This document shows positions 1 to 64,000 of a DNA stretch of 64,000 bases, one piece after another (the first letter of the stretch is position 1; the number at the start of each line of letters is the position of its first letter). The stretch covers positions 70,633-134,632 of the forward strand of contig NZ_JRFE01000028.1 of assembly GCF_000756305.1 (NCBI RefSeq), read 5' to 3'. A program made the position numbers and the translations under genes. The notes beneath the pieces are model-generated. The model worked only from the letters and a program-made list of their open reading frames with translations, had not been told where the DNA came from and searched no databases. This DNA comes from Myxosarcina sp. GI1. GTDB lineage: Bacteria; Cyanobacteriota; Cyanobacteriia; Cyanobacteriales; Xenococcaceae.

Positions 1-2
1 TT

Positions 3-506
3 TATGCTCATATTCGCGTTTGTATGCGCCCCCTTCCAGACGATTTACTAGACGGCAAAAGTTTGTTTTTAGAACAGGCTTATGATTTTGCCCTCCATCT
101 CCCCTACCGACTGCGAGTATTAAAGTTTAGTTTGGTAGAAGACCGCATCCAACTAGAAAACTATAAAGTTAAGGACGCAGAAAAATTTTATGGTGCCTCG
201 CGCGATCGCCAAAAGCTGCAAAATCTCACTGCCGACGTAATTGAAAAAATGCAGGGCTGCGATATGGATGTGGACTGGACTGGCAACAGCTTTAAAGGAG
301 AAATCCAGCCAGGAAAAAACTGTATGGTCGAACGTAATGGCAGAATGACTTATTTAGTTAATAGCTTTGAAGTTACTCCAGAAAAGTTAATTAGTTTAGA
401 TCGCGGACGCGACCCTGAAACAGACGAACTAGTATGGGGTTCGGTGGCAGGTGCTTTTCACTTTCAACCTATCCAAAGTTTTGCCGATGAGGTTACTTCG
501 GACTAG
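3..506 (+). CDS. CpcT/CpeT-family phycobilin chromophore lyase (5' end outside window)
   Basis: This is the C-terminal part of a CpcT/CpeT bilin lyase, a family that attaches phycocyanobilin or phycoerythrobilin to a cysteine of phycobiliprotein beta subunits. The first ATG in the window is at 24, but the reading frame is open upstream to the window edge and encodes YAHIRVC, which fits the family body, so the true start lies outside. Visible family-like features are the MRPLPDDLL stretch, the YKVKDAEKFYGASRD region and the GCDMDVDW segment. About 168 of the usual roughly 200 residues are present. The sequence does not separate CpcT from CpeT, so no symbol is given. Confidence 0.88.
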   Translation, partial: YAHIRVCMRPLPDDLLDGKSLFLEQAYDFALHLPYRLRVLKFSLVEDRIQLENYKVKDAEKFYGASRDRQKLQNLTADVIEKMQGCDMDVDWTGNSFKGEIQPGKNCMVERNGRMTYLVNSFEVTPEKLISLDRGRDPETDELVWGSVAGAFHFQPIQSFADEVTSD

Positions 507-535
507 TACTAAAAAATAGTGTCTTTTATTTCTTG

Positions 536-1282
536 ATGAAAAAATATTTTATTGCGATTTCTCTCACCCTATCTGTAGTCTTATTAGTTTTAATTAACTT
601 TACCTATACGCCAGTTGCTTCAGCCCAAGATAATAATACTAACTCTTACTACCGAGAAAAAGCCATTCATAACCCCGATGGTATTGGTAAATTTTATCTT
701 GGTCGAGAAATTGCTAAAGTTATGGGACATCAGGCAAAGGACTGGTTGGAAAGACCGAGTCGAGAAAGAGAAGAAAGACCCCAGCAAACGGTAGCCGAAT
801 TAGAATTGAAACCTGATGATATAGTTGCCGATCTCGGTGCGGGAACGGGTTACTTTAGCTTTCGTATCGCTAGAGAAATACCCCAGGGTAAAGTTTATGC
901 TGTCGATGTTCAGCCTGAAATGCTCGACGCGCTTAATGATTCTAAAGCAGCAAATAAGATTGAAAATGTTGAAGCGGTTTTAGGAGAGGTAGACGATCCT
1001 AACTTACCCCAAGACAGTATTGACCTGGCTTTTATGGTAGATGCCTATCATGAATTTGAATACCCTAGAGAAATGATGAAAGGGCTGGTTAAAGCACTCA
1101 AACCTCAAGGTAGAGTAGTTTTGGTAGAATACCGCCAAGAAAACCCCTTTGTTCTCATCAAACCCCTGCATAAGATGAGCGAAAAACAAGTCAAAAAAGA
1201 AATGAAAGCTGTCGGTTTGCAATGGCAACAAACCAAAGAATTTTTGCCCGAACAGCATTTTTTGGTATTTAACAAATCTTAG
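536..1282 (+). CDS. Exported class I SAM-dependent methyltransferase
   Basis: A 248-residue protein with an N-terminal hydrophobic signal/anchor (residues 4-25, ending near VASAQ) and a Rossmann methyltransferase fold. Motif I is DLGAGTGYFSFRIA, followed by an acidic VYAVDVQPEM strand and a later LKPQGRVVLVEYR segment typical of UbiE/Methyltransf_11 proteins. The signal sequence suggests it works in the periplasm or lumen, or is membrane-tethered, which is unusual for a SAM enzyme but recurs in cyanobacterial homologues. A TTG one codon upstream (533) is also in frame; ATG 536 is preferred. Substrate unknown. Its stop overlaps the convergent gene by 4 bases. Confidence 0.8.
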   Translation: MKKYFIAISLTLSVVLLVLINFTYTPVASAQDNNTNSYYREKAIHNPDGIGKFYLGREIAKVMGHQAKDWLERPSREREERPQQTVAELELKPDDIVADLGAGTGYFSFRIAREIPQGKVYAVDVQPEMLDALNDSKAANKIENVEAVLGEVDDPNLPQDSIDLAFMVDAYHEFEYPREMMKGLVKALKPQGRVVLVEYRQENPFVLIKPLHKMSEKQVKKEMKAVGLQWQQTKEFLPEQHFLVFNKS

Positions 1283-1830
1283 TTAGAAACTTCTGCTATT
1301 TCTATAGTGCGATTGTCAATATCTTTAACCAAAAAATTCAATGGGCGATCGCGTCTAATTTTATATTTTAAGCGGCGAGACTGAATTTTTAATAATAAGT
1401 CTTCCAAACAGTCGCGATCGAAACAGACATGACGCTGACGCTCTTTATAGCCAGTACTCGCTCCAGAAATAACGTGAAGCTGAGTATTTTTTTTGAGTTG
1501 ATACCACAGACCATCGCTACCGACGGGACTAGTACTTCCAGCGGTAGTAGACATATATAAAGGGTCTAGTCCTCCAGCACCCATTGCCTGCTCGTAGTTG
1601 TAATAATAGTGGAGGGGAACATCAGCAGCAGGCAAGCTCAATAACCCTTCATAAAACTCTTGCGCCCCTCGCAGGTCAGAAACCATAACTGTATAAACTT
1701 TGGGCGCACTGGTTAAAAACATCCACATCGCCCCTGCATAAGCTACCAACAGCATCACCATGATACCTTGTGTCGAAAATAAGCTATCAAAAGCTATTGG
1801 GGGTAAGAATGCACCTAAATAACTAGTCAT
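1279..1830 (-). CDS. VOC/glyoxalase-like membrane-anchored protein
   Basis: A 183-residue protein with one hydrophobic segment (about residues 22-42) followed by a region resembling a vicinal-oxygen-chelate fold: VYTVMVSDLRGAQEFYEGLL looks like the first betaalphabeta unit, and a second half ends NFLVKDIDNRTIEIAEV, matching the usual closing strand. No catalytic function can be assigned; the metal ligands of true glyoxalases are not obvious. It sits alone on the minus strand, tail to tail with the methyltransferase. Confidence 0.62.
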   Translation of the reverse strand: MTSYLGAFLPPIAFDSLFSTQGIMVMLLVAYAGAMWMFLTSAPKVYTVMVSDLRGAQEFYEGLLSLPAADVPLHYYYNYEQAMGAGGLDPLYMSTTAGSTSPVGSDGLWYQLKKNTQLHVISGASTGYKERQRHVCFDRDCLEDLLLKIQSRRLKYKIRRDRPLNFLVKDIDNRTIEIAEVSN

Positions 1831-1929
1831 AAATACACCGAAAGTAAAATTATTTATTATTGTAATTATTATTGTTTACTAATTTAGATTGGTAAAGTGC
1901 TTCTATTGTTTCCTATAATATCTACCAAT

Positions 1930-2643
1930 TTATTCAGTCAAACCATGTTGCAGAGCAAAGCGAACTAGTTCGGTACGGCTATTAGTGCCAGTTTTACCAA
2001 ACAAGCGACTGACGTATTTTTCTACGTTTCTAACGCTAGTACTCAACTCTTTAGCAATTTCTTTATTCATCAAACCGCGAGCCACTAAGTCTAACACGCT
2101 TTGTTCTCTGGGAGTTAGATCGATATTAATTGGCGGTGGTGTAGTAGCAATTCCTCCAGTACCCTCACCCAATCTTTCGTCGAGCTTACCTTTAATGGCT
2201 TCTAATTCTCTGGCAATTTTTTCAAGTTCCGTACCATCACCGTTGCTGTCAGCAGCGGCGGCTCGATGTCTGGCTAATAAATTTCTGACAATTGCTTCTA
2301 ATTCTTCAGGATCGAAAGGCTTGGGTAAGTAAGCATCGACACCAGTTTCATAGCCCTGAATGCGATCGCTCGTCATACCTCTAGCGGTCAAAAAAACTAC
2401 TGGAATTGCTTGATAGCGTGGGTCTTCTCTCAGCTTTTGCAAAAATTGATACCCGTCAACTTTAGGCATCATAATATCGGAAATAATTAGATCGGGAGTT
2501 TCAGCTTCGATTTTTTCCCAGGCTTCATCAGCATTACTCACCGCTTCTACCGTCCAATCTTCGTTATCTTCTAAATATGCCTGTACGGACTCTCTAACAC
2601 CTGGTTCATCGTCTACTAATAGCAGTTTTTGTTGCTCGGACAT
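1930..2643 (-). CDS. LuxR/NarL-type two-component response regulator
   Basis: A receiver domain (residues 1-120; acidic pair in LLVDDEPG, phosphoacceptor Asp in DLIISDIMMPK, conserved Thr in VVFLTARG, Lys in YLPKPFDPEE) is joined by a Gly/acidic linker to a C-terminal LuxR helix-turn-helix (TPREQSVLDLVARGLMNKEI and following RTELVRFALQHGL). All receiver residues needed for phosphorylation are present. The architecture matches cyanobacterial REC-LuxR regulators such as the Rre1/Ycf29 group; I cannot tell which paralogue this is. No kinase lies next to it, so it is an orphan by position. Confidence 0.9.
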   Translation of the reverse strand: MSEQQKLLLVDDEPGVRESVQAYLEDNEDWTVEAVSNADEAWEKIEAETPDLIISDIMMPKVDGYQFLQKLREDPRYQAIPVVFLTARGMTSDRIQGYETGVDAYLPKPFDPEELEAIVRNLLARHRAAAADSNGDGTELEKIARELEAIKGKLDERLGEGTGGIATTPPPINIDLTPREQSVLDLVARGLMNKEIAKELSTSVRNVEKYVSRLFGKTGTNSRTELVRFALQHGLTE

Positions 2644-2771
2644 AATTTTTACTTCTTTACTTCTTACTTTTATCTATTCACGAAAAATAGTAATTATTTT
2701 TATCATAGACTTCTCGACATTATATAAATTCAAACAGACAAAATTTATAACGACAGAAACACTTTCGATAA

Positions 2772-3296
2772 ATGGCGATCGCTATAGAAACCCCAAGATT
2801 AATTTTAAGATACTTTACACCAGACGATACCGACGCGCTAACAGCCATTCTCAGCGACCCTAAAGTAATGCAATATTCGATTTCGGGAACCAAAACGCGA
2901 TCGCAAACTCAAGAATTTATTGCTTGGATACTGTCTAGCTATCAAAAATATGGTTTTGGTTTGTATGCAGTTACCGAAAAAGAAACAAAGCAATTGATTG
3001 GCTATTGTGGTTTATTAGTCTGGTACTTTGAAGAAATAACAGAAATAGAACTAGGCTATCGTTTAGCTACAGCCTATTGGAATAAGGGATTGGCTACTGA
3101 AGCAGCTACAGCAGTACGCAACTACGCCTGGCAGCAACTAAAGCTAAATCGCCTGATTTGCCTAATTCAACCAGAAAATTTGCGATCGATTCGAGTCGCC
3201 AACAAGCTAGCCATGAAACCAGAAAAAAATTTAATTCTTCATGAATTAAACGTAAAAGTTTATAGTATTTACCAAAACTTGGATAACAAAATTTAA
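2772..3296 (+). CDS. GNAT N-acetyltransferase (RimJ/RimL type)
   Basis: A 174-residue protein of the GCN5-related acetyltransferase fold with the RimJ/RimL-like opening IETPRLILRYFTPDDTDALT and the ribosomal-type acetyltransferase core ELGYRLATAYWNKGLATEAA, in which the stretch after the beta strand forms the acetyl-CoA pyrophosphate-binding loop. The later ENLRSIRVANKLAM segment is also characteristic. Members acetylate ribosomal proteins or small amines; the substrate cannot be deduced. Monocistronic, divergent from the response regulator. Confidence 0.88.
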   Translation: MAIAIETPRLILRYFTPDDTDALTAILSDPKVMQYSISGTKTRSQTQEFIAWILSSYQKYGFGLYAVTEKETKQLIGYCGLLVWYFEEITEIELGYRLATAYWNKGLATEAATAVRNYAWQQLKLNRLICLIQPENLRSIRVANKLAMKPEKNLILHELNVKVYSIYQNLDNKI

Positions 3297-3334
3297 TTAC
3301 TTAATATTGAATCGCGTTTTTGAGAGAAGATAGT

Positions 3335-4111
3335 TTATAATTTCCGAGTAAAAACTGGTTTTTTCTCAGTTGAAAGCTCCTCGTTGTAAATATATCCTGC
3401 TTCCGTAAATTTTTTAATGCCAGCCAGATTGGTAATTCGATTTTGAATTATATAGCGAGCCATTATGCCTCTGGCTTTTTTAGCATAGAAGCTAATCACT
3501 TTATACTTATCGTTTTTCCAGTCTTTAAAAACGGGACTGATAAACTTGGCTGAGAGAATTTTAAGATTCAACGCCTTAGCGTACTCTTGCGAGGCAAGAT
3601 TGAGGACAATTTGGCTTTTTGTCTGTTGTAGATCTCGATTTAAGGCTTCGGTAATACCATCTTCCCAAAATTGATAAAGTGTTTCTGGTAGACTTTTGCT
3701 AAGTGAAGGGTTCTGTGATAAGCGAGTACCCATCTCTAAGCGATATGGTGCGATCGCATCTAGTGGTTTTAATAATCCGTATAATCCAGAGAGAATACGC
3801 AGATGTTTTTGAGCATAAGTAATATCCTCATCTGAGAAATTTATAGCCTGTAAACCTTCATATACATCCCCCTTAAAAGCAAACATTGCTTGTTTGGTGG
3901 CTGCTTGGGAAAAGTTTTGATAGCGTTCTGCATTTAGCTTGCCTAACTTATCGCTAATACCCATGAGGTTGGAAAGTTCTTGTTTAGAAATCTTTCCCAA
4001 CGCTTTCACCAGTTTCTGGGTTTGAGAATAAAAATCAAGTTCGCTGGTAGCCGAAGTAGGTGAGGGCATTTCAAAATCTAAAGTCTTGGAGGGGGATAAA
4101 ATTAGAAGCAT
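3335..4111 (-). CDS. yaaA: YaaA-family peroxide-stress protein
   Basis: The protein matches the YaaA/DUF328 family, which lowers intracellular free iron and limits oxidative DNA damage during peroxide stress. The start is set at 4111 because MLLILSPSKTLDFE is the family N-terminus; an ORF extension of nine residues upstream is probably not translated. The 258-residue length equals the Escherichia coli protein. Further family blocks are AMFAFKGDVYEGL, YGLLKPLDAIAPYRLEMGTR and FYAKKARGIMARYI. Monocistronic. Confidence 0.92.
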   Translation of the reverse strand: MLLILSPSKTLDFEMPSPTSATSELDFYSQTQKLVKALGKISKQELSNLMGISDKLGKLNAERYQNFSQAATKQAMFAFKGDVYEGLQAINFSDEDITYAQKHLRILSGLYGLLKPLDAIAPYRLEMGTRLSQNPSLSKSLPETLYQFWEDGITEALNRDLQQTKSQIVLNLASQEYAKALNLKILSAKFISPVFKDWKNDKYKVISFYAKKARGIMARYIIQNRITNLAGIKKFTEAGYIYNEELSTEKKPVFTRKL

Positions 4112-4354
4112 AAAAATTATTAAATCAAGGGGTTTCACTCTACGGCAATTAACTAATTAATACCATCCCTCGCTTAGATTGAATCGATCGCAGTAAATGT
4201 TGTGAGTATAGAAATTAAGAAAATCGCGCAGCTAAAACTAAACAACTGCTGACATAACTTTTATGTCTTTTAATTATCAAAGATCGAGCGATCGCTAAAA
4301 TAATCACTATATAAAACTGTTTTTGGGCTACTTTTACTTAATTATGGAGAATGA

Positions 4355-5269
4355 TTGAATTTGACTCAAAAAAAAGCCAATCGCAATTCTGCCAAACTGT
4401 GGATTAAGTTTCGAGATGGACGTTTTGAGATTCCTGGTGTAGATACTTGGCATACCTATTGGCAAGAACCATACTATTTGCTCTTAACAATTCCCTGGAT
4501 GGGTTTTTTGCTGTTGATGGCTTTATTTTATGTAGCCGTTAATACCGCTTTTGCTTTTGCTTACTTATTGGGAGGAGATTGTATTGAAAACGCTACTTCT
4601 GGTTCTTTTAGCGATGCTTTTTTCTTTAGCGTACAAACTTTAAGTTCTATTGGCTATGGAAATATGTATCCTACTACCACTTTTGCCGATACTTTAGTCA
4701 CTACAGAGGCATTGATAGGGACTTTAGGAATTGCTTTATTGACAGGTTTGGCTTTTACCAAGTTCTCTCAGCCAACAGCCAGAGTAGTGTTTAGTCGCGC
4801 AGCAACTATTTATAATCATGATGGCGTTTCTACTTTGATGCTAAGAACGGCAAATCAGCGTCGCAACCAAATTATTGAAGCTGAAATTCGAGTGTATTTA
4901 ATGCGAGACGAAATTAGCATTGAAGGAGAATATATGCGACGCTTTTATCTTCTAAAGCTGTTACACAATCGAACCCCTAGCTTTACTTTAAGCTGGACGG
5001 TAATGCATCAAATTGACGAACATAGTCCTCTCTGGCAGGCTACACCAGAATCTTTAACCAAAACTAGAGCGATGTTAATAGTTTCTTTGAGTGGTATTGA
5101 CAAAACTGTAGATCGCGCACTTCATGCTTCTTACTCTTATGCTGCTAGTGACATTTTTTGGCAGCATCGCTTTGCAGACATTTTTCATCATACACCTCAA
5201 GGAAGCCGCTATATTGATTACACTCACTTTCACGATGTCATTTCAGTAGAAAGCGATCGCAATGGCTAA
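4355..5269 (+). CDS. Inward-rectifier-type potassium channel (KirBac-like), paralogue 1
   Basis: A 304-residue channel: two transmembrane helices (about residues 43-73 and 108-131) flank a pore loop with the K+ filter core SIGYG, and a C-terminal half follows the Kir immunoglobulin-like cytoplasmic domain (LMLRTANQRRNQIIEAEIRV, SFTLSWTVMHQIDEHSPLW). Such channels are tetrameric and conduct K+ in the inner membrane. The start is a TTG at 4355, directly after an in-frame stop; the nearby ATGs at 4344 and 4351 are out of frame and the next in-frame Met lies inside helix 1. A paralogue lies at 43952-44881. The stop overlaps the convergent gene by 4 bases. Confidence 0.9.
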   Translation: MNLTQKKANRNSAKLWIKFRDGRFEIPGVDTWHTYWQEPYYLLLTIPWMGFLLLMALFYVAVNTAFAFAYLLGGDCIENATSGSFSDAFFFSVQTLSSIGYGNMYPTTTFADTLVTTEALIGTLGIALLTGLAFTKFSQPTARVVFSRAATIYNHDGVSTLMLRTANQRRNQIIEAEIRVYLMRDEISIEGEYMRRFYLLKLLHNRTPSFTLSWTVMHQIDEHSPLWQATPESLTKTRAMLIVSLSGIDKTVDRALHASYSYAASDIFWQHRFADIFHHTPQGSRYIDYTHFHDVISVESDRNG

Positions 5270-6330
5270 ATTATGTTTTTCAAACTCGCTTCCATAACGT
5301 CTTTAGTTTGTCCCGAAACGCTAAACAACAAAGCTTCGCGATAAACTCTTCCTACATCAGAATCTAGATAATTAGCCGCGCCGCCAGCAGCAATAACGGC
5401 AGCGTGGCTACAGCGAGAGGCTAGAGCGATCGCCTGAATACGAAGCTGAAGTTTCTCTGAGTAAGTTATGTCTTTATCCGATATTGCGGCAAACAAACCG
5501 CGATCGCATTCAGCTACTCGTTCCGACAGAGTCTGCCAAGTTTCGCTAATAAAATCAAGCTGTTTCCGTTCCCCAATACGCTTTAGAAGATCTAACCCTG
5601 CATAGGCACATCCTAAAGCATAAAAGCCATGATTTAATATGTTTTGACGGCTGCTGAGGTGAATCGAACCAGGAGGATTAATAGTTACTAAGCGCTCGCG
5701 CTTCATCAACCAATTATTCAACTCGGCACTAACGGTATTGGTAGCGGTTGCCGCAATTAGTTGCATGGGTTGACTAAAAGTCAGTTTCCCTCCAGTTTCT
5801 TGTTGGAGATTAACGAAAGGAACTATACCATACAGTTCTCTACCGTCTGCTAAAACCCCACCGATAATAAACAGATCGAAGCAGCCATAGCCAGTAATCC
5901 AGGGTACTTTACCATTTAATAAGTATCCTGCTGCTGTTTCTGTCGCCGTTACCATCGGTTTACCCACACGGCGTAAATGTGAATAACCTACGCCAATCAA
6001 AATTTTGCCCGTTGCCATGTCCGATAGATACTGCTGTTGCACCACTTGGTTCTGACTCTTTGCCAGTCGCATCGCCGCGCTTTGATGCTGGGTTTGTAAA
6101 AAAGTTAAGGCTCCAGAATATCGCGCCATTAGCATTTGAAAGCGACGAAAACTAGTTTCGGATAACCCCATTCCCCCCAAGTGTTGGGGAACTCTTAACG
6201 CCAAAAGCGATCGCTCTCCCATTTGCAGTAGTGCTTTATGTAGCGATTGCGAATCTCTATCTATAGTGCAGGCTTGAGGCGAGATCGCTTGCCGCAGATA
6301 GGTTCCAATCCTCGTTAAAAAATCGCTCAT
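5266..6330 (-). CDS. Acyl-CoA dehydrogenase-like flavoprotein coupled to kaiC
   Basis: A 354-residue protein with the acyl-CoA dehydrogenase fold: N-terminal helices (GERSLLALRVPQHLGGMGLS), a middle beta domain (GYLLNGKVPWITGYGCFDLF) and a C-terminal four-helix region. The usual catalytic glutamate segment (YEGT-like) is replaced by LLFSVSGQTKDVM, so it may act as a flavin monooxygenase-like or non-dehydrogenating member of the superfamily. It starts on the base directly after the kaiC stop, indicating co-transcription and probably translational coupling with the clock operon. Substrate unknown. Confidence 0.8.
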   Translation of the reverse strand: MSDFLTRIGTYLRQAISPQACTIDRDSQSLHKALLQMGERSLLALRVPQHLGGMGLSETSFRRFQMLMARYSGALTFLQTQHQSAAMRLAKSQNQVVQQQYLSDMATGKILIGVGYSHLRRVGKPMVTATETAAGYLLNGKVPWITGYGCFDLFIIGGVLADGRELYGIVPFVNLQQETGGKLTFSQPMQLIAATATNTVSAELNNWLMKRERLVTINPPGSIHLSSRQNILNHGFYALGCAYAGLDLLKRIGERKQLDFISETWQTLSERVAECDRGLFAAISDKDITYSEKLQLRIQAIALASRCSHAAVIAAGGAANYLDSDVGRVYREALLFSVSGQTKDVMEASLKNII

Positions 6331-7899
6331 TTATTCAGTTATCTTATCTTTAACGCTACGAGCGATCCGAGAAATTTCGCTTTTCTCATCTATTGAAGAA
6401 CGGGAAGGAGAACCGCTGAGAATATTTTCATAATTGCGGAAAGATTCTTTTATATAGGGAATTTCAGGCGCATTGGCATCAATTGTATATTCTCTAATAC
6501 CTTTATCGTGCCACGAACCACGCATTTTAAAAACGTTAACCGCTCGCGACATTTCGCCACGAATTTCTACATACTGCAACAGCAAAATCGTATCGGTAAT
6601 AGTAGATATATGAGATTCGGTAATCGAATTAGAACCCAGAAAGCGGTCGGTAGTATTGGTAAAAAAGCCCGTAATTTCTTCTTGTTTGGCGTAGCCGGTA
6701 ACGCCAATCACAAACTGGCGAAAAGCATTATTAGTTACTCCTCTAGCTAAAGCTGATAGAGAATCGATCGCAATACGAGATGGTTTGAAATCGGTAATTT
6801 CTGATTTGATTATTTGTAAATGGTCTTCTAAACCTGTTGATTCGGGATAGGAACACAGCAGCTTGAGCAATCCTTTTTTTTCCAAAGTTTCAAAATCAAT
6901 TCCCCAGGAACGAGCATTCCGCGACAGTTGCGCTCGCGATTCTTCGTAGGCAAATAAAACCGCTCTTTCACCTTGCTGACAGGCTTCTTCCAAAAACTTG
7001 CTAACTAATAGAGTTTTACCCGTACCTGTCGCGCCAGTAGCCAAAATAATTGAATCTTTAAAAAAGCCACCTCCACATAGTTCGTCCAGGCTTTTAATAC
7101 CAGAAGAAATCCGCACATTGGACGAGCGTTGAGTAAGCTGCATGGCACCAAGAGGAAAAATATTAATCCCATCATTGGTGATCGTAAAGGGATATTCTCC
7201 CTTCATGTGAGTGGTACCTCGAAACTTAAGAACCTCAATAGTGCGCCGCCGTCGCTCTCCTTCTAAAACGTTACGAATAATAATGACGTTATCAGAGACA
7301 AACTCTTCTACACCAAAACGAGCATTGGCACCATATTCTTCTAATCTCTCAGTAGTTACTACTGATGTAACATCCAACTTTTTGAGTCGCGCTACGAGGC
7401 GAAAAATTTCTTTTCTAACTACTGGAACGGCATCGTATTGCTGAAATACAGCAGTAACCGAATCGATAGAAACAAATTTGGCTTTGTATTTGTTTATTGC
7501 GTATTGAATTCGCTCGATCAACGCTGAAAGATCGAAATTTCCTACTACTTCTTGCCCTTCAGGATCGGGAGAAGCATCGAGAATAAACAACTGTCCGCGA
7601 TCGATTAAAGACTGTAAATCCCAACCAAAACTATAGGCATTTTTAATAATGTCTTGAGGTGATTCTTCAAAAGTTACTAACACACCCGGTCTATCAAAAT
7701 ATTTGATGCCATGATACAGAAACTGCACGGCAAATAAAGTTTTTCCCGTACCAGACGTACCGCTAACCAGGGTAGTTCTACCCATAGGCAGTCCACCATG
7801 AGTAATTTCATCAAATCCTTCAATCATAGTTCGGTTTTTCCGAACCCCTCTGTCGGTAAAATCTTTTGGCTGTAATTGGTTGAGATTTTCCTGATTCAT
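6331..7899 (-). CDS. kaiC: Circadian clock ATPase/autokinase KaiC
   Basis: KaiC is the central hexameric oscillator of the cyanobacterial clock. Both RecA-like halves are intact. CI has Walker A GTSGTGKT (47-54) and catalytic glutamates in VTFEES (78-79). CII has Walker A GATGTGKT (289-296) and FAYEES (319-320). The CII autophosphorylation pair is Ser432/Thr433 in SHISTITDT, equivalent to Ser431/Thr432 of Synechococcus elongatus. The 522-residue length is normal and the Ser/charged C-terminal tail bound by KaiA is present. It follows kaiB after an unusually long 158-bp gap and is coupled at its 3' end to the acyl-CoA-dehydrogenase-like gene. Confidence 0.99.
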   Translation of the reverse strand: MNQENLNQLQPKDFTDRGVRKNRTMIEGFDEITHGGLPMGRTTLVSGTSGTGKTLFAVQFLYHGIKYFDRPGVLVTFEESPQDIIKNAYSFGWDLQSLIDRGQLFILDASPDPEGQEVVGNFDLSALIERIQYAINKYKAKFVSIDSVTAVFQQYDAVPVVRKEIFRLVARLKKLDVTSVVTTERLEEYGANARFGVEEFVSDNVIIIRNVLEGERRRRTIEVLKFRGTTHMKGEYPFTITNDGINIFPLGAMQLTQRSSNVRISSGIKSLDELCGGGFFKDSIILATGATGTGKTLLVSKFLEEACQQGERAVLFAYEESRAQLSRNARSWGIDFETLEKKGLLKLLCSYPESTGLEDHLQIIKSEITDFKPSRIAIDSLSALARGVTNNAFRQFVIGVTGYAKQEEITGFFTNTTDRFLGSNSITESHISTITDTILLLQYVEIRGEMSRAVNVFKMRGSWHDKGIREYTIDANAPEIPYIKESFRNYENILSGSPSRSSIDEKSEISRIARSVKDKITE

Positions 7900-8049
7900 T
7901 TATAGTTTTACAAAACAAAAATATTTTATTAACAAACTGTTCTATCTTAAAAGCGATCGCTCCTGACAGTAACAGCGAATAACACAGCCTTTGTAAGCGC
8001 GATCGCGATAGTTGCTCTAATGACAATCGCAAATAGGTAAATAATTTTT

Positions 8050-8071
8050 AAGGGCAATTAAATTTGCCCTT
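8050..8071 (-). terminator. Hairpin at the kaiB stop codon
   Basis: An 8-bp perfect inverted repeat (8050-8057 AAGGGCAA with 8064-8071 TTGCCCTT, loop 6) overlaps the kaiB stop codon. Read on the minus strand it is followed by an A/T-rich run, not a clean T tract, so it could be a weak attenuator or an RNA-processing/stability hairpin that changes kaiB:kaiC output. Role inferred. Confidence 0.45.
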
Positions 8072-8372
8072 CGCGATCGCACATTTCTTGATACAACAAA
8101 TCTAATCCAATTAAAACCTTTTCTCGGTCGGAAAGATCGCCAATAATTTTTCGTACTGGTGGGGGCAAAACTTTTGAGAGAGTAGGAGTAGCCATGATTT
8201 TATCTTCTTCTGCTAACTGCGGGCTTTTTAAAACATCAATTACTTTTAGAGCATAAACTCCTTGAAAATCTTTTTCTAAGATATGCTTTAGGGTTTTTAA
8301 GGCTCTAATTGAATTGGGTGTATTACCTGCAACGTATAACTTTAAAACGTAAGTTTTCCCTAATTTGTTCAC
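8058..8372 (-). CDS. kaiB: Circadian clock protein KaiB
   Basis: KaiB is the fold-switching clock protein that binds the KaiC CI ring and sequesters Kai[41 protein letters not shown] and [20 protein letters not shown] are near-invariant blocks. The frame extends to a TTG at 8396, but the GTG at 8372 gives [13 protein letters not shown], close to the usual N-terminus, and a 104-residue protein (102 in S. elongatus), so GTG is preferred. A strong hairpin overlaps the stop codon. It lies about 90 bp downstream of kaiA, on the same strand. Confidence 0.98.
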
Positions 8373-8462
8373 AGCATTAAATAACAATTTGGTCAATTGA
8401 ATTAAAGCGATAAATATAAAAATTTTCTTAAGAATGCTATTATTTTTAAAATTATCTAGTTT

Positions 8463-9401
8463 TTATTCTACTCCAAACAGTAATTCTAAAGCCACGTCTT
8501 CTCTAGGAATAGAGCGACGATACATTTCACATAAATTAGCAATTGTATCGATTAAAGCCAAACGATAGTCAAGTAAAATTTCTTCGTTTCTGCCTTCTGC
8601 TTTTAACTGTTGAGATAATTCATCTACTATTTCCATATGTATTTCTAAAATTTGCGACACAGAAATATCGGCTAGAAAAGCACGATTTACAAATTCATCA
8701 ATATATCGATCTACTTTAGAATCATTTGAAAAATAACTGAGAATAATTTTGCTGTATTCGGCTACTAATTTCTGCAGCAATGTTTCTTTTTCACTCTCTG
8801 AAAGATGACGATAAAAGTTTTTAGAATTGCGCTTGTAGTACACTCCCAAATAACCCAATCTTTCTTTTAATTTTTCGGTCAAGCGTCGCTGCTGTTCTAG
8901 CAGTCTGTCACTCTTATCGTTTTCGCGATCGTTGTTAGAGACAATCGAGCGATCGCTCAAAGAACAGCTGGGGGTTAAGTGCAAAAATCGGCTAATTGCC
9001 AAATTGATAAAAGAATTGATTTGTTCGATTTGAATGGGATATAGCCTCACTTCAGCACTATGATAGTAATTAAACTTCAACTTGCCTAAATTACCGCCAT
9101 TTTCACCAATATCTTTAGTATTTTCAATAATTACAATAGGCAAGATTATGTTTAGTCGAGTCAATCGTTCTATGGTATGATTGAAGGCTGCTTCGCGCAA
9201 CAAAATTAAACAATCTATATGTTCTCCTTCGCGCTCGACAAAGTCAATCAAATCTTCACATGAGTTTAATACTGTTGTTTTGAAGCAATCATTGTCTAAT
9301 AGTAATTCTGCTAAAGACTCGATTAGAGATTTTTTAGCAGGAAAAAGACAAACATGAAGTTTAGAATATTTATTAAAAGTTTTGTTTCTCTTATCGGACA
9401 T
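8463..9401 (-). CDS. kaiA: Circadian clock protein KaiA
   Basis: KaiA stimulates KaiC autophosphorylation. The 312-residue protein has the N-terminal pseudo-receiver domain (about residues 13-135; no phosphoacceptor needed), a Ser/Asp-rich linker, and the C-terminal four-helix KaiC-binding domain with LGYLGVYYKRN, EIHMEIVDELSQQL and LLDYRLALIDTIANLCEMYR, all typical of KaiA. It is first in the minus-strand clock cluster, with about 680 bp of non-coding DNA upstream shared with a divergent sensor-kinase-like gene. Confidence 0.98.
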   Translation of the reverse strand: MSDKRNKTFNKYSKLHVCLFPAKKSLIESLAELLLDNDCFKTTVLNSCEDLIDFVEREGEHIDCLILLREAAFNHTIERLTRLNIILPIVIIENTKDIGENGGNLGKLKFNYYHSAEVRLYPIQIEQINSFINLAISRFLHLTPSCSLSDRSIVSNNDRENDKSDRLLEQQRRLTEKLKERLGYLGVYYKRNSKNFYRHLSESEKETLLQKLVAEYSKIILSYFSNDSKVDRYIDEFVNRAFLADISVSQILEIHMEIVDELSQQLKAEGRNEEILLDYRLALIDTIANLCEMYRRSIPREDVALELLFGVE

Positions 9402-10085
9402 CGTAAAACCAGTTCAATAATTTTGACGCAACGAAATACTTTACTTTTAAGGGAAGCTACCACTTGAAACCCCATGTTAAAAAACTAACATTTATTACGT
9501 CTTTCGGAGAATTGTAATTATTTGTAAGGAATAGCAGTAAAAAATAACTGAATTTTGAGATAATAGCGGTCGTTCGAGTAACTGAAAAAACAAGCCGATA
9601 TATATATATAAGTAGTAAAGTGCTTTGGCGTAAGTAAAGCTTTATGGCTTTTCCATTGCAATAAGGGCTATATGACATTAAAAAAAAATGTTGGTATTTT
9701 CCCCAGGCATTTCTAAGAGGTTAACTGAAAAGTTTAACTGGCTACAATAGAAGCCCCAAAAAAATTTTTCCAATCCGAACAAGAAGCTTTGCAATTGCGA
9801 AGCAAATATTGCTAGGCTGAAAAACAGCGATAAAAATGTCACGGATATTTCTTTTTAGATATACTTTTAAATACTAATTCGGGTTCACTCTCTTCTCAGT
9901 TTAGGATTACCTCCTTCAAATATAGCTCGATCGATTATTTATTTTGGCTTAAAGCAGAATAAGACTTTTTTAGCGAGAAGAAAGAAAGAATTGAAGAGGA
10001 TAGTTAAAAACATCCTGCGACTAAAAAATTTTACTACATTATTGCTGTCACCCAAATCGCTGTTGAAGTAATTTTTTATAATTCC
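9402..10085. other. Divergent intergenic region between kaiA and the CBS/kinase-like gene
   Basis: About 680 bp without a convincing gene. It must hold the promoters of kaiA (leftward) and the rightward sensor gene. Visible features are an alternating TA tract near 9599-9610 and an 18-bp near-perfect palindrome centred on GCAATTGC (9786-9803). A 73-codon minus-strand ORF here has low-complexity, hydrophobic content and no family resemblance, so it is not called. No clear paired HLR1-type (RpaA/RpaB) direct repeat was recognised by eye. Confidence 0.5.
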
Positions 10086-12737
10086 ATGTTTAGCTCTCAT
10101 CAAACCAGCATTGAAGAATTTATTACTAGTTCAATTCCCATATGCCAACATGGATGTGCTTTGGAAACAATACTTAATGCTTCACAAAGTAGTAAAGACG
10201 GAAGTGTTGCCATAGTAAACCGCCAACAATTTCCTCTGGGAATTGTTACGGCGCATCGTCTGCTGTCTCTATTTGTCGATCATCAGTATAATCGTCGTAT
10301 TCCTACTTCGATTGGTTCTCAAAAACAGCTTGACCCCAGAGCAGCTTTAATGGCGACTACCAATTTAAAATCTGTACTTCAACCTGTAAAAGTTCTCCAT
10401 TCCAGGATAACTATTGCAGAATTTTTAAGCGGTTCGAGCGACAGATTATTCTGCCGCGATCGCAGTGAATTTTCAAGAGGCGATACGCGCGAGAGTTGCA
10501 GTAAAGAACCTGCATCGGTAGAGCAACGTACTTCAAAATACGCTTCTCAAGAGCTTAGGGAAAATAATGCAGCTGTCGAGAGAGATTTAGACTGGCAGAA
10601 ATTTGGCTATGCGATTGTTGACGATCGCAAAAAATTTTTGGGAATGCTAGATATTAGCAAACTCTCTGAATATTTGTTCTGGAAGACCGATTATTCTCTA
10701 GCTACTGCTACCGAAACAAGCCTACCAAGATTTGAACTCATTGATAATATAAGATTACCTCTAACGCTCTTGGGTAGTGAAGACAACATTTTATACCAAA
10801 ATCATTTATGGCAACAAAACTTTAACGTAGTTTCAGAGCAGTTAATAGATTGCAGTTCCCAGATTGCTCGATGGTGGATAGGACAACAAAAGATCGAGCA
10901 TGAGGCGCAATTTGCGCCCAACCAAAATCAAAGAGAAGTTTCTACCTTTTTTCCTAACCTCAAAGTAGGGACAAAAGTTACAGCTAAAAATATGCCTGAC
11001 TGGGCAGACTGTCTTTTTAATTCTCCAATATTTGCAGCTTCTGAACTACAAATTAGCTTTTTAAATGACTGGTATTATGTCAAAATACCGCTACATTTTG
11101 CTGAGGCAAAGATTACTAATTCGGCAGAGCCATACTGGCTGGTTTTGGCTATTGAAGGAAAGACCGAGCCAAATTTAAGAGATATTTGGCAAAAAGCTGA
11201 TTGGTGTCGTTTGCACGAGCTATTTTTAGCTAATATCAGCCATGAGTTAAAATCTCCCCTAACGGGCATCATCGGACTATCCAGCTTACTCAAAGCCGAG
11301 AAATTAGGGAATCTCAATCCCCGACAGAGCCACTATGCCGAACTAATCTATCGCAGTGGCAAACAGTCACTCGATATAGTTAACGATTTATTAAAGCTTA
11401 CAGAGTTAAATACCAGCAAGCAAAACTTTACCATCGAACCAATTGCTCTGGAAACTCTGTGCCGACAAACATATCGACAAACTTCAACCGAATTGGAAGT
11501 TAGAGATAACTTTGAGCTTTTGTCTTCTCCTCAATTGGAGTTATCGATCGCCCCTAATTCGCAAACGGTATTTGTCGATCGTTCGTTTTTGACTCAAATC
11601 GTATCTCGTTCGCTAGAATGGGCGATTAAAACTCAGCCCGAACGTATAGGAATTACAGTTAATTCCTGGACTGGTTGGCTCTCGATTGTAGTTTGGAATC
11701 AAATTAGTATTGGAGAATCGCCACAAATACCGCTAACTTCTAGAGAATTGGTTGGGGATGACTCTCAAAGTGAGTTGAGTCTGCTTTTTGCTCGACAGTT
11801 AGCTAAGGCTCATGGTGGAGATGCCAGCGCAATTTTTAGAGCGAACGGTAGAAATGAATTTACTTTACTTTTGCCTCAAAATACTGAAGATGATTGTTTA
11901 CAAGCCAATTACAAAGATTTACAGATAGTAGTAATATTAGAAACTCAGCTTCATCGCCTGTCTAAAATAGCTTCGGCAATACAGGAGTTGGGCTATCATT
12001 CTGTAGTAGCTCGTACTGGCATTGAAGCTTTACAGCAAGCTCGGCAGCTACAGCCCAGCTATATCCTGATGAATCCTGATTCTTCTTTACTCGAAAGTAA
12101 AGATCTACTGACCTTGCTTAAATCCGATCGCCAGACTCAAAATATTCCCATTTTTCTGCTGACTACAGTACTAAATAAACCAACCGATAGCCAGACTTTT
12201 CGTCAAGTACAGGGTCTAATTTGCGAACCATTCAATCGAGATACTCTGGCTCGAGTTCTACCAGCCAAACATTGTACTTCCCCTAACGTATCCAAAAACA
12301 TAACTATTTTGTGTATCTATCCCGAACCAGAAGCAATCGACGAGTCATTAAGATCGAAAAATGCAAATTTTAGCCTTAAATACTGGTCGGAAAGAGACTG
12401 GACAACGCAATTGGGAGATGATTCCAGGCAGAACGTTCGTTATCGAATTATTGAAGCTGAGGGTTTAGAACAGGCAAGAACGTTAGCGCGTATCTGGCAG
12501 CTAGACGCTATTGTTCTCGATAGTGCGGCAATTGCCAATCCTCAAGCATATTTACAATCTTTACAACAATTTTCCGAACTAGCAGCTCTACCTTTAATAA
12601 TTTTAGATTCTCAAACCAGCGAGGTAGCAAATCAAATTCCCGATTTAAATGTATATCCCTGTTTTTTACCTGCCAAAATTAACAGCATTAAAGACTTGAT
12701 GCAGGTAATTCAAATTGCTACCAAAACTAAATTTTAA
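10086..12737 (+). CDS. CBS-domain hybrid histidine-kinase-like protein with degenerate ATPase and receiver domains
   Basis: An 883-residue protein. Residues 7-65 and about 150-190 resemble a CBS pair (GSVAIVNRQQFPLGIVTAHR; FGYAIVDDRKKFLGMLDI). A dimerisation domain has a good H-box, NISHELKSPLTG with His386. The following catalytic domain lacks a recognisable N-box Asn (IVSRSLEWAIK) and the GxGLGL lid, so ATP binding is doubtful. Two receiver-like domains follow: in the first the phosphoacceptor position reads ILMNPDSS and the Lys position CEPF; the second is also atypical. It is divergent from kaiA, suggesting a clock link, which is inference. It may be a signalling scaffold, not an active kinase. 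Confidence 0.8.
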   Translation: MFSSHQTSIEEFITSSIPICQHGCALETILNASQSSKDGSVAIVNRQQFPLGIVTAHRLLSLFVDHQYNRRIPTSIGSQKQLDPRAALMATTNLKSVLQPVKVLHSRITIAEFLSGSSDRLFCRDRSEFSRGDTRESCSKEPASVEQRTSKYASQELRENNAAVERDLDWQKFGYAIVDDRKKFLGMLDISKLSEYLFWKTDYSLATATETSLPRFELIDNIRLPLTLLGSEDNILYQNHLWQQNFNVVSEQLIDCSSQIARWWIGQQKIEHEAQFAPNQNQREVSTFFPNLKVGTKVTAKNMPDWADCLFNSPIFAASELQISFLNDWYYVKIPLHFAEAKITNSAEPYWLVLAIEGKTEPNLRDIWQKADWCRLHELFLANISHELKSPLTGIIGLSSLLKAEKLGNLNPRQSHYAELIYRSGKQSLDIVNDLLKLTELNTSKQNFTIEPIALETLCRQTYRQTSTELEVRDNFELLSSPQLELSIAPNSQTVFVDRSFLTQIVSRSLEWAIKTQPERIGITVNSWTGWLSIVVWNQISIGESPQIPLTSRELVGDDSQSELSLLFARQLAKAHGGDASAIFRANGRNEFTLLLPQNTEDDCLQANYKDLQIVVILETQLHRLSKIASAIQELGYHSVVARTGIEALQQARQLQPSYILMNPDSSLLESKDLLTLLKSDRQTQNIPIFLLTTVLNKPTDSQTFRQVQGLICEPFNRDTLARVLPAKHCTSPNVSKNITILCIYPEPEAIDESLRSKNANFSLKYWSERDWTTQLGDDSRQNVRYRIIEAEGLEQARTLARIWQLDAIVLDSAAIANPQAYLQSLQQFSELAALPLIILDSQTSEVANQIPDLNVYPCFLPAKINSIKDLMQVIQIATKTKF

Positions 12738-12839
12738 ATCGCGACCGCTTTTTTAAGACTTTTCTCAGTTATCACTTGGTAATGCCATTAGATTCAGTAA
12801 CAATCTCTCTCTAACATCAATAGCGATTTAAAATAGTTT

Positions 12840-13655
12840 ATGAAATATCACGAGCAGCACGCAATCGTCACTGGCGGTTCTAGCGGTATTGGTAAAGCTA
12901 CGGCGCGACTGCTAGCACAGCAGGGGGCAAATATTACCCTAATTGCTCGCGATCGCCTCAAGCTAGCAGCCGCCAAGCAAGAAATAGAGCAAGTTACTGC
13001 TAAAACTCAACGAATAATTACTGTAGCTGCTGATGTGGCTCTAAAACAAGAAATTACCGAAGCTATTGAATTGGCGATTTTTCAGTTAGGCACGCCAAGT
13101 ATCTTAATTGCCTCGGCAGGTATCGCAATTCCCAATTATTTTGAAGAACTTCCTTTAGAAACACATGAAACCTCGATGGCAGTTAATTATTTTGGCTCTC
13201 TATATAGCATTAAAGCCGTATTGCCAACGATGGAACGGCAGGGACGAGGCAGTATTATCTTAATTTCTTCTGGGGCGGGTTTGATTGGTATTTATGGCTA
13301 TAGTGCCTACTGTCCCTCTAAATTTGCCATAAGAGGGCTAGGAGAGACTCTAAGAGCGGAATTAAAACCTAAAGGCATCCAGGTTAGTGTAGTTTATCCC
13401 CCCGATACCGATACGCCCCAGCTAGCTGCCGAAAATAAAACCAAGCCGCCTGAAACCAAATTAATAACTCAAACAGCAGCAACCTGGACGGCAGAGGAAG
13501 TTGCTACCAAAATTGTTCGCGGTATCGAACTAGGACGCGGGGCAGCTACTCCTGGATGGACGATGAGTATGCTGTATCGATTTCACAGCTTGGTTGCGCC
13601 TTTATTAAACTGGTACTTCGACCGAGCAATCGCTAGTTTAAATCGGAAACACTAA
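12840..13655 (+). CDS. SDR-family oxidoreductase, 3-ketodihydrosphingosine-reductase-like
   Basis: A 271-residue classical short-chain dehydrogenase: NADP-binding TGGSSGIGKA (residues 11-20), the ASAGIA strand, catalytic Ser in ILISSGAG and the YxxxK motif as YCPSKFA. The post-catalytic segment YPPDTDTPQLAAENKTKP is the signature stretch of 3-ketodihydrosphingosine reductases (KDSR) and relatives. The exact substrate, a long-chain keto-lipid or other ketone, is not certain. It has its own gap upstream (about 100 bp) and is convergent with the GerMN gene. Confidence 0.88.
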   Translation: MKYHEQHAIVTGGSSGIGKATARLLAQQGANITLIARDRLKLAAAKQEIEQVTAKTQRIITVAADVALKQEITEAIELAIFQLGTPSILIASAGIAIPNYFEELPLETHETSMAVNYFGSLYSIKAVLPTMERQGRGSIILISSGAGLIGIYGYSAYCPSKFAIRGLGETLRAELKPKGIQVSVVYPPDTDTPQLAAENKTKPPETKLITQTAATWTAEEVATKIVRGIELGRGAATPGWTMSMLYRFHSLVAPLLNWYFDRAIASLNRKH

Positions 13656-13671
13656 AGATTTCAAGCTATAT

Positions 13672-14292
13672 TTAAAGCTGAAAGTTCGCTTCAAAACTCT
13701 CTCGTGTCATTGGCTGAGCGACGAGCAACCCCTCTCCTCCCAAAGTTTTTAAAGGTTTTCCTTCGACACTAATAAAAACTCGATCGCTGCTACTAGTACT
13801 TGTAGCAGTATAGATTACTTGCGCTAACCTACCTTCCATCGAAGCACTACCGCCACCAGAAACAAATTCTCGTGACAGATTAACACGAACTCCTTGTTTG
13901 TCTACATTCAAGCCAAGCAATTTTGTACCCTCGGGAATACTGGTAGTGTAGCTAGAATTCGACTGCGGTCCTGCAAGCAGTGTCTCAAAAGCAGCAGTTA
14001 AAGCTTCTTGAGGGCGAATCGATTTTTGAAAAGCCTGAGTACTAGCCACTAATTCGATAGAATTATCTTGAGGATCGAGCCAACAGATTTCAACTTTTTC
14101 TTGGGCGATTGGTTCTGATGTGGTTGGCTGAGTTTGCTCTGTAGCTGGAACTTTTGGCGCGATGGTTCTATTGGTACGATCTAGACTGTGTTTCGCCCAC
14201 CAAGCAGCACCTCCTCCCGCAGCCAAAATTACCCCGGCGGCGATCGCCAATAAAGGGAGGGAAAAACGATTATTTGGTTTGCGATCCTGCAT
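13672..14292 (-). CDS. GerMN-domain envelope protein
   Basis: A 206-residue protein with an N-terminal membrane anchor (about residues 13-33) after a short basic cytoplasmic tail, a Pro/Thr/Gln-rich linker, and a GerMN (sporulation/spore germination) domain: ALTAAFETLLAGPQ, SIPEGTKLLGLNVDKQGVRV and SREFVSGGGSASMEGRLAQ are typical blocks. In non-sporulating bacteria such domains are envelope-associated, with suggested peptidoglycan or membrane links. Same strand as the DUF2993, accB and efp genes upstream. Confidence 0.88.
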   Translation of the reverse strand: MQDRKPNNRFSLPLLAIAAGVILAAGGGAAWWAKHSLDRTNRTIAPKVPATEQTQPTTSEPIAQEKVEICWLDPQDNSIELVASTQAFQKSIRPQEALTAAFETLLAGPQSNSSYTTSIPEGTKLLGLNVDKQGVRVNLSREFVSGGGSASMEGRLAQVIYTATSTSSSDRVFISVEGKPLKTLGGEGLLVAQPMTRESFEANFQL

Positions 14293-14365
14293 AAGTAATT
14301 CTCCTGATTTAGAGGAAGTTTTATAAAAATTAACTTAACCTTTGCTTGGCTGAAGACTTTAGCAA

Positions 14366-15163
14366 TTAATTTGTTTCCACCCGCGCAAAACCTATTATTG
14401 TAAGACTATGTTCTTCTATCTTTAATTGTAAAAGCCTGGCTAAGATTCCGTCAGCCTGAAGATCTTCTAGACTGAGGCGATCGCTGATGCCATCAGCAAA
14501 ACCCTCAAGCAATCTAGAAGACATCGGACGTTGATTGACGGTTCCCGCTAGTTCGCTCAGTTTAATTGTTCGACCATCAGAGGTTACTTTCAATTTTAAA
14601 ACCATAGCTAGTTCGTTGGAGCGATAAATGCCGCTCGAACGGCGTAAGATAAAATTTATTTTTAGCCGATTTTGAGGCTGTAACTCCAGACTAGGGGCAA
14701 TTAACTCATAAGCAATATTAGCCGAGCCAGCTTTACGAGCCACCAAACGATTCAAATTTTGTTGTAGCCGCGTTTGAAACTGCGGTCGTTGTAAAGCCTG
14801 ATTGAGATCGCGTTCGGTTAAAACAATTTTAACCGCTCCCTGCAAAGGCTGCCGTAATGCCTTTCTAAATTGACTCACACTATCGAAGCTCAATTGCGAT
14901 CGCTTTAAGGCAATTGGCTCTGTTTCTAACTCCAATACTTCAATTCTAAGTGGTTCGAGCTTTAAACCTCTAGTAGCCAGGCGCAGCTTGTGTAGTTTGC
15001 CGCTAGCAATTTGATAGCCAGGAACATTGTCAATCCGAATCACCCGTTCTTCTACAGCGATGGCTTGCCGCTGAAGATTTTGCTCGATAATTGAATCGAG
15101 AATTAATCCGCCACTAGATAAAGTCCCTAACACTCCCAATAGAGCGATAGTTAAAATTTCCAT
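14366..15163 (-). CDS. DUF2993 / LmeA-family phospholipid-binding protein
   Basis: A 265-residue protein of the DUF2993 family, related to mycobacterial LmeA. The N-terminus has a hydrophobic stretch and the body shows SKPL-like family features, including ASGKLHKLRLATRGLKLEPL and VLTERDLNQALQRPQFQTRL. Such proteins bind phospholipid and are usually membrane- or envelope-associated. It lies 17 bp downstream of accB on the same strand, so it may share the efp-accB transcript. Confidence 0.85.
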   Translation of the reverse strand: MEILTIALLGVLGTLSSGGLILDSIIEQNLQRQAIAVEERVIRIDNVPGYQIASGKLHKLRLATRGLKLEPLRIEVLELETEPIALKRSQLSFDSVSQFRKALRQPLQGAVKIVLTERDLNQALQRPQFQTRLQQNLNRLVARKAGSANIAYELIAPSLELQPQNRLKINFILRRSSGIYRSNELAMVLKLKVTSDGRTIKLSELAGTVNQRPMSSRLLEGFADGISDRLSLEDLQADGILARLLQLKIEEHSLTIIGFARVETN

Positions 15164-15180
15164 ACATAACTTTAGCTTAA

Positions 15181-15660
15181 TTAACTCGGATCGATACGCA
15201 TTAGAACTTGTCCGAACTCTACTGGTTCGCCATTTTCAACTGCAATTTCCACAACTTTACCCGCAACTTCTCCCTCAATTTCGTTCATTAACTTCATCGC
15301 TTCAATAATACACACTGTGTCTCCTGAATTGATGCGATCTCCAACCTCTACATAAGGCTCTTCATCGGGAGCGGGGGCGCGATAAAAAGTTCCCACCATT
15401 GGCGAAGTGATTTCAATCCAAGATTGCTTATCTTTATCTTTATCTTTAGTAGCTGTAGTATCGGAACCAGCCGTTCGTTCTATGTCGGAAGCAGACTCTA
15501 TCGAGCGATCCACAACTTCAGGAATGACTTTAGTAGTTACTACATTTGTTTCCTGGCGTACCGTCAATTCAAATTCATCACTTTTAAGAGTTAACTCGGT
15601 AATGTCGGTTTTGGCGATCGCCCCTAGTAATTCACGGAGTTCTTGAAAATTTATAGACAC
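15181..15660 (-). CDS. accB: Acetyl-CoA carboxylase biotin carboxyl carrier protein
   Basis: AccB carries the biotin of acetyl-CoA carboxylase for the first step of fatty-acid synthesis. The 159-residue protein has an N-terminal helical part ([20 protein letters not shown]), an acidic/Thr-rich linker with a short Asp-Lys repeat, and a C-terminal biotinyl domain with the [10 protein letters not shown] motif whose Lys is biotinylated. The start is GTG. It lies about 110 bp downstream of efp on the same strand, an arrangement widely seen in cyanobacteria. Confidence 0.98.
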
Positions 15661-15769
15661 AAACTATACAATCCGCTCTCAAACGGTTATTAACGTAAAT
15701 TTAATCGCAATGCTAGATTTTAATTGCCTTTAGTTTAATTTTTATTTAATAATTAACAGACAATTAAAT

Positions 15770-16330
15770 TTAGTTTTCTCGTCCCAAGTAAGAACCGTCT
15801 CTAGTATCTACCTTGATTTTTTCCCCAATAGAAATAAATAAAGGCACCATTACCTGCGCTCCACTCTCTACAATGGCGGGTTTGGTTCCTCCAGTAGCGG
15901 TATCTCCTTTAACACCTGGATCGGTATCGGTAATTTCTAAAATTACTGAAGTTGGCAGTTCGACCTCTAAAACCTGGTCTTCCCAAAAAATTACGTTAAC
16001 TTCCATTTCTTCTTTGAGATACTGGACGCGATCGCCCATTTGTTCTTCGCTCATACGGGTTTCTTCATAGGTTTCCATGTCCATAAAGACATATTGGTCA
16101 CCCTCTTTATAAGTGTGTTGCATCGTGCGTTTTTCCAGATTTGCTTGAGGTACGGTTTCTCCCGCACGGAAAGTACGTTCGACGCTGTTGCCTGTTTGAA
16201 CGTTTTTGAGCTTGGTACGTACGAAAGCCGAGCCTTTACCTGGTTTTACGTGTAGAAACTCTACTACACGCCAGACCGAACCATCTAGTTCGATGGTCAC
16301 GCCGGTACGAAAGTCATTACTAGAAATCAT
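15770..16330 (-). CDS. efp: Translation elongation factor P
   Basis: EF-P relieves ribosome stalling at polyproline stretches. The 186-residue length is standard. The N-terminal KOW-like domain has [20 protein letters not shown] and the loop [15 protein letters not shown], whose tip Lys is the residue modified in some bacteria; the two OB domains include the signature [20 protein letters not shown] near the C-terminus. It is the first gene of the apparent efp-accB-DUF2993 set. Confidence 0.99.
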
Positions 16331-16543
16331 GAACTCAAAAATACTCTAGAGAGAACGACAATTAATTTTACCTGATGAAGGGTGAGGGATAAATAAAGAG
16401 AGATTGAAACCAAGTAATAAGTAAATTGTCGAGATCGAGATTTACTCTGATAGTAAAGAAATGTTGACAAGGGAGATCGATCGCTAAGAACATACTCTGT
16501 AGATATAATTTGTCTCGCAAAGCGCGATGGCGTTGTTTAATTT

Positions 16544-17668
16544 ATGAAAACTGTAGAAAATAATTTTACTTCCAGAGCCGCTCGGCAATTTCCTCAAAGT
16601 ATTTTAGCTATTTTATTGGCTGTGATTTTGTTTTGTAGTAGCGCGATCGCTCTGCCGCAGCCTCAAGCATTAGCTTACTTGGCTCAAGGAGATGCGATTA
16701 CCGACCCTCAAGCTATTTTGAGATACTCTTTACCTATAGATAACGATGAGATTAGAAAAGTCCAGGAAGATATAGAAGATATTGCCTATCAACTACGCGG
16801 TAAACGCTGGGGAAAGATCGAGCGCGATGTTAAAAATGCTAGCTTTGTCCTAAAAACGAAACGCAATAAAATTTTGGCTGCCGTCCCCGAAGAACGTCAA
16901 TCTCAAGCTGAAGCTTTATTAGAGCAGATAAATACAGAGATTGAAGGTCTTAAAGAAGTAGTAGATAACCAGGACAAAGAAGCTGTTTATCTAAAAAAAG
17001 ATGAATTGCTAAAGTCTATTGGCAAACTAGAAAGATCGATGGTAGTAGGTTTCCCTTTTGAGGTACCAGAAAAATATGCCGATTTACCACAACTTCTCGG
17101 TCGTGCCACAGTAGAAATGGAAACCAGTCGCGGCACCTTAGAAATTATTATCGACGGCTATAGTGCGCCAATAAATGGTGGTAATTTTGTCGATTTAGTA
17201 GATCGCGGCTTTTACGACGGCATGGAATTTACTCGTGCCGAAGACTTCTATATTTTGCAGGCAGGCGATCCTCCAGGAGAAGATGAAGGTTTTATCGATC
17301 CCGATACGGGAGAATATCGCGCAATTCCCCTAGAAGTTCTGGTCGAAGGAGATTCCGAACCAGTCTATGGCGAAACTCTAGAAAATTTAGGTCGCTACTT
17401 AGACAAGCCAGCTATTCCTTTTAATGCCTATGGCGCGATCGCTCTAGCTCGTCCTGCTAACGATCCCAACGGCGGTTCTTCTCAATTCTTTTTCTTTAAG
17501 TTCGACCGCGAACTAACTCCTCCTGGCTACAATTTAATGGATGGTAGATATTCAGTATTTGGCTATGTGGTCGAGGGTCAAGAAATACTAGACAAGCTCG
17601 GTGCGGGAGATGAAATTGTCTCTGCCAAAGTTATAGAAGGCAAAGAAAATTTGGTCGAACCTAGTTAG
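16544..17668 (+). CDS. Lumenal cyclophilin-type peptidyl-prolyl isomerase (CYP38/TLP40-like)
   Basis: A 374-residue exported protein. Residues 15-45 form a signal peptide (ILAILLAVILFCSSAIA). A helical domain (about 60-165; EDIEDIAYQLRGKRWGKIER) precedes a cyclophilin beta-barrel (about 185-360; NGGNFVDLVDRGFYDGMEF, GGSSQFFFFKFDREL). This two-domain layout is that of plant CYP38/TLP40 and its cyanobacterial homologue, needed for photosystem II assembly in plants. The cyclophilin active site departs from the canonical FHR arrangement, as in CYP38. Monocistronic. Confidence 0.9.
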   Translation: MKTVENNFTSRAARQFPQSILAILLAVILFCSSAIALPQPQALAYLAQGDAITDPQAILRYSLPIDNDEIRKVQEDIEDIAYQLRGKRWGKIERDVKNASFVLKTKRNKILAAVPEERQSQAEALLEQINTEIEGLKEVVDNQDKEAVYLKKDELLKSIGKLERSMVVGFPFEVPEKYADLPQLLGRATVEMETSRGTLEIIIDGYSAPINGGNFVDLVDRGFYDGMEFTRAEDFYILQAGDPPGEDEGFIDPDTGEYRAIPLEVLVEGDSEPVYGETLENLGRYLDKPAIPFNAYGAIALARPANDPNGGSSQFFFFKFDRELTPPGYNLMDGRYSVFGYVVEGQEILDKLGAGDEIVSAKVIEGKENLVEPS

Positions 17669-17838
17669 AGATAAGCAGTAAGTTTTTTAAGTAATGGACT
17701 TGTTTTGGTAAGGGGTAATGGGTAATGGATATTTCGTAGCTACTTAGCAACTTGTTATTAATTTTGCTTTTCTTTCTGCTAAAGACAACCTATTACCTAC
17801 TATCTGTTACCTTTTTAAACTTTCTACTTCTCAAGAAA

Positions 17839-18825
17839 ATGACACAGTTAGTAAAAGACATTGGAGAGCATGGTTTATTAAAAAAACTTCAGTTTTTCTG
17901 TCCTGAAGGTGTCGTGGGGGATGACGGGGCAATTTTACCCTTTGATGCCGATAAATCTTTGGTAGTAACTACTGATGTTTTAGTCGATAAAGTCCACTTT
18001 AGCGATCGCACCACTGCGGCATATGATGTCGGCTGGCGGAGTGTAACTGCTAATTTATCAGATTTGGCAGCAATGGGAGCAACACCGATAGGTATTACTG
18101 TCGGTCTAGCTTTACCTGGAACCGTAGCGGTAGCTTGGGTAGAAGAACTGTATCGAGGTATGCACGATTGTTTGAGCCGAGATCGCACACCTATCGTCGG
18201 TGGCGATGTTTGTTGCTCTGAGGTAATTAGTCTTGCTATTACTGCTTTTGGACGAGTCGTACCCAATCGCGCTATTCTTCGCAGTAATGCACGTCCTGGG
18301 GATGCGATCGTAATAACAGGGCTGCACGGTCTTTCTCGTGGAGGCTTGGAACTATTGACCAATCCCGAACCAGACGATCGCCTGAGCGACTCCGAACGCA
18401 GTAGTCTAATCGAAGCTCATCAACGCCCTGTATCCAGACTCGACGTTTTGCCTTTTCTCGAAGAAATTTCCTCAGACATAGCCATTGGCGGTATGGATAG
18501 TAGTGACGGTTTGGCTGATGCGATCGAGCAAATTTGTCACTATAGTCAAGTAGGAGCAAAAATAAAATTTAACTACCTCAAAATCCCTTCGGCATTGGTT
18601 AAACTAGCAGGAGTAGAAACAGCTTGGGAATGGACACTTTACGGGGGAGAAGACTTTGAGCTAGTTTTAACACTGACTCCATCGGTAGCTAGCGATCTGG
18701 TTGAATATCTGGGAGGAGAAGCAGCAATTATAGGTACAGTTACCGAAAATCCTCAAATTATAATCGATAGAGATAATGCTCAATTATCAGGTTTAAATTT
18801 TACTAAAAAATTTAAACATTTCTAA
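17839..18825 (+). CDS. thiL: Thiamine-monophosphate kinase
   Basis: ThiL phosphorylates thiamine monophosphate to the cofactor thiamine pyrophosphate. The start is placed at ATG 17839 (MTQLVKDIGEHGLLKKL), because the 29 residues that the open frame adds upstream are a leucine-rich stretch not seen in the family. Conserved blocks include GDDGAILPFD, TTDVLVDKVHF, SVTANLSDLAAMGATPIGI, GGDVC, GMDSSDGLADAIEQ and the C-terminal YGGEDFELVLT. 328 residues is normal. No TPP riboswitch was seen upstream. Confidence 0.97.
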   Translation: MTQLVKDIGEHGLLKKLQFFCPEGVVGDDGAILPFDADKSLVVTTDVLVDKVHFSDRTTAAYDVGWRSVTANLSDLAAMGATPIGITVGLALPGTVAVAWVEELYRGMHDCLSRDRTPIVGGDVCCSEVISLAITAFGRVVPNRAILRSNARPGDAIVITGLHGLSRGGLELLTNPEPDDRLSDSERSSLIEAHQRPVSRLDVLPFLEEISSDIAIGGMDSSDGLADAIEQICHYSQVGAKIKFNYLKIPSALVKLAGVETAWEWTLYGGEDFELVLTLTPSVASDLVEYLGGEAAIIGTVTENPQIIIDRDNAQLSGLNFTKKFKHF

Positions 18826-18832
18826 TTTTCAA

Positions 18833-18849
18833 GCTCGATAAAATCGAGC
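18833..18849 (+). terminator. Hairpin after thiL
   Basis: A perfect 7-bp inverted repeat (GCTCGAT / ATCGAGC, loop AAA) begins 8 bases after the thiL stop. It lacks a strong T tract, so terminator function is only probable. Confidence 0.4.
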
Positions 18850-18984
18850 CAACTAGCGAATCAGAAAAATTTAGAGTCAAAATAGATCGTACTGCTAGAA
18901 ATTTTACAAAAATGGGAATGATAGTTTTGTGCGAAACAATTCCAGCAATCTAACTAAAAAGGTTGTTTTAGACTACATTACACG

Positions 18985-19105
18985 GGCTACTTCAACTTGC
19001 GTTTGGTATGTTGAAGTTTAAAGGAAAATATTAGAGACGATCGACCAGTCTCCTTAAATTTCTCTCGAAACTCTTAGAGAGATTACGCCGTGAGGACTGG
19101 AGTAA
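18985..19105 (+). promoter_or_regulatory. Structured leader upstream of the GAF sensor kinase
   Basis: The roughly 380-bp gap between thiL and the kinase holds three potential stems: ACTTCAAC/GTTGAAGT (18989-18996 with 19010-19017), and an outer CCAGTC/GACTGG (19045-19050 with 19095-19100) enclosing TCTCTC/GAGAGA (19061-19066 with 19077-19082). Together they could form a folded 5' UTR about 100 bases before the kinase ATG. I do not recognise a known riboswitch class. Confidence 0.3.
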
Positions 19106-19208
19106 CTGACAGAGTTTCCTTTGACTTCGTGAAAACTTGTCTTCGACCGAACTGTTCGTCACTATAGTAGTTTTCCCGGTCATAGAGCAAAATCATTTGC
19201 CTCAAACC

Positions 19209-21206
19209 ATGCAACATCAAGTGAAATCTGATTCAATCGAACGAGAAATTGCGCGAATAGTCCTGTCTGAATGCAGTTTTCAAGCTATGCTGACAAAAAT
19301 TGCGGACGAAATAGGCAAACTGTTTCAAGCTGAAGCTTGTGGTATCTTTGCAAACAAGCTTGACTCGTTTGAGCGAACCTCTTTAGTAGGATGTAGTAAA
19401 GCAACTGTTGACTGTCAGACTATTGGTTGGTGGCAAGGAGAAAATTTTCGAGTAGAAAACCAAAAACAGCTAATTGAAAAATTGTCCCAATCGCTATTTA
19501 TCGATACTAAAGCTCGGTCAAACGAAAGCAAATCAGCCAGTTGCACTAATTCGGGCGATTGCAAAATTTTTAGTGTCGAAGCTTTAGAAAGTTCAGTTCG
19601 AGAAATTTTACCGACAATAATTTGTTTGGGTAGTTTGACTAAGACTCGCAATGAAACAAACGGGGCAATATTTTTGCTTAAAGATCGATATTCTTCATGG
19701 ACTGATTCGGAACGACAATTACTAGAGCAGCTTGCCAATACAATCGCAATTGCTATATCTCAGGTACAGCTTCAACAGCAAGCTCAAACCCAAGCTAGAT
19801 TTCAAACTGCATTAAGTCGTATTAGTGAAAAAATCGGACAAAATTCCGCTCCAGAGAAGTTGTTTGAAACTTGTTTATCAGAAATTGGAGACGCACTTCA
19901 AATAGATAGAGCTTCAATTATTAAGCTCAAGTATCAAAATCCTTTTAAAATTCAACAAAGCAAACAAAAAGTTCGCGGAACGGTTCGAGTTGCCTCTCAG
20001 TGGTTTGCCAGTGAAGCAAATCTCAACTTGCAACAATATTCTTTTAATCTTCAAGATTCTCAGCTATGCCAACAAGCTTTAAAGTTAGCACCCAAGTCTT
20101 TAGCCATAACTGAAAAAGCTTATTTTCCCGATGTGCCTTTAGAACAACTCGATAACGAAATTAACTTCGATTCATCGGCACTGCTAATGATGCCGTTGAT
20201 GGGCAAAACTATTGGCGATTCAAACTGCCCGTTAGCACTAGGGTTTTTGGTGCTGCAACACAATTCTCCTCGAATCTGGAGCGATAATGAGTTAGATTTA
20301 CTCGGTTGGGTAAGTATCCAAATTGCTACAGCTATTCTTCATCATCAAACTTTGAGTCGCGTTCAGTCGATTGTAGACGATCGCACCTCACAATTGACTC
20401 ATGCTCTAGAGTTTCAGGCTAAATTGACCGAAAAAATGCGGCGGCAAATCGAGCAACTGCAAAAACTAAATCAGTTAAAAGATGATTTTCTCAACAGTAT
20501 GAGTCATGAGTTAAAAACGCCGCTTACCAGCATGAAAATGGCGATAAAAATGCTGCGTCAGCAACAGCTTCCTCCCGCAGCGCAGGAAAAATATCTTAAT
20601 ATTCTCGAACAAGAGTGGAATCGCGAATACAACCTGATTAAAGATTTACTAACTTTGCAACAGGTAGAATCGGGAGAATTGGCGTTAAGTCCTCAAGAAT
20701 TAGACCTGAATCTTATCGTCGAACCATTAGCTCTTGCTTTTGCTGATAAATGGCAGTCTGATAAGGGACTATCTTTAAAATCCGAGCTAGCCGATTCGGC
20801 AGTAAATCTGTACACCGATGCCGATAGTTTGCAGTATATTCTTGAAGAACTGCTAACTAATGCGGGTAAGTATTCCGATCCCGATACCACTGTCGAATTT
20901 TCTGCCTGGCGCGTCCGTCATCAAGAGCCTACGGTAGCAATTGCAGTTTCTAATTATGGAACGGGAATTTCGGCTGAAGAATTGCCCTATATTTTTGATA
21001 AATTTCGTCGCGGTAAAGGCGTAACCGACAGAGCAGTACAGGGTACTGGTTTGGGTTTGGCTCTGGTTAAATATTTGGTCGATCATCTTAACGGAAGTAT
21101 AGAAGTAGCTAGCGAACCAGTAGCTAAATCTCAGACGTTTGTAACTACATTTACGGTTAAGATTCCTCAGTTCCAAGCTGCTATAATCGATCGCCAAAAA
21201 ATTTAA
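19209..21206 (+). CDS. GAF-domain sensor histidine kinase
   Basis: A soluble kinase of 665 residues from ATG 19209 (a TTG at 19137 in the same frame would add 24 residues). Two GAF-like domains (about residues 10-185 and 205-375) precede a short coiled coil and a complete kinase core: H-box NSMSHELKTPLTS with His433, N-box LEELLTNAGKY, G1 region NYGTGISAEE, F-box YIFDKFRRG and G2 VQGTGLGLALVKYL. All catalytic motifs are intact. The partner regulator is not adjacent. The GAF ligand or chromophore is unknown, and no obvious bilin-binding Cys motif was identified. Confidence 0.92.
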   Translation: MQHQVKSDSIEREIARIVLSECSFQAMLTKIADEIGKLFQAEACGIFANKLDSFERTSLVGCSKATVDCQTIGWWQGENFRVENQKQLIEKLSQSLFIDTKARSNESKSASCTNSGDCKIFSVEALESSVREILPTIICLGSLTKTRNETNGAIFLLKDRYSSWTDSERQLLEQLANTIAIAISQVQLQQQAQTQARFQTALSRISEKIGQNSAPEKLFETCLSEIGDALQIDRASIIKLKYQNPFKIQQSKQKVRGTVRVASQWFASEANLNLQQYSFNLQDSQLCQQALKLAPKSLAITEKAYFPDVPLEQLDNEINFDSSALLMMPLMGKTIGDSNCPLALGFLVLQHNSPRIWSDNELDLLGWVSIQIATAILHHQTLSRVQSIVDDRTSQLTHALEFQAKLTEKMRRQIEQLQKLNQLKDDFLNSMSHELKTPLTSMKMAIKMLRQQQLPPAAQEKYLNILEQEWNREYNLIKDLLTLQQVESGELALSPQELDLNLIVEPLALAFADKWQSDKGLSLKSELADSAVNLYTDADSLQYILEELLTNAGKYSDPDTTVEFSAWRVRHQEPTVAIAVSNYGTGISAEELPYIFDKFRRGKGVTDRAVQGTGLGLALVKYLVDHLNGSIEVASEPVAKSQTFVTTFTVKIPQFQAAIIDRQKI

Positions 21207-21286
21207 AACCGTCTGAGTTTATACTAAGTAATCGACAGGAGTATGGCGAACACAAGCGAGTTATTTGTATATCGATAATAGAAAAG

Positions 21287-22969
21287 ATGCTCAAAAGTAC
21301 CGACTCAAATCGATTATCGCTCCGACGCTCCAGTCGTTCGCCGTTTTTTCGCCAGTTAAAAGTTTTTGGAATTGCCTTCAGACTAGCTTTTTTTTTGTGG
21401 TGCGATCGCTTACTTAACAGAAATTCATCGCGGCGAAAACATCGTCGTGCGCGATGGTTAGTCACTAAGATGTTAGAGCTAGGACCTACATACATTAAAA
21501 TCGGACAGGCTCTATCTACTCGCGCCGATTTAATTCCTTTAGAATACGTCGAAGAATTTAGTAAACTACAAGACCGCGTACCACCTTTTAGTTCCAAGTT
21601 AGCAATTTTGGCGATCGAAACCGAATTGGGTCAGCAGCTTGAAACTCTATTTTGTGAATTTAATCCTATCCCCCTAGCCGCAGCGAGTTTGGGGCAGGTT
21701 CATAAAGCGAGATTGTATACAGGTGAAGATGTGGTGGTTAAGGTGCAGCGTCCTGGTTTGGCTGCCTTGTTTAACTTAGATTTTGAAATTTTACACCGTT
21801 TGGTCAGACTGGGTAATCGTTTGTTGCCAGATTTAAGAAAGTTCGATTTAGAAGCAATTTATCGCGAGTTTTTTGAACTTTTATATTTAGAAATTGACTA
21901 TATTCACGAAGGCAAAAATGCCGAACGTTTTCAAGAAAACTTTCGGAGCTATCATCGCGTCGCCGTACCTAAAATTTACTGGGAATATACTACAAATAAA
22001 ATTTTAACTTTAGAGTATCTGCCAGGAATTAAAATAGACGATCGCTCTACTTTAGAGGCGCACCGCATTGATACTCAAGAAATTATTAAGTTAGGAATTA
22101 CCTGCTATCTAAAACAGCTATTGGAAGACGGTTTTTTTCAGTCCGATCCCCACCCAGGTAATATGGCAGTCAGTCAGCGAGGAGAAATTATTTTCTATGA
22201 TTTTGGCACGATGGCAGAAGTCAAAGCGATCGCCAAAGAACAGATGGTAACAACTTTTTTTGCCATATTAAAAAAAGATACCGATAAAGTCATTGAAACT
22301 CTAATTTATATGGGACTGATCGAACCTGTCGCCGATATGACTCCTGTAAGAAGAATGATAAATTTTCTTTTAGAAGAGTTTCGCGATAAACCCGTAGATG
22401 TCAGAGCTTTCGATCGCATTTCCGACGAAATCTATGCGATTTTCGAGCAACAGCCTTTTCGCTTACCCCCGCAAATGACTTTTATTGTCAAGTCGCTAAC
22501 TACCTTAGATGGAATTGCTCGCGCCCTCGATCCTCAGTACAATTTACTGGCAGCAGCACAACCTTATATTAAAAGTATTGCTTTTTCTAAGCAGCAGGGA
22601 AATATTCTCGGTGCTGTTGCCATCCAAACTAGAGATTTGATTCGCGATAAGCTAAAACAACCAAGTAAAATCGAGCGTTCGATCTTGCGTCTCGAATCAA
22701 GGCTGGATTTGGGAGAATTGCAGATTAAAGTTCGTTCTTTAGAAAGCGAACGTTCTCTCAAAAGCATTCAGTTAGGAATCAAAAGTTTAATTTATACTTG
22801 CTTGTCTGGATTTAGCCTATTATCGGCGACAATTTTATTAGTCAGCTATTTTAAAGGAGCAGCGATCGCGCTATTCTGCTTTTCGGGTTTCTGGTTTATT
22901 TTGTTGTTGCGATCGCTGATGAGTTTGGCAGTTAAAGAACGACTGAACAAAATGACACAGAAGCAGTAG
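21287..22969 (+). CDS. ABC1/UbiB-family (AarF) atypical kinase
   Basis: A 560-residue ABC1/ADCK/UbiB protein, a family involved in quinone or other isoprenoid-lipid metabolism. Hallmarks are LGPTYIKIGQALSTRADL (KxGQ motif), the Ala-rich loop AAASLGQVHKARL in place of a P-loop, VVVKVQRPG with the ATP-binding Lys, ELDY-type YLEIDYIHEGKNAERF, the catalytic QSDPHPGNMAVS and the metal-binding YDFGTMAE. Two C-terminal transmembrane helices (about 500-545) anchor it. Cyanobacteria carry several paralogues, so no symbol is given. Confidence 0.95.
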   Translation: MLKSTDSNRLSLRRSSRSPFFRQLKVFGIAFRLAFFLWCDRLLNRNSSRRKHRRARWLVTKMLELGPTYIKIGQALSTRADLIPLEYVEEFSKLQDRVPPFSSKLAILAIETELGQQLETLFCEFNPIPLAAASLGQVHKARLYTGEDVVVKVQRPGLAALFNLDFEILHRLVRLGNRLLPDLRKFDLEAIYREFFELLYLEIDYIHEGKNAERFQENFRSYHRVAVPKIYWEYTTNKILTLEYLPGIKIDDRSTLEAHRIDTQEIIKLGITCYLKQLLEDGFFQSDPHPGNMAVSQRGEIIFYDFGTMAEVKAIAKEQMVTTFFAILKKDTDKVIETLIYMGLIEPVADMTPVRRMINFLLEEFRDKPVDVRAFDRISDEIYAIFEQQPFRLPPQMTFIVKSLTTLDGIARALDPQYNLLAAAQPYIKSIAFSKQQGNILGAVAIQTRDLIRDKLKQPSKIERSILRLESRLDLGELQIKVRSLESERSLKSIQLGIKSLIYTCLSGFSLLSATILLVSYFKGAAIALFCFSGFWFILLLRSLMSLAVKERLNKMTQKQ

Positions 22970-22993
22970 GGTCAAGACATTGTCTTGCCTCTA

Positions 22994-24019
22994 CTAGTAA
23001 CGTATACGCGGATCGATAAAAGCGTTAATAATATCGATTAAAATGCTGGCAATAACTACAATAATGCCGAAAAATACCATAATCCCCTGTACCGTAGGAT
23101 AATCTCGCAAAGAAATTGCCTCATATAAACGATTACCCAGTCCAGGCCAAGAGAAAGTCACTTCGGTTAATACAGCACCACTTAGCAAAGCTGCAAAAGT
23201 CAAACCTAAGACTGTAATTACGGGAATCAGGGCATTTTTGAAAGCGTGAGCGATTAAAATCGTGGGTTCGGAAATACCTCTAGCTCTTGCTGCCTCTACA
23301 TAATCAGCTTTAAGTGTTTGTCTGAGATTTACCCTGACAATGCGCTCGAAAATGCCACTAAGCAATACTCCTAAAGTAATACTAGGTAGAGCCAAATAAT
23401 ATAAAGTGTTGCCTAGCATTGCCCAATTTCCCGCGATCGCGCTATCAATAATATACAAACCAGTCATTGAAGGTGGAGCCGCAGCATTGACAGGAAACCG
23501 CGTACCTAGAGGAAACCAACCCAAGCGAACGGCAAAAATTAACTGCAACACCATTCCCACCCAAAATAAAGGTAAGGAATAAGTAATAATGCCAAATAAT
23601 CTACCGCCGATATCGAGCCAAGTGCCTGGCAGAGTAGCAGAAACTATTCCTACTCCGATGCCCAAAACAATTGCTATTACCATACTACAAAAGGTTAGTT
23701 CGACAGTAGCGGGAAAATATTCCTTAATGACTTCCCATACAGATAAACCCCGACTGGTAAGAGAACTACCCAAATCAAAACCCAGGAGACTTTTGAGATA
23801 ATCTAAATACTGTTGCCACAGCGGAGCGTCTAATCCTAGTTGCGATCGCAATGCGGCTTTAGCAGCTTCGGGTGCACGACTGCCTAAAATAGCATCGGCA
23901 GGATCGCCTGGTGTCGCTCTCAGTAATAAAAATACTAGAGTAGCAATGGTCAATAACATCAAAGGAGCGAGCAGCAAACGAACCAAAATGTATGATTGCA
24001 GAGCTTTTGAACGAGACAT
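22994..24019 (-). CDS. DppB/OppB-type ABC transporter permease
   Basis: A 341-residue inner-membrane permease of the peptide/nickel/opine ABC importer family. The N-terminus has the family block LVFLLLRATPGDPADAIL. About six transmembrane helices follow. The EAA loop that contacts the ATPase is EAARARGISEPTILIAHAFKNALIPVITVLG. No cognate ATPase, second permease or binding protein lies nearby, as is common for dispersed cyanobacterial transporters; the substrate is unknown. Confidence 0.94.
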   Translation of the reverse strand: MSRSKALQSYILVRLLLAPLMLLTIATLVFLLLRATPGDPADAILGSRAPEAAKAALRSQLGLDAPLWQQYLDYLKSLLGFDLGSSLTSRGLSVWEVIKEYFPATVELTFCSMVIAIVLGIGVGIVSATLPGTWLDIGGRLFGIITYSLPLFWVGMVLQLIFAVRLGWFPLGTRFPVNAAAPPSMTGLYIIDSAIAGNWAMLGNTLYYLALPSITLGVLLSGIFERIVRVNLRQTLKADYVEAARARGISEPTILIAHAFKNALIPVITVLGLTFAALLSGAVLTEVTFSWPGLGNRLYEAISLRDYPTVQGIMVFFGIIVVIASILIDIINAFIDPRIRY

Positions 24020-24039
24020 ATTAATTAAGTTAAGTAGTG

Positions 24040-24132
24040 AGCGAGTAAAGAGCAGGGGAAAACTTGGGGACTTAGGGCTTAGGGATTTAGGGTAAACTCC
24101 CTATTTCTCTACTTCCCTATCTCCCTATTTTT
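24040..24132. repeat. Short tandem repeats (TTAGGG-like and CCCTAT-like)
   Basis: Between the permease and VWA genes there is a run of imperfect heptads (cttaggg, cttaggga, tttaggg) followed by pyrimidine-rich units (ctccctat, cttccctat). It resembles the short tandemly repeated repetitive sequences common in cyanobacterial intergenic DNA. The two halves are partly complementary and could fold. Confidence 0.55.
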
Positions 24133-25377
24133 CTACTCCCTAGTGCCTATAGTCTTAGCAACAATCAGGTTTTTTTTGCGATCGCCTAATGATAATTCTT
24201 TTCCCTGCTGTAGACAAGTAGAATTAGATTGCAAAACAGCAGCACCCAATTCATCTCCAAGTTGTAAAGAGGTTTGAGCCGCAGTTTGTAGCATAGTAGC
24301 GGCACCGAGTGCATCTACCTGTTGAAGTTTGGCTTCGACAATTTCGATTTGACGGTATCTGGCTAAAGCCGAAATTGAGTTACGAACCGATGGACTAACG
24401 ACAGGCTGATATTGAGCCTGACATTCTATGGGAATTGGAATCAAATCCGCGTATATGTCTTCGCGTTCTGAAGCCAGATCGTCATAACGTAGGCGAATTG
24501 AGGCAATTTGATAAATTCCTGGCGATAAATGCTCTATATATAAATTTATTAAGATGACTCGCGAGCGATCGCAATTTAAATCCCCTAAATATAGCTCGAA
24601 ACAATTACCGTCTAGTTTCGTAGGCAGTTCGATAGCTTCTGGAGCTACCTGTGACACTGGTTTAAATTCAGCCAGTCTAACTTTAGGCATCAATTCCACA
24701 CTCAAACGAGCATTGCTCAAACCAACGGAGCGAGCGCGGACTACTAGTCGTTCGAGTTTGGCTAGGGTCTGTTCCGATTGCTCGATATAAGACAAAGTTC
24801 CTTTGGTGATGTCGGCAATTTGTTCGAGTAGGTTGTAATTCCAGTGTTCCCCAAAGCCTATGGTATCTATAGTAATTTTGTATTCTGCTGCCAAAAGAGC
24901 CAGTTTTAGACAACGCTGGCTACTACTAGGTTCATTGTCTCTATTAGTGAGTAAAAAAATGCGAGAAACAGAGTTTTGTTTGCCTTTGGCAACTTGTTGA
25001 ATTCCTAGTAACATAGCTTCATCAATGGCGGTGTCTCCCTCTGCCACCAATAGATTTATTTGCCGTTCGCTTTCAGTAGTGTCAGCCACTAGCTTATTAT
25101 CAACTATAGTTTTTGCTCGATCGTTAAGAGCAACTGTACTAAAGCGATCGCCCGATCTGAGTTGTCGGACAATGGCGATCGCCGCCTGCTTGACAGAATC
25201 CAGAGGTTCTCCTGACATAGAGTGATTGCAGTCGATTACCAAACAAAGATTTAAGGGAAGTTGTGGCTCTCCTTCTTGGGCGATCGCTGATATTGCTATC
25301 GATAACTGACGCTGATTACTTTTCTGCTGTGCGTCGAGATAAGCATCACTAAAAGTAGACTCTATACTAACCTGCAT
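24133..25377 (-). CDS. von Willebrand factor A domain protein
   Basis: A 414-residue protein with a VWA domain at about residues 38-215. The metal-ion-dependent adhesion site is present: DCNHSMSGEPL for DxSxS (with Asn and His in place of the first-turn residues), a Thr in VAEGDTAIDEAM and a later acidic position. The C-terminal part has beta-rich and helical segments, the latter (ISALARYRQIEIVEAKLQQ) like other bacterial VWA proteins of the YfbK/inter-alpha-trypsin type. There is no signal peptide, so it is probably cytoplasmic. Function unknown. Confidence 0.85.
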   Translation of the reverse strand: MQVSIESTFSDAYLDAQQKSNQRQLSIAISAIAQEGEPQLPLNLCLVIDCNHSMSGEPLDSVKQAAIAIVRQLRSGDRFSTVALNDRAKTIVDNKLVADTTESERQINLLVAEGDTAIDEAMLLGIQQVAKGKQNSVSRIFLLTNRDNEPSSSQRCLKLALLAAEYKITIDTIGFGEHWNYNLLEQIADITKGTLSYIEQSEQTLAKLERLVVRARSVGLSNARLSVELMPKVRLAEFKPVSQVAPEAIELPTKLDGNCFELYLGDLNCDRSRVILINLYIEHLSPGIYQIASIRLRYDDLASEREDIYADLIPIPIECQAQYQPVVSPSVRNSISALARYRQIEIVEAKLQQVDALGAATMLQTAAQTSLQLGDELGAAVLQSNSTCLQQGKELSLGDRKKNLIVAKTIGTRE

Positions 25378-25521
25378 ATTGCGACTTGTTTAATAGTTAA
25401 ATTATCTAAAGTTTTGTTATTGAGTTTATAAGTTGCGAACGAAAAACTTTGCTTTTCCACCCTAAGATCGATCCCAAATTAGATAAAAATCGCGTAGCAT
25501 AAAAGTAGAAATATTTATCAT

Positions 25522-25591
25522 ATCGTTCATCTCTTGGAAAGGTAAAAAAGCCTGGAGACGGAAGTAAGGAAAAATCCTGAAGGAACGCGCC
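25522..25591 (+). ncRNA. Glutamine riboswitch (glnA RNA / Downstream-peptide class)
   Basis: The stretch has the arrangement of the glnA/DP-motif glutamine aptamer: 5' strand CGTTC (25524-25528) pairing with GAACG (25583-25587), a hairpin arm GGT-AAAAAA-GCC, the conserved junction GACGGAAGTA, a second arm AGGA-AAAA-TCCT and the closing GAAGGAACGCGC. It ends about 30 bp before the DUF4278 start, as expected for translation or transcription control. Identification is by consensus memory and hand-folding. Confidence 0.82.
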
Positions 25592-25620
25592 TCTCTGTAA
25601 AATATCTTAAGGTGAGTGTC

Positions 25621-25998
25621 ATGGAATTAAGATATCGAGGAGTGCGCTATATTAGCCATTCGTCGAAAAACAAAAGAAACTCAATGTTTCTCAGCGGACA
25701 GGATTTGTTGACTGCTTTGAAACCAAGCACAATTAGATTTCCCCTGGGTAAATATATCAGACAACTATTCTATAGAGATAGAGCTAAAATTTTTTTTCAT
25801 CCTGCTAATTTTTGGCATCAATACAAAATACAAAAATTAGAAAATTTTTGGCAGTTGGATTTTCATATCGAACTGTTTAAAATTTGTTGGCATTTAGAAG
25901 CAAAACTTGATAAAGATTCTTACGAATTAATTAATAACAACTGGAAAAAACCCAAACAAATCGAGTTAAAATATCGCGGTGTTACTTACTATCGCTAA
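25621..25998 (+). CDS. DUF4278-domain protein under a glutamine riboswitch
   Basis: A 125-residue protein. The first residues MELRYRGVRYI and the last residues ELKYRGVTYYR are two copies of the short DUF4278 motif (ELxYRGVxY), one at each terminus, separated by a Phe/Trp/Lys-rich helical middle. The ATG at 25621 starts exactly at the motif and follows the riboswitch; an in-frame GTG three codons upstream is less likely. Small proteins of this kind follow glutamine riboswitches in cyanobacteria and are presumed to act in nitrogen regulation; the activity here is unknown. The next gene starts 10 bp after the stop. Confidence 0.78.
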   Translation: MELRYRGVRYISHSSKNKRNSMFLSGQDLLTALKPSTIRFPLGKYIRQLFYRDRAKIFFHPANFWHQYKIQKLENFWQLDFHIELFKICWHLEAKLDKDSYELINNNWKKPKQIELKYRGVTYYR

Positions 25999-26008
25999 CT
26001 CAATCGCC

Positions 26009-26794
26009 ATGATAGATGTCTATTCAATTCTCAGTCAGACCGAATGTTTGAGAACTAGCGATGGTGAGGTCGCACCAGTCTTTACCAAACATAATAAATC
26101 TTACCTGCTCATACTAATATTGTCACAGCTAGGAGATTTTGACAGTTTAGAATATGCCTGGTGGCTAAAGCGAGAGTCCCAAATGTTAAAGGAAAGAGAA
26201 ATTGAAGTTCGCGCAGTTGGTATTGGCGATCGCGATTCGGGTTTAAAATTTTGTGACTATACGGGTTTTCCAGCAGAAAACTTATTCGTCGATCCTGAAG
26301 CAGAAATTCATCAACGTCTGGAACTATATTCGGGTTTGACTTGGAAGTTTCCTTTCCTTTCTATAGAGCAGAACGCCTGGTTGAATCTAATGCTGATGTG
26401 TGCTGGTATTGGCAGCCCTGGAACTTTAGGAGAAGTGTTTCGCGGCTATACGGGCGATCGCCAAGCACCGCAATTAATTGAAGATGAGACGGTAATTCGC
26501 GACACTCCTTTGCCACCGCTAAAAGGTTCGATGTTTAAATTAGCTGGCGGTAGATGCTTTCAGCGTCCGTTTGAATTAGCTACTTTGCGGTTGCGAAACA
26601 TGACTGAGGTACTGAGCAATTGGAATACTTATGTTCCTAATGCGGCTTATCTGACTCAGCGCGGGGGAACATTTTTATTTAATTCAGAAGGTAAACTACT
26701 TTATCAACATCGCGATCGCGCTATTTTGGGATTTGCCGAAAATATGAGCCGTCCTCTATCATTTTTAACGGCTTTATCGCAGCATGAAGTTTAA
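26009..26794 (+). CDS. Peroxiredoxin-like (AhpC/TSA, PRXL2-type) thioredoxin-fold protein
   Basis: A 261-residue protein from ATG 26009 (MIDVYSILSQTE). It resembles the cyanobacterial AhpC/TSA-related group: the YLLILILSQLGDFDSLEYAWW strand-helix replaces the usual redox-active Cys loop, followed by IEVRAVGIGDRDSGLKFCDYTGF and, near the C-terminus, TYVPNAAYLTQRGGTFLFNSEGKLLYQHRD. Because the canonical peroxidatic Cys is not in its usual place, peroxidase activity is doubtful. It lies 10 bp after the DUF4278 gene and is probably under the same glutamine riboswitch. Confidence 0.75.
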   Translation: MIDVYSILSQTECLRTSDGEVAPVFTKHNKSYLLILILSQLGDFDSLEYAWWLKRESQMLKEREIEVRAVGIGDRDSGLKFCDYTGFPAENLFVDPEAEIHQRLELYSGLTWKFPFLSIEQNAWLNLMLMCAGIGSPGTLGEVFRGYTGDRQAPQLIEDETVIRDTPLPPLKGSMFKLAGGRCFQRPFELATLRLRNMTEVLSNWNTYVPNAAYLTQRGGTFLFNSEGKLLYQHRDRAILGFAENMSRPLSFLTALSQHEV

Positions 26795-26873
26795 ATAAAG
26801 ATACTCTTTAATCCCCTATTCTCCTAATTCTATATACCCAAAATATTAAATTCAAGCTAGCCTCAGATCGAAA

Positions 26874-27644
26874 CTATCCAACGGGTGTGTCTGTTAGCAA
26901 ACAATAAGGACGACTGTAAGATAGGGGTGATTCTAGTGAATGACTTACTAAAAAATCAGGATTATTCATAATCTTCTCGGTTGCTCCATCGTAAACGATT
27001 TGCCCTTTACTTAAAACGATCGTGCGAGAGCAAAGTTCTAGAGCCAAATCTAGATCGTGAGTTGCTATCAACTGAGTCAGAGAAAAATTTTGCAACAGTT
27101 CGATTAGCTGGCGACGAGAACGAGGATCTAACTGTGCCGAAGGTTCATCTAGCACCAATACTTCTGGTTCCATTGCCAAAACCCCAGCGATCGCAATTCG
27201 TTTTTTTTCTCCTCCCGATAGATTTTCAGTATTTCTCGTCCCGTAACTTTCTGGAGCGATATTGACCATCATCATTGCTCTTTCGATCCGCTCGTTCAAC
27301 TCTTTATCTCGCCAACCACGATTTTTAGGACCAAAAGCAACATCATCCCAAACTGTCGGCATAAATAGCTGGTTATCGGGATTTTGAAAGACCAAACCGA
27401 CAAAATTCCGAATATCGCGTAAATTATCAGAATTTACCTCTAATTCTCCCACTTCGATTCTGCCAGATTGAGGCAAAATAATTCCGTTGAGGTGTAGCTG
27501 TAAAGTTGACTTACCAGAACCATTCGCACCGATAAGTGCTACTCGTTCTCCTGCTTCGATAGATAAATTGATGTTATTTAAGGCTTTAGTTCCATCGGGG
27601 TAAGTATAGCTGAGATTTTTAATAACGATGGGATTGTGATGCAT
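26874..27644 (-). CDS. cbiO: ECF transporter ATPase CbiO
   Basis: The ATP-binding subunit of the cobalt/nickel energy-coupling-factor importer. 256 residues with Walker A GANGSGKST (37-45), Q-loop VFQNPDNQLF, ABC signature ENLSGGEKKRIAIAGVLAM and Walker B VLVLDEPSAQLDP, then the switch His in ATHDLDLAL. The QNPDNQ motif is typical of ECF ATPases. Last gene of the minus-strand cbiM-PDGLE-cbiQ-cbiO cluster. Confidence 0.95.
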   Translation of the reverse strand: MHHNPIVIKNLSYTYPDGTKALNNINLSIEAGERVALIGANGSGKSTLQLHLNGIILPQSGRIEVGELEVNSDNLRDIRNFVGLVFQNPDNQLFMPTVWDDVAFGPKNRGWRDKELNERIERAMMMVNIAPESYGTRNTENLSGGEKKRIAIAGVLAMEPEVLVLDEPSAQLDPRSRRQLIELLQNFSLTQLIATHDLDLALELCSRTIVLSKGQIVYDGATEKIMNNPDFLVSHSLESPLSYSRPYCLLTDTPVG

Positions 27645-27734
27645 TGAGATTCTAGCGATTAAATTTTAGTTTGGTAAAAGACGCTTGACGAGATTATATT
27701 CAACAGAGACATACAGTTAAATTTTTTTTGAACG

Positions 27735-28511
27735 TTACGATAAATAAACAGCCTGACCTATAAGCGCAAAAACTAAGGTTAAAGTAAGTGCAATCGCATC
27801 TTTTCTGACGCCAGTGGGTGTTTTTTCAACTACAGGCACTCCTTGATATCCACGAGCTAGCATCGCTTGGTATACTCTTTCTCCACGCTCGTAAGTACGA
27901 ATAAATAGACTACCCATCATGTTGCCAATAACAAAGCGTTGCCAAACATTATCTTTAGACAAATTGCGAGACGCAGCAGCTTTCCGCATTGCCTGAAACT
28001 CCCTAACCAAAACGTTGATATAGCGATACATCGATGCCAGGGTAGCAACCAACAGAGGTGGTACTTTTAAAGCTGTTAGAGCATTAAGCAGTGCTGGAAC
28101 TGAAGTAGTAAGAGTCAGTAGATTTAGCATTAGTAACGAGAGTAAAGCTTTAATCGTAACGCTACCCAAAACGGTCAAACCCTCTGTGGTGATTCGCAGC
28201 ACGCCCCAAGACCATACCACCTCACCACCTTCGCGAAACAAAGTTCCTAACAATACCACAGCAATAAAAGCAAACTCAACGACGATTCTTTTGAGTAGAA
28301 CTGTTTTGGTCACGCGGCTCAAAAAAGCTAAACCCAGTACTCCTAGTCCATAAATTGCCCAAGTCCACCAGTGTCCATTTGGGGTAAGAGCGATCGCAAA
28401 TACCATTAATAAGGCACACAATAATCGGGTACGGGGAGCCAGAGAATGCCAGAGTGTAGCTTGTTTGCTATCGACATCTAACTGAAATACTCCCAGGTGT
28501 AGCAATAGCAT
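27735..28511 (-). CDS. cbiQ: ECF transporter T component CbiQ
   Basis: The energy-coupling transmembrane subunit that links CbiO to CbiM. 258 residues with about five to six membrane helices and the two cytoplasmic coupling motifs of the T component: AMRKAAASRNLSK (first A-R-x motif region) and YQAMLARGYQG (second, the typical ARG box). The N-terminus LHLGVFQLDVDSKQATLWHSL is CbiQ-like. Same strand and order as in other Co/Ni systems. Confidence 0.94.
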   Translation of the reverse strand: MLLLHLGVFQLDVDSKQATLWHSLAPRTRLLCALLMVFAIALTPNGHWWTWAIYGLGVLGLAFLSRVTKTVLLKRIVVEFAFIAVVLLGTLFREGGEVVWSWGVLRITTEGLTVLGSVTIKALLSLLMLNLLTLTTSVPALLNALTALKVPPLLVATLASMYRYINVLVREFQAMRKAAASRNLSKDNVWQRFVIGNMMGSLFIRTYERGERVYQAMLARGYQGVPVVEKTPTGVRKDAIALTLTLVFALIGQAVYLS

Positions 28512-28566
28512 TTACTGAGTTCCCAATTAATTTGATGTTTATCGTTTTCTAAAAATTACCAACGCC

Positions 28567-28935
28567 TTAATTTACTCGTTCGTCGCCAGAGCGATCGGAA
28601 GAATGATTATCGCCAGCAGAATTTTTAACTACCAGCTTGCCAATACCCCAAGCCAAACCAAAAGTAGCTAGAGTTCCAACTAAACCAGCCATTGGTGTAG
28701 CTATGGTTTCGGGTACGCCTTTTAGCGCGTATTCATTAAATACTCTGGCAAAAGGTAATTTTTGAGCGGGTGCGTCTTCAATAGCTTTATGTCCAAACTC
28801 TAAATCTTGAGAAACGCGATCTAAACCATCTGGATCTGAGCTAGCAAAAGGAGAAACAAAAATAGCAATTAGTAGAGCAATGCCCAAGCCCGAAACGACA
28901 AAAGCCAAATTGCGAGTGTTTAATTTCTTAGTCAT
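28567..28935 (-). CDS. PDGLE-domain small membrane component of the Co/Ni ECF transporter (CbiN-like)
   Basis: A 122-residue protein with an N-terminal and a C-terminal membrane helix (about residues 9-30 and 85-108). Between them lies the periplasmic SSDPDGLDRVSQDLEFG motif that defines the PDGLE family, the N component found in Ni/Co systems (NikN/CbiN role). It sits between cbiM and cbiQ. It probably helps CbiM/NikM take up the metal. The cluster could transport cobalt or nickel. Confidence 0.9.
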   Translation of the reverse strand: MTKKLNTRNLAFVVSGLGIALLIAIFVSPFASSDPDGLDRVSQDLEFGHKAIEDAPAQKLPFARVFNEYALKGVPETIATPMAGLVGTLATFGLAWGIGKLVVKNSAGDNHSSDRSGDERVN

Positions 28936-28972
28936 AAAACCTAAAATTCTATTGAATTCGATTTAATCTTTG

Positions 28973-29653
28973 TTAGCGGTGTGTTAACGGACGAGAACCA
29001 GATAACCTGCTTTTTTTAGAAGGACTATAGAGCAAATCGGGTCGAGTTCGCCAGATAAAACTAATGACTACTAAAGTAATCAAGGCTTCGCCAATTCCAA
29101 TTAGTAAATGCCAAAATGCCATTGCCGATATGCCTACATTTATGGGAACAGTTCTCGATAAAGCCAGTTCTATGGCAACCAAAATTGAAGCGATAAATAC
29201 ACTTGTCCAGGCACTTACAGCAGTAGCGATCGCCATTCCGCGCCAGCTATTTCGTCCGATCGCCGAACGAATTGCTCGATAGAGGTAGTAGCCGCCAAAA
29301 GTGCCAATTAGCCCCATATTGACAATATTTGCTCCCAAAACTGTAATTCCACCGTCTTGAAAAACAACAGCTTGTACGATAAATACTACGCTAACTACTA
29401 AAGCACCCGCCCAAGGTCCGAGTAAAATTCCTGCTAGCGTTCCTCCTAATAGATGACCAGAAGTTCCTCCTGGTATGGGAAAATTAATCATTTGAGCGGC
29501 AAAAATAAAAGCGGCACAGACTCCCATGATTGGAACCGTTCGTTCTTGGTATTTTGCTTGCACTCGATTTAAAGCGACGATAATTAGCGCGATCGCGATC
29601 GCCCAAGTAATCAAACTAACTGGAAGATTTAAAAACCCGTCTGGAATATGCAT
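28973..29653 (-). CDS. cbiM: ECF transporter substrate-binding component CbiM/NikM
   Basis: The metal-binding S component. The frame is open to an ATG at 29704, but the start at 29653 yields MHIPDGFLN, the essential N-terminal Met-His that binds the metal in CbiM/NikM. If the longer form is made, its hydrophobic lead would need cleavage before MHIPDG. Later blocks IPGGTSGHLLGGTLAGILLGPW (with a second ligand His) and GITVLGANIVNMGLIGTFGGY are family-typical. First gene of the cluster. No cobalamin riboswitch was recognised upstream. Confidence 0.9.
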   Translation of the reverse strand: MHIPDGFLNLPVSLITWAIAIALIIVALNRVQAKYQERTVPIMGVCAAFIFAAQMINFPIPGGTSGHLLGGTLAGILLGPWAGALVVSVVFIVQAVVFQDGGITVLGANIVNMGLIGTFGGYYLYRAIRSAIGRNSWRGMAIATAVSAWTSVFIASILVAIELALSRTVPINVGISAMAFWHLLIGIGEALITLVVISFIWRTRPDLLYSPSKKSRLSGSRPLTHR

Positions 29654-29947
29654 TGCCAAAGAAGGTTGCAAGTTCCAAAACCACCAGTTATAAAATGTCA
29701 TCATAAATATTGCAACAATCGTTTTTATTCTGCGGCTTTTAGCAATATAGATTTTTATTTACTGCCATTAATCGATTTTAAGTATTTTCACTGAAAAAAA
29801 ACATCCTATGGGGGGGGAATGGCTTTCAAGGATAGGTTTTTTAAATTTGATGTTTTAGATAGGCAGGGGGAGCAGGGGAAGAATGGTCTTACGAGAGTAA
29901 ACTTTTTAAATTGATAGTAGTGACGCGAGGAATGGTCTGTTTGAAAG

Positions 29948-30802
29948 TTACGTTTTAGTGCGAGAGATATTTTGTTTTGACTTTATAGTTTGATGACAAA
30001 ATGCTTGTTGACGAGCTATGGGCAAACTGTACCAGGGTAGATGGGGATACTGGTGATGTTCCCAATGGTAATCAAAATGGTAGCAGGCGATAAACGACCA
30101 AAATACGGAATAATTACTGCTTGTAGCCTTATGGCGATCGCAAAGCGCAAGCCTTTCGGGCATATCACCTCTGGCGGTACGCGAAGCATAATCGCGCTGT
30201 TTTCGATTGGGATTTCTATGGGGTAAAAATATACCGAAGGTAAATAACTGTAGCGAACTAATCAAAATTGGAATTACCCAAAACAGAAATATATTACTTA
30301 TGGCAATATGCAAACTCAAGAAGGTACAAAATATTACTGTCATTCCTATAAGTAAAATCCAAGCTTGCCTACCGCTCAAATATTCTTTCATAAAGTTGCC
30401 GTACCAAAGTAGGAAATTACTTTGTCCCAATTTATGAAAATCGGGATCTTGTTCGCTAGCAGGAAAGCGATGATGTAGCTGATGATTTTTGACTAAGATT
30501 TTATAGGGTAACAGCGCGTATAGCCAAGATGTTATCGAACCAATAAAATCGTTGACTTTACGATCCTGAGTATTAATAACTCCGTGTATTGCTTCATGAG
30601 TGGTAATAAACAGTCCCGTATGTAGAAAAGACCGCAACCAAACCGCAGCAACGATCCACAATAGGGGAGCGGAGGAGAGATCGATCGCTAGTAGTCCGAT
30701 TAAACTACTAAGCCACAGAAGTATGATAATAATAGCTACATCCTCGCCAATTTCGGTATTGATTTGAATATTTGTCGATTTTGGTGTTGTTGCCCTACGC
30801 AT
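29948..30802 (-). CDS. crtW: Beta-carotene ketolase CrtW with a repeat-derived insertion
   Basis: CrtW adds the 4-keto groups of echinenone, canthaxanthin or related ketocarotenoids. This membrane di-iron enzyme has the His motifs THEAIHG, HQLHHRFPASEQDPDFH, FLPHR and WEHHQYPHLPWYSLP, the pattern of CrtW-type ketolases. Between FLPHRNPNRK and VFWSFIACYHF about 20 extra residues (DYASRTARGDMPERLALCD) are encoded by an interspersed repeat (30130-30197). All His boxes remain, so activity may survive. Size is 284 residues against about 250-260 usual. Monocistronic. Confidence 0.88.
   Translation of the reverse strand: MRRATTPKSTNIQINTEIGEDVAIIIILLWLSSLIGLLAIDLSSAPLLWIVAAVWLRSFLHTGLFITTHEAIHGVINTQDRKVNDFIGSITSWLYALLPYKILVKNHQLHHRFPASEQDPDFHKLGQSNFLLWYGNFMKEYLSGRQAWILLIGMTVIFCTFLSLHIAISNIFLFWVIPILISSLQLFTFGIFLPHRNPNRKQRDYASRTARGDMPERLALCDRHKATSSNYSVFWSFIACYHFDYHWEHHQYPHLPWYSLPIARQQAFCHQTIKSKQNISRTKT
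30130..30197. repeat. Interspersed palindromic repeat inside crtW
   Basis: A GC-rich repeat-like sequence inside the ketolase frame, starting with a HIP1 octamer (GCGATCGC, 30134-30141) and containing CGCGAAGCATAATCGC. Its parts resemble the palindromic element at 39823-39858. In the minus frame it reads through without a stop, adding about 20 residues. Confidence 0.55.
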
Positions 30803-31016
30803 AAATTGCTCGTAAAAGTTTTTTCTTCTTACTTTTTGTTAACGAATATTAAGCACCGAGCAACACTGTCAAAAGATACATTGGCTTTTTAGTAGTGTAA
30901 TTAATGACTTTTCAGACAACCTCTAAATAATTATTAATCGGCTGGGAAATATGTAGGGTGAGCATTAAAGAAAAGAAATTATTTGTCACGTTCTAAATAT
31001 ATAGCAATGCTTTTTC

Positions 31017-31055
31017 AACGCGATCGCTCTTTTTATGAGTCAAAGCGATCGCGTT
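31017..31055. terminator. Twin-HIP1 hairpin downstream of mnmG
   Basis: A perfect 12-bp inverted repeat, AACGCGATCGCT (31017-31028) and AGCGATCGCGTT (31044-31055), loop 15, lies 9 bp after the mnmG stop. Each arm contains a HIP1 octamer. On the plus strand it is followed by a T-rich tract, less so on the mnmG strand. A terminator or transcript-end stabiliser is probable. Confidence 0.5.
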
Positions 31056-31063
31056 AATTATTT

Positions 31064-32974
31064 TTATTTATTTTTCACTAGCGATCGCGACCTAAGTTCT
31101 AAATAAACCAGCAAAGCATTAACATCGGCTGGATTTACTCCACCAATACGAGAGGCTTGACCGATAGTTAGGGGTTTTACTTTATTTAGTTTTTCCCTGG
31201 CTTCCATTGATAGGGTTTCAATGGCTAGATAATCGAGATCTTGAGCAAGTTTGCGATTAGCATGACGGCTGACTTGTTCGATTTGAGTTTCCTGGCGTTT
31301 GATGTAGCCAGAGTATTTAATATCGATTTCTGCCCCTTCTGTTTCATACAAAGTCAGTTCGGGATTATCCAAACCGTGACGCTTTAGATCTGTGTAGTGG
31401 AAACCAGGACGACGTAATAGATCGGCAAGGGTTATCGAACCTTTAATTTTTTGTTGGGTTTCGGTTGCGATCGCTACTCCGACATCATCTCGTTCTTTAA
31501 TTCTGGTTTCGTAGAGTCTTTCTTTTTCGGCAGCGATTTTCGCCTGCTTTTCTGAATATAACTGCCAACGGCGATCGTCTATCAAGCCAATTTCTCTACC
31601 CAAAGGAGTCAAACGGCGATCGGCATTATCAGAACGCAACACCAGGCGATATTCCGAACGACTGGTTAACATACGATAAGGTTCGCGCAGGTCTTTGGTA
31701 CAAAGGTCGTCGATTAGAGTACCGATGTAGCTTTGTTCTCTGGAGAAGATAACCTCGGCTTCTCCTTTGACAAATTTTACCGCATTGATTCCCGCTACCA
31801 GCCCCTGTGCCGCAGCTTCTTCATAACCCGTAGTGCCGTTAATTTGTCCTGCGGCAAATAAACCCGCAACTTTTTTGGTCATTAGTGTCGGATAGCATTG
31901 GGTAGCGGGTAAATAATCGTATTCCACTGCATAGGCAGGACGCAGCATAATGCAGTTTTCCATTCCTGGCAGCGTCCGCAACATCGCCAACTGCAACTTT
32001 TCTGGCAAACCAGTAGAAAAGCCTTGAATATAGAGTTCGGGAATATCTCTACCTTCGGGTTCGATAAAAATTTGATGGCTGGCTTTATCGGCAAAGCGCA
32101 CGATTTTATCTTCAATACTCGGACAATAGCGCGGTCCTTTGGCATCTACCCAACCGCCATATACGGGTGATAAATTCAAATTGTCTTTAATAATGCGATG
32201 GGTTTCGGCAGTAGTGCGAGTTAGGTAACAGTTCATTTGTTCGCGCTCTACCCAAGCTTCGGGATCGAAACTAAACCAGCGTAGTTCTGGGTCTGGCGGT
32301 TGCGGTTCCATTTTGCTGTAATCGACCGATCGCTTATCTACCCTGGCTGGCGTACCTGTTTTAAGCCGATCCGTTTCAAACCCTAACTGGTTGAGAGTTT
32401 CAGTCAATCCTTCGGCAGCAAATTCACCTGCCCTGCCTGCTGGCATTGATTTATTACCGACCCAAATTTTGCCACCTAAAAAAGTCCCTGTAGTGAGAAT
32501 TACGGCTTTAGCAGCAAAACAGGTACCGAAGTAGGTTTCAATACCAATAACTTCATCGTTTTTACCCAAAACCAAATCTGTAACCATCCCCTCGCGGATA
32601 CTCAAATTTTCTTGATTTTCCACGATTTGTTTCATCATCACCGCATACTCTCGCTTGTCGGTCTGCGCCCGTAATGCCCAGACAGCAGGACCTCTAGAAG
32701 AATTTAACACTCGTTTTTGCAAATATGCCCGATCGCTAACTTTACCGATTTCACCGCCCAAAGCATCGACTTCATGAACTAATTGGGATTTAGCAGGACC
32801 TCCTACGGCAGGGTTGCAGGGTTGCCAGGCAATTTTATCGAGATTTAAAGTCAGCATTAGCGTCCGACAGCCCAATCTTGCTGCTGCCAAAGCTGCTTCA
32901 CAGCCTGAATGTCCACCGCCAACTACAATGATGTCAAAAGCTTCTTGAAAATCTACGGGATGAGATACGGTCAT
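31064..32974 (-). CDS. mnmG: tRNA U34 carboxymethylaminomethyl-modifying enzyme MnmG (GidA)
   Basis: With MnmE, MnmG installs the cmnm5 group on wobble uridine 34 of several tRNAs using FAD, NADH and 5,10-methylene-THF. 636 residues. The FAD-binding motif [19 protein letters not shown] (17-35), [31 protein letters not shown] and [15 protein letters not shown] are all canonical; the C-terminal MnmE-binding helices end near [20 protein letters not shown]. Monocistronic in appearance. Confidence 0.99.
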
Positions 32975-33177
32975 TATTAAAGGTTCGATCTAGGTTTTAT
33001 CGAGTAATATTACTATTTTAGTATTGGATAACGACGAGAATATAAAGCGATCGCCACCTAACTAAGCTTAATAAATTATAAAAATCTGCCCGACTTTTGA
33101 CCTTTGATTGATGTAATAGATAATCAAACAAAGCTAAATTAACGATTGTTAACCCCAAATTATCTCAAGGAGAACCA

Positions 33178-33969
33178 ATGCTGGAGTTATATCAGTTTGA
33201 GCTATCTCATCATTCCGAAAAAGTGCGCCTCATTCTCGATTACAAACAATTAGAATATCGCAAAATTGAAGTTACTCCTGGCGTTGGACAAATAGAATTG
33301 TTGCAAAAGTCTGGTAGTCGCCAAGTTCCCGTACTCAAAGATGGCGGCACTTATATTGCCGACTCTACAGAAATTGCCTTTTATTTAGACCGTAAATACC
33401 CCGAACGCCCCATAATACCTGCAGACCCCCTAGCTAAAGGACAGTGTCTGCTAATTGAAGAATGGGCAGATGAATCTATTGCCCTCAAAGGTCGTAAAGC
33501 TTTTGTTGGTGCTTTAAATAAAAATCAGAACTTCCGCGCTGGTCTATTACCTAAAGATACTCCCGATTTTCTCAAAACCGTAGTCGGTGCCATTCCTGGG
33601 GAAATTTTAGACGTATTGGGTGCTGGTGTTGGGTTTGGCGGCGATGCCGTTAAAGAAGCAACAAAAGGTCTGCAACAAGACTTAGAAGCTTTATGTTTGA
33701 TTTTAGAAGAACGACCTTATTTAGTCGGCGATACTCCGACTCTGGCAGATTTAGCCGTAGCTGGTTTGAGTATCTTGTTAAAATTTCCCGCAGGTTCTTA
33801 TCTCGATATTCCCGAACAGCTACAGGGAAAAGGTATTCCAGGTTTAGCCGATAACATCGTTTACGAACCGTTTTTTGCCTGGCGCGATCGCCTGTATGCT
33901 GAATATCGTCAGGGTAGCGGTGTTACTACACCTGCTGGTGGTTCGCCAACATCTATTGATATCGATTAA
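33178..33969 (+). CDS. Glutathione S-transferase family protein
   Basis: A 263-residue protein with an N-terminal thioredoxin-like domain (LYQFELSHHSEKVRLILDYK; the GSH-anchoring SRQVPVLKDGGTYIADSTEI) and an all-helical C-terminal domain (QQDLEALCLILEERPYLVGD TPTLADLAVAG split across the fold). A good Shine-Dalgarno (AAGGAG) precedes ATG 33178. The substrate is unknown. The region around residues 110-165 is longer than in typical GSTs. Confidence 0.93.
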   Translation: MLELYQFELSHHSEKVRLILDYKQLEYRKIEVTPGVGQIELLQKSGSRQVPVLKDGGTYIADSTEIAFYLDRKYPERPIIPADPLAKGQCLLIEEWADESIALKGRKAFVGALNKNQNFRAGLLPKDTPDFLKTVVGAIPGEILDVLGAGVGFGGDAVKEATKGLQQDLEALCLILEERPYLVGDTPTLADLAVAGLSILLKFPAGSYLDIPEQLQGKGIPGLADNIVYEPFFAWRDRLYAEYRQGSGVTTPAGGSPTSIDID

Positions 33970-34000
33970 CAACCAAGCATAATGCTGTTTAAATAAAATT

Positions 34001-34033
34001 TGGCGATCGCTTTAATATTTTAGGCGATCGCCA
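34001..34033. terminator. Bidirectional twin-HIP1 terminator
   Basis: An inverted repeat TGGCGATCGC (34001-34010) / GCGATCGCCA (34024-34033) lies between the convergent GST and DUF6282 genes, flanked by AAAATT and ATTAAAATATTTT. Each arm contains a HIP1 octamer. Position and flanking T/A runs fit a terminator serving both genes. Confidence 0.6.
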
Positions 34034-34043
34034 TTAAAATATT

Positions 34044-35018
34044 TTACTTAATACCTAATAGCTGACTGGGATTAATCTGACTCATCATCTCAATTTCAGA
34101 CTGAGATATTCCCGCTGCGCTCAATTCAGTAACAAATTTTTGATAACCTACAACGGGTTTGGGATCGAAACTGCGTCCTAAATCGGTACTCAAGACAAAA
34201 TGTTCTGCACCGATAGATTTAATTGCTGCTGCCATATCTGCGATCGATACCTGCTGCCAGTTTTGATGTGCTTCAATTGGTGAATTTTTACCCATTAAAT
34301 AATTGACATAGGTTAACTCCAAAAAAGCCCCCATATTTGCTACTTGCTGCATTTGGGTAACAGATAAACCAGGAACATCAGCGATCGCATGGGTAATTAA
34401 GATCTTTTTTATACCAAGTTCTCTGGCTTTTTCAACCACTAGTTCGACTTCCTCTGGGGAAATATGACCAGTCTCCAAAACTAAATCGTACTTGGCAACT
34501 AACTCTAAAATTTTTAGAGTTTTTGGTAAAAGCTTGCCTGAATTAGCAACTTTAATACCTCGTCCCTGTTTGTGAAACATCTGGCGGTGATAGTCAGCGT
34601 CAATAGTTGGCAGCCAGACAACTTTTCCCTTACCTTCGCCGATTTTATACATTATCTCAACCGCATCGGGATTCAAACCCCCAACGGCATAGTTAAGTAC
34701 TACACCTCCGTACAATTGAATATTGGGTACGATTTTATTAGCTAATATTGCTCGATCTGCTGTAGGAGTAACGTGATTTTTTAAGACAATTGCTTTCATG
34801 CCTTCATCTGCCGCCATCTTAGCTAGCTCAAAATCATCAACGCTGCGAGGAGTAATGTCTGGTGCAGAATGGACGTGAAAATCAATCGCGCCTTGTATAG
34901 AACTTAAGTTTGAGGTATTTTCAATAGCTATAGCAGGAAAATTGGAAACGCCAATAGCAATAGTTATGGCGATCGCGACGATGATAACTAGCTTGTTTTT
35001 AACCCACCGTTTAACCAA
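34044..35018 (-). CDS. DUF6282-family exported amidohydrolase-like protein
   Basis: A TIM-barrel protein beginning the mature part with IDFHVHSAPDITPR, the metal-dependent-hydrolase HxH motif of the DUF6282 group; later His and Asp residues (LKNHVTPTADR, LETGHISPEE, ILITHAIADVPG, LSTDLGR) match an amidohydrolase-like site. An N-terminal hydrophobic segment (KLVIIVAIAITIAIGV) indicates export. The open frame reaches 35093, but that start would lie far inside the upstream gene; TTG 35018 overlaps the tautomerase stop by 8 bases and is preferred (324 residues). Reaction unknown. Confidence 0.72.
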   Translation of the reverse strand: MVKRWVKNKLVIIVAIAITIAIGVSNFPAIAIENTSNLSSIQGAIDFHVHSAPDITPRSVDDFELAKMAADEGMKAIVLKNHVTPTADRAILANKIVPNIQLYGGVVLNYAVGGLNPDAVEIMYKIGEGKGKVVWLPTIDADYHRQMFHKQGRGIKVANSGKLLPKTLKILELVAKYDLVLETGHISPEEVELVVEKARELGIKKILITHAIADVPGLSVTQMQQVANMGAFLELTYVNYLMGKNSPIEAHQNWQQVSIADMAAAIKSIGAEHFVLSTDLGRSFDPKPVVGYQKFVTELSAAGISQSEIEMMSQINPSQLLGIK

Positions 35019-35364
35019 AAGTCGAACCGTTCCAGCCCCACATATAGCCTTGTGCGTCAGCAAATTCAATATAGATGCGTTTGGTTGGAACACCTAGTTT
35101 TTCGCTAATTTGCTGGCAAAAATGTTGGCTCATAGCTGAAGTCTGCTCCGAATTCATTGTACCTACGCTTTTGATTTCTATGTAGCAAACTGGATCTAAA
35201 CTTCCTGCAAAAGTCATGGGTATGTCCGCTTCAAAAGCAGTCATGATATATGATTCGGGTTTGCCTATCTGCTTGGCCAGATCGGCAGAGAGACTCTTTA
35301 GTAAACTTTCTACCGTAGATTTTTCAGGTTGGGCAATTGATGACTGAACTTTAATTAGTGGCAT
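35011..35364 (-). CDS. MIF-like phenylpyruvate tautomerase family protein
   Basis: A 117-residue protein of the macrophage-migration-inhibitory-factor/tautomerase superfamily. The start codon is followed directly by the catalytic Pro (MPLIKVQSS), which becomes the N-terminal proline after Met removal. Other family features are SYIMTAFEADIPMTFAGS and the C-terminal RIYIEFADAQGYMWGWNGSTFG, close to MIF's own C-terminus. Its stop overlaps the start of the DUF6282 gene, so the two are probably translated together. Confidence 0.93.
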   Translation of the reverse strand: MPLIKVQSSIAQPEKSTVESLLKSLSADLAKQIGKPESYIMTAFEADIPMTFAGSLDPVCYIEIKSVGTMNSEQTSAMSQHFCQQISEKLGVPTKRIYIEFADAQGYMWGWNGSTFG

Positions 35365-35500
35365 ATAAATAACAAAAGCTAAATATTTATCTATTTAATC
35401 AAACGACAAATTATTATCGCGATTGTGATTATACCAAATGGACAAAGTAGAAAAAAAAGAGGAGTAGTGCGAGTATAAAAGACTTTAGCGTGTATATTTT

Positions 35501-36298
35501 TTACTCGTCAATTGCTGGTTTGGTTTCGTAGTCGCGATCGGTTAAGGCTTGTTTGGTAGTTTGTTCGGCTCTAGTTACCGAGAAAAACTTATTATAAACC
35601 CAACCCGCTAGAATCGCACCTACAATTGGAGCTACCCAAAATAGCCACAATTGAGCAATTAACTCTGTACCAGCAAACACGGCAACACCAGTGCTGCGTG
35701 CGGGATTTACAGAGGTATTGGTAACGGGAATACTAATTAGATGAATTAAAGTAAGCCCCATACCAATAGAAATAGGTGCAAAACCAGCAGGAGTACGTAA
35801 ATCTGTGGCACCAAAGATAATTATTAGAAACATAAAAGTCATGACAATTTCGGTAATCAAGCAAGTCCAAAGTGGATACCCCGCAGGAGAATGAACGCCA
35901 TAACCATTAGTTGCCAGAGGATTAGAACCAGTAAGAGAAAAGTCTGCGTTGCCGCTAGCAATTAACCAGACGATAAATCCACCCAAAATTCCACCCAGAA
36001 CTTGAGCAACAATATAAGGCAATAATTGACTACCAGAAAATCGCTTACCCGCCCATAGTCCAAAAGATACAGCAGGATTGAGATGGCAGCCTGAAATATT
36101 GCCAAACGTATAAGCCATAGTTAATACAGTCAAACCAAATGCTAGAGAAACTCCCACCAAACTAATACCTAAAGGAAAGTAAGTATCTTGTCCGATGGTA
36201 GCTCCTTCAGAAGTAAAGACGGCAGCTAAAACCGCACTACCACATCCACCGACAACTAACCAGAAAGTTCCGATAAATTCTGCAATGTATTTGTTCAT
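35501..36298 (-). CDS. aqpZ: Aquaporin Z-type water channel
   Basis: A 265-residue aquaporin with six membrane helices and both NPA boxes: [12 protein letters not shown] (first) and [11 protein letters not shown] (second), the latter's Arg forming the selectivity filter with a water-specific AqpZ-type surround. The N-terminus [25 protein letters not shown] is typical of AqpZ. The C-terminal tail is charged. Monocistronic. Confidence 0.96.
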
Positions 36299-36615
36299 TG
36301 TTTTTACGAAATTTATGCTGTAGTAAGTTTTCTGTCTCGATCGCCTAAATCTTACTAGCGGTGGATGTATTTGAAGATAAATTTTTATGACGTGCAGTTA
36401 CTTTTAATACATAAACTTCAGACTAATTTAATCTAATCGAGAACCAAGTAAATAAAATTGCTAATTCAGCGATCGCTTTTTGTATTTAGATGTTACATTA
36501 CAGCTTAATTTTGCGTGCCTTTAGTTGACAAAAGCAAGCAAGACGTTTTAATCTATATGGTAGTTACCAAACCTACAGTTTAAACTTGGTGACTTTATAT
36601 CGGAGGAGAGCAATT

Positions 36616-36699
36616 ATGGAATTATTGTCTCTTTCTCTCCTATTTGTATCTATTACTATTTACGATCGGTTTTTAAGTAGAACTGAATCTGAATCATAG
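36616..36699 (+). CDS. Candidate 27-residue single-helix membrane peptide
   Basis: ATG 36616 follows a strong Shine-Dalgarno (GGAGGAG, spacing about 8) and opens a 27-codon frame ending in TAG: a hydrophobic N-terminal helix (MELLSLSLLFVSITIY) then a charged tail (DRFLSRTESES). Composition and RBS suggest a real small membrane protein. It is not one of the small photosystem or cytochrome b6f subunits I know. No neighbour in operon distance. Confidence 0.4.
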   Translation: MELLSLSLLFVSITIYDRFLSRTESES

Positions 36700-37138
36700 A
36701 TCTTGGCATTTGCCAGTAGAGGGGAATAGCGCATTCTCCCTAGAGAAACTCGTGCTATAGCAAAGGAACAGGAGAGATAGAAATTATGTTGTCACGTCAA
36801 CCCTTTCCCCTCTACCCTCAATTTATACCAATTAACAGTATATTATATTTGTAACATTTGTCGAGTGCGTAGTCTACACTTCGAGCGGTTTGAGCATTAG
36901 GCATTAAGGCATTAAGTTTTTACATTTTTAAATATGTAAGCTTAGCAAGAATTTCACGCTATCTGAGACAAACATGTTTTTTAATTGCGATATTCACAAT
37001 CGTAGTAACTCTTTACTGGCGATGTAATTATCTCTGATTGACTATCAAATATTTATTTAAAAAAAAGGGAACAATAGGCAAGAAGCGAGCGTAAGTGTTT
37101 CGTTATTCAAAAAACTATTACTAATTACTCAATTAAAA

Positions 37139-37386
37139 ATGGGCGAAACCAAAATTAGCGATAATATTCTTGCTCCAAAATCAGGCAAGCAGCTAGTAAT
37201 TTTACTTTCTCTAGCGGGTTTAGTAATTGTTAGCAGTTTTGCTATCATGCCATAAGTCGTGTCGGTTCTAATGAAGCAGAGATAGAGCCAGTTACCGCAA
37301 TACCAGAGATCGATGTCGTAAGCGCTTTAGGACGTATCGAGCCATTAGGAGAAGCGATCGCGCTATCACCATCGCCTCAAGCTTGA
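37139..37386 (+). pseudogene. devB-type (HlyD-family) exporter membrane-fusion remnant
   Basis: The frame from ATG 37139 encodes a basic/hydrophobic N-terminus (GKQLVILLSLAGLVIVSSFA) and stops at 37253; a shifted frame continues with VVSALGRIEPLGEAIALSP, which is the conserved start of the periplasmic part of DevB/HlyD adaptor proteins. It ends at a stop after about 40 residues, and the long coiled-coil and lipoyl parts are gone. So it is a frameshifted and truncated adaptor gene. Confidence 0.62.
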
Positions 37387-37558
37387 AGATCGGGTGATTT
37401 TTGATGTCAGATCGCGTTCTGAATTTGGCGATATTGCCAGTTTAATCGCTCTCTCTGTACCGAACAAAAAACAGAGTCAGTTTATTTTTTCAGAACGACA
37501 GTTAAAATTTGTCCGCCCTACTTCCCTACTTTTTCTCGATTGCGCTGTATTTAAATAG
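37382..37558 (+). pseudogene. devC-type ABC permease fragment
   Basis: After the devB remnant, an open stretch reads LEDRVIFDVRSRSEFGDIAS, which matches the periplasmic region of DevC-type permeases (a FDxxSRxEFG block), then continues in unrelated-looking sequence to a stop at 37556-37558. Order (devB then devC) equals that of intact devBCA operons, so this is a deletion remnant. A further short open piece to 37631 is unassigned. Confidence 0.5.
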
Positions 37559-37717
37559 TTAAATCGCGTTTCAAGCTATTAAAGAGCGCGGTACGACTAT
37601 GAGTATTGATTTTGCCTATCGTACCATCTGACAAAAAATTGTTATGTCTGCATTAAACGCTCAAACAAAACATACAAATTAAGTGATAACCAAACCAACA
37701 TTGGGAGACTGTTAAAT

Positions 37718-39472
37718 ATGCAACCCAGAAAACTTCAAGCTTTACAAATTCGTCACGATGCTGCCAAACTAGCTAGCATGAGAGAGCATCCCGCCCATGT
37801 TAGTAACGGTGAAGAATTTAAGTACCGCGATCGAGCAGGTAAGCTAACTCATTTAGGCAACTTTACCAAAGGATTACCACATAACCCAGAAACGGGTATA
37901 ATTTCCAATCCAGCCGACTATCAGCAGTTAGTGCGGGGCATAGATTCTGGAGATCTGCGAGATTTTAAAGATACGCCCCTCGGTCCTCCTGGAATGGATG
38001 GGATTGAATTTCCTCAATGGGAGTCGCAAATCGCACGGGGACAAGATGTTAGAGCCTGGGAAAGTCAAGGGGCAGGTTTAACCTTCGATTTAGAAGGACC
38101 CGATGCTCAAGCTGTTACCATCCCTCCCGCTCCTACTTTAAATAGTCAGGAGTTAGTAGCAGAAATGCTAGAGCTATATTCGATGGCACTACTACGAGAT
38201 GTTCCCTTTACTAATTTTGAAAGCGATCGCGGCGTAGAAAACGCCATCGAGCGACTTAATGCCTCTCCTTGGATTAGCACTCCCGACTTACTAAGTTTAT
38301 CAACAGCAGAGCGAGCCAGGCTGCGCGAACCATTTACCAGGCAAACGGTTTTTCGTGGTATCATTCCTGGCGATCGTGTCGGTCCTTATCTTTCTCAGTT
38401 TATACTTGTAGGCAATCGAGGAATAAATACTAAAGATGCAAATCCAACTATTCAGGAGTTTTCCGATGGATTAATTCAGTATGGCTCTCTTAGAATCGAC
38501 CAAAGAGTGCGAATAGCAGAACCGTTTAAGGATTATATGACTACCTGGGAAGCCTGGGTAGACGTACAAAATGGAGCCGACGTTAGAGGTTTAGAAACAT
38601 ACTGCAACAATCCTGGCTATCGCTTTATTACCACTCCCAGAGATTTGGCTACCTACGTTCATTTTGACGCACTCTATGAAGCTTATCTCAATGCCTGCTT
38701 AATTCTGTTGGGATTGGGTGTAAAGTTCGATCCTGGTATTCCTTTTCAAGCTCCAGATTTTCTGGATAAACAGCAAGGCTTCGCTCAATTTGGAGGTCCT
38801 CACATTCTCTCGTTAGTTACCGAAGTAGCAACCAGAGCTTTAAAAGCAGTACGGTTCCAAAAATTTAACGTCCATCGCCGCTTGCGTCCCGAAGTCGTAG
38901 GAGGTTGGGTAACTCGTTATTGTAACAACGATACTCAAGACATTGAAGTTATTCAAACTTTAGTCGATGGTTTGGGAGCCGATTTACTCGAAGCAGTAGC
39001 GGCTCACAACCGAGAACAAAATAGTAAATTTAGCGATCGCGCTCACGACCGCAATAATGGCTATGCCAACTCGTTCTTACTACCAATGGCATTTCCCGAG
39101 GGTTCGCCTATGCACCCCGCTTATGGTGCTGGTCATGCCACTGTAGCTGGGGCTTGCGTGACTATTCTCAAGGCTTTCTTCGATGCTGATGCGGAACTAC
39201 CTTTCTGCTATCAAACTAGCGATAATGGCTCGTGCTTAGAGAAAGTAGAACTAGATAAACCTCTAACGGTAGAAGGAGAGTTAAATAAGTTAGCTGCCAA
39301 TATCTCTATTGGTCGAAACTGGGCAGGAGTTCACTACTTTACCGACTATATCGAATCGATACGCTTAGGCGAAAAAATTGCGATCGGCATTCTCCAAGAG
39401 CAAAAGCTAACCTATGGCGAAAACTTTTCCATGACTGTACCGCTTTTTGATGGCGGAACTGTTCGGATCTAA
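37718..39472 (+). CDS. Vanadium-dependent haloperoxidase (bromoperoxidase type)
   Basis: A 584-residue vanadate-containing haloperoxidase, closest in character to algal/cyanobacterial bromoperoxidases. The vanadate pocket is complete: Lys382 and Arg390 in KFNVHRRLRP, His473 in YGAGHATVAG (usual PSGH position), and Arg533 and His539 in GRNWAGVH. Other typical parts are FVLVGN-like QFILVGNRGI and HDRNNGYANSFLLPMAFPEG SPMHPAYG split across the pocket. Such enzymes oxidise bromide or iodide with H2O2 to hypohalite, halogenating organics. No signal peptide is evident. Monocistronic, beside a dead exporter. Confidence 0.93.
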   Translation: MQPRKLQALQIRHDAAKLASMREHPAHVSNGEEFKYRDRAGKLTHLGNFTKGLPHNPETGIISNPADYQQLVRGIDSGDLRDFKDTPLGPPGMDGIEFPQWESQIARGQDVRAWESQGAGLTFDLEGPDAQAVTIPPAPTLNSQELVAEMLELYSMALLRDVPFTNFESDRGVENAIERLNASPWISTPDLLSLSTAERARLREPFTRQTVFRGIIPGDRVGPYLSQFILVGNRGINTKDANPTIQEFSDGLIQYGSLRIDQRVRIAEPFKDYMTTWEAWVDVQNGADVRGLETYCNNPGYRFITTPRDLATYVHFDALYEAYLNACLILLGLGVKFDPGIPFQAPDFLDKQQGFAQFGGPHILSLVTEVATRALKAVRFQKFNVHRRLRPEVVGGWVTRYCNNDTQDIEVIQTLVDGLGADLLEAVAAHNREQNSKFSDRAHDRNNGYANSFLLPMAFPEGSPMHPAYGAGHATVAGACVTILKAFFDADAELPFCYQTSDNGSCLEKVELDKPLTVEGELNKLAANISIGRNWAGVHYFTDYIESIRLGEKIAIGILQEQKLTYGENFSMTVPLFDGGTVRI

Positions 39473-39608
39473 CTAAGAATGGTAAGTAAGTAGACTAACA
39501 AGCGTAGAATCGTATCAGACACTAGTTTTCATTTCGTAACTGTTAAAATTACCAACAGTTTACTTATCTCTGCGATTCCTGCGTAAGTTATAGAAACAGC
39601 CCTAAGAT

Positions 39609-39663
39609 AAGGGTATCTCCTATAATTAAGAGGAGTTATTTATCAACTCTCAGAGATACCCTT
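39609..39663 (+). terminator. Possible haloperoxidase terminator or element end
   Basis: A perfect 11-bp inverted repeat with a 33-base loop lies about 135 bp after the haloperoxidase stop. The loop length and the lack of a T tract make a classical terminator uncertain. Confidence 0.35.
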
Positions 39664-39684
39664 GATTGTATTTGATATTTCAGC

Positions 39685-39921
39685 TTATCCCTCTTCTGTC
39701 ACTTTCCGATATTTCCTATTAATAGAAGATTTTCAAAGCAACTGACATTAATGGATTGAGCCATTGGCAATCAAATTTTCGTCATCTGCTCGTCCGAGAA
39801 AATTTCTATTAAGAAAAAATTTCGCGTAGCGAAGCCATGCCGCAGGCTTATCGCATAGTAGTTCAGGGTTACAGAATTTATAAATGGCAAAAGTTTTCGG
39901 AGTCTGACATAAGAGGGATAA
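39685..39921. mobile_element. Diverged inverted-repeat element (MITE-like)
   Basis: Arms 39685-39709 and 39897-39921 match at 21 of 25 positions in inverted orientation (TTATCCCTCTT at the outer end of each). The roughly 190 bp between has no transposase and includes a palindromic repeat. A non-autonomous transposon relic is the simplest reading. Confidence 0.4.
39823..39858. repeat. Palindromic interspersed repeat (GCGAAGCC-type)
   Basis: CGCGTAGCGAAGCC, ATGCCGCA loop, GGCTTATCGC: an imperfect hairpin of the GC-rich dispersed type common in cyanobacteria, shared in part with the insertion in crtW. Confidence 0.6.
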
Positions 39922-40041
39922 AACAGGCTTTGAGGTTGATAAATTGAACTATTTGTATGGCATATTAATTTTATGTTGTAAACATTGATATATCAAACTT
40001 GCTTTAGTAACTGTAATTACATATTGTTGTTTGGTCGCTCG

Positions 40042-40812
40042 TTAATAGCGATTTTTAATTTGCGATCGCAGCGAAGAATTATCGAAACTATAACCAAAAA
40101 TATCTAAATCGCTTTTGTATATCTCAGCAACAATATTGCGTGTTTTGTCGGTGTAAAAGTCTTTGTAGTCTAGTTTTTGATGGGGATTAGTTGCATTTTC
40201 GTGTTTCAAATCAGGAATATCATGTATGTTTAGCTTATCGACTACATATTGAAAATCCTCTTGAAGATTTTCAAAAAAACCCAAAAAATCTACTTGTAGC
40301 TTACTACTACCTGGAATCAATAAAAAATCTACTTGTGGTCTAAAATGCCTCCATTTTTGAATAATGGGTTTGTGCAGTCCCATCCGCACAAAGTCATCAA
40401 AACTCGCAAAAGGAGCAATTTCTGCTGCTGCCCATCTTTTGTCTTCTTTAGTCAAGCCTCCTTTCTGAAGAAAGTTGTATGCCGAGAAAACTCGATCCCA
40501 GGGGTTTCTCACAAAAGTAAATTTAAAATAGCGATCGAATTCCGATTGAGAAAAAACCAATTGATATTTTGATAGGGTTGTATGATGTCCTGCAAAGTTA
40601 CCAAATAGTGCTTTACATATAGATACCCCTGCTGCCTTTGGTACGTGTACAAAAATACACTGATGGCGATCGAAAGGTTTATAAGAGCAACCACCAATCG
40701 TATCGATCGCTCTCATTTGTTGCATTCTTTTGAATGCCTGGGGTTTGGTTTGGGAAAACAGTAAGCGGCGTGTATCGTGCGGCAGCGAGTAAAAAGCCTT
40801 TTTTAGTAGCAT
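40042..40812 (-). CDS. Sulfotransferase family 2 (carbohydrate sulfotransferase-like)
   Basis: A 256-residue PAPS-dependent sulfotransferase. The 5'-phosphosulfate loop is CIFVHVPKAAGVSICKALFG (HxPKxAG) and the 3'-phosphate site FVRNPWDRVFSAYNFL, as in chondroitin/HNK-1-type family-2 enzymes. No clear N-terminal signal anchor, as in other bacterial members. It probably sulfates a glycan or lipid. It is isolated here, but another sulfotransferase sits in the glycan operon at 51643-52542. Confidence 0.88.
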   Translation of the reverse strand: MLLKKAFYSLPHDTRRLLFSQTKPQAFKRMQQMRAIDTIGGCSYKPFDRHQCIFVHVPKAAGVSICKALFGNFAGHHTTLSKYQLVFSQSEFDRYFKFTFVRNPWDRVFSAYNFLQKGGLTKEDKRWAAAEIAPFASFDDFVRMGLHKPIIQKWRHFRPQVDFLLIPGSSKLQVDFLGFFENLQEDFQYVVDKLNIHDIPDLKHENATNPHQKLDYKDFYTDKTRNIVAEIYKSDLDIFGYSFDNSSLRSQIKNRY

Positions 40813-40859
40813 TTTGCCTCTCAGAGATATTTGTGTGCGAACAGCTAATCTTTACCAAA

Positions 40860-40879
40860 GGAAACTAGTTTGAGTTTCC
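40860..40879. repeat. Short inverted repeat upstream of the sulfotransferase
   Basis: GGAAACT (40860-40866) and AGTTTCC (40873-40879), loop 6, located about 50 bp before the sulfotransferase start. It could be an operator or chance; no regulator is known to me for it. Confidence 0.25.
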
Positions 40880-41062
40880 AACTTATTTGAGTATAGTGAC
40901 ACAGTTTTTATACTGTTTGGCAATTCTTTAAAAATATATTTTGAGAGAGACTAAAAAAACTTATAGTTGCCTTGCTACTCAAACTCCACATAAGCTACGA
41001 TCGCAGACTGCCATAAATTAATAAAATAGAAACAAATCGCATTTAAAATCGATCGCGCTTTT

Positions 41063-41461
41063 ATGAGCAAACCATCTTTCAAAACTAGACTGGCTTGGGA
41101 ACAAGCGCAGATATTGATGCAGCCTGCCTTGCTGAGAGTTGTAGATAATATCCGCAAAGAATTAGAAACATCTGATTGGAAAGGAACTTACAAAGAAGTA
41201 AGCGATCCCATTCCTGGCTATCATCTTTGTTTGACCAAACAGCAATATCATATTGAGGTTGATGTGTGGGAGTTATGTTATCGTGTCTGTTTTCAAGAAT
41301 ACAATCCCGTTCGACATTTGTTTAGTGAAGACGACCCTCGTCCTTATAAAGTCGAAATCGATACTCGTTTACTAGACGATATTGGTGAAATAGATTGGCA
41401 GTTACTCGAATCTAAAGCACAACAGGCAGTAAGAAGAGTGTTTGAAACTTTGCCGCAATAG
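41063..41461 (+). CDS. Conserved-looking protein of unknown function
   Basis: A 132-residue soluble protein, not recognised. It starts with a helix-rich part (LAWEQAQILMQPALLRVVDNIRKELE), then a beta-like middle (PGYHLCLTKQQYHIEVDVWELCYRVCF) and an acidic C-terminal half. Coding looks real (balanced composition, ATG in position, HIP1-type codon use of the region). 88 bp upstream of ygfZ on the same strand, so possibly co-transcribed. Confidence 0.7.
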   Translation: MSKPSFKTRLAWEQAQILMQPALLRVVDNIRKELETSDWKGTYKEVSDPIPGYHLCLTKQQYHIEVDVWELCYRVCFQEYNPVRHLFSEDDPRPYKVEIDTRLLDDIGEIDWQLLESKAQQAVRRVFETLPQ

Positions 41462-41470
41462 GCAACGGCG

Positions 41471-41487
41471 ATTCGCGAAGCGCGAAT
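41471..41487 (+). terminator. Hairpin after the 132-residue gene
   Basis: ATTCGCG-AAG-CGCGAAT forms a perfect 7-bp stem starting 10 bp after the stop. No T tract follows immediately. It may be a transcript-end hairpin or a palindromic dispersed repeat. Confidence 0.4.
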
Positions 41488-41549
41488 GCAAGTAAAAGAT
41501 AGATTTTTTTCTGCTTTAACCAGATAGACAAACGATAATTTTTAAAACA

Positions 41550-42590
41550 ATGAAAAAGTTACGTCAGCTTCAGCAAGAATTAGGAGCGATTTTGGATGAT
41601 ACGAATAGTGTTCCCTTGAGTTTTAATAACGACCGACAGGCACTATCGGCTATAGAAGACCGCGTTATTTTATGCGATCGCTCTCATTGGGGAGTATTAA
41701 AAGTTGGCGGGGAAGACCGTTTGCGCTATCTACACAATCAAAGCACTAATGATTTTGCCAGTCTCCAGGCAGGACAGGGTTGCGATACGGTGTTCGTGAC
41801 TTCTACCGCTCGCACTCTCGACTTAGCTACCGCCTTGATAACTGAAGATGACGTTTTAATTTTAGTTGCCCCCAATCGCCGTCGGCAGTTGCTAGAATGG
41901 CTCGATCGCTTTATTTTTCCGTTCGATAAAGTCGAACTTAGCGATGTTTCGACAGAATATGCAGTTTTTAGCCTTATCGGTAATAAAAGCTCGGCTTTTT
42001 TAGCTCAGTTAGATCTAGACTCTCTTGAAGGACATAGCAATGGTAATCATAAATTATTGTCTATAGATAGTGTTGCGGTCAGAACTGCTGTAGGAAGCGG
42101 TTTGGTAACTCCTGGCTACACCTTATTCGTACCGAGTGAGGGAGCGGCAAAAATTTGGTCTAAATTAATGACCTTGGGAGTTATTCCAGCAGGTGAGAGA
42201 GTTTGGGAAACTTTGCGAATTCAGCAAGGAAGACCCACTCCAGACCTAGAACTTACCGAAGATTACAATCCTTTAGAAGCAGGTTTGTGGCAAACAATTT
42301 CATTTGATAAAGGTTGTTATATCGGTCAAGAAACTATTGCTCGTTTGAATACCTACAAAGGTGTAAAACAGAAACTTTGGGGAATTGAACTAAGTCAAGC
42401 TGTCAAGCCTGGAACACCCTTATCTATTGAAAATAGCAAGATAGGTGTTTTAACTAGCTGTACGGACACTCCCAATGGAGTACGCGGTTTGGCTTACGTA
42501 CGCTCTGTCGCAGGGGGAGAGGGTTTGCAGGTAAAAGTGGGCGAGGCAATAGGAAAGTTGGTTGCAGTTCCTTTTCTGCGCCATGAATAA
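41550..42590 (+). CDS. ygfZ: YgfZ/GcvT-like folate-binding protein (Fe-S cluster repair)
   Basis: A 346-residue member of the YgfZ/IBA57 group, which uses tetrahydrofolate to help maintain certain 4Fe-4S enzymes. The signature KGCYIGQE occurs as DKGCYIGQETIARL; the GcvT-like N-terminal part includes LKVGGEDRLRYLHNQSTNDF. The C-terminal beta-barrel has GVLTSCTDTPNGVRGLAYVR. Monocistronic or with the preceding small gene. Confidence 0.92.
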   Translation: MKKLRQLQQELGAILDDTNSVPLSFNNDRQALSAIEDRVILCDRSHWGVLKVGGEDRLRYLHNQSTNDFASLQAGQGCDTVFVTSTARTLDLATALITEDDVLILVAPNRRRQLLEWLDRFIFPFDKVELSDVSTEYAVFSLIGNKSSAFLAQLDLDSLEGHSNGNHKLLSIDSVAVRTAVGSGLVTPGYTLFVPSEGAAKIWSKLMTLGVIPAGERVWETLRIQQGRPTPDLELTEDYNPLEAGLWQTISFDKGCYIGQETIARLNTYKGVKQKLWGIELSQAVKPGTPLSIENSKIGVLTSCTDTPNGVRGLAYVRSVAGGEGLQVKVGEAIGKLVAVPFLRHE

Positions 42591-42740
42591 ACTATTTTTA
42601 CTCCTTTAAGTAAGTAGACAGAAATTAAATACAAAATAATTAAAAGTTAGTACATCACTTTTTCACCTTTGTTACTCCTGTCTTCTAATCCTTACAGTTA
42701 ACTTTAATTTAGTCCATCTACTTACTAACTATTTTCTCGG

Positions 42741-43358
42741 TTAAATTTCTTCCTGTTTATTGCCACTTTCTGCTTCTCTATCTTCAGTCAACAACTGTTC
42801 TTCACTTAACTGTTGGCGACCGTTTTTAACTACGCTCAACATATCGTTGAGCTGCTGTTCGATATTGCCCAGGACACCATCGGCATAGCTATCGGCACCT
42901 GCCAAAATTTCTTGGTATTCTGTAAGTGCCATCTGCCGCATCTGCTCGCATTCTCGCTCTGTTTTGAGCTTGAGTTTGGCTGCTGCTAATTCGGCTTTAC
43001 GTACTACAGTAGATTCTTCGACAATTTCGGCAGCTTTAGCTTCGGCAGCACTTACCATGTTCTCAACATATATTTCTGTCTGACGCACGATTTCTTCTTG
43101 ACGCTCGCTCATATCGATGGCGATTGCTAGCTGAGAAGGTAAATTACGTTTGATTATTTCGAGGCAATCTAACAAAGACTGGCGGTCGAGTACGACTAAC
43201 TCTGTAAGAGGTACGTGAGTCCCGTTCATAATTAAAGTTTGAAGATACTCGAGTTCGCGAAAAATATTAAAATCTGGTTTCCCAGCTTCTGCTATATTGG
43301 TCGAGGCTTCCGATCGCTGCATTTGTCGATCTTGTTGGACGGGTTCGGAATGCAACAT
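42741..43358 (-). CDS. DivIVA-like coiled-coil protein (Cdv3-like)
   Basis: A 205-residue protein with an N-terminal part (FNIFRELEYLQTLIMNGTHVPLTELVVLDRQSLLDCLEIIKRNLP) followed by a long charged coiled coil rich in Glu/Ala/Lys (about residues 85-165). This arrangement fits the cyanobacterial DivIVA-like/Cdv3 cell-division group, but the similarity is to the overall type, so the symbol is left blank. It lies about 100 bp downstream of coaD on the same strand. Confidence 0.65.
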   Translation of the reverse strand: MLHSEPVQQDRQMQRSEASTNIAEAGKPDFNIFRELEYLQTLIMNGTHVPLTELVVLDRQSLLDCLEIIKRNLPSQLAIAIDMSERQEEIVRQTEIYVENMVSAAEAKAAEIVEESTVVRKAELAAAKLKLKTERECEQMRQMALTEYQEILAGADSYADGVLGNIEQQLNDMLSVVKNGRQQLSEEQLLTEDREAESGNKQEEI

Positions 43359-43456
43359 TGCTTAATAATTTTTTTATTGCTATCTGTTATACGTTAACTT
43401 TATAATTTTTGTCGAAATTCTTCACCTTATTGTTATTTTTAAAAGTTCGATCGCGC

Positions 43457-43942
43457 TTATTTTGCTATGTCTTGAAACTTGTGATCGAGATCTTTAGCCA
43501 CATTTTCGGGAACTAGATGCTCGATCGAGCCTCCAAATTGAGCGATTTCTTTGACTACGCTGCTGCTTAGAAAACTATATTCTTTGGCAGTAGCTAAAAA
43601 TACTGTCTCGATATCTCGATACAGAGTTTTATTAGTATGAGCCATCTGCAATTCTTTTTCAAAGTCAGACAAGACTCTCAGCCCTCTTAATAAAACTCCT
43701 GCATTAGTTAACTTAGCATAGTCTACAGTCAATCCTTTAAAACTATTAACTTTGACGTTTGGTAGATGCCTGGTTGAGTAACTAATTTGTGTGATTCTTT
43801 CTTCTACAGTAAATAAAGGTTGCTTACTAGGGTTGGAGAGGACGGCAACAATTACTAATTCAAATAATTTGGTACCTCGCTCGATAATATCGAGATGACC
43901 TAGAGTAACGGGATCGAAACTACCTGGATAAATGGCAATCAT
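43457..43942 (-). CDS. coaD: Phosphopantetheine adenylyltransferase
   Basis: CoaD makes dephospho-CoA in coenzyme A synthesis. 161 residues, the normal length. The nucleotidyltransferase motif is [20 protein letters not shown] (TxGH), with [20 protein letters not shown] and the ISSS-like [15 protein letters not shown] near the C-terminus. It lies about 10 bp downstream of the Kir-type channel gene, same strand. Confidence 0.98.
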
Positions 43943-43951
43943 AATTGTTTT

Positions 43952-44881
43952 TTATTTATATTGGCGATCGCTTGCAGGAACTACTTCGTTAAAACGCCTA
44001 TAGTCAACAGTATATGTACATTGGTCGGTTTTATTCAAAATATCGACAAAGCGCATTCCCCAACGCAAATCTTGAGGTTGATAAGCATGACGAGCGTGGA
44101 TTGTTTGGGAAAAGGTTTCGTCTAAACCCGTCAAAATAACAATAATTTCTAAATCTAAATCGATTAAAGAGTCTGCCGTTTCTTTGTAGAGGGGACTGAG
44201 TTCGTCTATGGGGTGCATAACTAGCCAACTCAAGCGAAAACTGGGAGATTCCGATCGCAATAACTCTAAATTATAAAAACGTCTTAATTCTATACCTTCA
44301 CTGCTAATCTGATTTTTGAGCAGACTGACTTTAAGACGAGCTTCAATAATTCGATTATCTCTTTGGTTGGCTACCCGAAACATCAAAGTGGGTACGCCAT
44401 TAAAAGGACAAATAACTGCTACCTTGCTAAACATTACTCTAGCACTCGGCTGAGCAAAACGAGCGAAGATTAGTCCCGTTGCCATCGCCACTAAAATCAA
44501 ACCTACTAAAACTTCTACAGTAACTAAGACTTGAGCGTATATGGTTTGAGGATACATTGCGCCGTAGCCAATAGTAGACATACTTTGAATACTAAAGAAA
44601 AAAGCATCGCTAAATGAATCGGGATCGGCGTTGGCAATACCATCTTTGGTAGTTAAATAGGCATAGGCAAAAATAATGTTAACCGCTAAATAAAATAAAA
44701 CGATAAATAGTAAAAAGCTCGTCCAAGTAATTACCAGCAACCAGTGATAAAAATCGCTGAATGGATGCTCGAAAAACTTTAAAAATTTGTTAGGCGATCG
44801 CTTTTTCTGATTAAAAATAGACGGCACGCTCCGTCTATTTTTGGTACGCTTTAACTTTCGTTTGTCGATCTTCATATCCAT
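43952..44881 (-). CDS. Inward-rectifier-type potassium channel (KirBac-like), paralogue 2
   Basis: A 309-residue channel with the same layout as the gene at 4355: two transmembrane helices, a pore loop with SMSTIGYGAMYP and a Kir cytoplasmic domain (PTLMFRVANQRDNRIIEARLKV, SFRLSWLVMHPIDELSPLY). It has a longer, strongly basic N-terminus (MDMKIDKRKLKRTKNRR). It begins on the base after the epimerase stop and runs into coaD, so the four minus-strand genes epimerase-Kir-coaD-DivIVA-like are probably one operon. Confidence 0.93.
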   Translation of the reverse strand: MDMKIDKRKLKRTKNRRSVPSIFNQKKRSPNKFLKFFEHPFSDFYHWLLVITWTSFLLFIVLFYLAVNIIFAYAYLTTKDGIANADPDSFSDAFFFSIQSMSTIGYGAMYPQTIYAQVLVTVEVLVGLILVAMATGLIFARFAQPSARVMFSKVAVICPFNGVPTLMFRVANQRDNRIIEARLKVSLLKNQISSEGIELRRFYNLELLRSESPSFRLSWLVMHPIDELSPLYKETADSLIDLDLEIIVILTGLDETFSQTIHARHAYQPQDLRWGMRFVDILNKTDQCTYTVDYRRFNEVVPASDRQYK

Positions 44882-45787
44882 TTAAAATACCAACTGCGGA
44901 TGAGCCAATCGAAAGCCAGCGTTTTTTAGTTTTTGATTGGATAATTTAGTATTATAAGGACGAACTGAAGTTTGCGAATCATCCCAATTTACTGGCGAAC
45001 GTTCGTGAACTTTAAACAAGCGATCTAAAAACTCTTTAGTAGTTAAAATTTCGTCACTAGCGAGATTGTAAATTCCTGATAACTCTCGCTGTCTGGCAAA
45101 CTCGATCGCTCCGACAATATCGTCTAAATGTATCCAGTTAGTATAGTCATCTCCGCTACCAGGGCGAGTCGTACCAGCCACCCGCCCAAATATTTTAATT
45201 AATTCCCTACCTTCGCCATATATTCCCGCCAAACGTAAAATACAAACTTTAAGCGAGCGTAGTTCCGAGGTTTCCACTCTTTCAGAGAAGGCTTCGCCAA
45301 CGGAACGCTGACCGCTCGATGATTTCATTTGGTTTTCTGGTACCGACAATAATTCTGACTCCGTCTGACACAAGATTTCGCCATGTTCATTAGCAGGATT
45401 GACTGGTGCGGTTTCGTCAGTCCACGCTCCATTTTTATCCCCTAAAACTGCATAACTGCCCGTATAGATAAGCTGTTTGACACTGGGGGCGGTTTCAATC
45501 GCCTTAACTACATTCTTGGCAGTTTCTAGGTAAGATTGACGATAATTGTCTATAGTGCGACTTTTAGCACCGACGCTTAGTAACACCATTTCGCGATCGC
45601 TTACTAGTTTTTGTAGCGTTTCTAGATCGTTACCTTTTGCAAGTACCACACAATCGGCAATTGTTTCGAGCTTGCTAATTTTTTCTGGTGTAGTAGTAGT
45701 AACTGTAACCTGATGTCCCTGTCGCTGCCAAAGGCGAGCGATCGCGCTACCTACATATCCACAGCCAATAATTGCAATTTTCATCAA
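44882..45787 (-). CDS. NAD(P)-binding epimerase/dehydratase-like protein with repeat insertion
   Basis: A 301-residue extended-SDR (NAD-dependent epimerase/dehydratase) protein: IAIIGCGYVGSAIARLWQRQG dinucleotide motif, IYTGSYAVLGDKNGAW, then LRLAGIYGEGRELIKI and NWIHLDDIVGAIEFA. The usual YxxxK does not stand out (the E-x-E-L region takes its place), as in other atypical members. About 20-25 residues (roughly SSSGQRSVGEAFSERVETS) that split the SDR core are encoded by a dispersed repeat (45250-45325). Substrate unknown; heads the Kir/coaD operon. Confidence 0.82.
   Translation of the reverse strand: MMKIAIIGCGYVGSAIARLWQRQGHQVTVTTTTPEKISKLETIADCVVLAKGNDLETLQKLVSDREMVLLSVGAKSRTIDNYRQSYLETAKNVVKAIETAPSVKQLIYTGSYAVLGDKNGAWTDETAPVNPANEHGEILCQTESELLSVPENQMKSSSGQRSVGEAFSERVETSELRSLKVCILRLAGIYGEGRELIKIFGRVAGTTRPGSGDDYTNWIHLDDIVGAIEFARQRELSGIYNLASDEILTTKEFLDRLFKVHERSPVNWDDSQTSVRPYNTKLSNQKLKNAGFRLAHPQLVF
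45250..45325. repeat. Dispersed palindromic repeat inside the epimerase gene
   Basis: Contains GAGAAGGCTTCGCCAACGGAACGC, characteristic of cyanobacterial dispersed repeats; TTCCG (45263-45267) and CGGAA (45301-45305) can pair, extended by GCG/CGC. In the gene's frame it is read through, adding about 20 residues. Confidence 0.55.
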
Positions 45788-45841
45788 CTTTCGTAATTTA
45801 TAAATAATTATAAACGACCGCTAAAAGCTAGATAATCCAAT

Positions 45842-47155
45842 ATGAAAATCATTGCCTATCTCTATAGCGACCCTTTATTAGAATCACCACCAGACAAAAA
45901 TATCTGGGGATTAGAAGTAGATCGAGTCTATCAAGACATTGGCGATCGCGAGCAATTACAGCAATTAATCGCCGATTGTCAAGCAGAAGCACCAAATTAT
46001 TTATTAATTCGTCGCCTGGAAGAACTGGGAGAAAACTTTACCGCCATTGGCGAGCGACTTACTTTATTAGAATCATTAGAAATTGAAATTATCGTTACGC
46101 AACAAGACTATAATTTGTCTGAGTTAGAGTTAAAAAATAGTCGGGAAAAGCTAATTAATTTAACTCAGTTATTACAAATAGTTAAAGAAAATTTAAGCCG
46201 CGATCGCCTCAAAAGAGGACACGCTCGCAATCGTCTCAAAGCATTGCCACCACCAGGCAAAGCACCTTATGGCTATCGTCGCGGACAAGATAAATATATT
46301 ATTGATAAAAGCACTGCACCCGTAGTCAAAGACTTTTTTGAAAGATTTTTATTGTTTGGTTCTTTACGGGGGGCTGTAAGATATTTAGACCGCAAATACG
46401 GTAAAAAAATCTCTCCTTCTACTGGTCGCAGTTGGCTCACTAATGCCGTATATCGAGGTGACTTAAAGTACAAAACTGATGAAGTTATTTCTAATACCCA
46501 CGCGGCAATTATTTCTCGCGAAGAAGCAGCGCAAATAGACCGCTTGTTACGTCGCAATAGTCGTTTTGCTTCTCATAGTGCTAGCGCACCTCGTTCGCTC
46601 GCAGGATTGGTTGTCTGTCAGCAGTGTCAGTATGTGATGAACATAACTCGCGTTACCAGACATCACCAAAAGCAGGAATATCTCTATCTCCGCTGTCATC
46701 AATGTCCTCAAAAACCAAAATGTAAAGCGATCGTTTACGAGCGAATACTCGAACAAACTATTGCTAAAATTTGTCTCGAATTACCTTTGGCTGTTGCCAA
46801 ATTGAATATACCCAATCCTAAAAATATCGAGCAAAAAATAGTCCAAAAGATTACTCAAAAACAGGAAATATTAGCTAAAATCCCAGAACTAATTGCAGCA
46901 GAAGTTTTAGACCGAGAAACTGCATTAATTCGCAGTTATAAATTGCAAACAGAAATTTCAGATCTTAAAGCGAAAACAGCCAGGCTACCCCCAGTCAATT
47001 TACAAGAAACCGTAAAAGCAGTAGCTTTAAATCAATTTTGGCTCGATCTTTCAGAGTCAGAAAGACGATTTTATTTTCGTGAGTTTCTCAAACAAATTGT
47101 ATTAGTTCGCCAAGAATCTCAAGAATGGGATTTACAGCTAGTTTTTATCTTTTGA
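45842..47155 (+). CDS. Serine-recombinase-family protein with degraded catalytic domain
   Basis: A 437-residue protein with the three parts of a large serine recombinase: an N-terminal resolvase-like domain (1-100), a recombinase domain (ALPPPGKAPYGYRRGQDKY, SRSW-type STGRSWLTNAVYRGDLKY), a zinc-ribbon (CQQCQY ... CHQCPQKPKC) and a C-terminal coiled coil. In the first domain the expected YxRVS catalytic segment reads AYLYSDP, and the DRLxR motif with two catalytic arginines reads EELGEN, so strand exchange looks impossible. It may be a domesticated DNA-binding protein. Confidence 0.75.
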   Translation: MKIIAYLYSDPLLESPPDKNIWGLEVDRVYQDIGDREQLQQLIADCQAEAPNYLLIRRLEELGENFTAIGERLTLLESLEIEIIVTQQDYNLSELELKNSREKLINLTQLLQIVKENLSRDRLKRGHARNRLKALPPPGKAPYGYRRGQDKYIIDKSTAPVVKDFFERFLLFGSLRGAVRYLDRKYGKKISPSTGRSWLTNAVYRGDLKYKTDEVISNTHAAIISREEAAQIDRLLRRNSRFASHSASAPRSLAGLVVCQQCQYVMNITRVTRHHQKQEYLYLRCHQCPQKPKCKAIVYERILEQTIAKICLELPLAVAKLNIPNPKNIEQKIVQKITQKQEILAKIPELIAAEVLDRETALIRSYKLQTEISDLKAKTARLPPVNLQETVKAVALNQFWLDLSESERRFYFREFLKQIVLVRQESQEWDLQLVFIF

Positions 47156-47483
47156 AAATAGCATCGGAGTAAAGATTATAGTCATTCCCATTAATTTCTT
47201 TGTGGTAAATATGTATTAATAAGAGGTTTGATTATTACTTGCTACTCGCTACTTGTTTTTTTTGGAGATCGTATGGTTTCTATTTGGAATGACTATAACA
47301 CCCGTCAAAATTATTTTAACTATTCGCCATTGCTTGTTGCCTTTTGAATAAAACTATAATGTCCTAACCTATAGTTGGCTTGCTATACTCAAACTCGTAC
47401 CTGACAAAAAACCACCAATTAAAAATAACTGGTGGCGATCTATACATCAATAATTTTCTAATTTTTATAGTTTTGACTGGAAA
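47156..47483. other. Intergenic region with a MITE
   Basis: About 330 bp between the recombinase-family gene and the minus-strand gene ending at 47484. The only structure seen is the 123-bp MITE at 47176-47298; the rest is AT-rich with no gene. Confidence 0.6.
47176..47298. mobile_element. MITE copy 1 (TTATAGTCATTCC termini)
   Basis: Perfect 13-bp terminal inverted repeats, TTATAGTCATTCC (47176-47188) and GGAATGACTATAA (47286-47298), bound a 123-bp element without coding capacity. The terminal TA fits a TA-targeting IS630/Tc1-type transposase acting in trans. The right end is homologous to the left end (reversed) of the element at 49079. Confidence 0.7.
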
Positions 47484-47990
47484 CTATGCTAAAACAAAAT
47501 CAACTTCGCTAGTACCGCCAGTCGAACCCTGACCAGAGGTCATTTTTTTACCGTTAACTTCTACGGCAAAGTCCGTATTGTCCAAGTTGAGATTATAGTC
47601 GGTTTCATTTTTGGTATAGCCAACACTAGCTACCATTTGACGACCTGCATCGGTATATTTAAAAGCCATCATTTGGTTTTTATTTTTTTGCGTGTCTTCT
47701 GCCCAAATCACCATGTATTGGTCATCTTGATACTCAAAAATTTTGGGGGCGCGAGTGGGAACATAACGTCCTGGACTGCCAAAGCTTTTATCGAGAAAAT
47801 CTTTAACCGAATCGGGTTCGACACTAACATAAGCCACTTCATCGGGGGCGGTCGATTCTACATCACCTTGACTCTCATCTACAACTTCTTCTTTGCCACG
47901 ATTGCGAAAATAGTCTACCGCTTTTTTGGTACCAATAGCACCCGCAGCGGCAACACCAGCCCCGATTAAAATATTGCGTAGTTTGGTCAT
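47484..47990 (-). CDS. Membrane-anchored protein of unknown function
   Basis: A 168-residue protein, not recognised. It begins with a short hydrophobic Gly/Ala-rich segment (residues 5-23, ILIGAGVAAAGAIGTKKAV) that could be a membrane anchor, then an acidic linker, then a beta-rich domain (KIFEYQDDQYMVIWAED, MMAFKYTDAGRQMVASVGY) ending in a Gly/Ser/Thr tail. It sits next to psbN on the same strand, about 160 bp downstream of it. Confidence 0.65.
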   Translation of the reverse strand: MTKLRNILIGAGVAAAGAIGTKKAVDYFRNRGKEEVVDESQGDVESTAPDEVAYVSVEPDSVKDFLDKSFGSPGRYVPTRAPKIFEYQDDQYMVIWAEDTQKNKNQMMAFKYTDAGRQMVASVGYTKNETDYNLNLDNTDFAVEVNGKKMTSGQGSTGGTSEVDFVLA

Positions 47991-48150
47991 TTTTCACTCT
48001 AATAAACTTTAAAAAATACAATTTTTAGTTAACCAGACGATCGCGCGATCGAACTATTTATTTGACTATTTTTTAAGAGTTGTAGCGTTTGGCGGTTGCA
48101 CTTGCTTCTGTAAAATGGCTATGAAGCATAAAAATACTTGCTATTTTAGC

Positions 48151-48282
48151 TCAATCCTCATGATCTTCAAAAGGATCGCTCAGATCTATTGATGGTGGAC
48201 CAAAAGCAGTATAAATAGAAAATCCAGTTACGGCAATTAATATTGCCCCAATGCTGATAATAAGAACTGTTGCAGGTTCCAT
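48151..48282 (-). CDS. psbN: Photosystem II assembly protein PsbN
   Basis: A 43-residue single-helix membrane protein. [20 protein letters not shown] and SIYTAFGPP followed by DPFEDHED are the PsbN sequence. PsbN is needed for photosystem II assembly rather than being a stable subunit. It is divergent from psbH with about 130 bp between them; in plastids psbN lies on the strand opposite psbH too. Confidence 0.97.
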
Positions 48283-48410
48283 AAGCTGTATAAATTATGT
48301 TTACTCTTCCTATATAATATTACAGAAGATTACGAACGGCACAAGCTTTGCTTTAATAAGGCGAAGCAGCGTCCTTACAAAAATTAGCTTAGATATATTA
48401 TTGGTAAACT

Positions 48411-48611
48411 ATGGCACAAGAAACTCGTTTGGGAAATCTTCTCAAACCTTTAAATTCGGAATATGGTAAAGTTTCCCCTGGTTGGGGAACAACGCCTTTA
48501 ATGGGTGTTTTCATGGTCTTATTTTTAGTTTTTCTGTTAATTATTTTGCAACTGTACAACTCTTCTCTACTACTAGAAGGAGTTAATGTTGATTGGCGCA
48601 GCTTGACTTAA
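48411..48611 (+). CDS. psbH: Photosystem II reaction centre protein PsbH
   Basis: A 66-residue subunit with an N-terminal stromal/cytoplasmic part ([20 protein letters not shown]), one transmembrane helix ([20 protein letters not shown]) and a short lumenal tail ending NVDWRSL. PsbH stabilises the CP47 side of photosystem II and the QB site. Followed by a strong terminator and then tatA. Confidence 0.98.
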
Positions 48612-48662
48612 TAATTTTGGGAATTAGATTATCGAACTCGAAAACGTGAAAACATCAAAGAC

Positions 48663-48687
48663 AATCCCCGTACATCGGGGATTTTTT
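48663..48687 (+). terminator. Rho-independent terminator after psbH
   Basis: AATCCCCG (48663-48670), loop TACAT, CGGGGATT (48676-48683), then TTTT. A textbook intrinsic terminator separating psbH from tatA. Confidence 0.88.
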
Positions 48688-48731
48688 CTGTCATAATATC
48701 GATGAATACTTCTAACGATATAGGATAGGGT

Positions 48732-49028
48732 ATGAATATTTTTGGCATTGGCTTACCAGAAATGGCTTTGATTATGGTAGTAGCATTATTGGTTTTTGGA
48801 CCTAAGAAACTACCTGAAATTGGACGCAGTTTGGGTAAAGCAATTCGGGGTTTCCAAGATGCATCCAAAGAATTTGAAACTGAATTTAAGCGTGAAGCAC
48901 AGCAACTTGAAAAATCGGTAAAAATGCACGCCGAACTCGAAAGCGATTCTGAAGAGCAGACCCAGTCGAGTAAATCTCAGGAAGCCGAATATTCTACTTC
49001 GCACAATGAATACAAAAGTAGCAATTAG
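48732..49028 (+). CDS. tatA: Sec-independent (Tat) translocase subunit TatA/TatE
   Basis: TatA forms the transport pore for folded proteins with a twin-arginine signal. The 98-residue protein has the short N-terminal helix MNIFGIGLPEMALIMVVALLVFGPKKLPEIGR, whose FGPKKLPEIGR hinge is the family hallmark, an amphipathic helix (LGKAIRGFQDASKEF) and an acidic low-complexity tail. In cyanobacteria it works at both plasma and thylakoid membranes. The psbN/psbH/tatA neighbourhood is common in cyanobacteria. Confidence 0.95.
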   Translation: MNIFGIGLPEMALIMVVALLVFGPKKLPEIGRSLGKAIRGFQDASKEFETEFKREAQQLEKSVKMHAELESDSEEQTQSSKSQEAEYSTSHNEYKSSN

Positions 49029-49078
49029 CAAGTAATTAGCCGAGCGGGAAAATCTTGGGAATTTATAGACTTAGGGAT

Positions 49079-49305
49079 TTATAGTCATTCCAAATAGTAA
49101 CCAGACGATTTATGGAAAAAGTAGCAAGTAATATTTAAAGCTGTTACCAATACATACAGCAATTTTTAGTTGGATTAGGTACACTTTGGATTAGTCAGGC
49201 ACTAGGCACCCGGGGTTCAGCGATTCTCGTTTGGTCTAAATTTGTACTTAATTGATATGAAAATTGCTGTATCTACTATAGGGAAATTAATTGGAATGAT
49301 TATAA
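49079..49305. mobile_element. MITE copy 2 (TTATAGTCATTCC family), interrupted
   Basis: Ends TTATAGTCATTCC (49079-49091) and GGAATGATTATAA (49293-49305) match the element at 47176 with one mismatch. Near the left end CAAATAGTAACCAGACGAT and a TTGCTACT-like stretch recur in copy 1 in reverse. Its greater length is explained by a second element inserted at 49154-49272. Confidence 0.68.
49154..49272. mobile_element. Second MITE nested in MITE copy 2
   Basis: Perfect 13-bp inverted repeats ATACAGCAATTTT (49154-49166) and AAAATTGCTGTAT (49260-49272) bound 119 bp with no coding capacity. These ends differ from those of the host element, so this is a distinct family inserted later. Confidence 0.62.
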
Positions 49306-49382
49306 AAGACTGTTTGTGACTAAAAGATTAATCAAGATTTTCCAAGGGAACTAGCAGAAGCAATAATCGAACAAGGTATAGT

Positions 49383-50672
49383 TTATGTCTTGGACAGTCT
49401 TTTAAATACATATCGCGTAGCCCAAATAGTAAATAAAGGCAGACAGACAGCATGAACTAATAAAACCGTAGCTGCAACACCAATACTCTGCCAGTAAACG
49501 CCAATTAATAAACTCAGGCTAAATAACGTAGTAAAAATAACGTTCCAATATAAGTCTATTTGGGGTTTATCTACGGCAATTAGTAACTGAGACGCAGAGT
49601 CGGCAAAAGGACGAGGAATAGCCGACAGACAAACTAAAATCAGTACGGGGATAGCAGAAATCCATTTTTCACCGAAAACGAGAGGTACGTATATAGGTGC
49701 GAGACTAGATTGCAATAATACCATTGGCACGATAATTAGAGCAACAGTTTTCATGCTGCCAAAATATCTTTGTTTGAATTGAACTATATTGGCACGTGCA
49801 TCGCAAAGATGAGGCAGTAAAGCAGCTTTGATAGAAGTAATAATCCCCAGGCTGATACCCAAGCCAGCATTAAAAGCAAAATAATAAACGCCTAAAGCAT
49901 CAATGCTGAGAAAGCGTCCGACAATTAAATAATCTAAATTGCCTCGTAAATTATTTAATAGTTCTACTCCCAGAACATTACGTCCAAAACGGAGTAGATC
50001 GCCCCAGCCTACGGTAGTAAACTTGAGTTTTGGTCGCCAGGAATGATTTTTGAGCATAATGTATACCCAAATTGGGGGTACCAGTAGCTTGGGTAAGATA
50101 ATCGCCCACATTCCCAAACCCGCGATCGCAAAAATTAGTGATAATACATTATCGGTAGAAAACTGAACCATTTCTACCAGCGCGATCGCTTTAAGTCGAT
50201 TTTCTCTCTGGATTAGTGCTGCCTGTACCAAACCGTGAGGAATTAGCAACAAACTAAACGCCATAGCGCAGATGGGCAAAATTAACTGCTCGTCACGATA
50301 AAACCAAGCTAGAGGAAAAGCCGCAATACACTGAATGACAAATAGGGCGATCGCAATAACCCAATTGAGCCAATAAGCAGATTGTGCTAGTTGTGAGACA
50401 TTTTCGGCTTTGGCTTGAATCAATCGCGTACCAATACCATTGCGAGTAAATACCCGCACGATATCGTTAGTAGTAAGAACGATCGCTACCAAGCCGTAGT
50501 CGTGTTGAGTGAGAAACCGCGCCAGAACAATTGTAGTCAGCAAGCGGGTGACTCGAATTACCGCGCCAGAAAGTCCCAGCCAGCCCAAGTTGCGGGTAAA
50601 AGTGCTGTTGGTTTTTTTTAGTCGATACTCTCGGAGGCGCGATCTAAATCCGCGAAATATATTGCTTTTCAC
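49383..50672 (-). CDS. Polysaccharide-type flippase (MOP/oligosaccharidyl-lipid exporter)
   Basis: A 429-residue integral membrane protein with about twelve helices. The N-terminal TIVLARFLTQHDYGLVAIVLTTNDIV and later GRFLSIDALGVYYFAFNAGLGIS repeats are typical of MOP-superfamily (Wzx/RfbX) lipid-linked polysaccharide exporters. It overlaps the end of the glycosyltransferase by 4 bases and is last in the operon; probably moves the finished sugar-lipid across the inner membrane. Confidence 0.92.
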   Translation of the reverse strand: MKSNIFRGFRSRLREYRLKKTNSTFTRNLGWLGLSGAVIRVTRLLTTIVLARFLTQHDYGLVAIVLTTNDIVRVFTRNGIGTRLIQAKAENVSQLAQSAYWLNWVIAIALFVIQCIAAFPLAWFYRDEQLILPICAMAFSLLLIPHGLVQAALIQRENRLKAIALVEMVQFSTDNVLSLIFAIAGLGMWAIILPKLLVPPIWVYIMLKNHSWRPKLKFTTVGWGDLLRFGRNVLGVELLNNLRGNLDYLIVGRFLSIDALGVYYFAFNAGLGISLGIITSIKAALLPHLCDARANIVQFKQRYFGSMKTVALIIVPMVLLQSSLAPIYVPLVFGEKWISAIPVLILVCLSAIPRPFADSASQLLIAVDKPQIDLYWNVIFTTLFSLSLLIGVYWQSIGVAATVLLVHAVCLPLFTIWATRYVFKRLSKT

Positions 50673-51646
50673 TTAGTTACATCTCCTAAAAATACCTCCC
50701 AATTACGCAGAAATTCTTGCCAAACATCTGTAACCGAAGTTCTACCAGCTTTACCCCAGACGGCTAGATTCTGTTGGGGTAAGGATGCGATCGCATTTTT
50801 TAATTGTTCGATATCGTTAGGAGGAACCAACAAGCCACAATCTCGCATCTGTTCTGATAAACCATCTATATCTGAGGCAATTACTGGTTTACCAGCAGCT
50901 TTAGCTTCCAAGCAAACTAAACCCCAGGGTTCCCAACGAGAAGGGATAACTATCGCATCGCTGTTGGCTAAAAAGCTAGCTATATTATCGATTGCGCCCA
51001 GTAAGCGAACATGAGGTAAATCTTTTGCCAAATCTTTAATTAATTTTTCGTCTTGTCCGTAACCTGCCAAACAAAGCTGGAATTTTTCTGGCGGTAAAGC
51101 TGCAAATGCCTGCAATAATATGTCAAAGCCTTTTTGAGGAGCAAAACGACCATAAGCACCCAGCTTTAAAGGTTGACTGGGATGGCGATCGGGAATTTTT
51201 AATACTTTGGCAATTTTAGTAGCTGGAGAAATAATTCTTACTTTCTTCGAGCAAACTAACCAGTTACTTACCATCCATTCTCGTTGCGCCTGTGAAATAC
51301 TAATTACGCCATCAGCCAATCCGTATGCCAAACGCAACATAGTTCTAAAACGTAACTTAGAACTAACCTGCTCTGTTTCAAATCCCTGACAGTAATGATG
51401 ATCGCAGATATAAATTTTGCTATGCCGTTTGAGTAACCAAAGAGCGGATAGATATTTCCAAGCGCAAGGATAGTGAAAAATAATTACATCTGGTTTAGAA
51501 GTTTTTAACTCGACTTTAGCCGCTTCGAGTCGCAACATTGAAAAGTCAAACTGTTTTTGTAAGGGTGAAGCAATTAGCTGTTTGACTAGATGATTGGAAC
51601 CACCCGCTCGCTTATCGCCAATTAAATGCCATACTTTTGGTTTCAT
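50669..51646 (-). CDS. GT4-type glycosyltransferase
   Basis: A 325-residue GT-B glycosyltransferase of family 4. The start is at 51646 (MKPKVWHLIGDKRAGGSNHL), where ATG overlaps the preceding stop (ATGA); the open frame extends 18 residues further but inside the sulfotransferase. The C-terminal donor-site motif is AIVIPSRWEPWGLVCLEAKAAGKPVIAS, with the family's E-x7-E arrangement, preceded by LKLGAYGRFAPQKGFDILLQ. Substrate unknown; part of the sulfated-glycan operon. Confidence 0.92.
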   Translation of the reverse strand: MKPKVWHLIGDKRAGGSNHLVKQLIASPLQKQFDFSMLRLEAAKVELKTSKPDVIIFHYPCAWKYLSALWLLKRHSKIYICDHHYCQGFETEQVSSKLRFRTMLRLAYGLADGVISISQAQREWMVSNWLVCSKKVRIISPATKIAKVLKIPDRHPSQPLKLGAYGRFAPQKGFDILLQAFAALPPEKFQLCLAGYGQDEKLIKDLAKDLPHVRLLGAIDNIASFLANSDAIVIPSRWEPWGLVCLEAKAAGKPVIASDIDGLSEQMRDCGLLVPPNDIEQLKNAIASLPQQNLAVWGKAGRTSVTDVWQEFLRNWEVFLGDVTK

Positions 51647-52542
51647 ACTGCACTCCCCACTAACCAAGCTGATAGATCGCGATCGATTAAATCCTGACAC
51701 TCTAAAATATCTGGGCGATAAAGATCGATTAGCTGCTGTCTTACTTCGGGAGCAATTTGCGGCGTATTGAGGTTTTTATGCTGAATTTTTTGCCGCATTT
51801 TAGCGGGAAATAAAGGTTTGAGCAAAGTTTTGAGGGGATTGGGTTTGGTTAATAATTGATGGAACAATTTATTTTTGGGCATTCCCGATTTGTTAGGACG
51901 CAAAGCCATATTGGGAACAAAAGTATTGTCAACTTCAATAAAGCGAAAAATGTTTTGAAACAGTGCGACTGGATTTTCTTTTAAGTCTTCGTACAGGTAA
52001 ACTTTTATTTGGCTTGGGGCAAAAATTTCGTAGTAGCGTTTTAGTTGCGCTCCATAATAGCCAAGCTGAATATAGTGCCAGAACCATTCCCAATTGTTGG
52101 CGATCCTGGTTGGTTCGTCTTCCAATGCTAAAGCAAAATTTTGGTGGGGTTCGCGATCGTCTCGTACTGTATGTAAGAAATTAGCATAAGCTCTTTCTAC
52201 AGGGTTACGCAGAATAGCAATTAAACGAGCGTCGGGAATATAGTTATTAATTCTTATTGCTGCTTGAGGAAAGTAAAGATAAGAGGGGCAAGCTTCTCCT
52301 GTTGCTAATTCGCTGGTAACTCCTGCAAATTCTGCTTGATATTTACTCAATTCGGTAATTGAAAAATTTTTAAGAGCTTCATCTCCAGGACCTCGAACAT
52401 CGATCTTCTCACCTTCAAAAGCAAAAAAATTAGTTTCCTTAGTCGGTGTCATATAAATTTGCGGGTGCTGTTGGAGATATTCGTGCAGAGCAGTCGTCCC
52501 TGCTTTAGCCGCACCAATAACCAAAAAATTGGGCATAGTCAT
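51643..52542 (-). CDS. PAPS-dependent sulfotransferase (Sulfotransfer_1/3 type)
   Basis: A 299-residue sulfotransferase: 5'-PSB loop FLVIGAAKAGTTALHEYLQ (near residue 5), the 3'-PB segment RLIAILRNPVERAYANFLH, and EACPSYLYFP between. It resembles bacterial enzymes that sulfate surface glycans and the heparan-type group. First gene of the operon sulfotransferase-GT-flippase, in which each gene overlaps the next by four bases. No signal sequence, consistent with cytoplasmic sulfation of a lipid-linked sugar. Confidence 0.93.
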   Translation of the reverse strand: MTMPNFLVIGAAKAGTTALHEYLQQHPQIYMTPTKETNFFAFEGEKIDVRGPGDEALKNFSITELSKYQAEFAGVTSELATGEACPSYLYFPQAAIRINNYIPDARLIAILRNPVERAYANFLHTVRDDREPHQNFALALEDEPTRIANNWEWFWHYIQLGYYGAQLKRYYEIFAPSQIKVYLYEDLKENPVALFQNIFRFIEVDNTFVPNMALRPNKSGMPKNKLFHQLLTKPNPLKTLLKPLFPAKMRQKIQHKNLNTPQIAPEVRQQLIDLYRPDILECQDLIDRDLSAWLVGSAV

Positions 52543-52677
52543 GGGAGTAAGCCTCCTTTATCTTTTCAACTTAAACTAGCTCGCTCGACTACTATAAAAA
52601 TTCAAGAGCGAACCCTCGATTTGGCAAGCAACAAAGCAACATTGTTAATAGAGTTCCCAAAACTTTTATTAAAATCG

Positions 52678-53385
52678 CTACTTATAATATTCGTCGCGCT
52701 CGCAAACGGGAATTAGATGCTGTTTTAAAAATTGTTCGTACTCGTAGTCGGCAAAATGTTGGCGAATAAAGCTCCATTCTCCCGACCAGTTCATAGTCGA
52801 TTTTCTAGATACGCGACGCGATAGTTCGGGATGACGGGCATAAAATACCGCATCGGTTAAGTCTCGATACAAGCCCTCAAAAAAATAGTCTTCAGTCCGA
52901 TCCCAGTAGTAACCTTCTTCCCATAGTTCATCGTCCCAAAACAATTCATCATCGTAATAATAGTATCGATCCCAATAATAATCGCGAGTGTCTCTAATCC
53001 TGTTTCTAATTGTTTCGCGACGATCTAAACGCCGCCACCGTTCGCGTTTTTCACGCTCTTTTTCTCGTTCGGATAATAGATAGTAATGGTTTATATGAGG
53101 TCGCTGGCAACTTTGATAGATAACTTTATTGACAACTCTGCGAATTTCGGCTCTTTCACGACGATAGAGAGTATGATGGATTTTGATTCGTTTATTACGC
53201 ATTTCTGGACGTAATAGTTTAAAAAAATAGTTAGTCCAATAATCAACTTTTTCTAAATCTTCTGGTTTTTGATGACAGTCTAGATAAGATTCGCAATATC
53301 TGTGGGCTAATGCTTTCTGTTGTGTAGAAGTTAATATAGATGTGCTTATAAGTAAACTTAATATTAACAACCGAGTAAGTTTCAT
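52678..53385 (-). CDS. Secreted Tyr/Arg/Asp-rich protein of unknown function
   Basis: A 235-residue protein, not recognised. It has a clear signal peptide (residues 1-27, ending near KALA), then alternating charged helices (ERRERAEIRRVV-like, REKEREKRERWRRLDRR) and an extreme Tyr/Asp/Glu/Trp segment (YYWDRYYYYDDELFWDDELW). Cys residues are few (CESYLDC, SCQRP, PVCERD) and could pair. No homologous family comes to mind. Monocistronic. Confidence 0.6.
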   Translation of the reverse strand: MKLTRLLILSLLISTSILTSTQQKALAHRYCESYLDCHQKPEDLEKVDYWTNYFFKLLRPEMRNKRIKIHHTLYRRERAEIRRVVNKVIYQSCQRPHINHYYLLSEREKEREKRERWRRLDRRETIRNRIRDTRDYYWDRYYYYDDELFWDDELWEEGYYWDRTEDYFFEGLYRDLTDAVFYARHPELSRRVSRKSTMNWSGEWSFIRQHFADYEYEQFLKQHLIPVCERDEYYK

Positions 53386-53506
53386 ATAGCTATTAAAAAA
53401 TATTTTATAAAATACGCAAACTTAAAATTTACGCTACGAGCTTAACTTCTCAAATTAAATTTTGATATGCGTGATTTTTACTAATGATGGTATTTGGGAA
53501 AGCTGT

Positions 53507-54775
53507 TCATTTGCTTCGCTGCAAACAAGCAATCTGACGTTCGCTTAGGTTAGGCGTTACTCGTTTCCACTCTTCTGGGGAAAGTTTAAATTCACTCAAA
53601 GATATTTCGGGCATTGTAGATGTATAGCCAAAAGTAATTGAGTAGCGATTGCGCTCGGCTGGTTTTGCCCGATGAAAAACTTTACAAGGATCGGTAATAA
53701 TGATGCTTCCTGCTTTGGCAGCACAGGTTTTCCAATTCTGTGGCGGAACAACTTCAGCCATAGCTTCTTCGCTAACAAACCCCGTTGTATAGCCTAGAGA
53801 ACTAATAATTTGTTCGGTAAAAGAGGGGTGTATATATTCGTAAGGACCTCCAGCAATACCCACATTGTTGAGATAGACGATGATTTTAACCATGCGTTCG
53901 TCATCAATATCTAAATGCCACTGTCTGGCATCGGTTATGGGAGCATCGGCAATATCTCGCCTGAGATCGACACCGTGAAACATTAAAGGCAGACCGATAT
54001 AGTTTTCTACAATATCTAATAATCGCTCTCCCAACCCCCAGAACAAAATTTCAGTATGCAAGAATTTACGCATTGAAGGTATACCCGCTCGCCAATTTTT
54101 GAGATGAGAAAGTGTATAAAGATGGGGGTGTAGAACAATTATTTCTTTAACAAATCGTTTGGTGTGAGGCAATCTTAATTCTGGTAGAGAAGATACATAA
54201 ACTCCTTTTTGTTGAAGCGTTGTAACAATTTTTGCATCTTCTTTAGATAGCTGAGGAAGCCGATCGCGATATTTTTCTCTTGCTATCTGACGCTCGCGAT
54301 CGCTTAAAGTAGTTATATTAAATTTCTGTTGGGCAATTTGTTTGACTTTATGTTTGGCAAGTTTAGCTTTACGTCTTATACGTTTCAAGTTAGATTTAAC
54401 AGGCTCGCTCTGCTGTAAAGCACTTTCTATGGTTGCTTTAAGATCTTCACGTCGATACGGTTTGGTAATGTAGCCCTGGGGTTTGGTTTCTCTCGCTTTT
54501 TTTAAGGTGGCGCGATCGCTACAAGCACTTAGATAAATTATGGGAATCTGGTAAGCAGCTTGAATTTTTTTACTAGTATCGATACCATCTATCTGACCTT
54601 TTAATACGATATCCATTAGTATCAAATCTGGTTGAGCTTCTGCCACCTTGTTCATTGCTTCGATTCCCGAATCAACAATCCCTGCAACTTGATACTCACA
54701 ACGCTTTAGATCGTGCGCCAAACTTTTTGCAGCGATAATTTCATCTTCAACAATTAGAATACTAATTGATTTCAT
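53507..54775 (-). CDS. Response regulator fused to a 2OG-Fe(II) oxygenase-like domain
   Basis: A 422-residue protein. Residues 1-120 are a complete receiver: acidic IVEDE, phosphoacceptor Asp55 in LILMDIVLKG, Lys105 in YITKPY. A basic linker (RIRRKAKLAKHKVKQ) follows. The C-terminal part (about 190-395) has the non-heme iron dioxygenase pattern: WHLDIDDE with His287/Asp289, IIVYLNN strand, then VFHRAKPAERNRYSI with His368 and Arg375 or Arg377 for 2-oxoglutarate. This resembles phytanoyl-CoA/aspartyl-hydroxylase-like folds. Target unknown. Divergent from the REC-GGDEF-EAL operon. Confidence 0.78.
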   Translation of the reverse strand: MKSISILIVEDEIIAAKSLAHDLKRCEYQVAGIVDSGIEAMNKVAEAQPDLILMDIVLKGQIDGIDTSKKIQAAYQIPIIYLSACSDRATLKKARETKPQGYITKPYRREDLKATIESALQQSEPVKSNLKRIRRKAKLAKHKVKQIAQQKFNITTLSDRERQIAREKYRDRLPQLSKEDAKIVTTLQQKGVYVSSLPELRLPHTKRFVKEIIVLHPHLYTLSHLKNWRAGIPSMRKFLHTEILFWGLGERLLDIVENYIGLPLMFHGVDLRRDIADAPITDARQWHLDIDDERMVKIIVYLNNVGIAGGPYEYIHPSFTEQIISSLGYTTGFVSEEAMAEVVPPQNWKTCAAKAGSIIITDPCKVFHRAKPAERNRYSITFGYTSTMPEISLSEFKLSPEEWKRVTPNLSERQIACLQRSK

Positions 54776-55187
54776 TTAAATTTTAAATATTCATACAAAA
54801 TTTTTCTCTAATTTAACAATAAAGATAGCGAACTATCAATTAACTTTGTTCGTAAGTAATATCAACTATTGTGTTTTTTTGGCAGATTGTTTTCGAGCAT
54901 TTACAAATATAAAGGTATTTAGTATTTTTTATGATTGGTTGTTTAGTTGTAAGCTTTATTATGTACGTATTTTTACGATACCATAATGCTTATTTAAACA
55001 ATACAATTGGGTGTATGAACGCGAACAGAATAATAATTGACAATGGAGCGCAGTATGTTAATTAGTTAGGACGAGTTGATTATATTGTTCGTAAGTAATA
55101 AGTGTCTTAATTTGAATGCGTACTGCTGTAGTTTACTTTTTTTAAATTATAAAAAACTAAATATAATTTGAAAGCTAGCTGATAGTT
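54776..55187. promoter_or_regulatory. Divergent intergenic region with a 16-bp direct repeat
   Basis: About 410 bp of AT-rich DNA between two divergent response-regulator genes. TTGTTCGTAAGTAATA occurs twice in the same orientation, at 54846-54861 (71 bp from the left-going start) and 55085-55100 (88 bp from the right-going start). It could be a binding site for a common regulator. No gene or RNA was seen. Confidence 0.5.
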
Positions 55188-57005
55188 ATGAACGATACTA
55201 AAATTTTAATTGTCGAAGACGAATTGTTAATTGCCAAAGGTATTGCCAGAGACGTGCTAAAAAGCGGTTACAAAATTGAAAAAGTTGTTTCATCAGGACA
55301 AGCCGCACTAGAACAAGTAAAAACACTGGTACCCGATTTAATCTTAATGGACATTGCTATTAAAGGTAAAATGAACGGGATTGAAACGGCGGCTAAAATT
55401 AGAGAAAACAATGATATACCCATTATCTTTTTAACTGCTTATGCTGATGAAAAAACCATAGAACAAGCAGTTGCTACGGGCGGATATGGATATATTCTCA
55501 AACCTTACAAAGTTGCAGAACTAAATGCCGCAATCAAAATGGCATTAAATAAACATCGAGAGAAGCTGGCAATTAGAAAATCATTGCAGCAGGCGATCGG
55601 ACAATTTTCTAAAGAAAATTTGAATGTCTACCAAGATAATTTAACGGGTATACCCAATCAGTTATTTTTACGCGATCTGTTTGAAAATTTACTTACTGGA
55701 CTAAATGAGCAATACGATTTAGAACAAAGTGAATTGCCTTCAGTAGAGTCACTTCAATCGCCAATACAACAAGTCGCCGTTATTTATATTAATCTGGATA
55801 AATTTCAACGAATTAACGATTCTTTGAGTAGCGATCGCGTTAATTTTTTGATACGCAAAGTTGTAGATAAATTTATTCAATGCAAAAATCATTGCGATCG
55901 AGAATCTTCAATTATTCGCTTAAAACAAAGTGAATTTGTAATTTTGCTGGCAGACATCGACCAAAAACAAATTGCTGGAAACTTAGCTCAAAACATTATT
56001 GAAGAATTACGACGACCTTTGGTTATCGATGGACAAGAAATTTTCTTAACGGCTAGTATCGGAATTTCTTTGTATCCTCTAGACGGCATGGAAGTGGAAC
56101 AATTAATCGAACAAGCCAAGAACACTATGAAACATGTTTTACAACAAGGAGGCGACCAGTATAAATTCTATAGCAATGCTTTTGCTCTAAATTCTTCATC
56201 AGCTTCTCACAATCTGTTTTTGGAGGCGGAACTACATCATGCTATAGAACAAGAACAATTAGAAATTTTCTATCAACCAAAGATAGAGCTTAAAAATAAT
56301 AAAATTTTAGGTATGGAAGCTCTTTTACGCTGGAACCATCCTAAATTAGGTAGAGTTTCTCCAGATAAATTTATTCCAATTGCCGAACAAAGCAGTTTGA
56401 TAGAAAAAATTGGCGAATGGGTATTAGAAGAAGCTTGTAGGCAAACTAAGATATGGCACGAACGAGGTTTTGACTCGCTTAAAGTTGCGGTTAATTTATC
56501 TGGTCGCCAATTTAAGCAATTAAATCTTTTTCACAAACTCTCTCACCTGTTAATGAATTCGGGTTTAGAAGCTAAATTTCTACAACTAGAATTAACCGAA
56601 CAAATCTTAGTAGAAAATATTAAAGTTAATATTCAAAGGTTGAACTTTATCAAAAAACTTGGTATTCAAATTGCTCTTGATGATTTTGGTAGGGGGTACT
56701 CTTCACTAGGTTATTTACAACAATTCCCCTTTGATATTTTAAAAATCGATCGCTGTTTTGTTAGCGAGATAGATCGCAATAAAACTAATGCCGTAATTAC
56801 CAAAACAATTATTGAAATGGCACATCAGCTTGATTTAAAAGTAGTTGCTGAAGGGGTAGAAACACAAGCAGAATTAAAGTTTTTAATGCAGCACAACTGC
56901 GATGAAGTGCAAGGTTATTTGTTTAGTCGTCCTTTGCCAGCCAAAGAATTTGAAGAATTATTGAAAAGTAATAAATATTCGACAGTTACTTCTCAAAAGC
57001 TTTAG
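55188..57005 (+). CDS. REC-GGDEF(degenerate)-EAL c-di-GMP phosphodiesterase
   Basis: A 605-residue response regulator. Receiver 1-120 (Asp55 in LILMDIAIKG, Lys in YILKPY). A GGDEF-like domain (about 150-320) whose catalytic GGDEF motif reads KQSEF, so no cyclase activity is expected. EAL domain (about 345-590) with the catalytic GMEALLRWNHP (EALLR), the loop-6 DDFGRGYSSLGYLQQFPFD and AEGVETQAEL, so c-di-GMP hydrolysis is probable. Followed by the hybrid kinase at 57062, 56 bp later; its receiver is very like that of the oxygenase fusion. Confidence 0.93.
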   Translation: MNDTKILIVEDELLIAKGIARDVLKSGYKIEKVVSSGQAALEQVKTLVPDLILMDIAIKGKMNGIETAAKIRENNDIPIIFLTAYADEKTIEQAVATGGYGYILKPYKVAELNAAIKMALNKHREKLAIRKSLQQAIGQFSKENLNVYQDNLTGIPNQLFLRDLFENLLTGLNEQYDLEQSELPSVESLQSPIQQVAVIYINLDKFQRINDSLSSDRVNFLIRKVVDKFIQCKNHCDRESSIIRLKQSEFVILLADIDQKQIAGNLAQNIIEELRRPLVIDGQEIFLTASIGISLYPLDGMEVEQLIEQAKNTMKHVLQQGGDQYKFYSNAFALNSSSASHNLFLEAELHHAIEQEQLEIFYQPKIELKNNKILGMEALLRWNHPKLGRVSPDKFIPIAEQSSLIEKIGEWVLEEACRQTKIWHERGFDSLKVAVNLSGRQFKQLNLFHKLSHLLMNSGLEAKFLQLELTEQILVENIKVNIQRLNFIKKLGIQIALDDFGRGYSSLGYLQQFPFDILKIDRCFVSEIDRNKTNAVITKTIIEMAHQLDLKVVAEGVETQAELKFLMQHNCDEVQGYLFSRPLPAKEFEELLKSNKYSTVTSQKL

Positions 57006-57061
57006 TTCAAATTGCTAAACACGATTGCGATAGTTAGCAATTTTACGGTCATAAAAGCATA

Positions 57062-60000
57062 ATGAAGCATAATTTACGATTCGATCGCGTTAAATTATCG
57101 ATATTTTTAGTTTTTATAGGTTCGGTAGCAACAGCTTGTTCCTTGTTTGTTACCAACATTCCCTGGGAAACTAATAAATCTGAAAGTATATCTATAAATA
57201 AAGCGATCGATGAAGATTTTGGAGCGACACCTGATTCAAAAGTGTCAACTATTAAGGTTGGCGTGATGGCAATTAGAGGTGTTAATAAAACGCTTCAGAA
57301 ATGGCAAGCTACTATCGATTATCTAAACCAAAAAATTCCCGATCGCACTTTTGAGTTAGTGCCGTTAGAGTTCGACTCTATGGAGGAGGTAATTGCCAGA
57401 CAAGAAATTGATTTCGTTCTGCCCAATCCTGGGATGTATGTAGAGTTGGAATGGGTATACGGAGCGAGACGTATTGCCACCCTGCAAAATCTACGCCTGG
57501 GCAAACCCTATACTCAGTTTGGAGCGGTAATCTTTCGTAGAGCCGATCGCCAGGAACTTCAAGAATTAAGAGATTTGAAGGGCAAAAAGTTTATGGCAGT
57601 TAGTGAAATTGCCTTTGGCGGTTGGCAAATGGCATGGGAAACCCTGTTAGAAAATGGAGTCAATCCCTATCGTCATTTTAAAGAGCTTCGCTTTGGCGGT
57701 AGTCATGATGCAGTAGTCTATGCCGTACGAGATGGAACTGTCGATGCGGGAACGGTTCGCACCGATACTTTAGAAAGAATGGCTAAAGAAGGCAAAATTA
57801 ATCTGCAAGATTTTGTCGTTCTCCATCAGCAAACGCAATACAAAAAAGAGTTTCCGTTTGCTTTAAGTACCAAATTATATCCAGAATGGCCCTTTGCGAG
57901 TTTACCCCATACTTCAGCAGAGTTAGCAGAAAAAGTTGCTATTGCTTTAATTGAAATGCCTTCAGATACGCCCGCGGCGATCGCAGGTAAATATTATGGC
58001 TGGACGATACCCGCTAATTATCACCTCTGTCACGAAACTCTACGCACCTTAAAAGTTCGTCCCTATGAAGATTGGGGAAAATTAACCTGGAAAGAAGTTA
58101 TCTATTTATATCGCTACTGGTGGCTGGGATTTGTGAGTTTGGGAATTATTACGATCGCTTATAGTGCTATTTATCTCCTACACCGCAAACGTAATGAAAC
58201 TGTATTATTGCACACTCAAGAGGAATTAAGAACGTCCAAACAACTATTCCAGCTGGTGATGGATAATATTCCCCAGTACATTTTCTGGAAAGATCGTAAC
58301 TTTTTATATCTAGGCTGCAATCAGAACTTTGCTAAAGCGGCAGGCTTGGAAAATCCAGAACAAATTATTGGCAAAAACGACTACGAACTACCTTGGAAAA
58401 GGGAAGAAACAGACTTTTTTCGAGAATGCGATCGCCGAGTAATGGAATCTAACACTGCTGAATTGAGTATAGTAGAACCACAACTTCAAGCAGATGGCAA
58501 ACAAACTTGGGTGGAAACTAATAAAGTTCCCCTTCACGATGCAGACGGCAATGTTATAGGTATTTTGGGGACTTATCAAGACATTACAGTTCGCAAACAA
58601 GCAGAAATTACTCTCCAACAGTCAAAAGAAGAATTAGAAACTCGCGTTCGTGAAAGAACTCGTGAATTAATAGAAGCCAAAGAAAAAGCAGAAGTAGCCA
58701 ACCAAGCCAAAAGCGAGTTTCTTTCTAATATGAGTCACGAACTGCGGACTCCTCTCAACGGTATTCTTGGCTATGCTCAAATCTTAAAGCGCGATCGCTC
58801 CCTGACATCACATCAAAGCAGCAGTTTGCAAATTATTAAAGATAGTGGCGAACATCTATTAACTCTTATCAACGATATTCTAGATTTATCTAAAATCGAA
58901 GCTCGCAAACTAGAACTTAACCCTACAGATATTCACTTTAAAAGTTTTTTATCTGGTATAGAAAACATTGTCAAAATGCGGGCGATCGCCAAAGGCATTG
59001 AGTTTAAATGTCGGGCTTTAACTCCTTTGCCGACTGGCATTATAGCTGATGAGAAGCGTCTCAGACAAATTTTACTTAACTTGTTGAGTAATGCCATAAA
59101 ATTTACCGATGTTGGCGAAGTAACTTTAAATGTAAATGTTATTAACGGCAAAATTAGTACACAGCAGCAAGAGAATAGTAATTCAAACTTACAAGTTTTT
59201 CGCTTTGAAGTAATCGATACTGGAATTGGAATTGCTCCTCAACAGCTAGATAAAATTTTTCAAGTCTTCGAGCAAGTAGGAGATAAAAAACGACGAGAAG
59301 AAGGCACGGGATTGGGTTTGTCTATTTGCAAACAGTTAGTCAAACTAATGGGAGGCAAGCTTCAAGTTCGCAGCGAAATAGACAAAGGTTCGACTTTCTG
59401 GTTTGACGTGATTTTACCTATAGTCGAAACGGTAGCTAAAAACACGGTGAAACAACAGCATCGGCAAATTGTCGGTTATTTGGGTCAGAAAAAGCACATT
59501 CTAGTAGTAGATGATAAAGAAGAAAACCGCTTGGTATTACAAAATATGCTCCAACCGTTGGGGTTTGAAATAACTTTAGCGGAAGATGGTCAAAAAGAAA
59601 TCGATCTGGCTCTAAAAATTAAACCCGACTGTATTTTGACCGATTTGGTTATGCCAGTTAAAACAGGATTTGAGGCAGTTAAAGAAATTCGTAATCTTCC
59701 AGCTATCAAAGATGTAGTTATTATTGCTATTTCTGCTAACGTTCTCGATCTTGATGTACAGAAAAGTCAAATCATGGGTTGCGATCTCTTTTTACCCAAA
59801 CCTGTAGATGAATCTAAATTACTGACCATTTTGCAAGAGTATCTACAGTTGGAATGGATTTATGAAGAAACTACTCAATCCGAAACTGTTCTTTCAATAG
59901 CTTCTCAATCAAAAACGCCACAAAATTTTGTCATACCACCTCAAAAAGAAATTGAAATTTTATATGAATTAGCTCTACTCGGCAGCATGAAAAAAATTAT

Positions 60001-60127
60001 CGAAAGAGCCAATTACCTGCAAGAAATAGACAGTAATTATGCAACTTTTGCCAACGAACTACAGGAATTAGCTAGAGGATTTCAAGAAAAAGCGATTGTC
60101 AATTTGGTAGAGCAGTATCTGCCATAA
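57062..60127 (+). CDS. PhnD-sensor hybrid histidine kinase
   Basis: A 1021-residue membrane kinase. An N-terminal hydrophobic segment (11-30) with a possible weak lipobox (VATAC) leads to a periplasmic PhnD/phosphate-phosphonate-binding-type domain (about 65-335; [35 protein letters not shown]). A transmembrane helix follows (about 350-372), then PAS (395-520), HisKA with His559 in [13 protein letters not shown], HATPase ([15 protein letters not shown]), and a receiver with Asp861 in [10 protein letters not shown]. The tail may be an HPt-like helical domain. Ligand unknown. 30 bp before the next gene. Confidence 0.93.
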
Positions 60128-60156
60128 ATTTGTTTGTAATTATATTTCTTAAAATT

Positions 60157-63100
60157 ATGCTAGAAGGTTATCAAATTGTCAGACAGATTTATGAAAGTGC
60201 TAATTCTATAGTTTATCGGGGAATTAGAAATAGCGATCGCGCTCCAGTCATTCTTAAAGTTCCACAGGAAGAATATCCTACACCAGAAACCATTACTCGT
60301 TATCGACAAGAGTACGAAATAACTCGCTCTTTGGATAATTTGGGAGTAATTAAAGTTTATGACTTGCAACCATCTGGACATCGGTTGGCAATAGTATTGG
60401 AAGATTTTAGCGGCGAATCTTTAAAGCTATTATCAGAACAAACTGCTTTCGAGCTAGAAGAATTTTTAAAAGTAGGGATTAAAATTGCCGCTAGCTTAGC
60501 AGCAATTCATCAAGCTAACATCATTCATAAAGATATCAACCCCAGTAACATCGTCTTCAATCGCGAGACTGAAGAATTAAAGTTAATTGACTTTGGCATT
60601 GCTACGGCTTTCTCGCGGGAAAATACAAGTTTAAAACATCCCAACGGTTTGGCAGGAACCCTGGCATATATTTCCCCCGAACAGACAGGGAGAATGAATC
60701 GAGTTTTAGATTATCGTACGGATTTTTACTCTTTGGGAGTAACATTCTACGAAATACTGACCCGACAATTACCATTTGCTGCTGGTGATGCGATCGAGTT
60801 AATTCATTCACACCTGGCAAAACAACCCATACCGCCACATCAAATAAATCCTGCCATTCCTCCAATAGTTTCTAGAATTGTCTTGAAACTATTGGCAAAA
60901 ACTGCCGAAGAACGCTATCAAAGCGCGATCGCTCTAAAGCTAGATCTAGAAAAATGCCTGACTCAGTGGCAAAATACGAGGCAAATAAGTAATTTTCCTC
61001 TGGCAGAACACGATATTTTCGATAAGCTACAAATTCCGCAAAAGCTCTATGGTAGAGAACGAGAACTTGCTACTTTACTGACGGCTTTTGAGAGAGTAGC
61101 AGATCTAAGAAACAGTAGTTTAGAAATAGTTTTAGTAGCTGGCTATTCTGGCATTGGTAAATCGGCATTAGTGCAAGAACTCTATAAGCCAATTACTCGC
61201 CAACGCGGATACTTTATTAGTGGTAAATTCGATCAGTTTCAGCGCAATACTCCTTATGTAGCCATTGCTAACGCCTTTTCCAGCTTGATGCGACAACTGC
61301 TAACCGAAAGCGAAGCAGAACTAAGTCGCTGGCGCGAAAGATTGATGACTGCGGTAGGAGTTAACGGACAAGTTATTGTTGATGTCATTCCAGAAATTGA
61401 AGCAATTATTGGCAAACAAGCAGCAGTAGAAGAATTAGGCGCAATCGAAACACAAAATCGTTTTAACTTAGCTTTTACCAATTTTATTGTTGCTTGTTGT
61501 CAACCAGAACATCCGATCGTGTTATTTTTAGACGATCTTCAGTGGGTCGATCTAGCTACTCTAAAGCTCATCGAACTAATTACCAGTGAAGCAAAAGTTA
61601 ATAGTTTATTGTTAATTGGGGCATATCGCGACAATGAAGTAGATGCTTTACATCCTTTAAATGTGAGTCTCAATAAAATTCGCTCTACCCAGACTCAAAT
61701 TAGTTGTATTGATTTAAAACCTTTAGATTGCGATTGTCTTAATATTCTCGTTGCCGATACTCTGCATCAAGAGCCTAATTTAGTTAAACCTCTAGCAGAA
61801 CTGATTCTGCAAAAAACTTCGGGTAATCCTTTTTTTGTCGGTGAATTTATTAAAACCCTCTACCAGGAAGAATTAATTTACTTCGATTATCAACAACTAC
61901 AGTGGCAGTGGAATTTACAGTCGATCCAAGCTCGGGAAATTACTGATAATGTCGTCGATCTAACTATTGCCAAGCTAAGAAATTTTTCCTTATCCACCCA
62001 AAACACCATAGCTTTAGCTGCTTTTATCGGCAATGAGTTCGATCTGCCAACTTTGTCTTTAGTAGCCAAAAAATCTTTACCAGAAACATTTGCCGATTTA
62101 GTTTCCGCACTACAGGCGGGGTTAATTATCGCAACCTCTAATCTAGTAGCGATCGCTACAGAGTTACTAATTACTAACTTTAAATTTGGACACGATCGCA
62201 TCCAGCAAGCTGCTTACGAACTAATTCCAGCAGCAGAAAAGCCAGCTACTTACTTAAAAATCGGTCGCCTACTGTGGCAAAATACCCCACCAGATAAATT
62301 AGAGGAACGTATTTTAGATATTGTCGATCGCCTAAATTTAGGGATCGAACTAGTTACAGATAAACAAGAGCGCAAAAAAATAGTCCGTTTAAACTTTATA
62401 GCGGGCAAAAAAGCTATGTCCGCTGCGGCATATCAAGCAGCTTTAGATTATTTGCAAACGGGAATAAATTGGTTGTCGATTAATAGCTGGCAAAGCGATC
62501 GCCATCTAACCTACAATCTCTACCTTGAAGCAATGAAAGCAGCATTTTCGGCGACGAAGTTCGAGCGGGCAGAAGCTTTGGGAGAAATTATTCTTAAATT
62601 TGCAGCTAATGTACTAGAGCAAATTGCTGTTTATGAATTAAAAATTCTGATTTATATCGCTCGCAATCAAAAATCAGAAGCAATAGAAACGGGTTTAAAA
62701 GCTTTAGAGACATTGAATATCCCACTTGCTGTTTGGGATGGTAATTTACCCCAACTTCCTACCCTTGAAGAATTGGCGCGAATGCCAGAAATGGAAGATC
62801 GCTACAAACTTAAAGCCTTAGATCTAATTGTTAGTATCGTTCCACCCGTACACCAGAGTCAGCCAGAATTATATCCTCGCGTGGCTCTAACAATGATCGA
62901 ACTTACTCTAGAGTTTGGCAAATCGCCTTCGGCAGTTAAGTCTTTAGGTACTTATGCTTTGTTTCTCAGTACGGCAGTAGGAGATATCGAGACTGGCTAT
63001 CATGCTGGCAGACTAGCAGTATCTATACAAGAGCAGTATCGAGTTAAAGAATTAGAAGCACGAGTGGCATTATTAGTTAACGTTTTTGCCGATCCTGGTA

Positions 63101-64000
63101 AAGTGCATTTGCAGCAAACCTTTGACTCTATCGAACAGGGCATTATTAGTGGTTATCAGGTCGGACAGCTAGAAATGGCTAGTTACTGCATTATGGGCTA
63201 TATTTTCCATCTGTTTTTAGCCAATCGCAGTCTGAAAAACATTATCAAACAGCATCAACAGTATGTTGAGTTGTTGCTTAAAAGCAAACAGCAGCATTCA
63301 ATTGATTTCTGTCGAATTTGGCAACAGGTGGCTTTGAATTTTGCTAATTCAGCCACAGATAAATTATCTCTTAGCGGAGCAGCCTTTGACGAAACTAAAA
63401 TGCTACCCGTGTTCGAGCAAGCGAATAATCATCAGTTACTGTTTACTTTTTATCTGGCTAAATTAATCCTGTCGTATAACTTTAGAGACGATCGAGCAGC
63501 GTTCGTTTATGCAGAAAAAGCCGCACTTTATGCACAAGCTCCTTTTGGACTACCAATGCTTACTACGTTCACTTTTTATCAATCTCTAGCGTTGTTAGCC
63601 CAATATTGCCAATGTAACTCAGATGAACAGACTCAAATTTTATCTTCAGTAGAAGCAAACCTAAATAAAATGCAGTATTGGGCAAAGTGTTGCCCTGAAA
63701 ACTTTTTACATCAATATTATTTAGTGGCAGCAGAAAAGGCGCAAGTATTGGGAGAAAACTGGCAAGCAGCAGAACACTATCAACAGGCTTTGGCAGCAGC
63801 AAAAGAAAATGGCTATCTTCAGCAACAGGCTTTAGCCGATGAATTGGCAGGAGAATTCTATTTGGCTCACGGGATGGAGAAAATAGCCCAAACCCATTTA
63901 CAAGATGCCCATTACATTTATACTCTGTGGCAAGGTACCGCTAAAGTCGAAGATTTAGAAGCTCGTTATCCTCAGTGGGTAACTAAACCGTTACCAGGTA
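60157..64000 (+). CDS. Multidomain Ser/Thr kinase - AAA ATPase signalling protein (3' end outside window)
   Basis: From ATG 60157 the frame is open to the window end (about 1281 codons). Residues 1-265 are a Hanks-type kinase: ATP-binding Lys34 in VILKVP, catalytic HKDINPSN (Asp126), DFG Asp145. Then a STAND/AAA-type ATPase: Walker A GYSGIGKS (about 329-336) and LFLDDLQWVD (about 454-463), followed by a long helical region like the TPR-type part of these giants. Related proteins often continue with GAF and histidine-kinase domains, which here would lie outside. Third gene of the operon. Confidence 0.92.
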   Translation, partial: MLEGYQIVRQIYESANSIVYRGIRNSDRAPVILKVPQEEYPTPETITRYRQEYEITRSLDNLGVIKVYDLQPSGHRLAIVLEDFSGESLKLLSEQTAFELEEFLKVGIKIAASLAAIHQANIIHKDINPSNIVFNRETEELKLIDFGIATAFSRENTSLKHPNGLAGTLAYISPEQTGRMNRVLDYRTDFYSLGVTFYEILTRQLPFAAGDAIELIHSHLAKQPIPPHQINPAIPPIVSRIVLKLLAKTAEERYQSAIALKLDLEKCLTQWQNTRQISNFPLAEHDIFDKLQIPQKLYGRERELATLLTAFERVADLRNSSLEIVLVAGYSGIGKSALVQELYKPITRQRGYFISGKFDQFQRNTPYVAIANAFSSLMRQLLTESEAELSRWRERLMTAVGVNGQVIVDVIPEIEAIIGKQAAVEELGAIETQNRFNLAFTNFIVACCQPEHPIVLFLDDLQWVDLATLKLIELITSEAKVNSLLLIGAYRDNEVDALHPLNVSLNKIRSTQTQISCIDLKPLDCDCLNILVADTLHQEPNLVKPLAELILQKTSGNPFFVGEFIKTLYQEELIYFDYQQLQWQWNLQSIQAREITDNVVDLTIAKLRNFSLSTQNTIALAAFIGNEFDLPTLSLVAKKSLPETFADLVSALQAGLIIATSNLVAIATELLITNFKFGHDRIQQAAYELIPAAEKPATYLKIGRLLWQNTPPDKLEERILDIVDRLNLGIELVTDKQERKKIVRLNFIAGKKAMSAAAYQAALDYLQTGINWLSINSWQSDRHLTYNLYLEAMKAAFSATKFERAEALGEIILKFAANVLEQIAVYELKILIYIARNQKSEAIETGLKALETLNIPLAVWDGNLPQLPTLEELARMPEMEDRYKLKALDLIVSIVPPVHQSQPELYPRVALTMIELTLEFGKSPSAVKSLGTYALFLSTAVGDIETGYHAGRLAVSIQEQYRVKELEARVALLVNVFADPGKVHLQQTFDSIEQGIISGYQVGQLEMASYCIMGYIFHLFLANRSLKNIIKQHQQYVELLLKSKQQHSIDFCRIWQQVALNFANSATDKLSLSGAAFDETKMLPVFEQANNHQLLFTFYLAKLILSYNFRDDRAAFVYAEKAALYAQAPFGLPMLTTFTFYQSLALLAQYCQCNSDEQTQILSSVEANLNKMQYWAKCCPENFLHQYYLVAAEKAQVLGENWQAAEHYQQALAAAKENGYLQQQALADELAGEFYLAHGMEKIAQTHLQDAHYIYTLWQGTAKVEDLEARYPQWVTKPLPG

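Follow-up and report, generated by a model that had tools for sequence, protein, structure and literature searches.

A receiver domain fused to a predicted Fe(II)/2-oxoglutarate oxygenase in Myxosarcina sp. GI1 and related cyanobacteria

The window analysed here is a stretch of 64,000 nucleotides from Myxosarcina sp. GI1 (assembly GCF_000756305.1, contig NZ_JRFE01000028.1, positions 70,633 to 134,632). It contains a gene whose product joins an N-terminal response-regulator receiver, by way of a basic helical linker, to a predicted Fe(II)/2-oxoglutarate (2OG) oxygenase domain (Table 1). Downstream of the fusion and co-directional with it lie genes for a small protein, a sulfotransferase, a glycosyltransferase and a polysaccharide flippase; on its other side lie a second response regulator and a hybrid histidine kinase. 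The original prediction for this locus, made from the nucleotide sequence, was that a receiver is fused to a C-terminal domain of the oxygenase type. The reading frame, the Pfam match and the predicted fold all confirm this, and every residue position given in that prediction (Asp55, Lys105, His287, Asp289, His368, Arg375 and Arg377) is correct. We are thus almost certain that the locus encodes a genuine receiver-oxygenase gene product.

Table 1. Genes and features of the fusion locus, with positions in the window
Feature	Positions	Strand	Basis
REC-linker-2OG oxygenase fusion CDS (422 aa, ATG start, one unbroken ORF)	53507..54775	-	ORF and domain matches
Receiver domain, residues 1-122	54410..54775	-	Pfam PF00072 at residues 6-116; VIA-align
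Asp55 codon, predicted phosphoacceptor	54611..54613	-	Sequence, alignment
Lys105 codon, receiver	54461..54463	-	Sequence, alignment
Basic helical linker, residues 123-175	54251..54409	-	Model helices, charge, alignment
Predicted Fe(II)/2-oxoglutarate oxygenase domain (double-stranded beta-helix), residues 176-422	53510..54250	-	AlphaFold2, VIA-align
His287-Leu288-Asp289, predicted metal-binding His-x-Asp	53909..53917	-	61/62 alignment rows each for His and Asp
His368, predicted distal metal-binding histidine	53672..53674	-	62/62 alignment rows
Arg377 (His368 + 9), candidate 2OG carboxylate-binding arginine	53645..53647	-	62/62 alignment rows
Small protein without a Pfam family, apparently exported to judge by its N-terminus	52678..53385	-	Pfam search, sequence
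Sulfotransferase (PF13469/PF00685)	51643..52542	-	Pfam
Glycosyltransferase group 1	50669..51700	-	Pfam
Wzx-type polysaccharide flippase (PF13440)	49383..50672	-	Pfam
REC-GGDEF-EAL response regulator, divergent from the fusion	55188..57005	+	Domain matches
Hybrid histidine kinase (PhnD-like binding domain, PAS, HisKA, HATPase, REC), candidate partner	57062..60127	+	Domain matches

Pfam assigns residues 6-116 of the protein to Response_reg (PF00072) with an E-value of 3.6e-20 and a score of 72.6 bits (curated cut-off 30.2). Ninety-five NCBIfam families match the protein, and the 25 of these 95 that were listed are all receiver proteins; the top match, to a PhyR-type model (E 3.6e-22), falls far under the curated cut-off. 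The modelled receiver is close to solved receivers, among them CheY, YycF and PorX (VIA-align Z 20-21). Receivers depend on a phosphoacceptor aspartate, a conserved lysine, an acidic pair and a switch serine or threonine, and the receiver in the window carries this full set as Asp55, Lys105, Glu10/Asp11 and Ser83.

The C-terminal half is recognized through its fold. No oxygenase family of Pfam, PhyH (PF05721) and 2OG-FeII_Oxy_3 (PF13640) included, matches the protein at E<=1, and the one Pfam match besides the receiver is sub-threshold (DUF7290, E 0.17). NCBIfam returned nothing for this part at E<=0.1, and sequence-profile searches of the PDB brought up no oxygenase, such that only the fold comparison connected the domain to solved oxygenases. 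AlphaFold2 modelled the full-length protein with a mean pLDDT of 83.1. Run on residues 150-422 by themselves, and given an alignment of 62 sequences, it reached a pLDDT of 90.1 and a pTM of 0.90. In this confident C-terminal model the double-stranded beta-helix that the original prediction implied is indeed formed. Foldseek ranked the 2OG-Fe(II) oxygenase ColD first (E 5.6e-12), followed by the proline hydroxylase H11, GriE, SnoN, MysH and HygX, with EctD lower. The VIA-align superposition on ColD gave a Z of 20.0 and an rmsd of 3.2 A over 230 aligned residues at 16% identity; KanJ (Z 17.2), PrhA and AsqJ were also among the close folds. All 50 PDB entries listed by VIA-align, which was a second pass over Foldseek's own 1,000 best chains, are Fe/2OG oxygenases according to their own titles or those of sister entries.

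Homologs of the domain come nearer to the established families. At E<=1, 18 of 26 relatives matched 2OG-FeII_Oxy_3 (best 3.4e-5) and 8 of 26 matched PhyH; at E<=0.01, PhyH (best 8.5e-8) and 2OG-FeII_Oxy_3 (best 7e-5) each matched 16 of 62. Profile searches of this kind thus identify the domain weakly in the relatives and do not identify it in the protein of the window. The domain belongs in the Fe(II)/2OG superfamily, outside the Pfam PhyH and 2OG-FeII_Oxy_3 families proper; the predicted fold, the motif and these weak matches of relatives together support the assignment of the output domain as a double-stranded beta-helix Fe(II)/2OG oxygenase.

Known Fe(II)/2OG oxygenases have a His-x-Asp...His motif whose distal histidine is closely followed by an arginine. 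In our 62-row alignment of the C-terminal domain, His287 and Asp289 are each conserved in 61 rows, His368 and Arg377 in all 62, and Arg375 in 14. The original prediction had named both arginines; Arg377 stands, and of the two it is the stronger candidate for binding 2OG, Arg375 being found in so few rows. In both the full-length and the C-terminal models, His287 and His368 are borne on predicted strands. We consider the domain very likely to be a catalytically active oxygenase.

The genome of Myxosarcina sp. GI1 (G000 in our numbering) encodes a second fusion, on contig C29, that is 61% identical to the window copy over its whole length, as well as, on C14, a copy of the C-terminal part that stands alone (36% identical). 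The C-terminal part was matched at E<=1e-3 in 28 of 60 genomes, GI1 included, and the 19 of these that score below 1e-30 are all in its family. The original prediction had proposed counting such fusions, and in what was searched there are nine genes (one of them interrupted) in seven of the 27 genomes of this family: two each in G000 and G012, and one each in G003, G004, G009, G010 and G023. The six bearing genomes other than that of GI1 are Xenococcaceae and Hyellaceae metagenome assemblies. The interrupted gene, in G023, is broken by a TnpB-like ORF with OrfB_IS605 and Cas12f1-like TNB domains; this ORF (L045:7720-8443, on G023:C16) continues in frame from the receiver part. Immediately upstream of the G003 fusion (on G003:C82) lie a TnpB-like ORF and an ORF that is, by eye, recombinase-like (L043:10331-11953).

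Relatives of the oxygenase typically stand alone. They are about 300 residues long and mostly cyanobacterial, show some 30-43% identity over the C-terminal part, basic helix included, and share its motif. A scan of named genomes yielded 193 relatives, the best 80 of which comprise seven fusion genes, from the six genomes other than GI1's own, and 73 others. The frames of these 73 span 269-344 residues, save two from actinobacteria (397 and 699 residues) in which a receiver search found no receiver. That search, run over the best 80 loci and two further long frames (G151:C102 and G211:C241), returned 6 of 82, all known fusions; for G023 the set contained just the oxygenase fragment. In a sample of 388 genomes from the order, 160 have a match at E<=1e-3 and 121 a match below 1e-50, and neither of the two frames outside the family that are long enough to hold a receiver, among the matches listed from these genomes, has one. 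As the survey covered the best 80 of 193 relatives and the listed matches, rarer fusions could escape it.

A quickly built tree of 62 domains, with SH-aLRT values in place of bootstraps, separates all nine fusions from the rest by a branch with a support of 100. One fusion event followed by duplications is therefore the simplest history. Both halves look to be under purifying selection, judging by dN/dS values of 0.10-0.27 for the receiver and 0.11-0.19 for the oxygenase (NG86, six pairs), values that are rough given that dS exceeds 1 in several of the pairs.

Homologs from other sources were also seen. The stand-alone homologs of a Mycobacterium and a Geodermatophilus (L090 and L127) group together inside the cyanobacterial tree. 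An IMG/VR viral contig carries a stand-alone member of 323 residues (L200:4827-5798) near ORFs that appear, by eye, collagen-like and amidase-like. Plasmid B of the root-nodule strain Sinorhizobium americanum (L206) bears a distant homolog, annotated as hypothetical, beside nodD2. In the neighbourhoods of three of the 23 matching plasmid records (two rhizobial, one Methylobacterium) we found no hint of a substrate; the homologs there are annotated as hypothetical.

The linker was modelled as two helices, residues 125-152 and 157-172, and the net charge of residues 123-172 is +12. In the alignment it corresponds to the basic helix at the N-terminus of the stand-alone relatives, which has a mean net charge of +5.3 (n=70; of 80 loci, nine were left out beforehand and one lacked the pattern). 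A basic amphipathic helix thus precedes the catalytic domain in fused and stand-alone forms alike, and this alignment suggests that an already complete stand-alone enzyme gained a receiver at its N-terminus. One guess is that the helix may bind a membrane or a partner.

Two sets of signalling genes accompany the fusions of GI1. The window copy has the hybrid kinase nearby, and the REC-GGDEF-EAL protein encoded between them has as its nearest receivers in the genome that of the window fusion (44%) and then that of the C29 fusion (43%). A kinase common to the REC-GGDEF-EAL protein and the window fusion is plausible. For the C29 paralog, the candidate partner is in the gene row itself: a GAF-HisKA_2-HATPase kinase and a single-domain receiver (L040:7108-8623) are followed by the fusion on the same strand, with 16 bases between kinase and receiver and a four-base overlap between receiver and fusion. 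We reject a partner kinase conserved across the fusions; at E<=1e-60, the C29 kinase found a match in only one of the six other fusion genomes, G009 (43%, frames of about 1,690 residues).

The downstream neighbours of the window copy place it in a polysaccharide gene cluster, and relatives of the same four genes surround the fusion in G003, G004 and G009. The small protein, which is rich in tyrosine and arginine and has a single copy in the genome, adjoins the fusion in G003 and G004 and belongs to the same cluster in G009, where the fusion is oriented opposite to the polysaccharide genes. Further Pfam matches in these three clusters are Poly_export, GNVR (just under its cut-off), a sugar transferase with STAS, Glyco_tran_28_C, Alg14 and a GH5 cellulase. 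At the G023 locus, GH5-like genes and a gene for a STAS protein accompany an Alg13/Alg14-type pair; the locus counts as a polysaccharide locus only by virtue of the Alg13/Alg14 pair, the third match being the STAS protein.

We compared these surroundings with those of 60 control stretches from three genomes, using nine polysaccharide gene classes as tblastn seeds, of which the GT2 seed was named by eye and one also catches bare STAS proteins. At least two classes were present at four of the seven other fusion loci, at all five loci of the Calothrix-type stand-alone proteins, at one of 68 other stand-alone loci and at none of the controls. For at least one class the counts were four of seven, five of five, 12 of 68 and three of 60. 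Fisher's test against the controls gave p-values of 5e-5 for the fusion loci and 1e-7 for the Calothrix-type loci, which are optimistic because the seeds came from the tested loci, because loci that are related do not count as independent observations and because the controls represent three genomes. The C29 paralog and three of the seven other fusion loci have none of the nine classes nearby. Since these loci, and 67 of the 68 other stand-alone loci, have fewer than two classes, the link to this pathway is not family-wide. The surface-glycan connection, one of those that had been proposed, hence has the support of gene neighbourhood for about half of the fusions, and the paralog and the remaining three loci give it no such support. 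From these surroundings we tentatively place the substrate in an exopolysaccharide pathway, at a little less than even odds.

These observations are compatible with the following mechanism. Asp55 would be phosphorylated by a histidine kinase, and, if the neighbour of the C29 paralog is anything to go by, this kinase would be of the HisKA_2 type. The receiver would then dimerise differently or pack differently against the basic helical linker, a change that would turn on, turn off or place the PhyH-like Fe(II)/2OG oxygenase. The oxygenase, in turn, would hydroxylate or otherwise oxidise a small molecule or a precursor of a surface polysaccharide, probably a sulfated one. We infer catalysis, the direction of the switch and the substrate alike, and we give this explanation as a whole, a phosphorelay-controlled oxygenase that perhaps serves surface-glycan synthesis, a probability of about 0.5. 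The narrower proposal, that phosphorylation alters the activity or location of the oxygenase, is somewhat more likely than not.

Natural variants separate the two halves. Asp55 is present in eight of the nine fusions and Lys105 in all nine (by alignment and, for G023, the receiver search). The exception is G009, in which glutamate replaces Asp55. Glycine replaces Asp11 in the fusions of G009 and G010 (two of eight rows), which are neighbours in the tree, and glutamine replaces Glu10 in that of G003 (one of eight). The G009 protein (G009:C212, L046:1450-2709) thus has Glu at position 55 and Gly at position 11 together with an intact oxygenase triad; its receiver is perhaps locked or dead. The only row of the alignment without His-x-Asp is one of the two G012 fusions (G012:C91, L048:9592-10854), which reads Trp-Ser-Leu-Gly and, despite its Ser-Leu-Gly, retains Asp55, His368 and Arg377. 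The second fusion of G012 has the intact motif, and the first is possibly a pseudoenzyme beside it. The G009 and G012:C91 proteins count against a strict switch model.

The receiver could instead be a docking or dimerisation module that recruits a constitutively active oxygenase to a kinase, a membrane or a partner, with phosphorylation not gating catalysis. Consistent with this idea, the receiver is the more divergent half (46-75% identical to the window copy in seven rows, against 65-80% for the oxygenase in eight), Asp55 has been lost in a relative that keeps His-x-Asp, 73 of the best 80 loci evidently manage without a receiver, and the basic helix is common to fused and stand-alone forms. 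However, the near-constancy of Asp55 and Lys105 among the fusions, the low dN/dS of the receiver and the position of the paralog directly behind a histidine kinase make this alternative rather unlikely. About equally doubtful is that the oxygenase hydroxylates a free amino acid, a peptide or a secondary metabolite, the polysaccharide neighbourhood being incidental. ColD, GriE, H11, SnoN, PrhA and AsqJ are among its closest folds, and the paralog's locus and three of the seven other fusion loci are outside polysaccharide clusters. On the other hand, KanJ and HygX, whose substrates are aminoglycosides, are also close folds, and a polysaccharide context at the window, G003, G004, G009, G023 and all five Calothrix-type loci contrasts with its absence from the 60 controls.

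Less probable still is that the C-terminal domain is a binding sensor for 2OG, iron or O2, rather than an enzyme, that acts back on the receiver or on partner proteins. The G012:C91 protein suits such a role, with its retained His368 and Arg377 and an oxygenase-domain dN/dS of 0.11 against its intact paralog (a rough value, with dS above 2), but that intact fusion coexists with it in the same genome, and His287, Asp289, His368 and Arg377 occur together in 61 of the 62 rows. Finally, a chance or assembly-made fusion without function is rejected: although the fusion was found in a single family and six of its seven bearing genomes are metagenome assemblies, nine genes in seven genomes form one clade with purifying selection on both halves (dN/dS 0.10-0.27).

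The phosphorelay-controlled oxygenase that we prefer has partial precedents. Lineage-restricted fusions of receivers to enzymes are known, such as the archaeal KaiC-REC proteins and a receiver with a BcsA-like glycosyltransferase described in passages of PMC5847659. Like those, the present protein joins a receiver to a metabolic enzyme, ranges over one family and has a function read from its architecture; unlike the fusions named there, its output is an Fe(II)/2OG oxygenase and its host a cyanobacterium. The words "oxygenase" and "hydroxylase" are absent from the main text of PMC5847659, and the available passages of PMC7824862 are not about a receiver-oxygenase fusion. Among the titles, opening lines of abstracts and passages covered, a range outside which the standard output-domain reviews of Galperin fall, there was no paper on an oxygenase output. 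Receiver-enzyme fusions are therefore already known as a kind, and the oxygenase output is apparently new within that coverage of the literature. With ColD, KanJ, HygX, GriE, H11 and EctD the domain shares a predicted fold over some 210-230 residues and the same motif; it differs from them in its low identity (7-17% among the matches listed) and in the receiver and basic helix at the N-terminus. The receiver also sets the window protein apart from the stand-alone cyanobacterial oxygenases.

For the gene neighbourhood, the closest parallel is the xss system of Synechocystis, in which, according to passages of PMC8205485, a sulfotransferase-bearing cluster makes a sulfated exopolysaccharide under the control of XssS/XssR/XssQ. 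Both loci combine a flippase, glycosyltransferases and sulfotransferases with an adjoining two-component regulator. Whereas xss is controlled transcriptionally in that account, the regulator here carries its own predicted catalytic domain; the word "oxygenase" does not occur in the main text of PMC8205485. It is conceivable, at distinctly less than even odds, that these proteins represent a class of response regulators with an oxygenase output, in which a phosphorelay would switch the Fe(II)/2OG-dependent modification of a surface-polysaccharide precursor with no transcription step.

These findings draw attention to a common cyanobacterial oxygenase family that neither Pfam nor NCBIfam names as its own, one branch of which is tied to exopolysaccharide clusters. 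The protein is small, and the question of gating is therefore within reach of standard 2OG-turnover assays. If phosphorylation does gate the oxygenase, two-component signalling would directly control an O2-, iron- and 2OG-dependent modification at the level of the enzyme. Sensing would then be joined to the supply of O2, iron and 2OG at the enzyme itself, and the sensor would switch chemistry rather than a gene.
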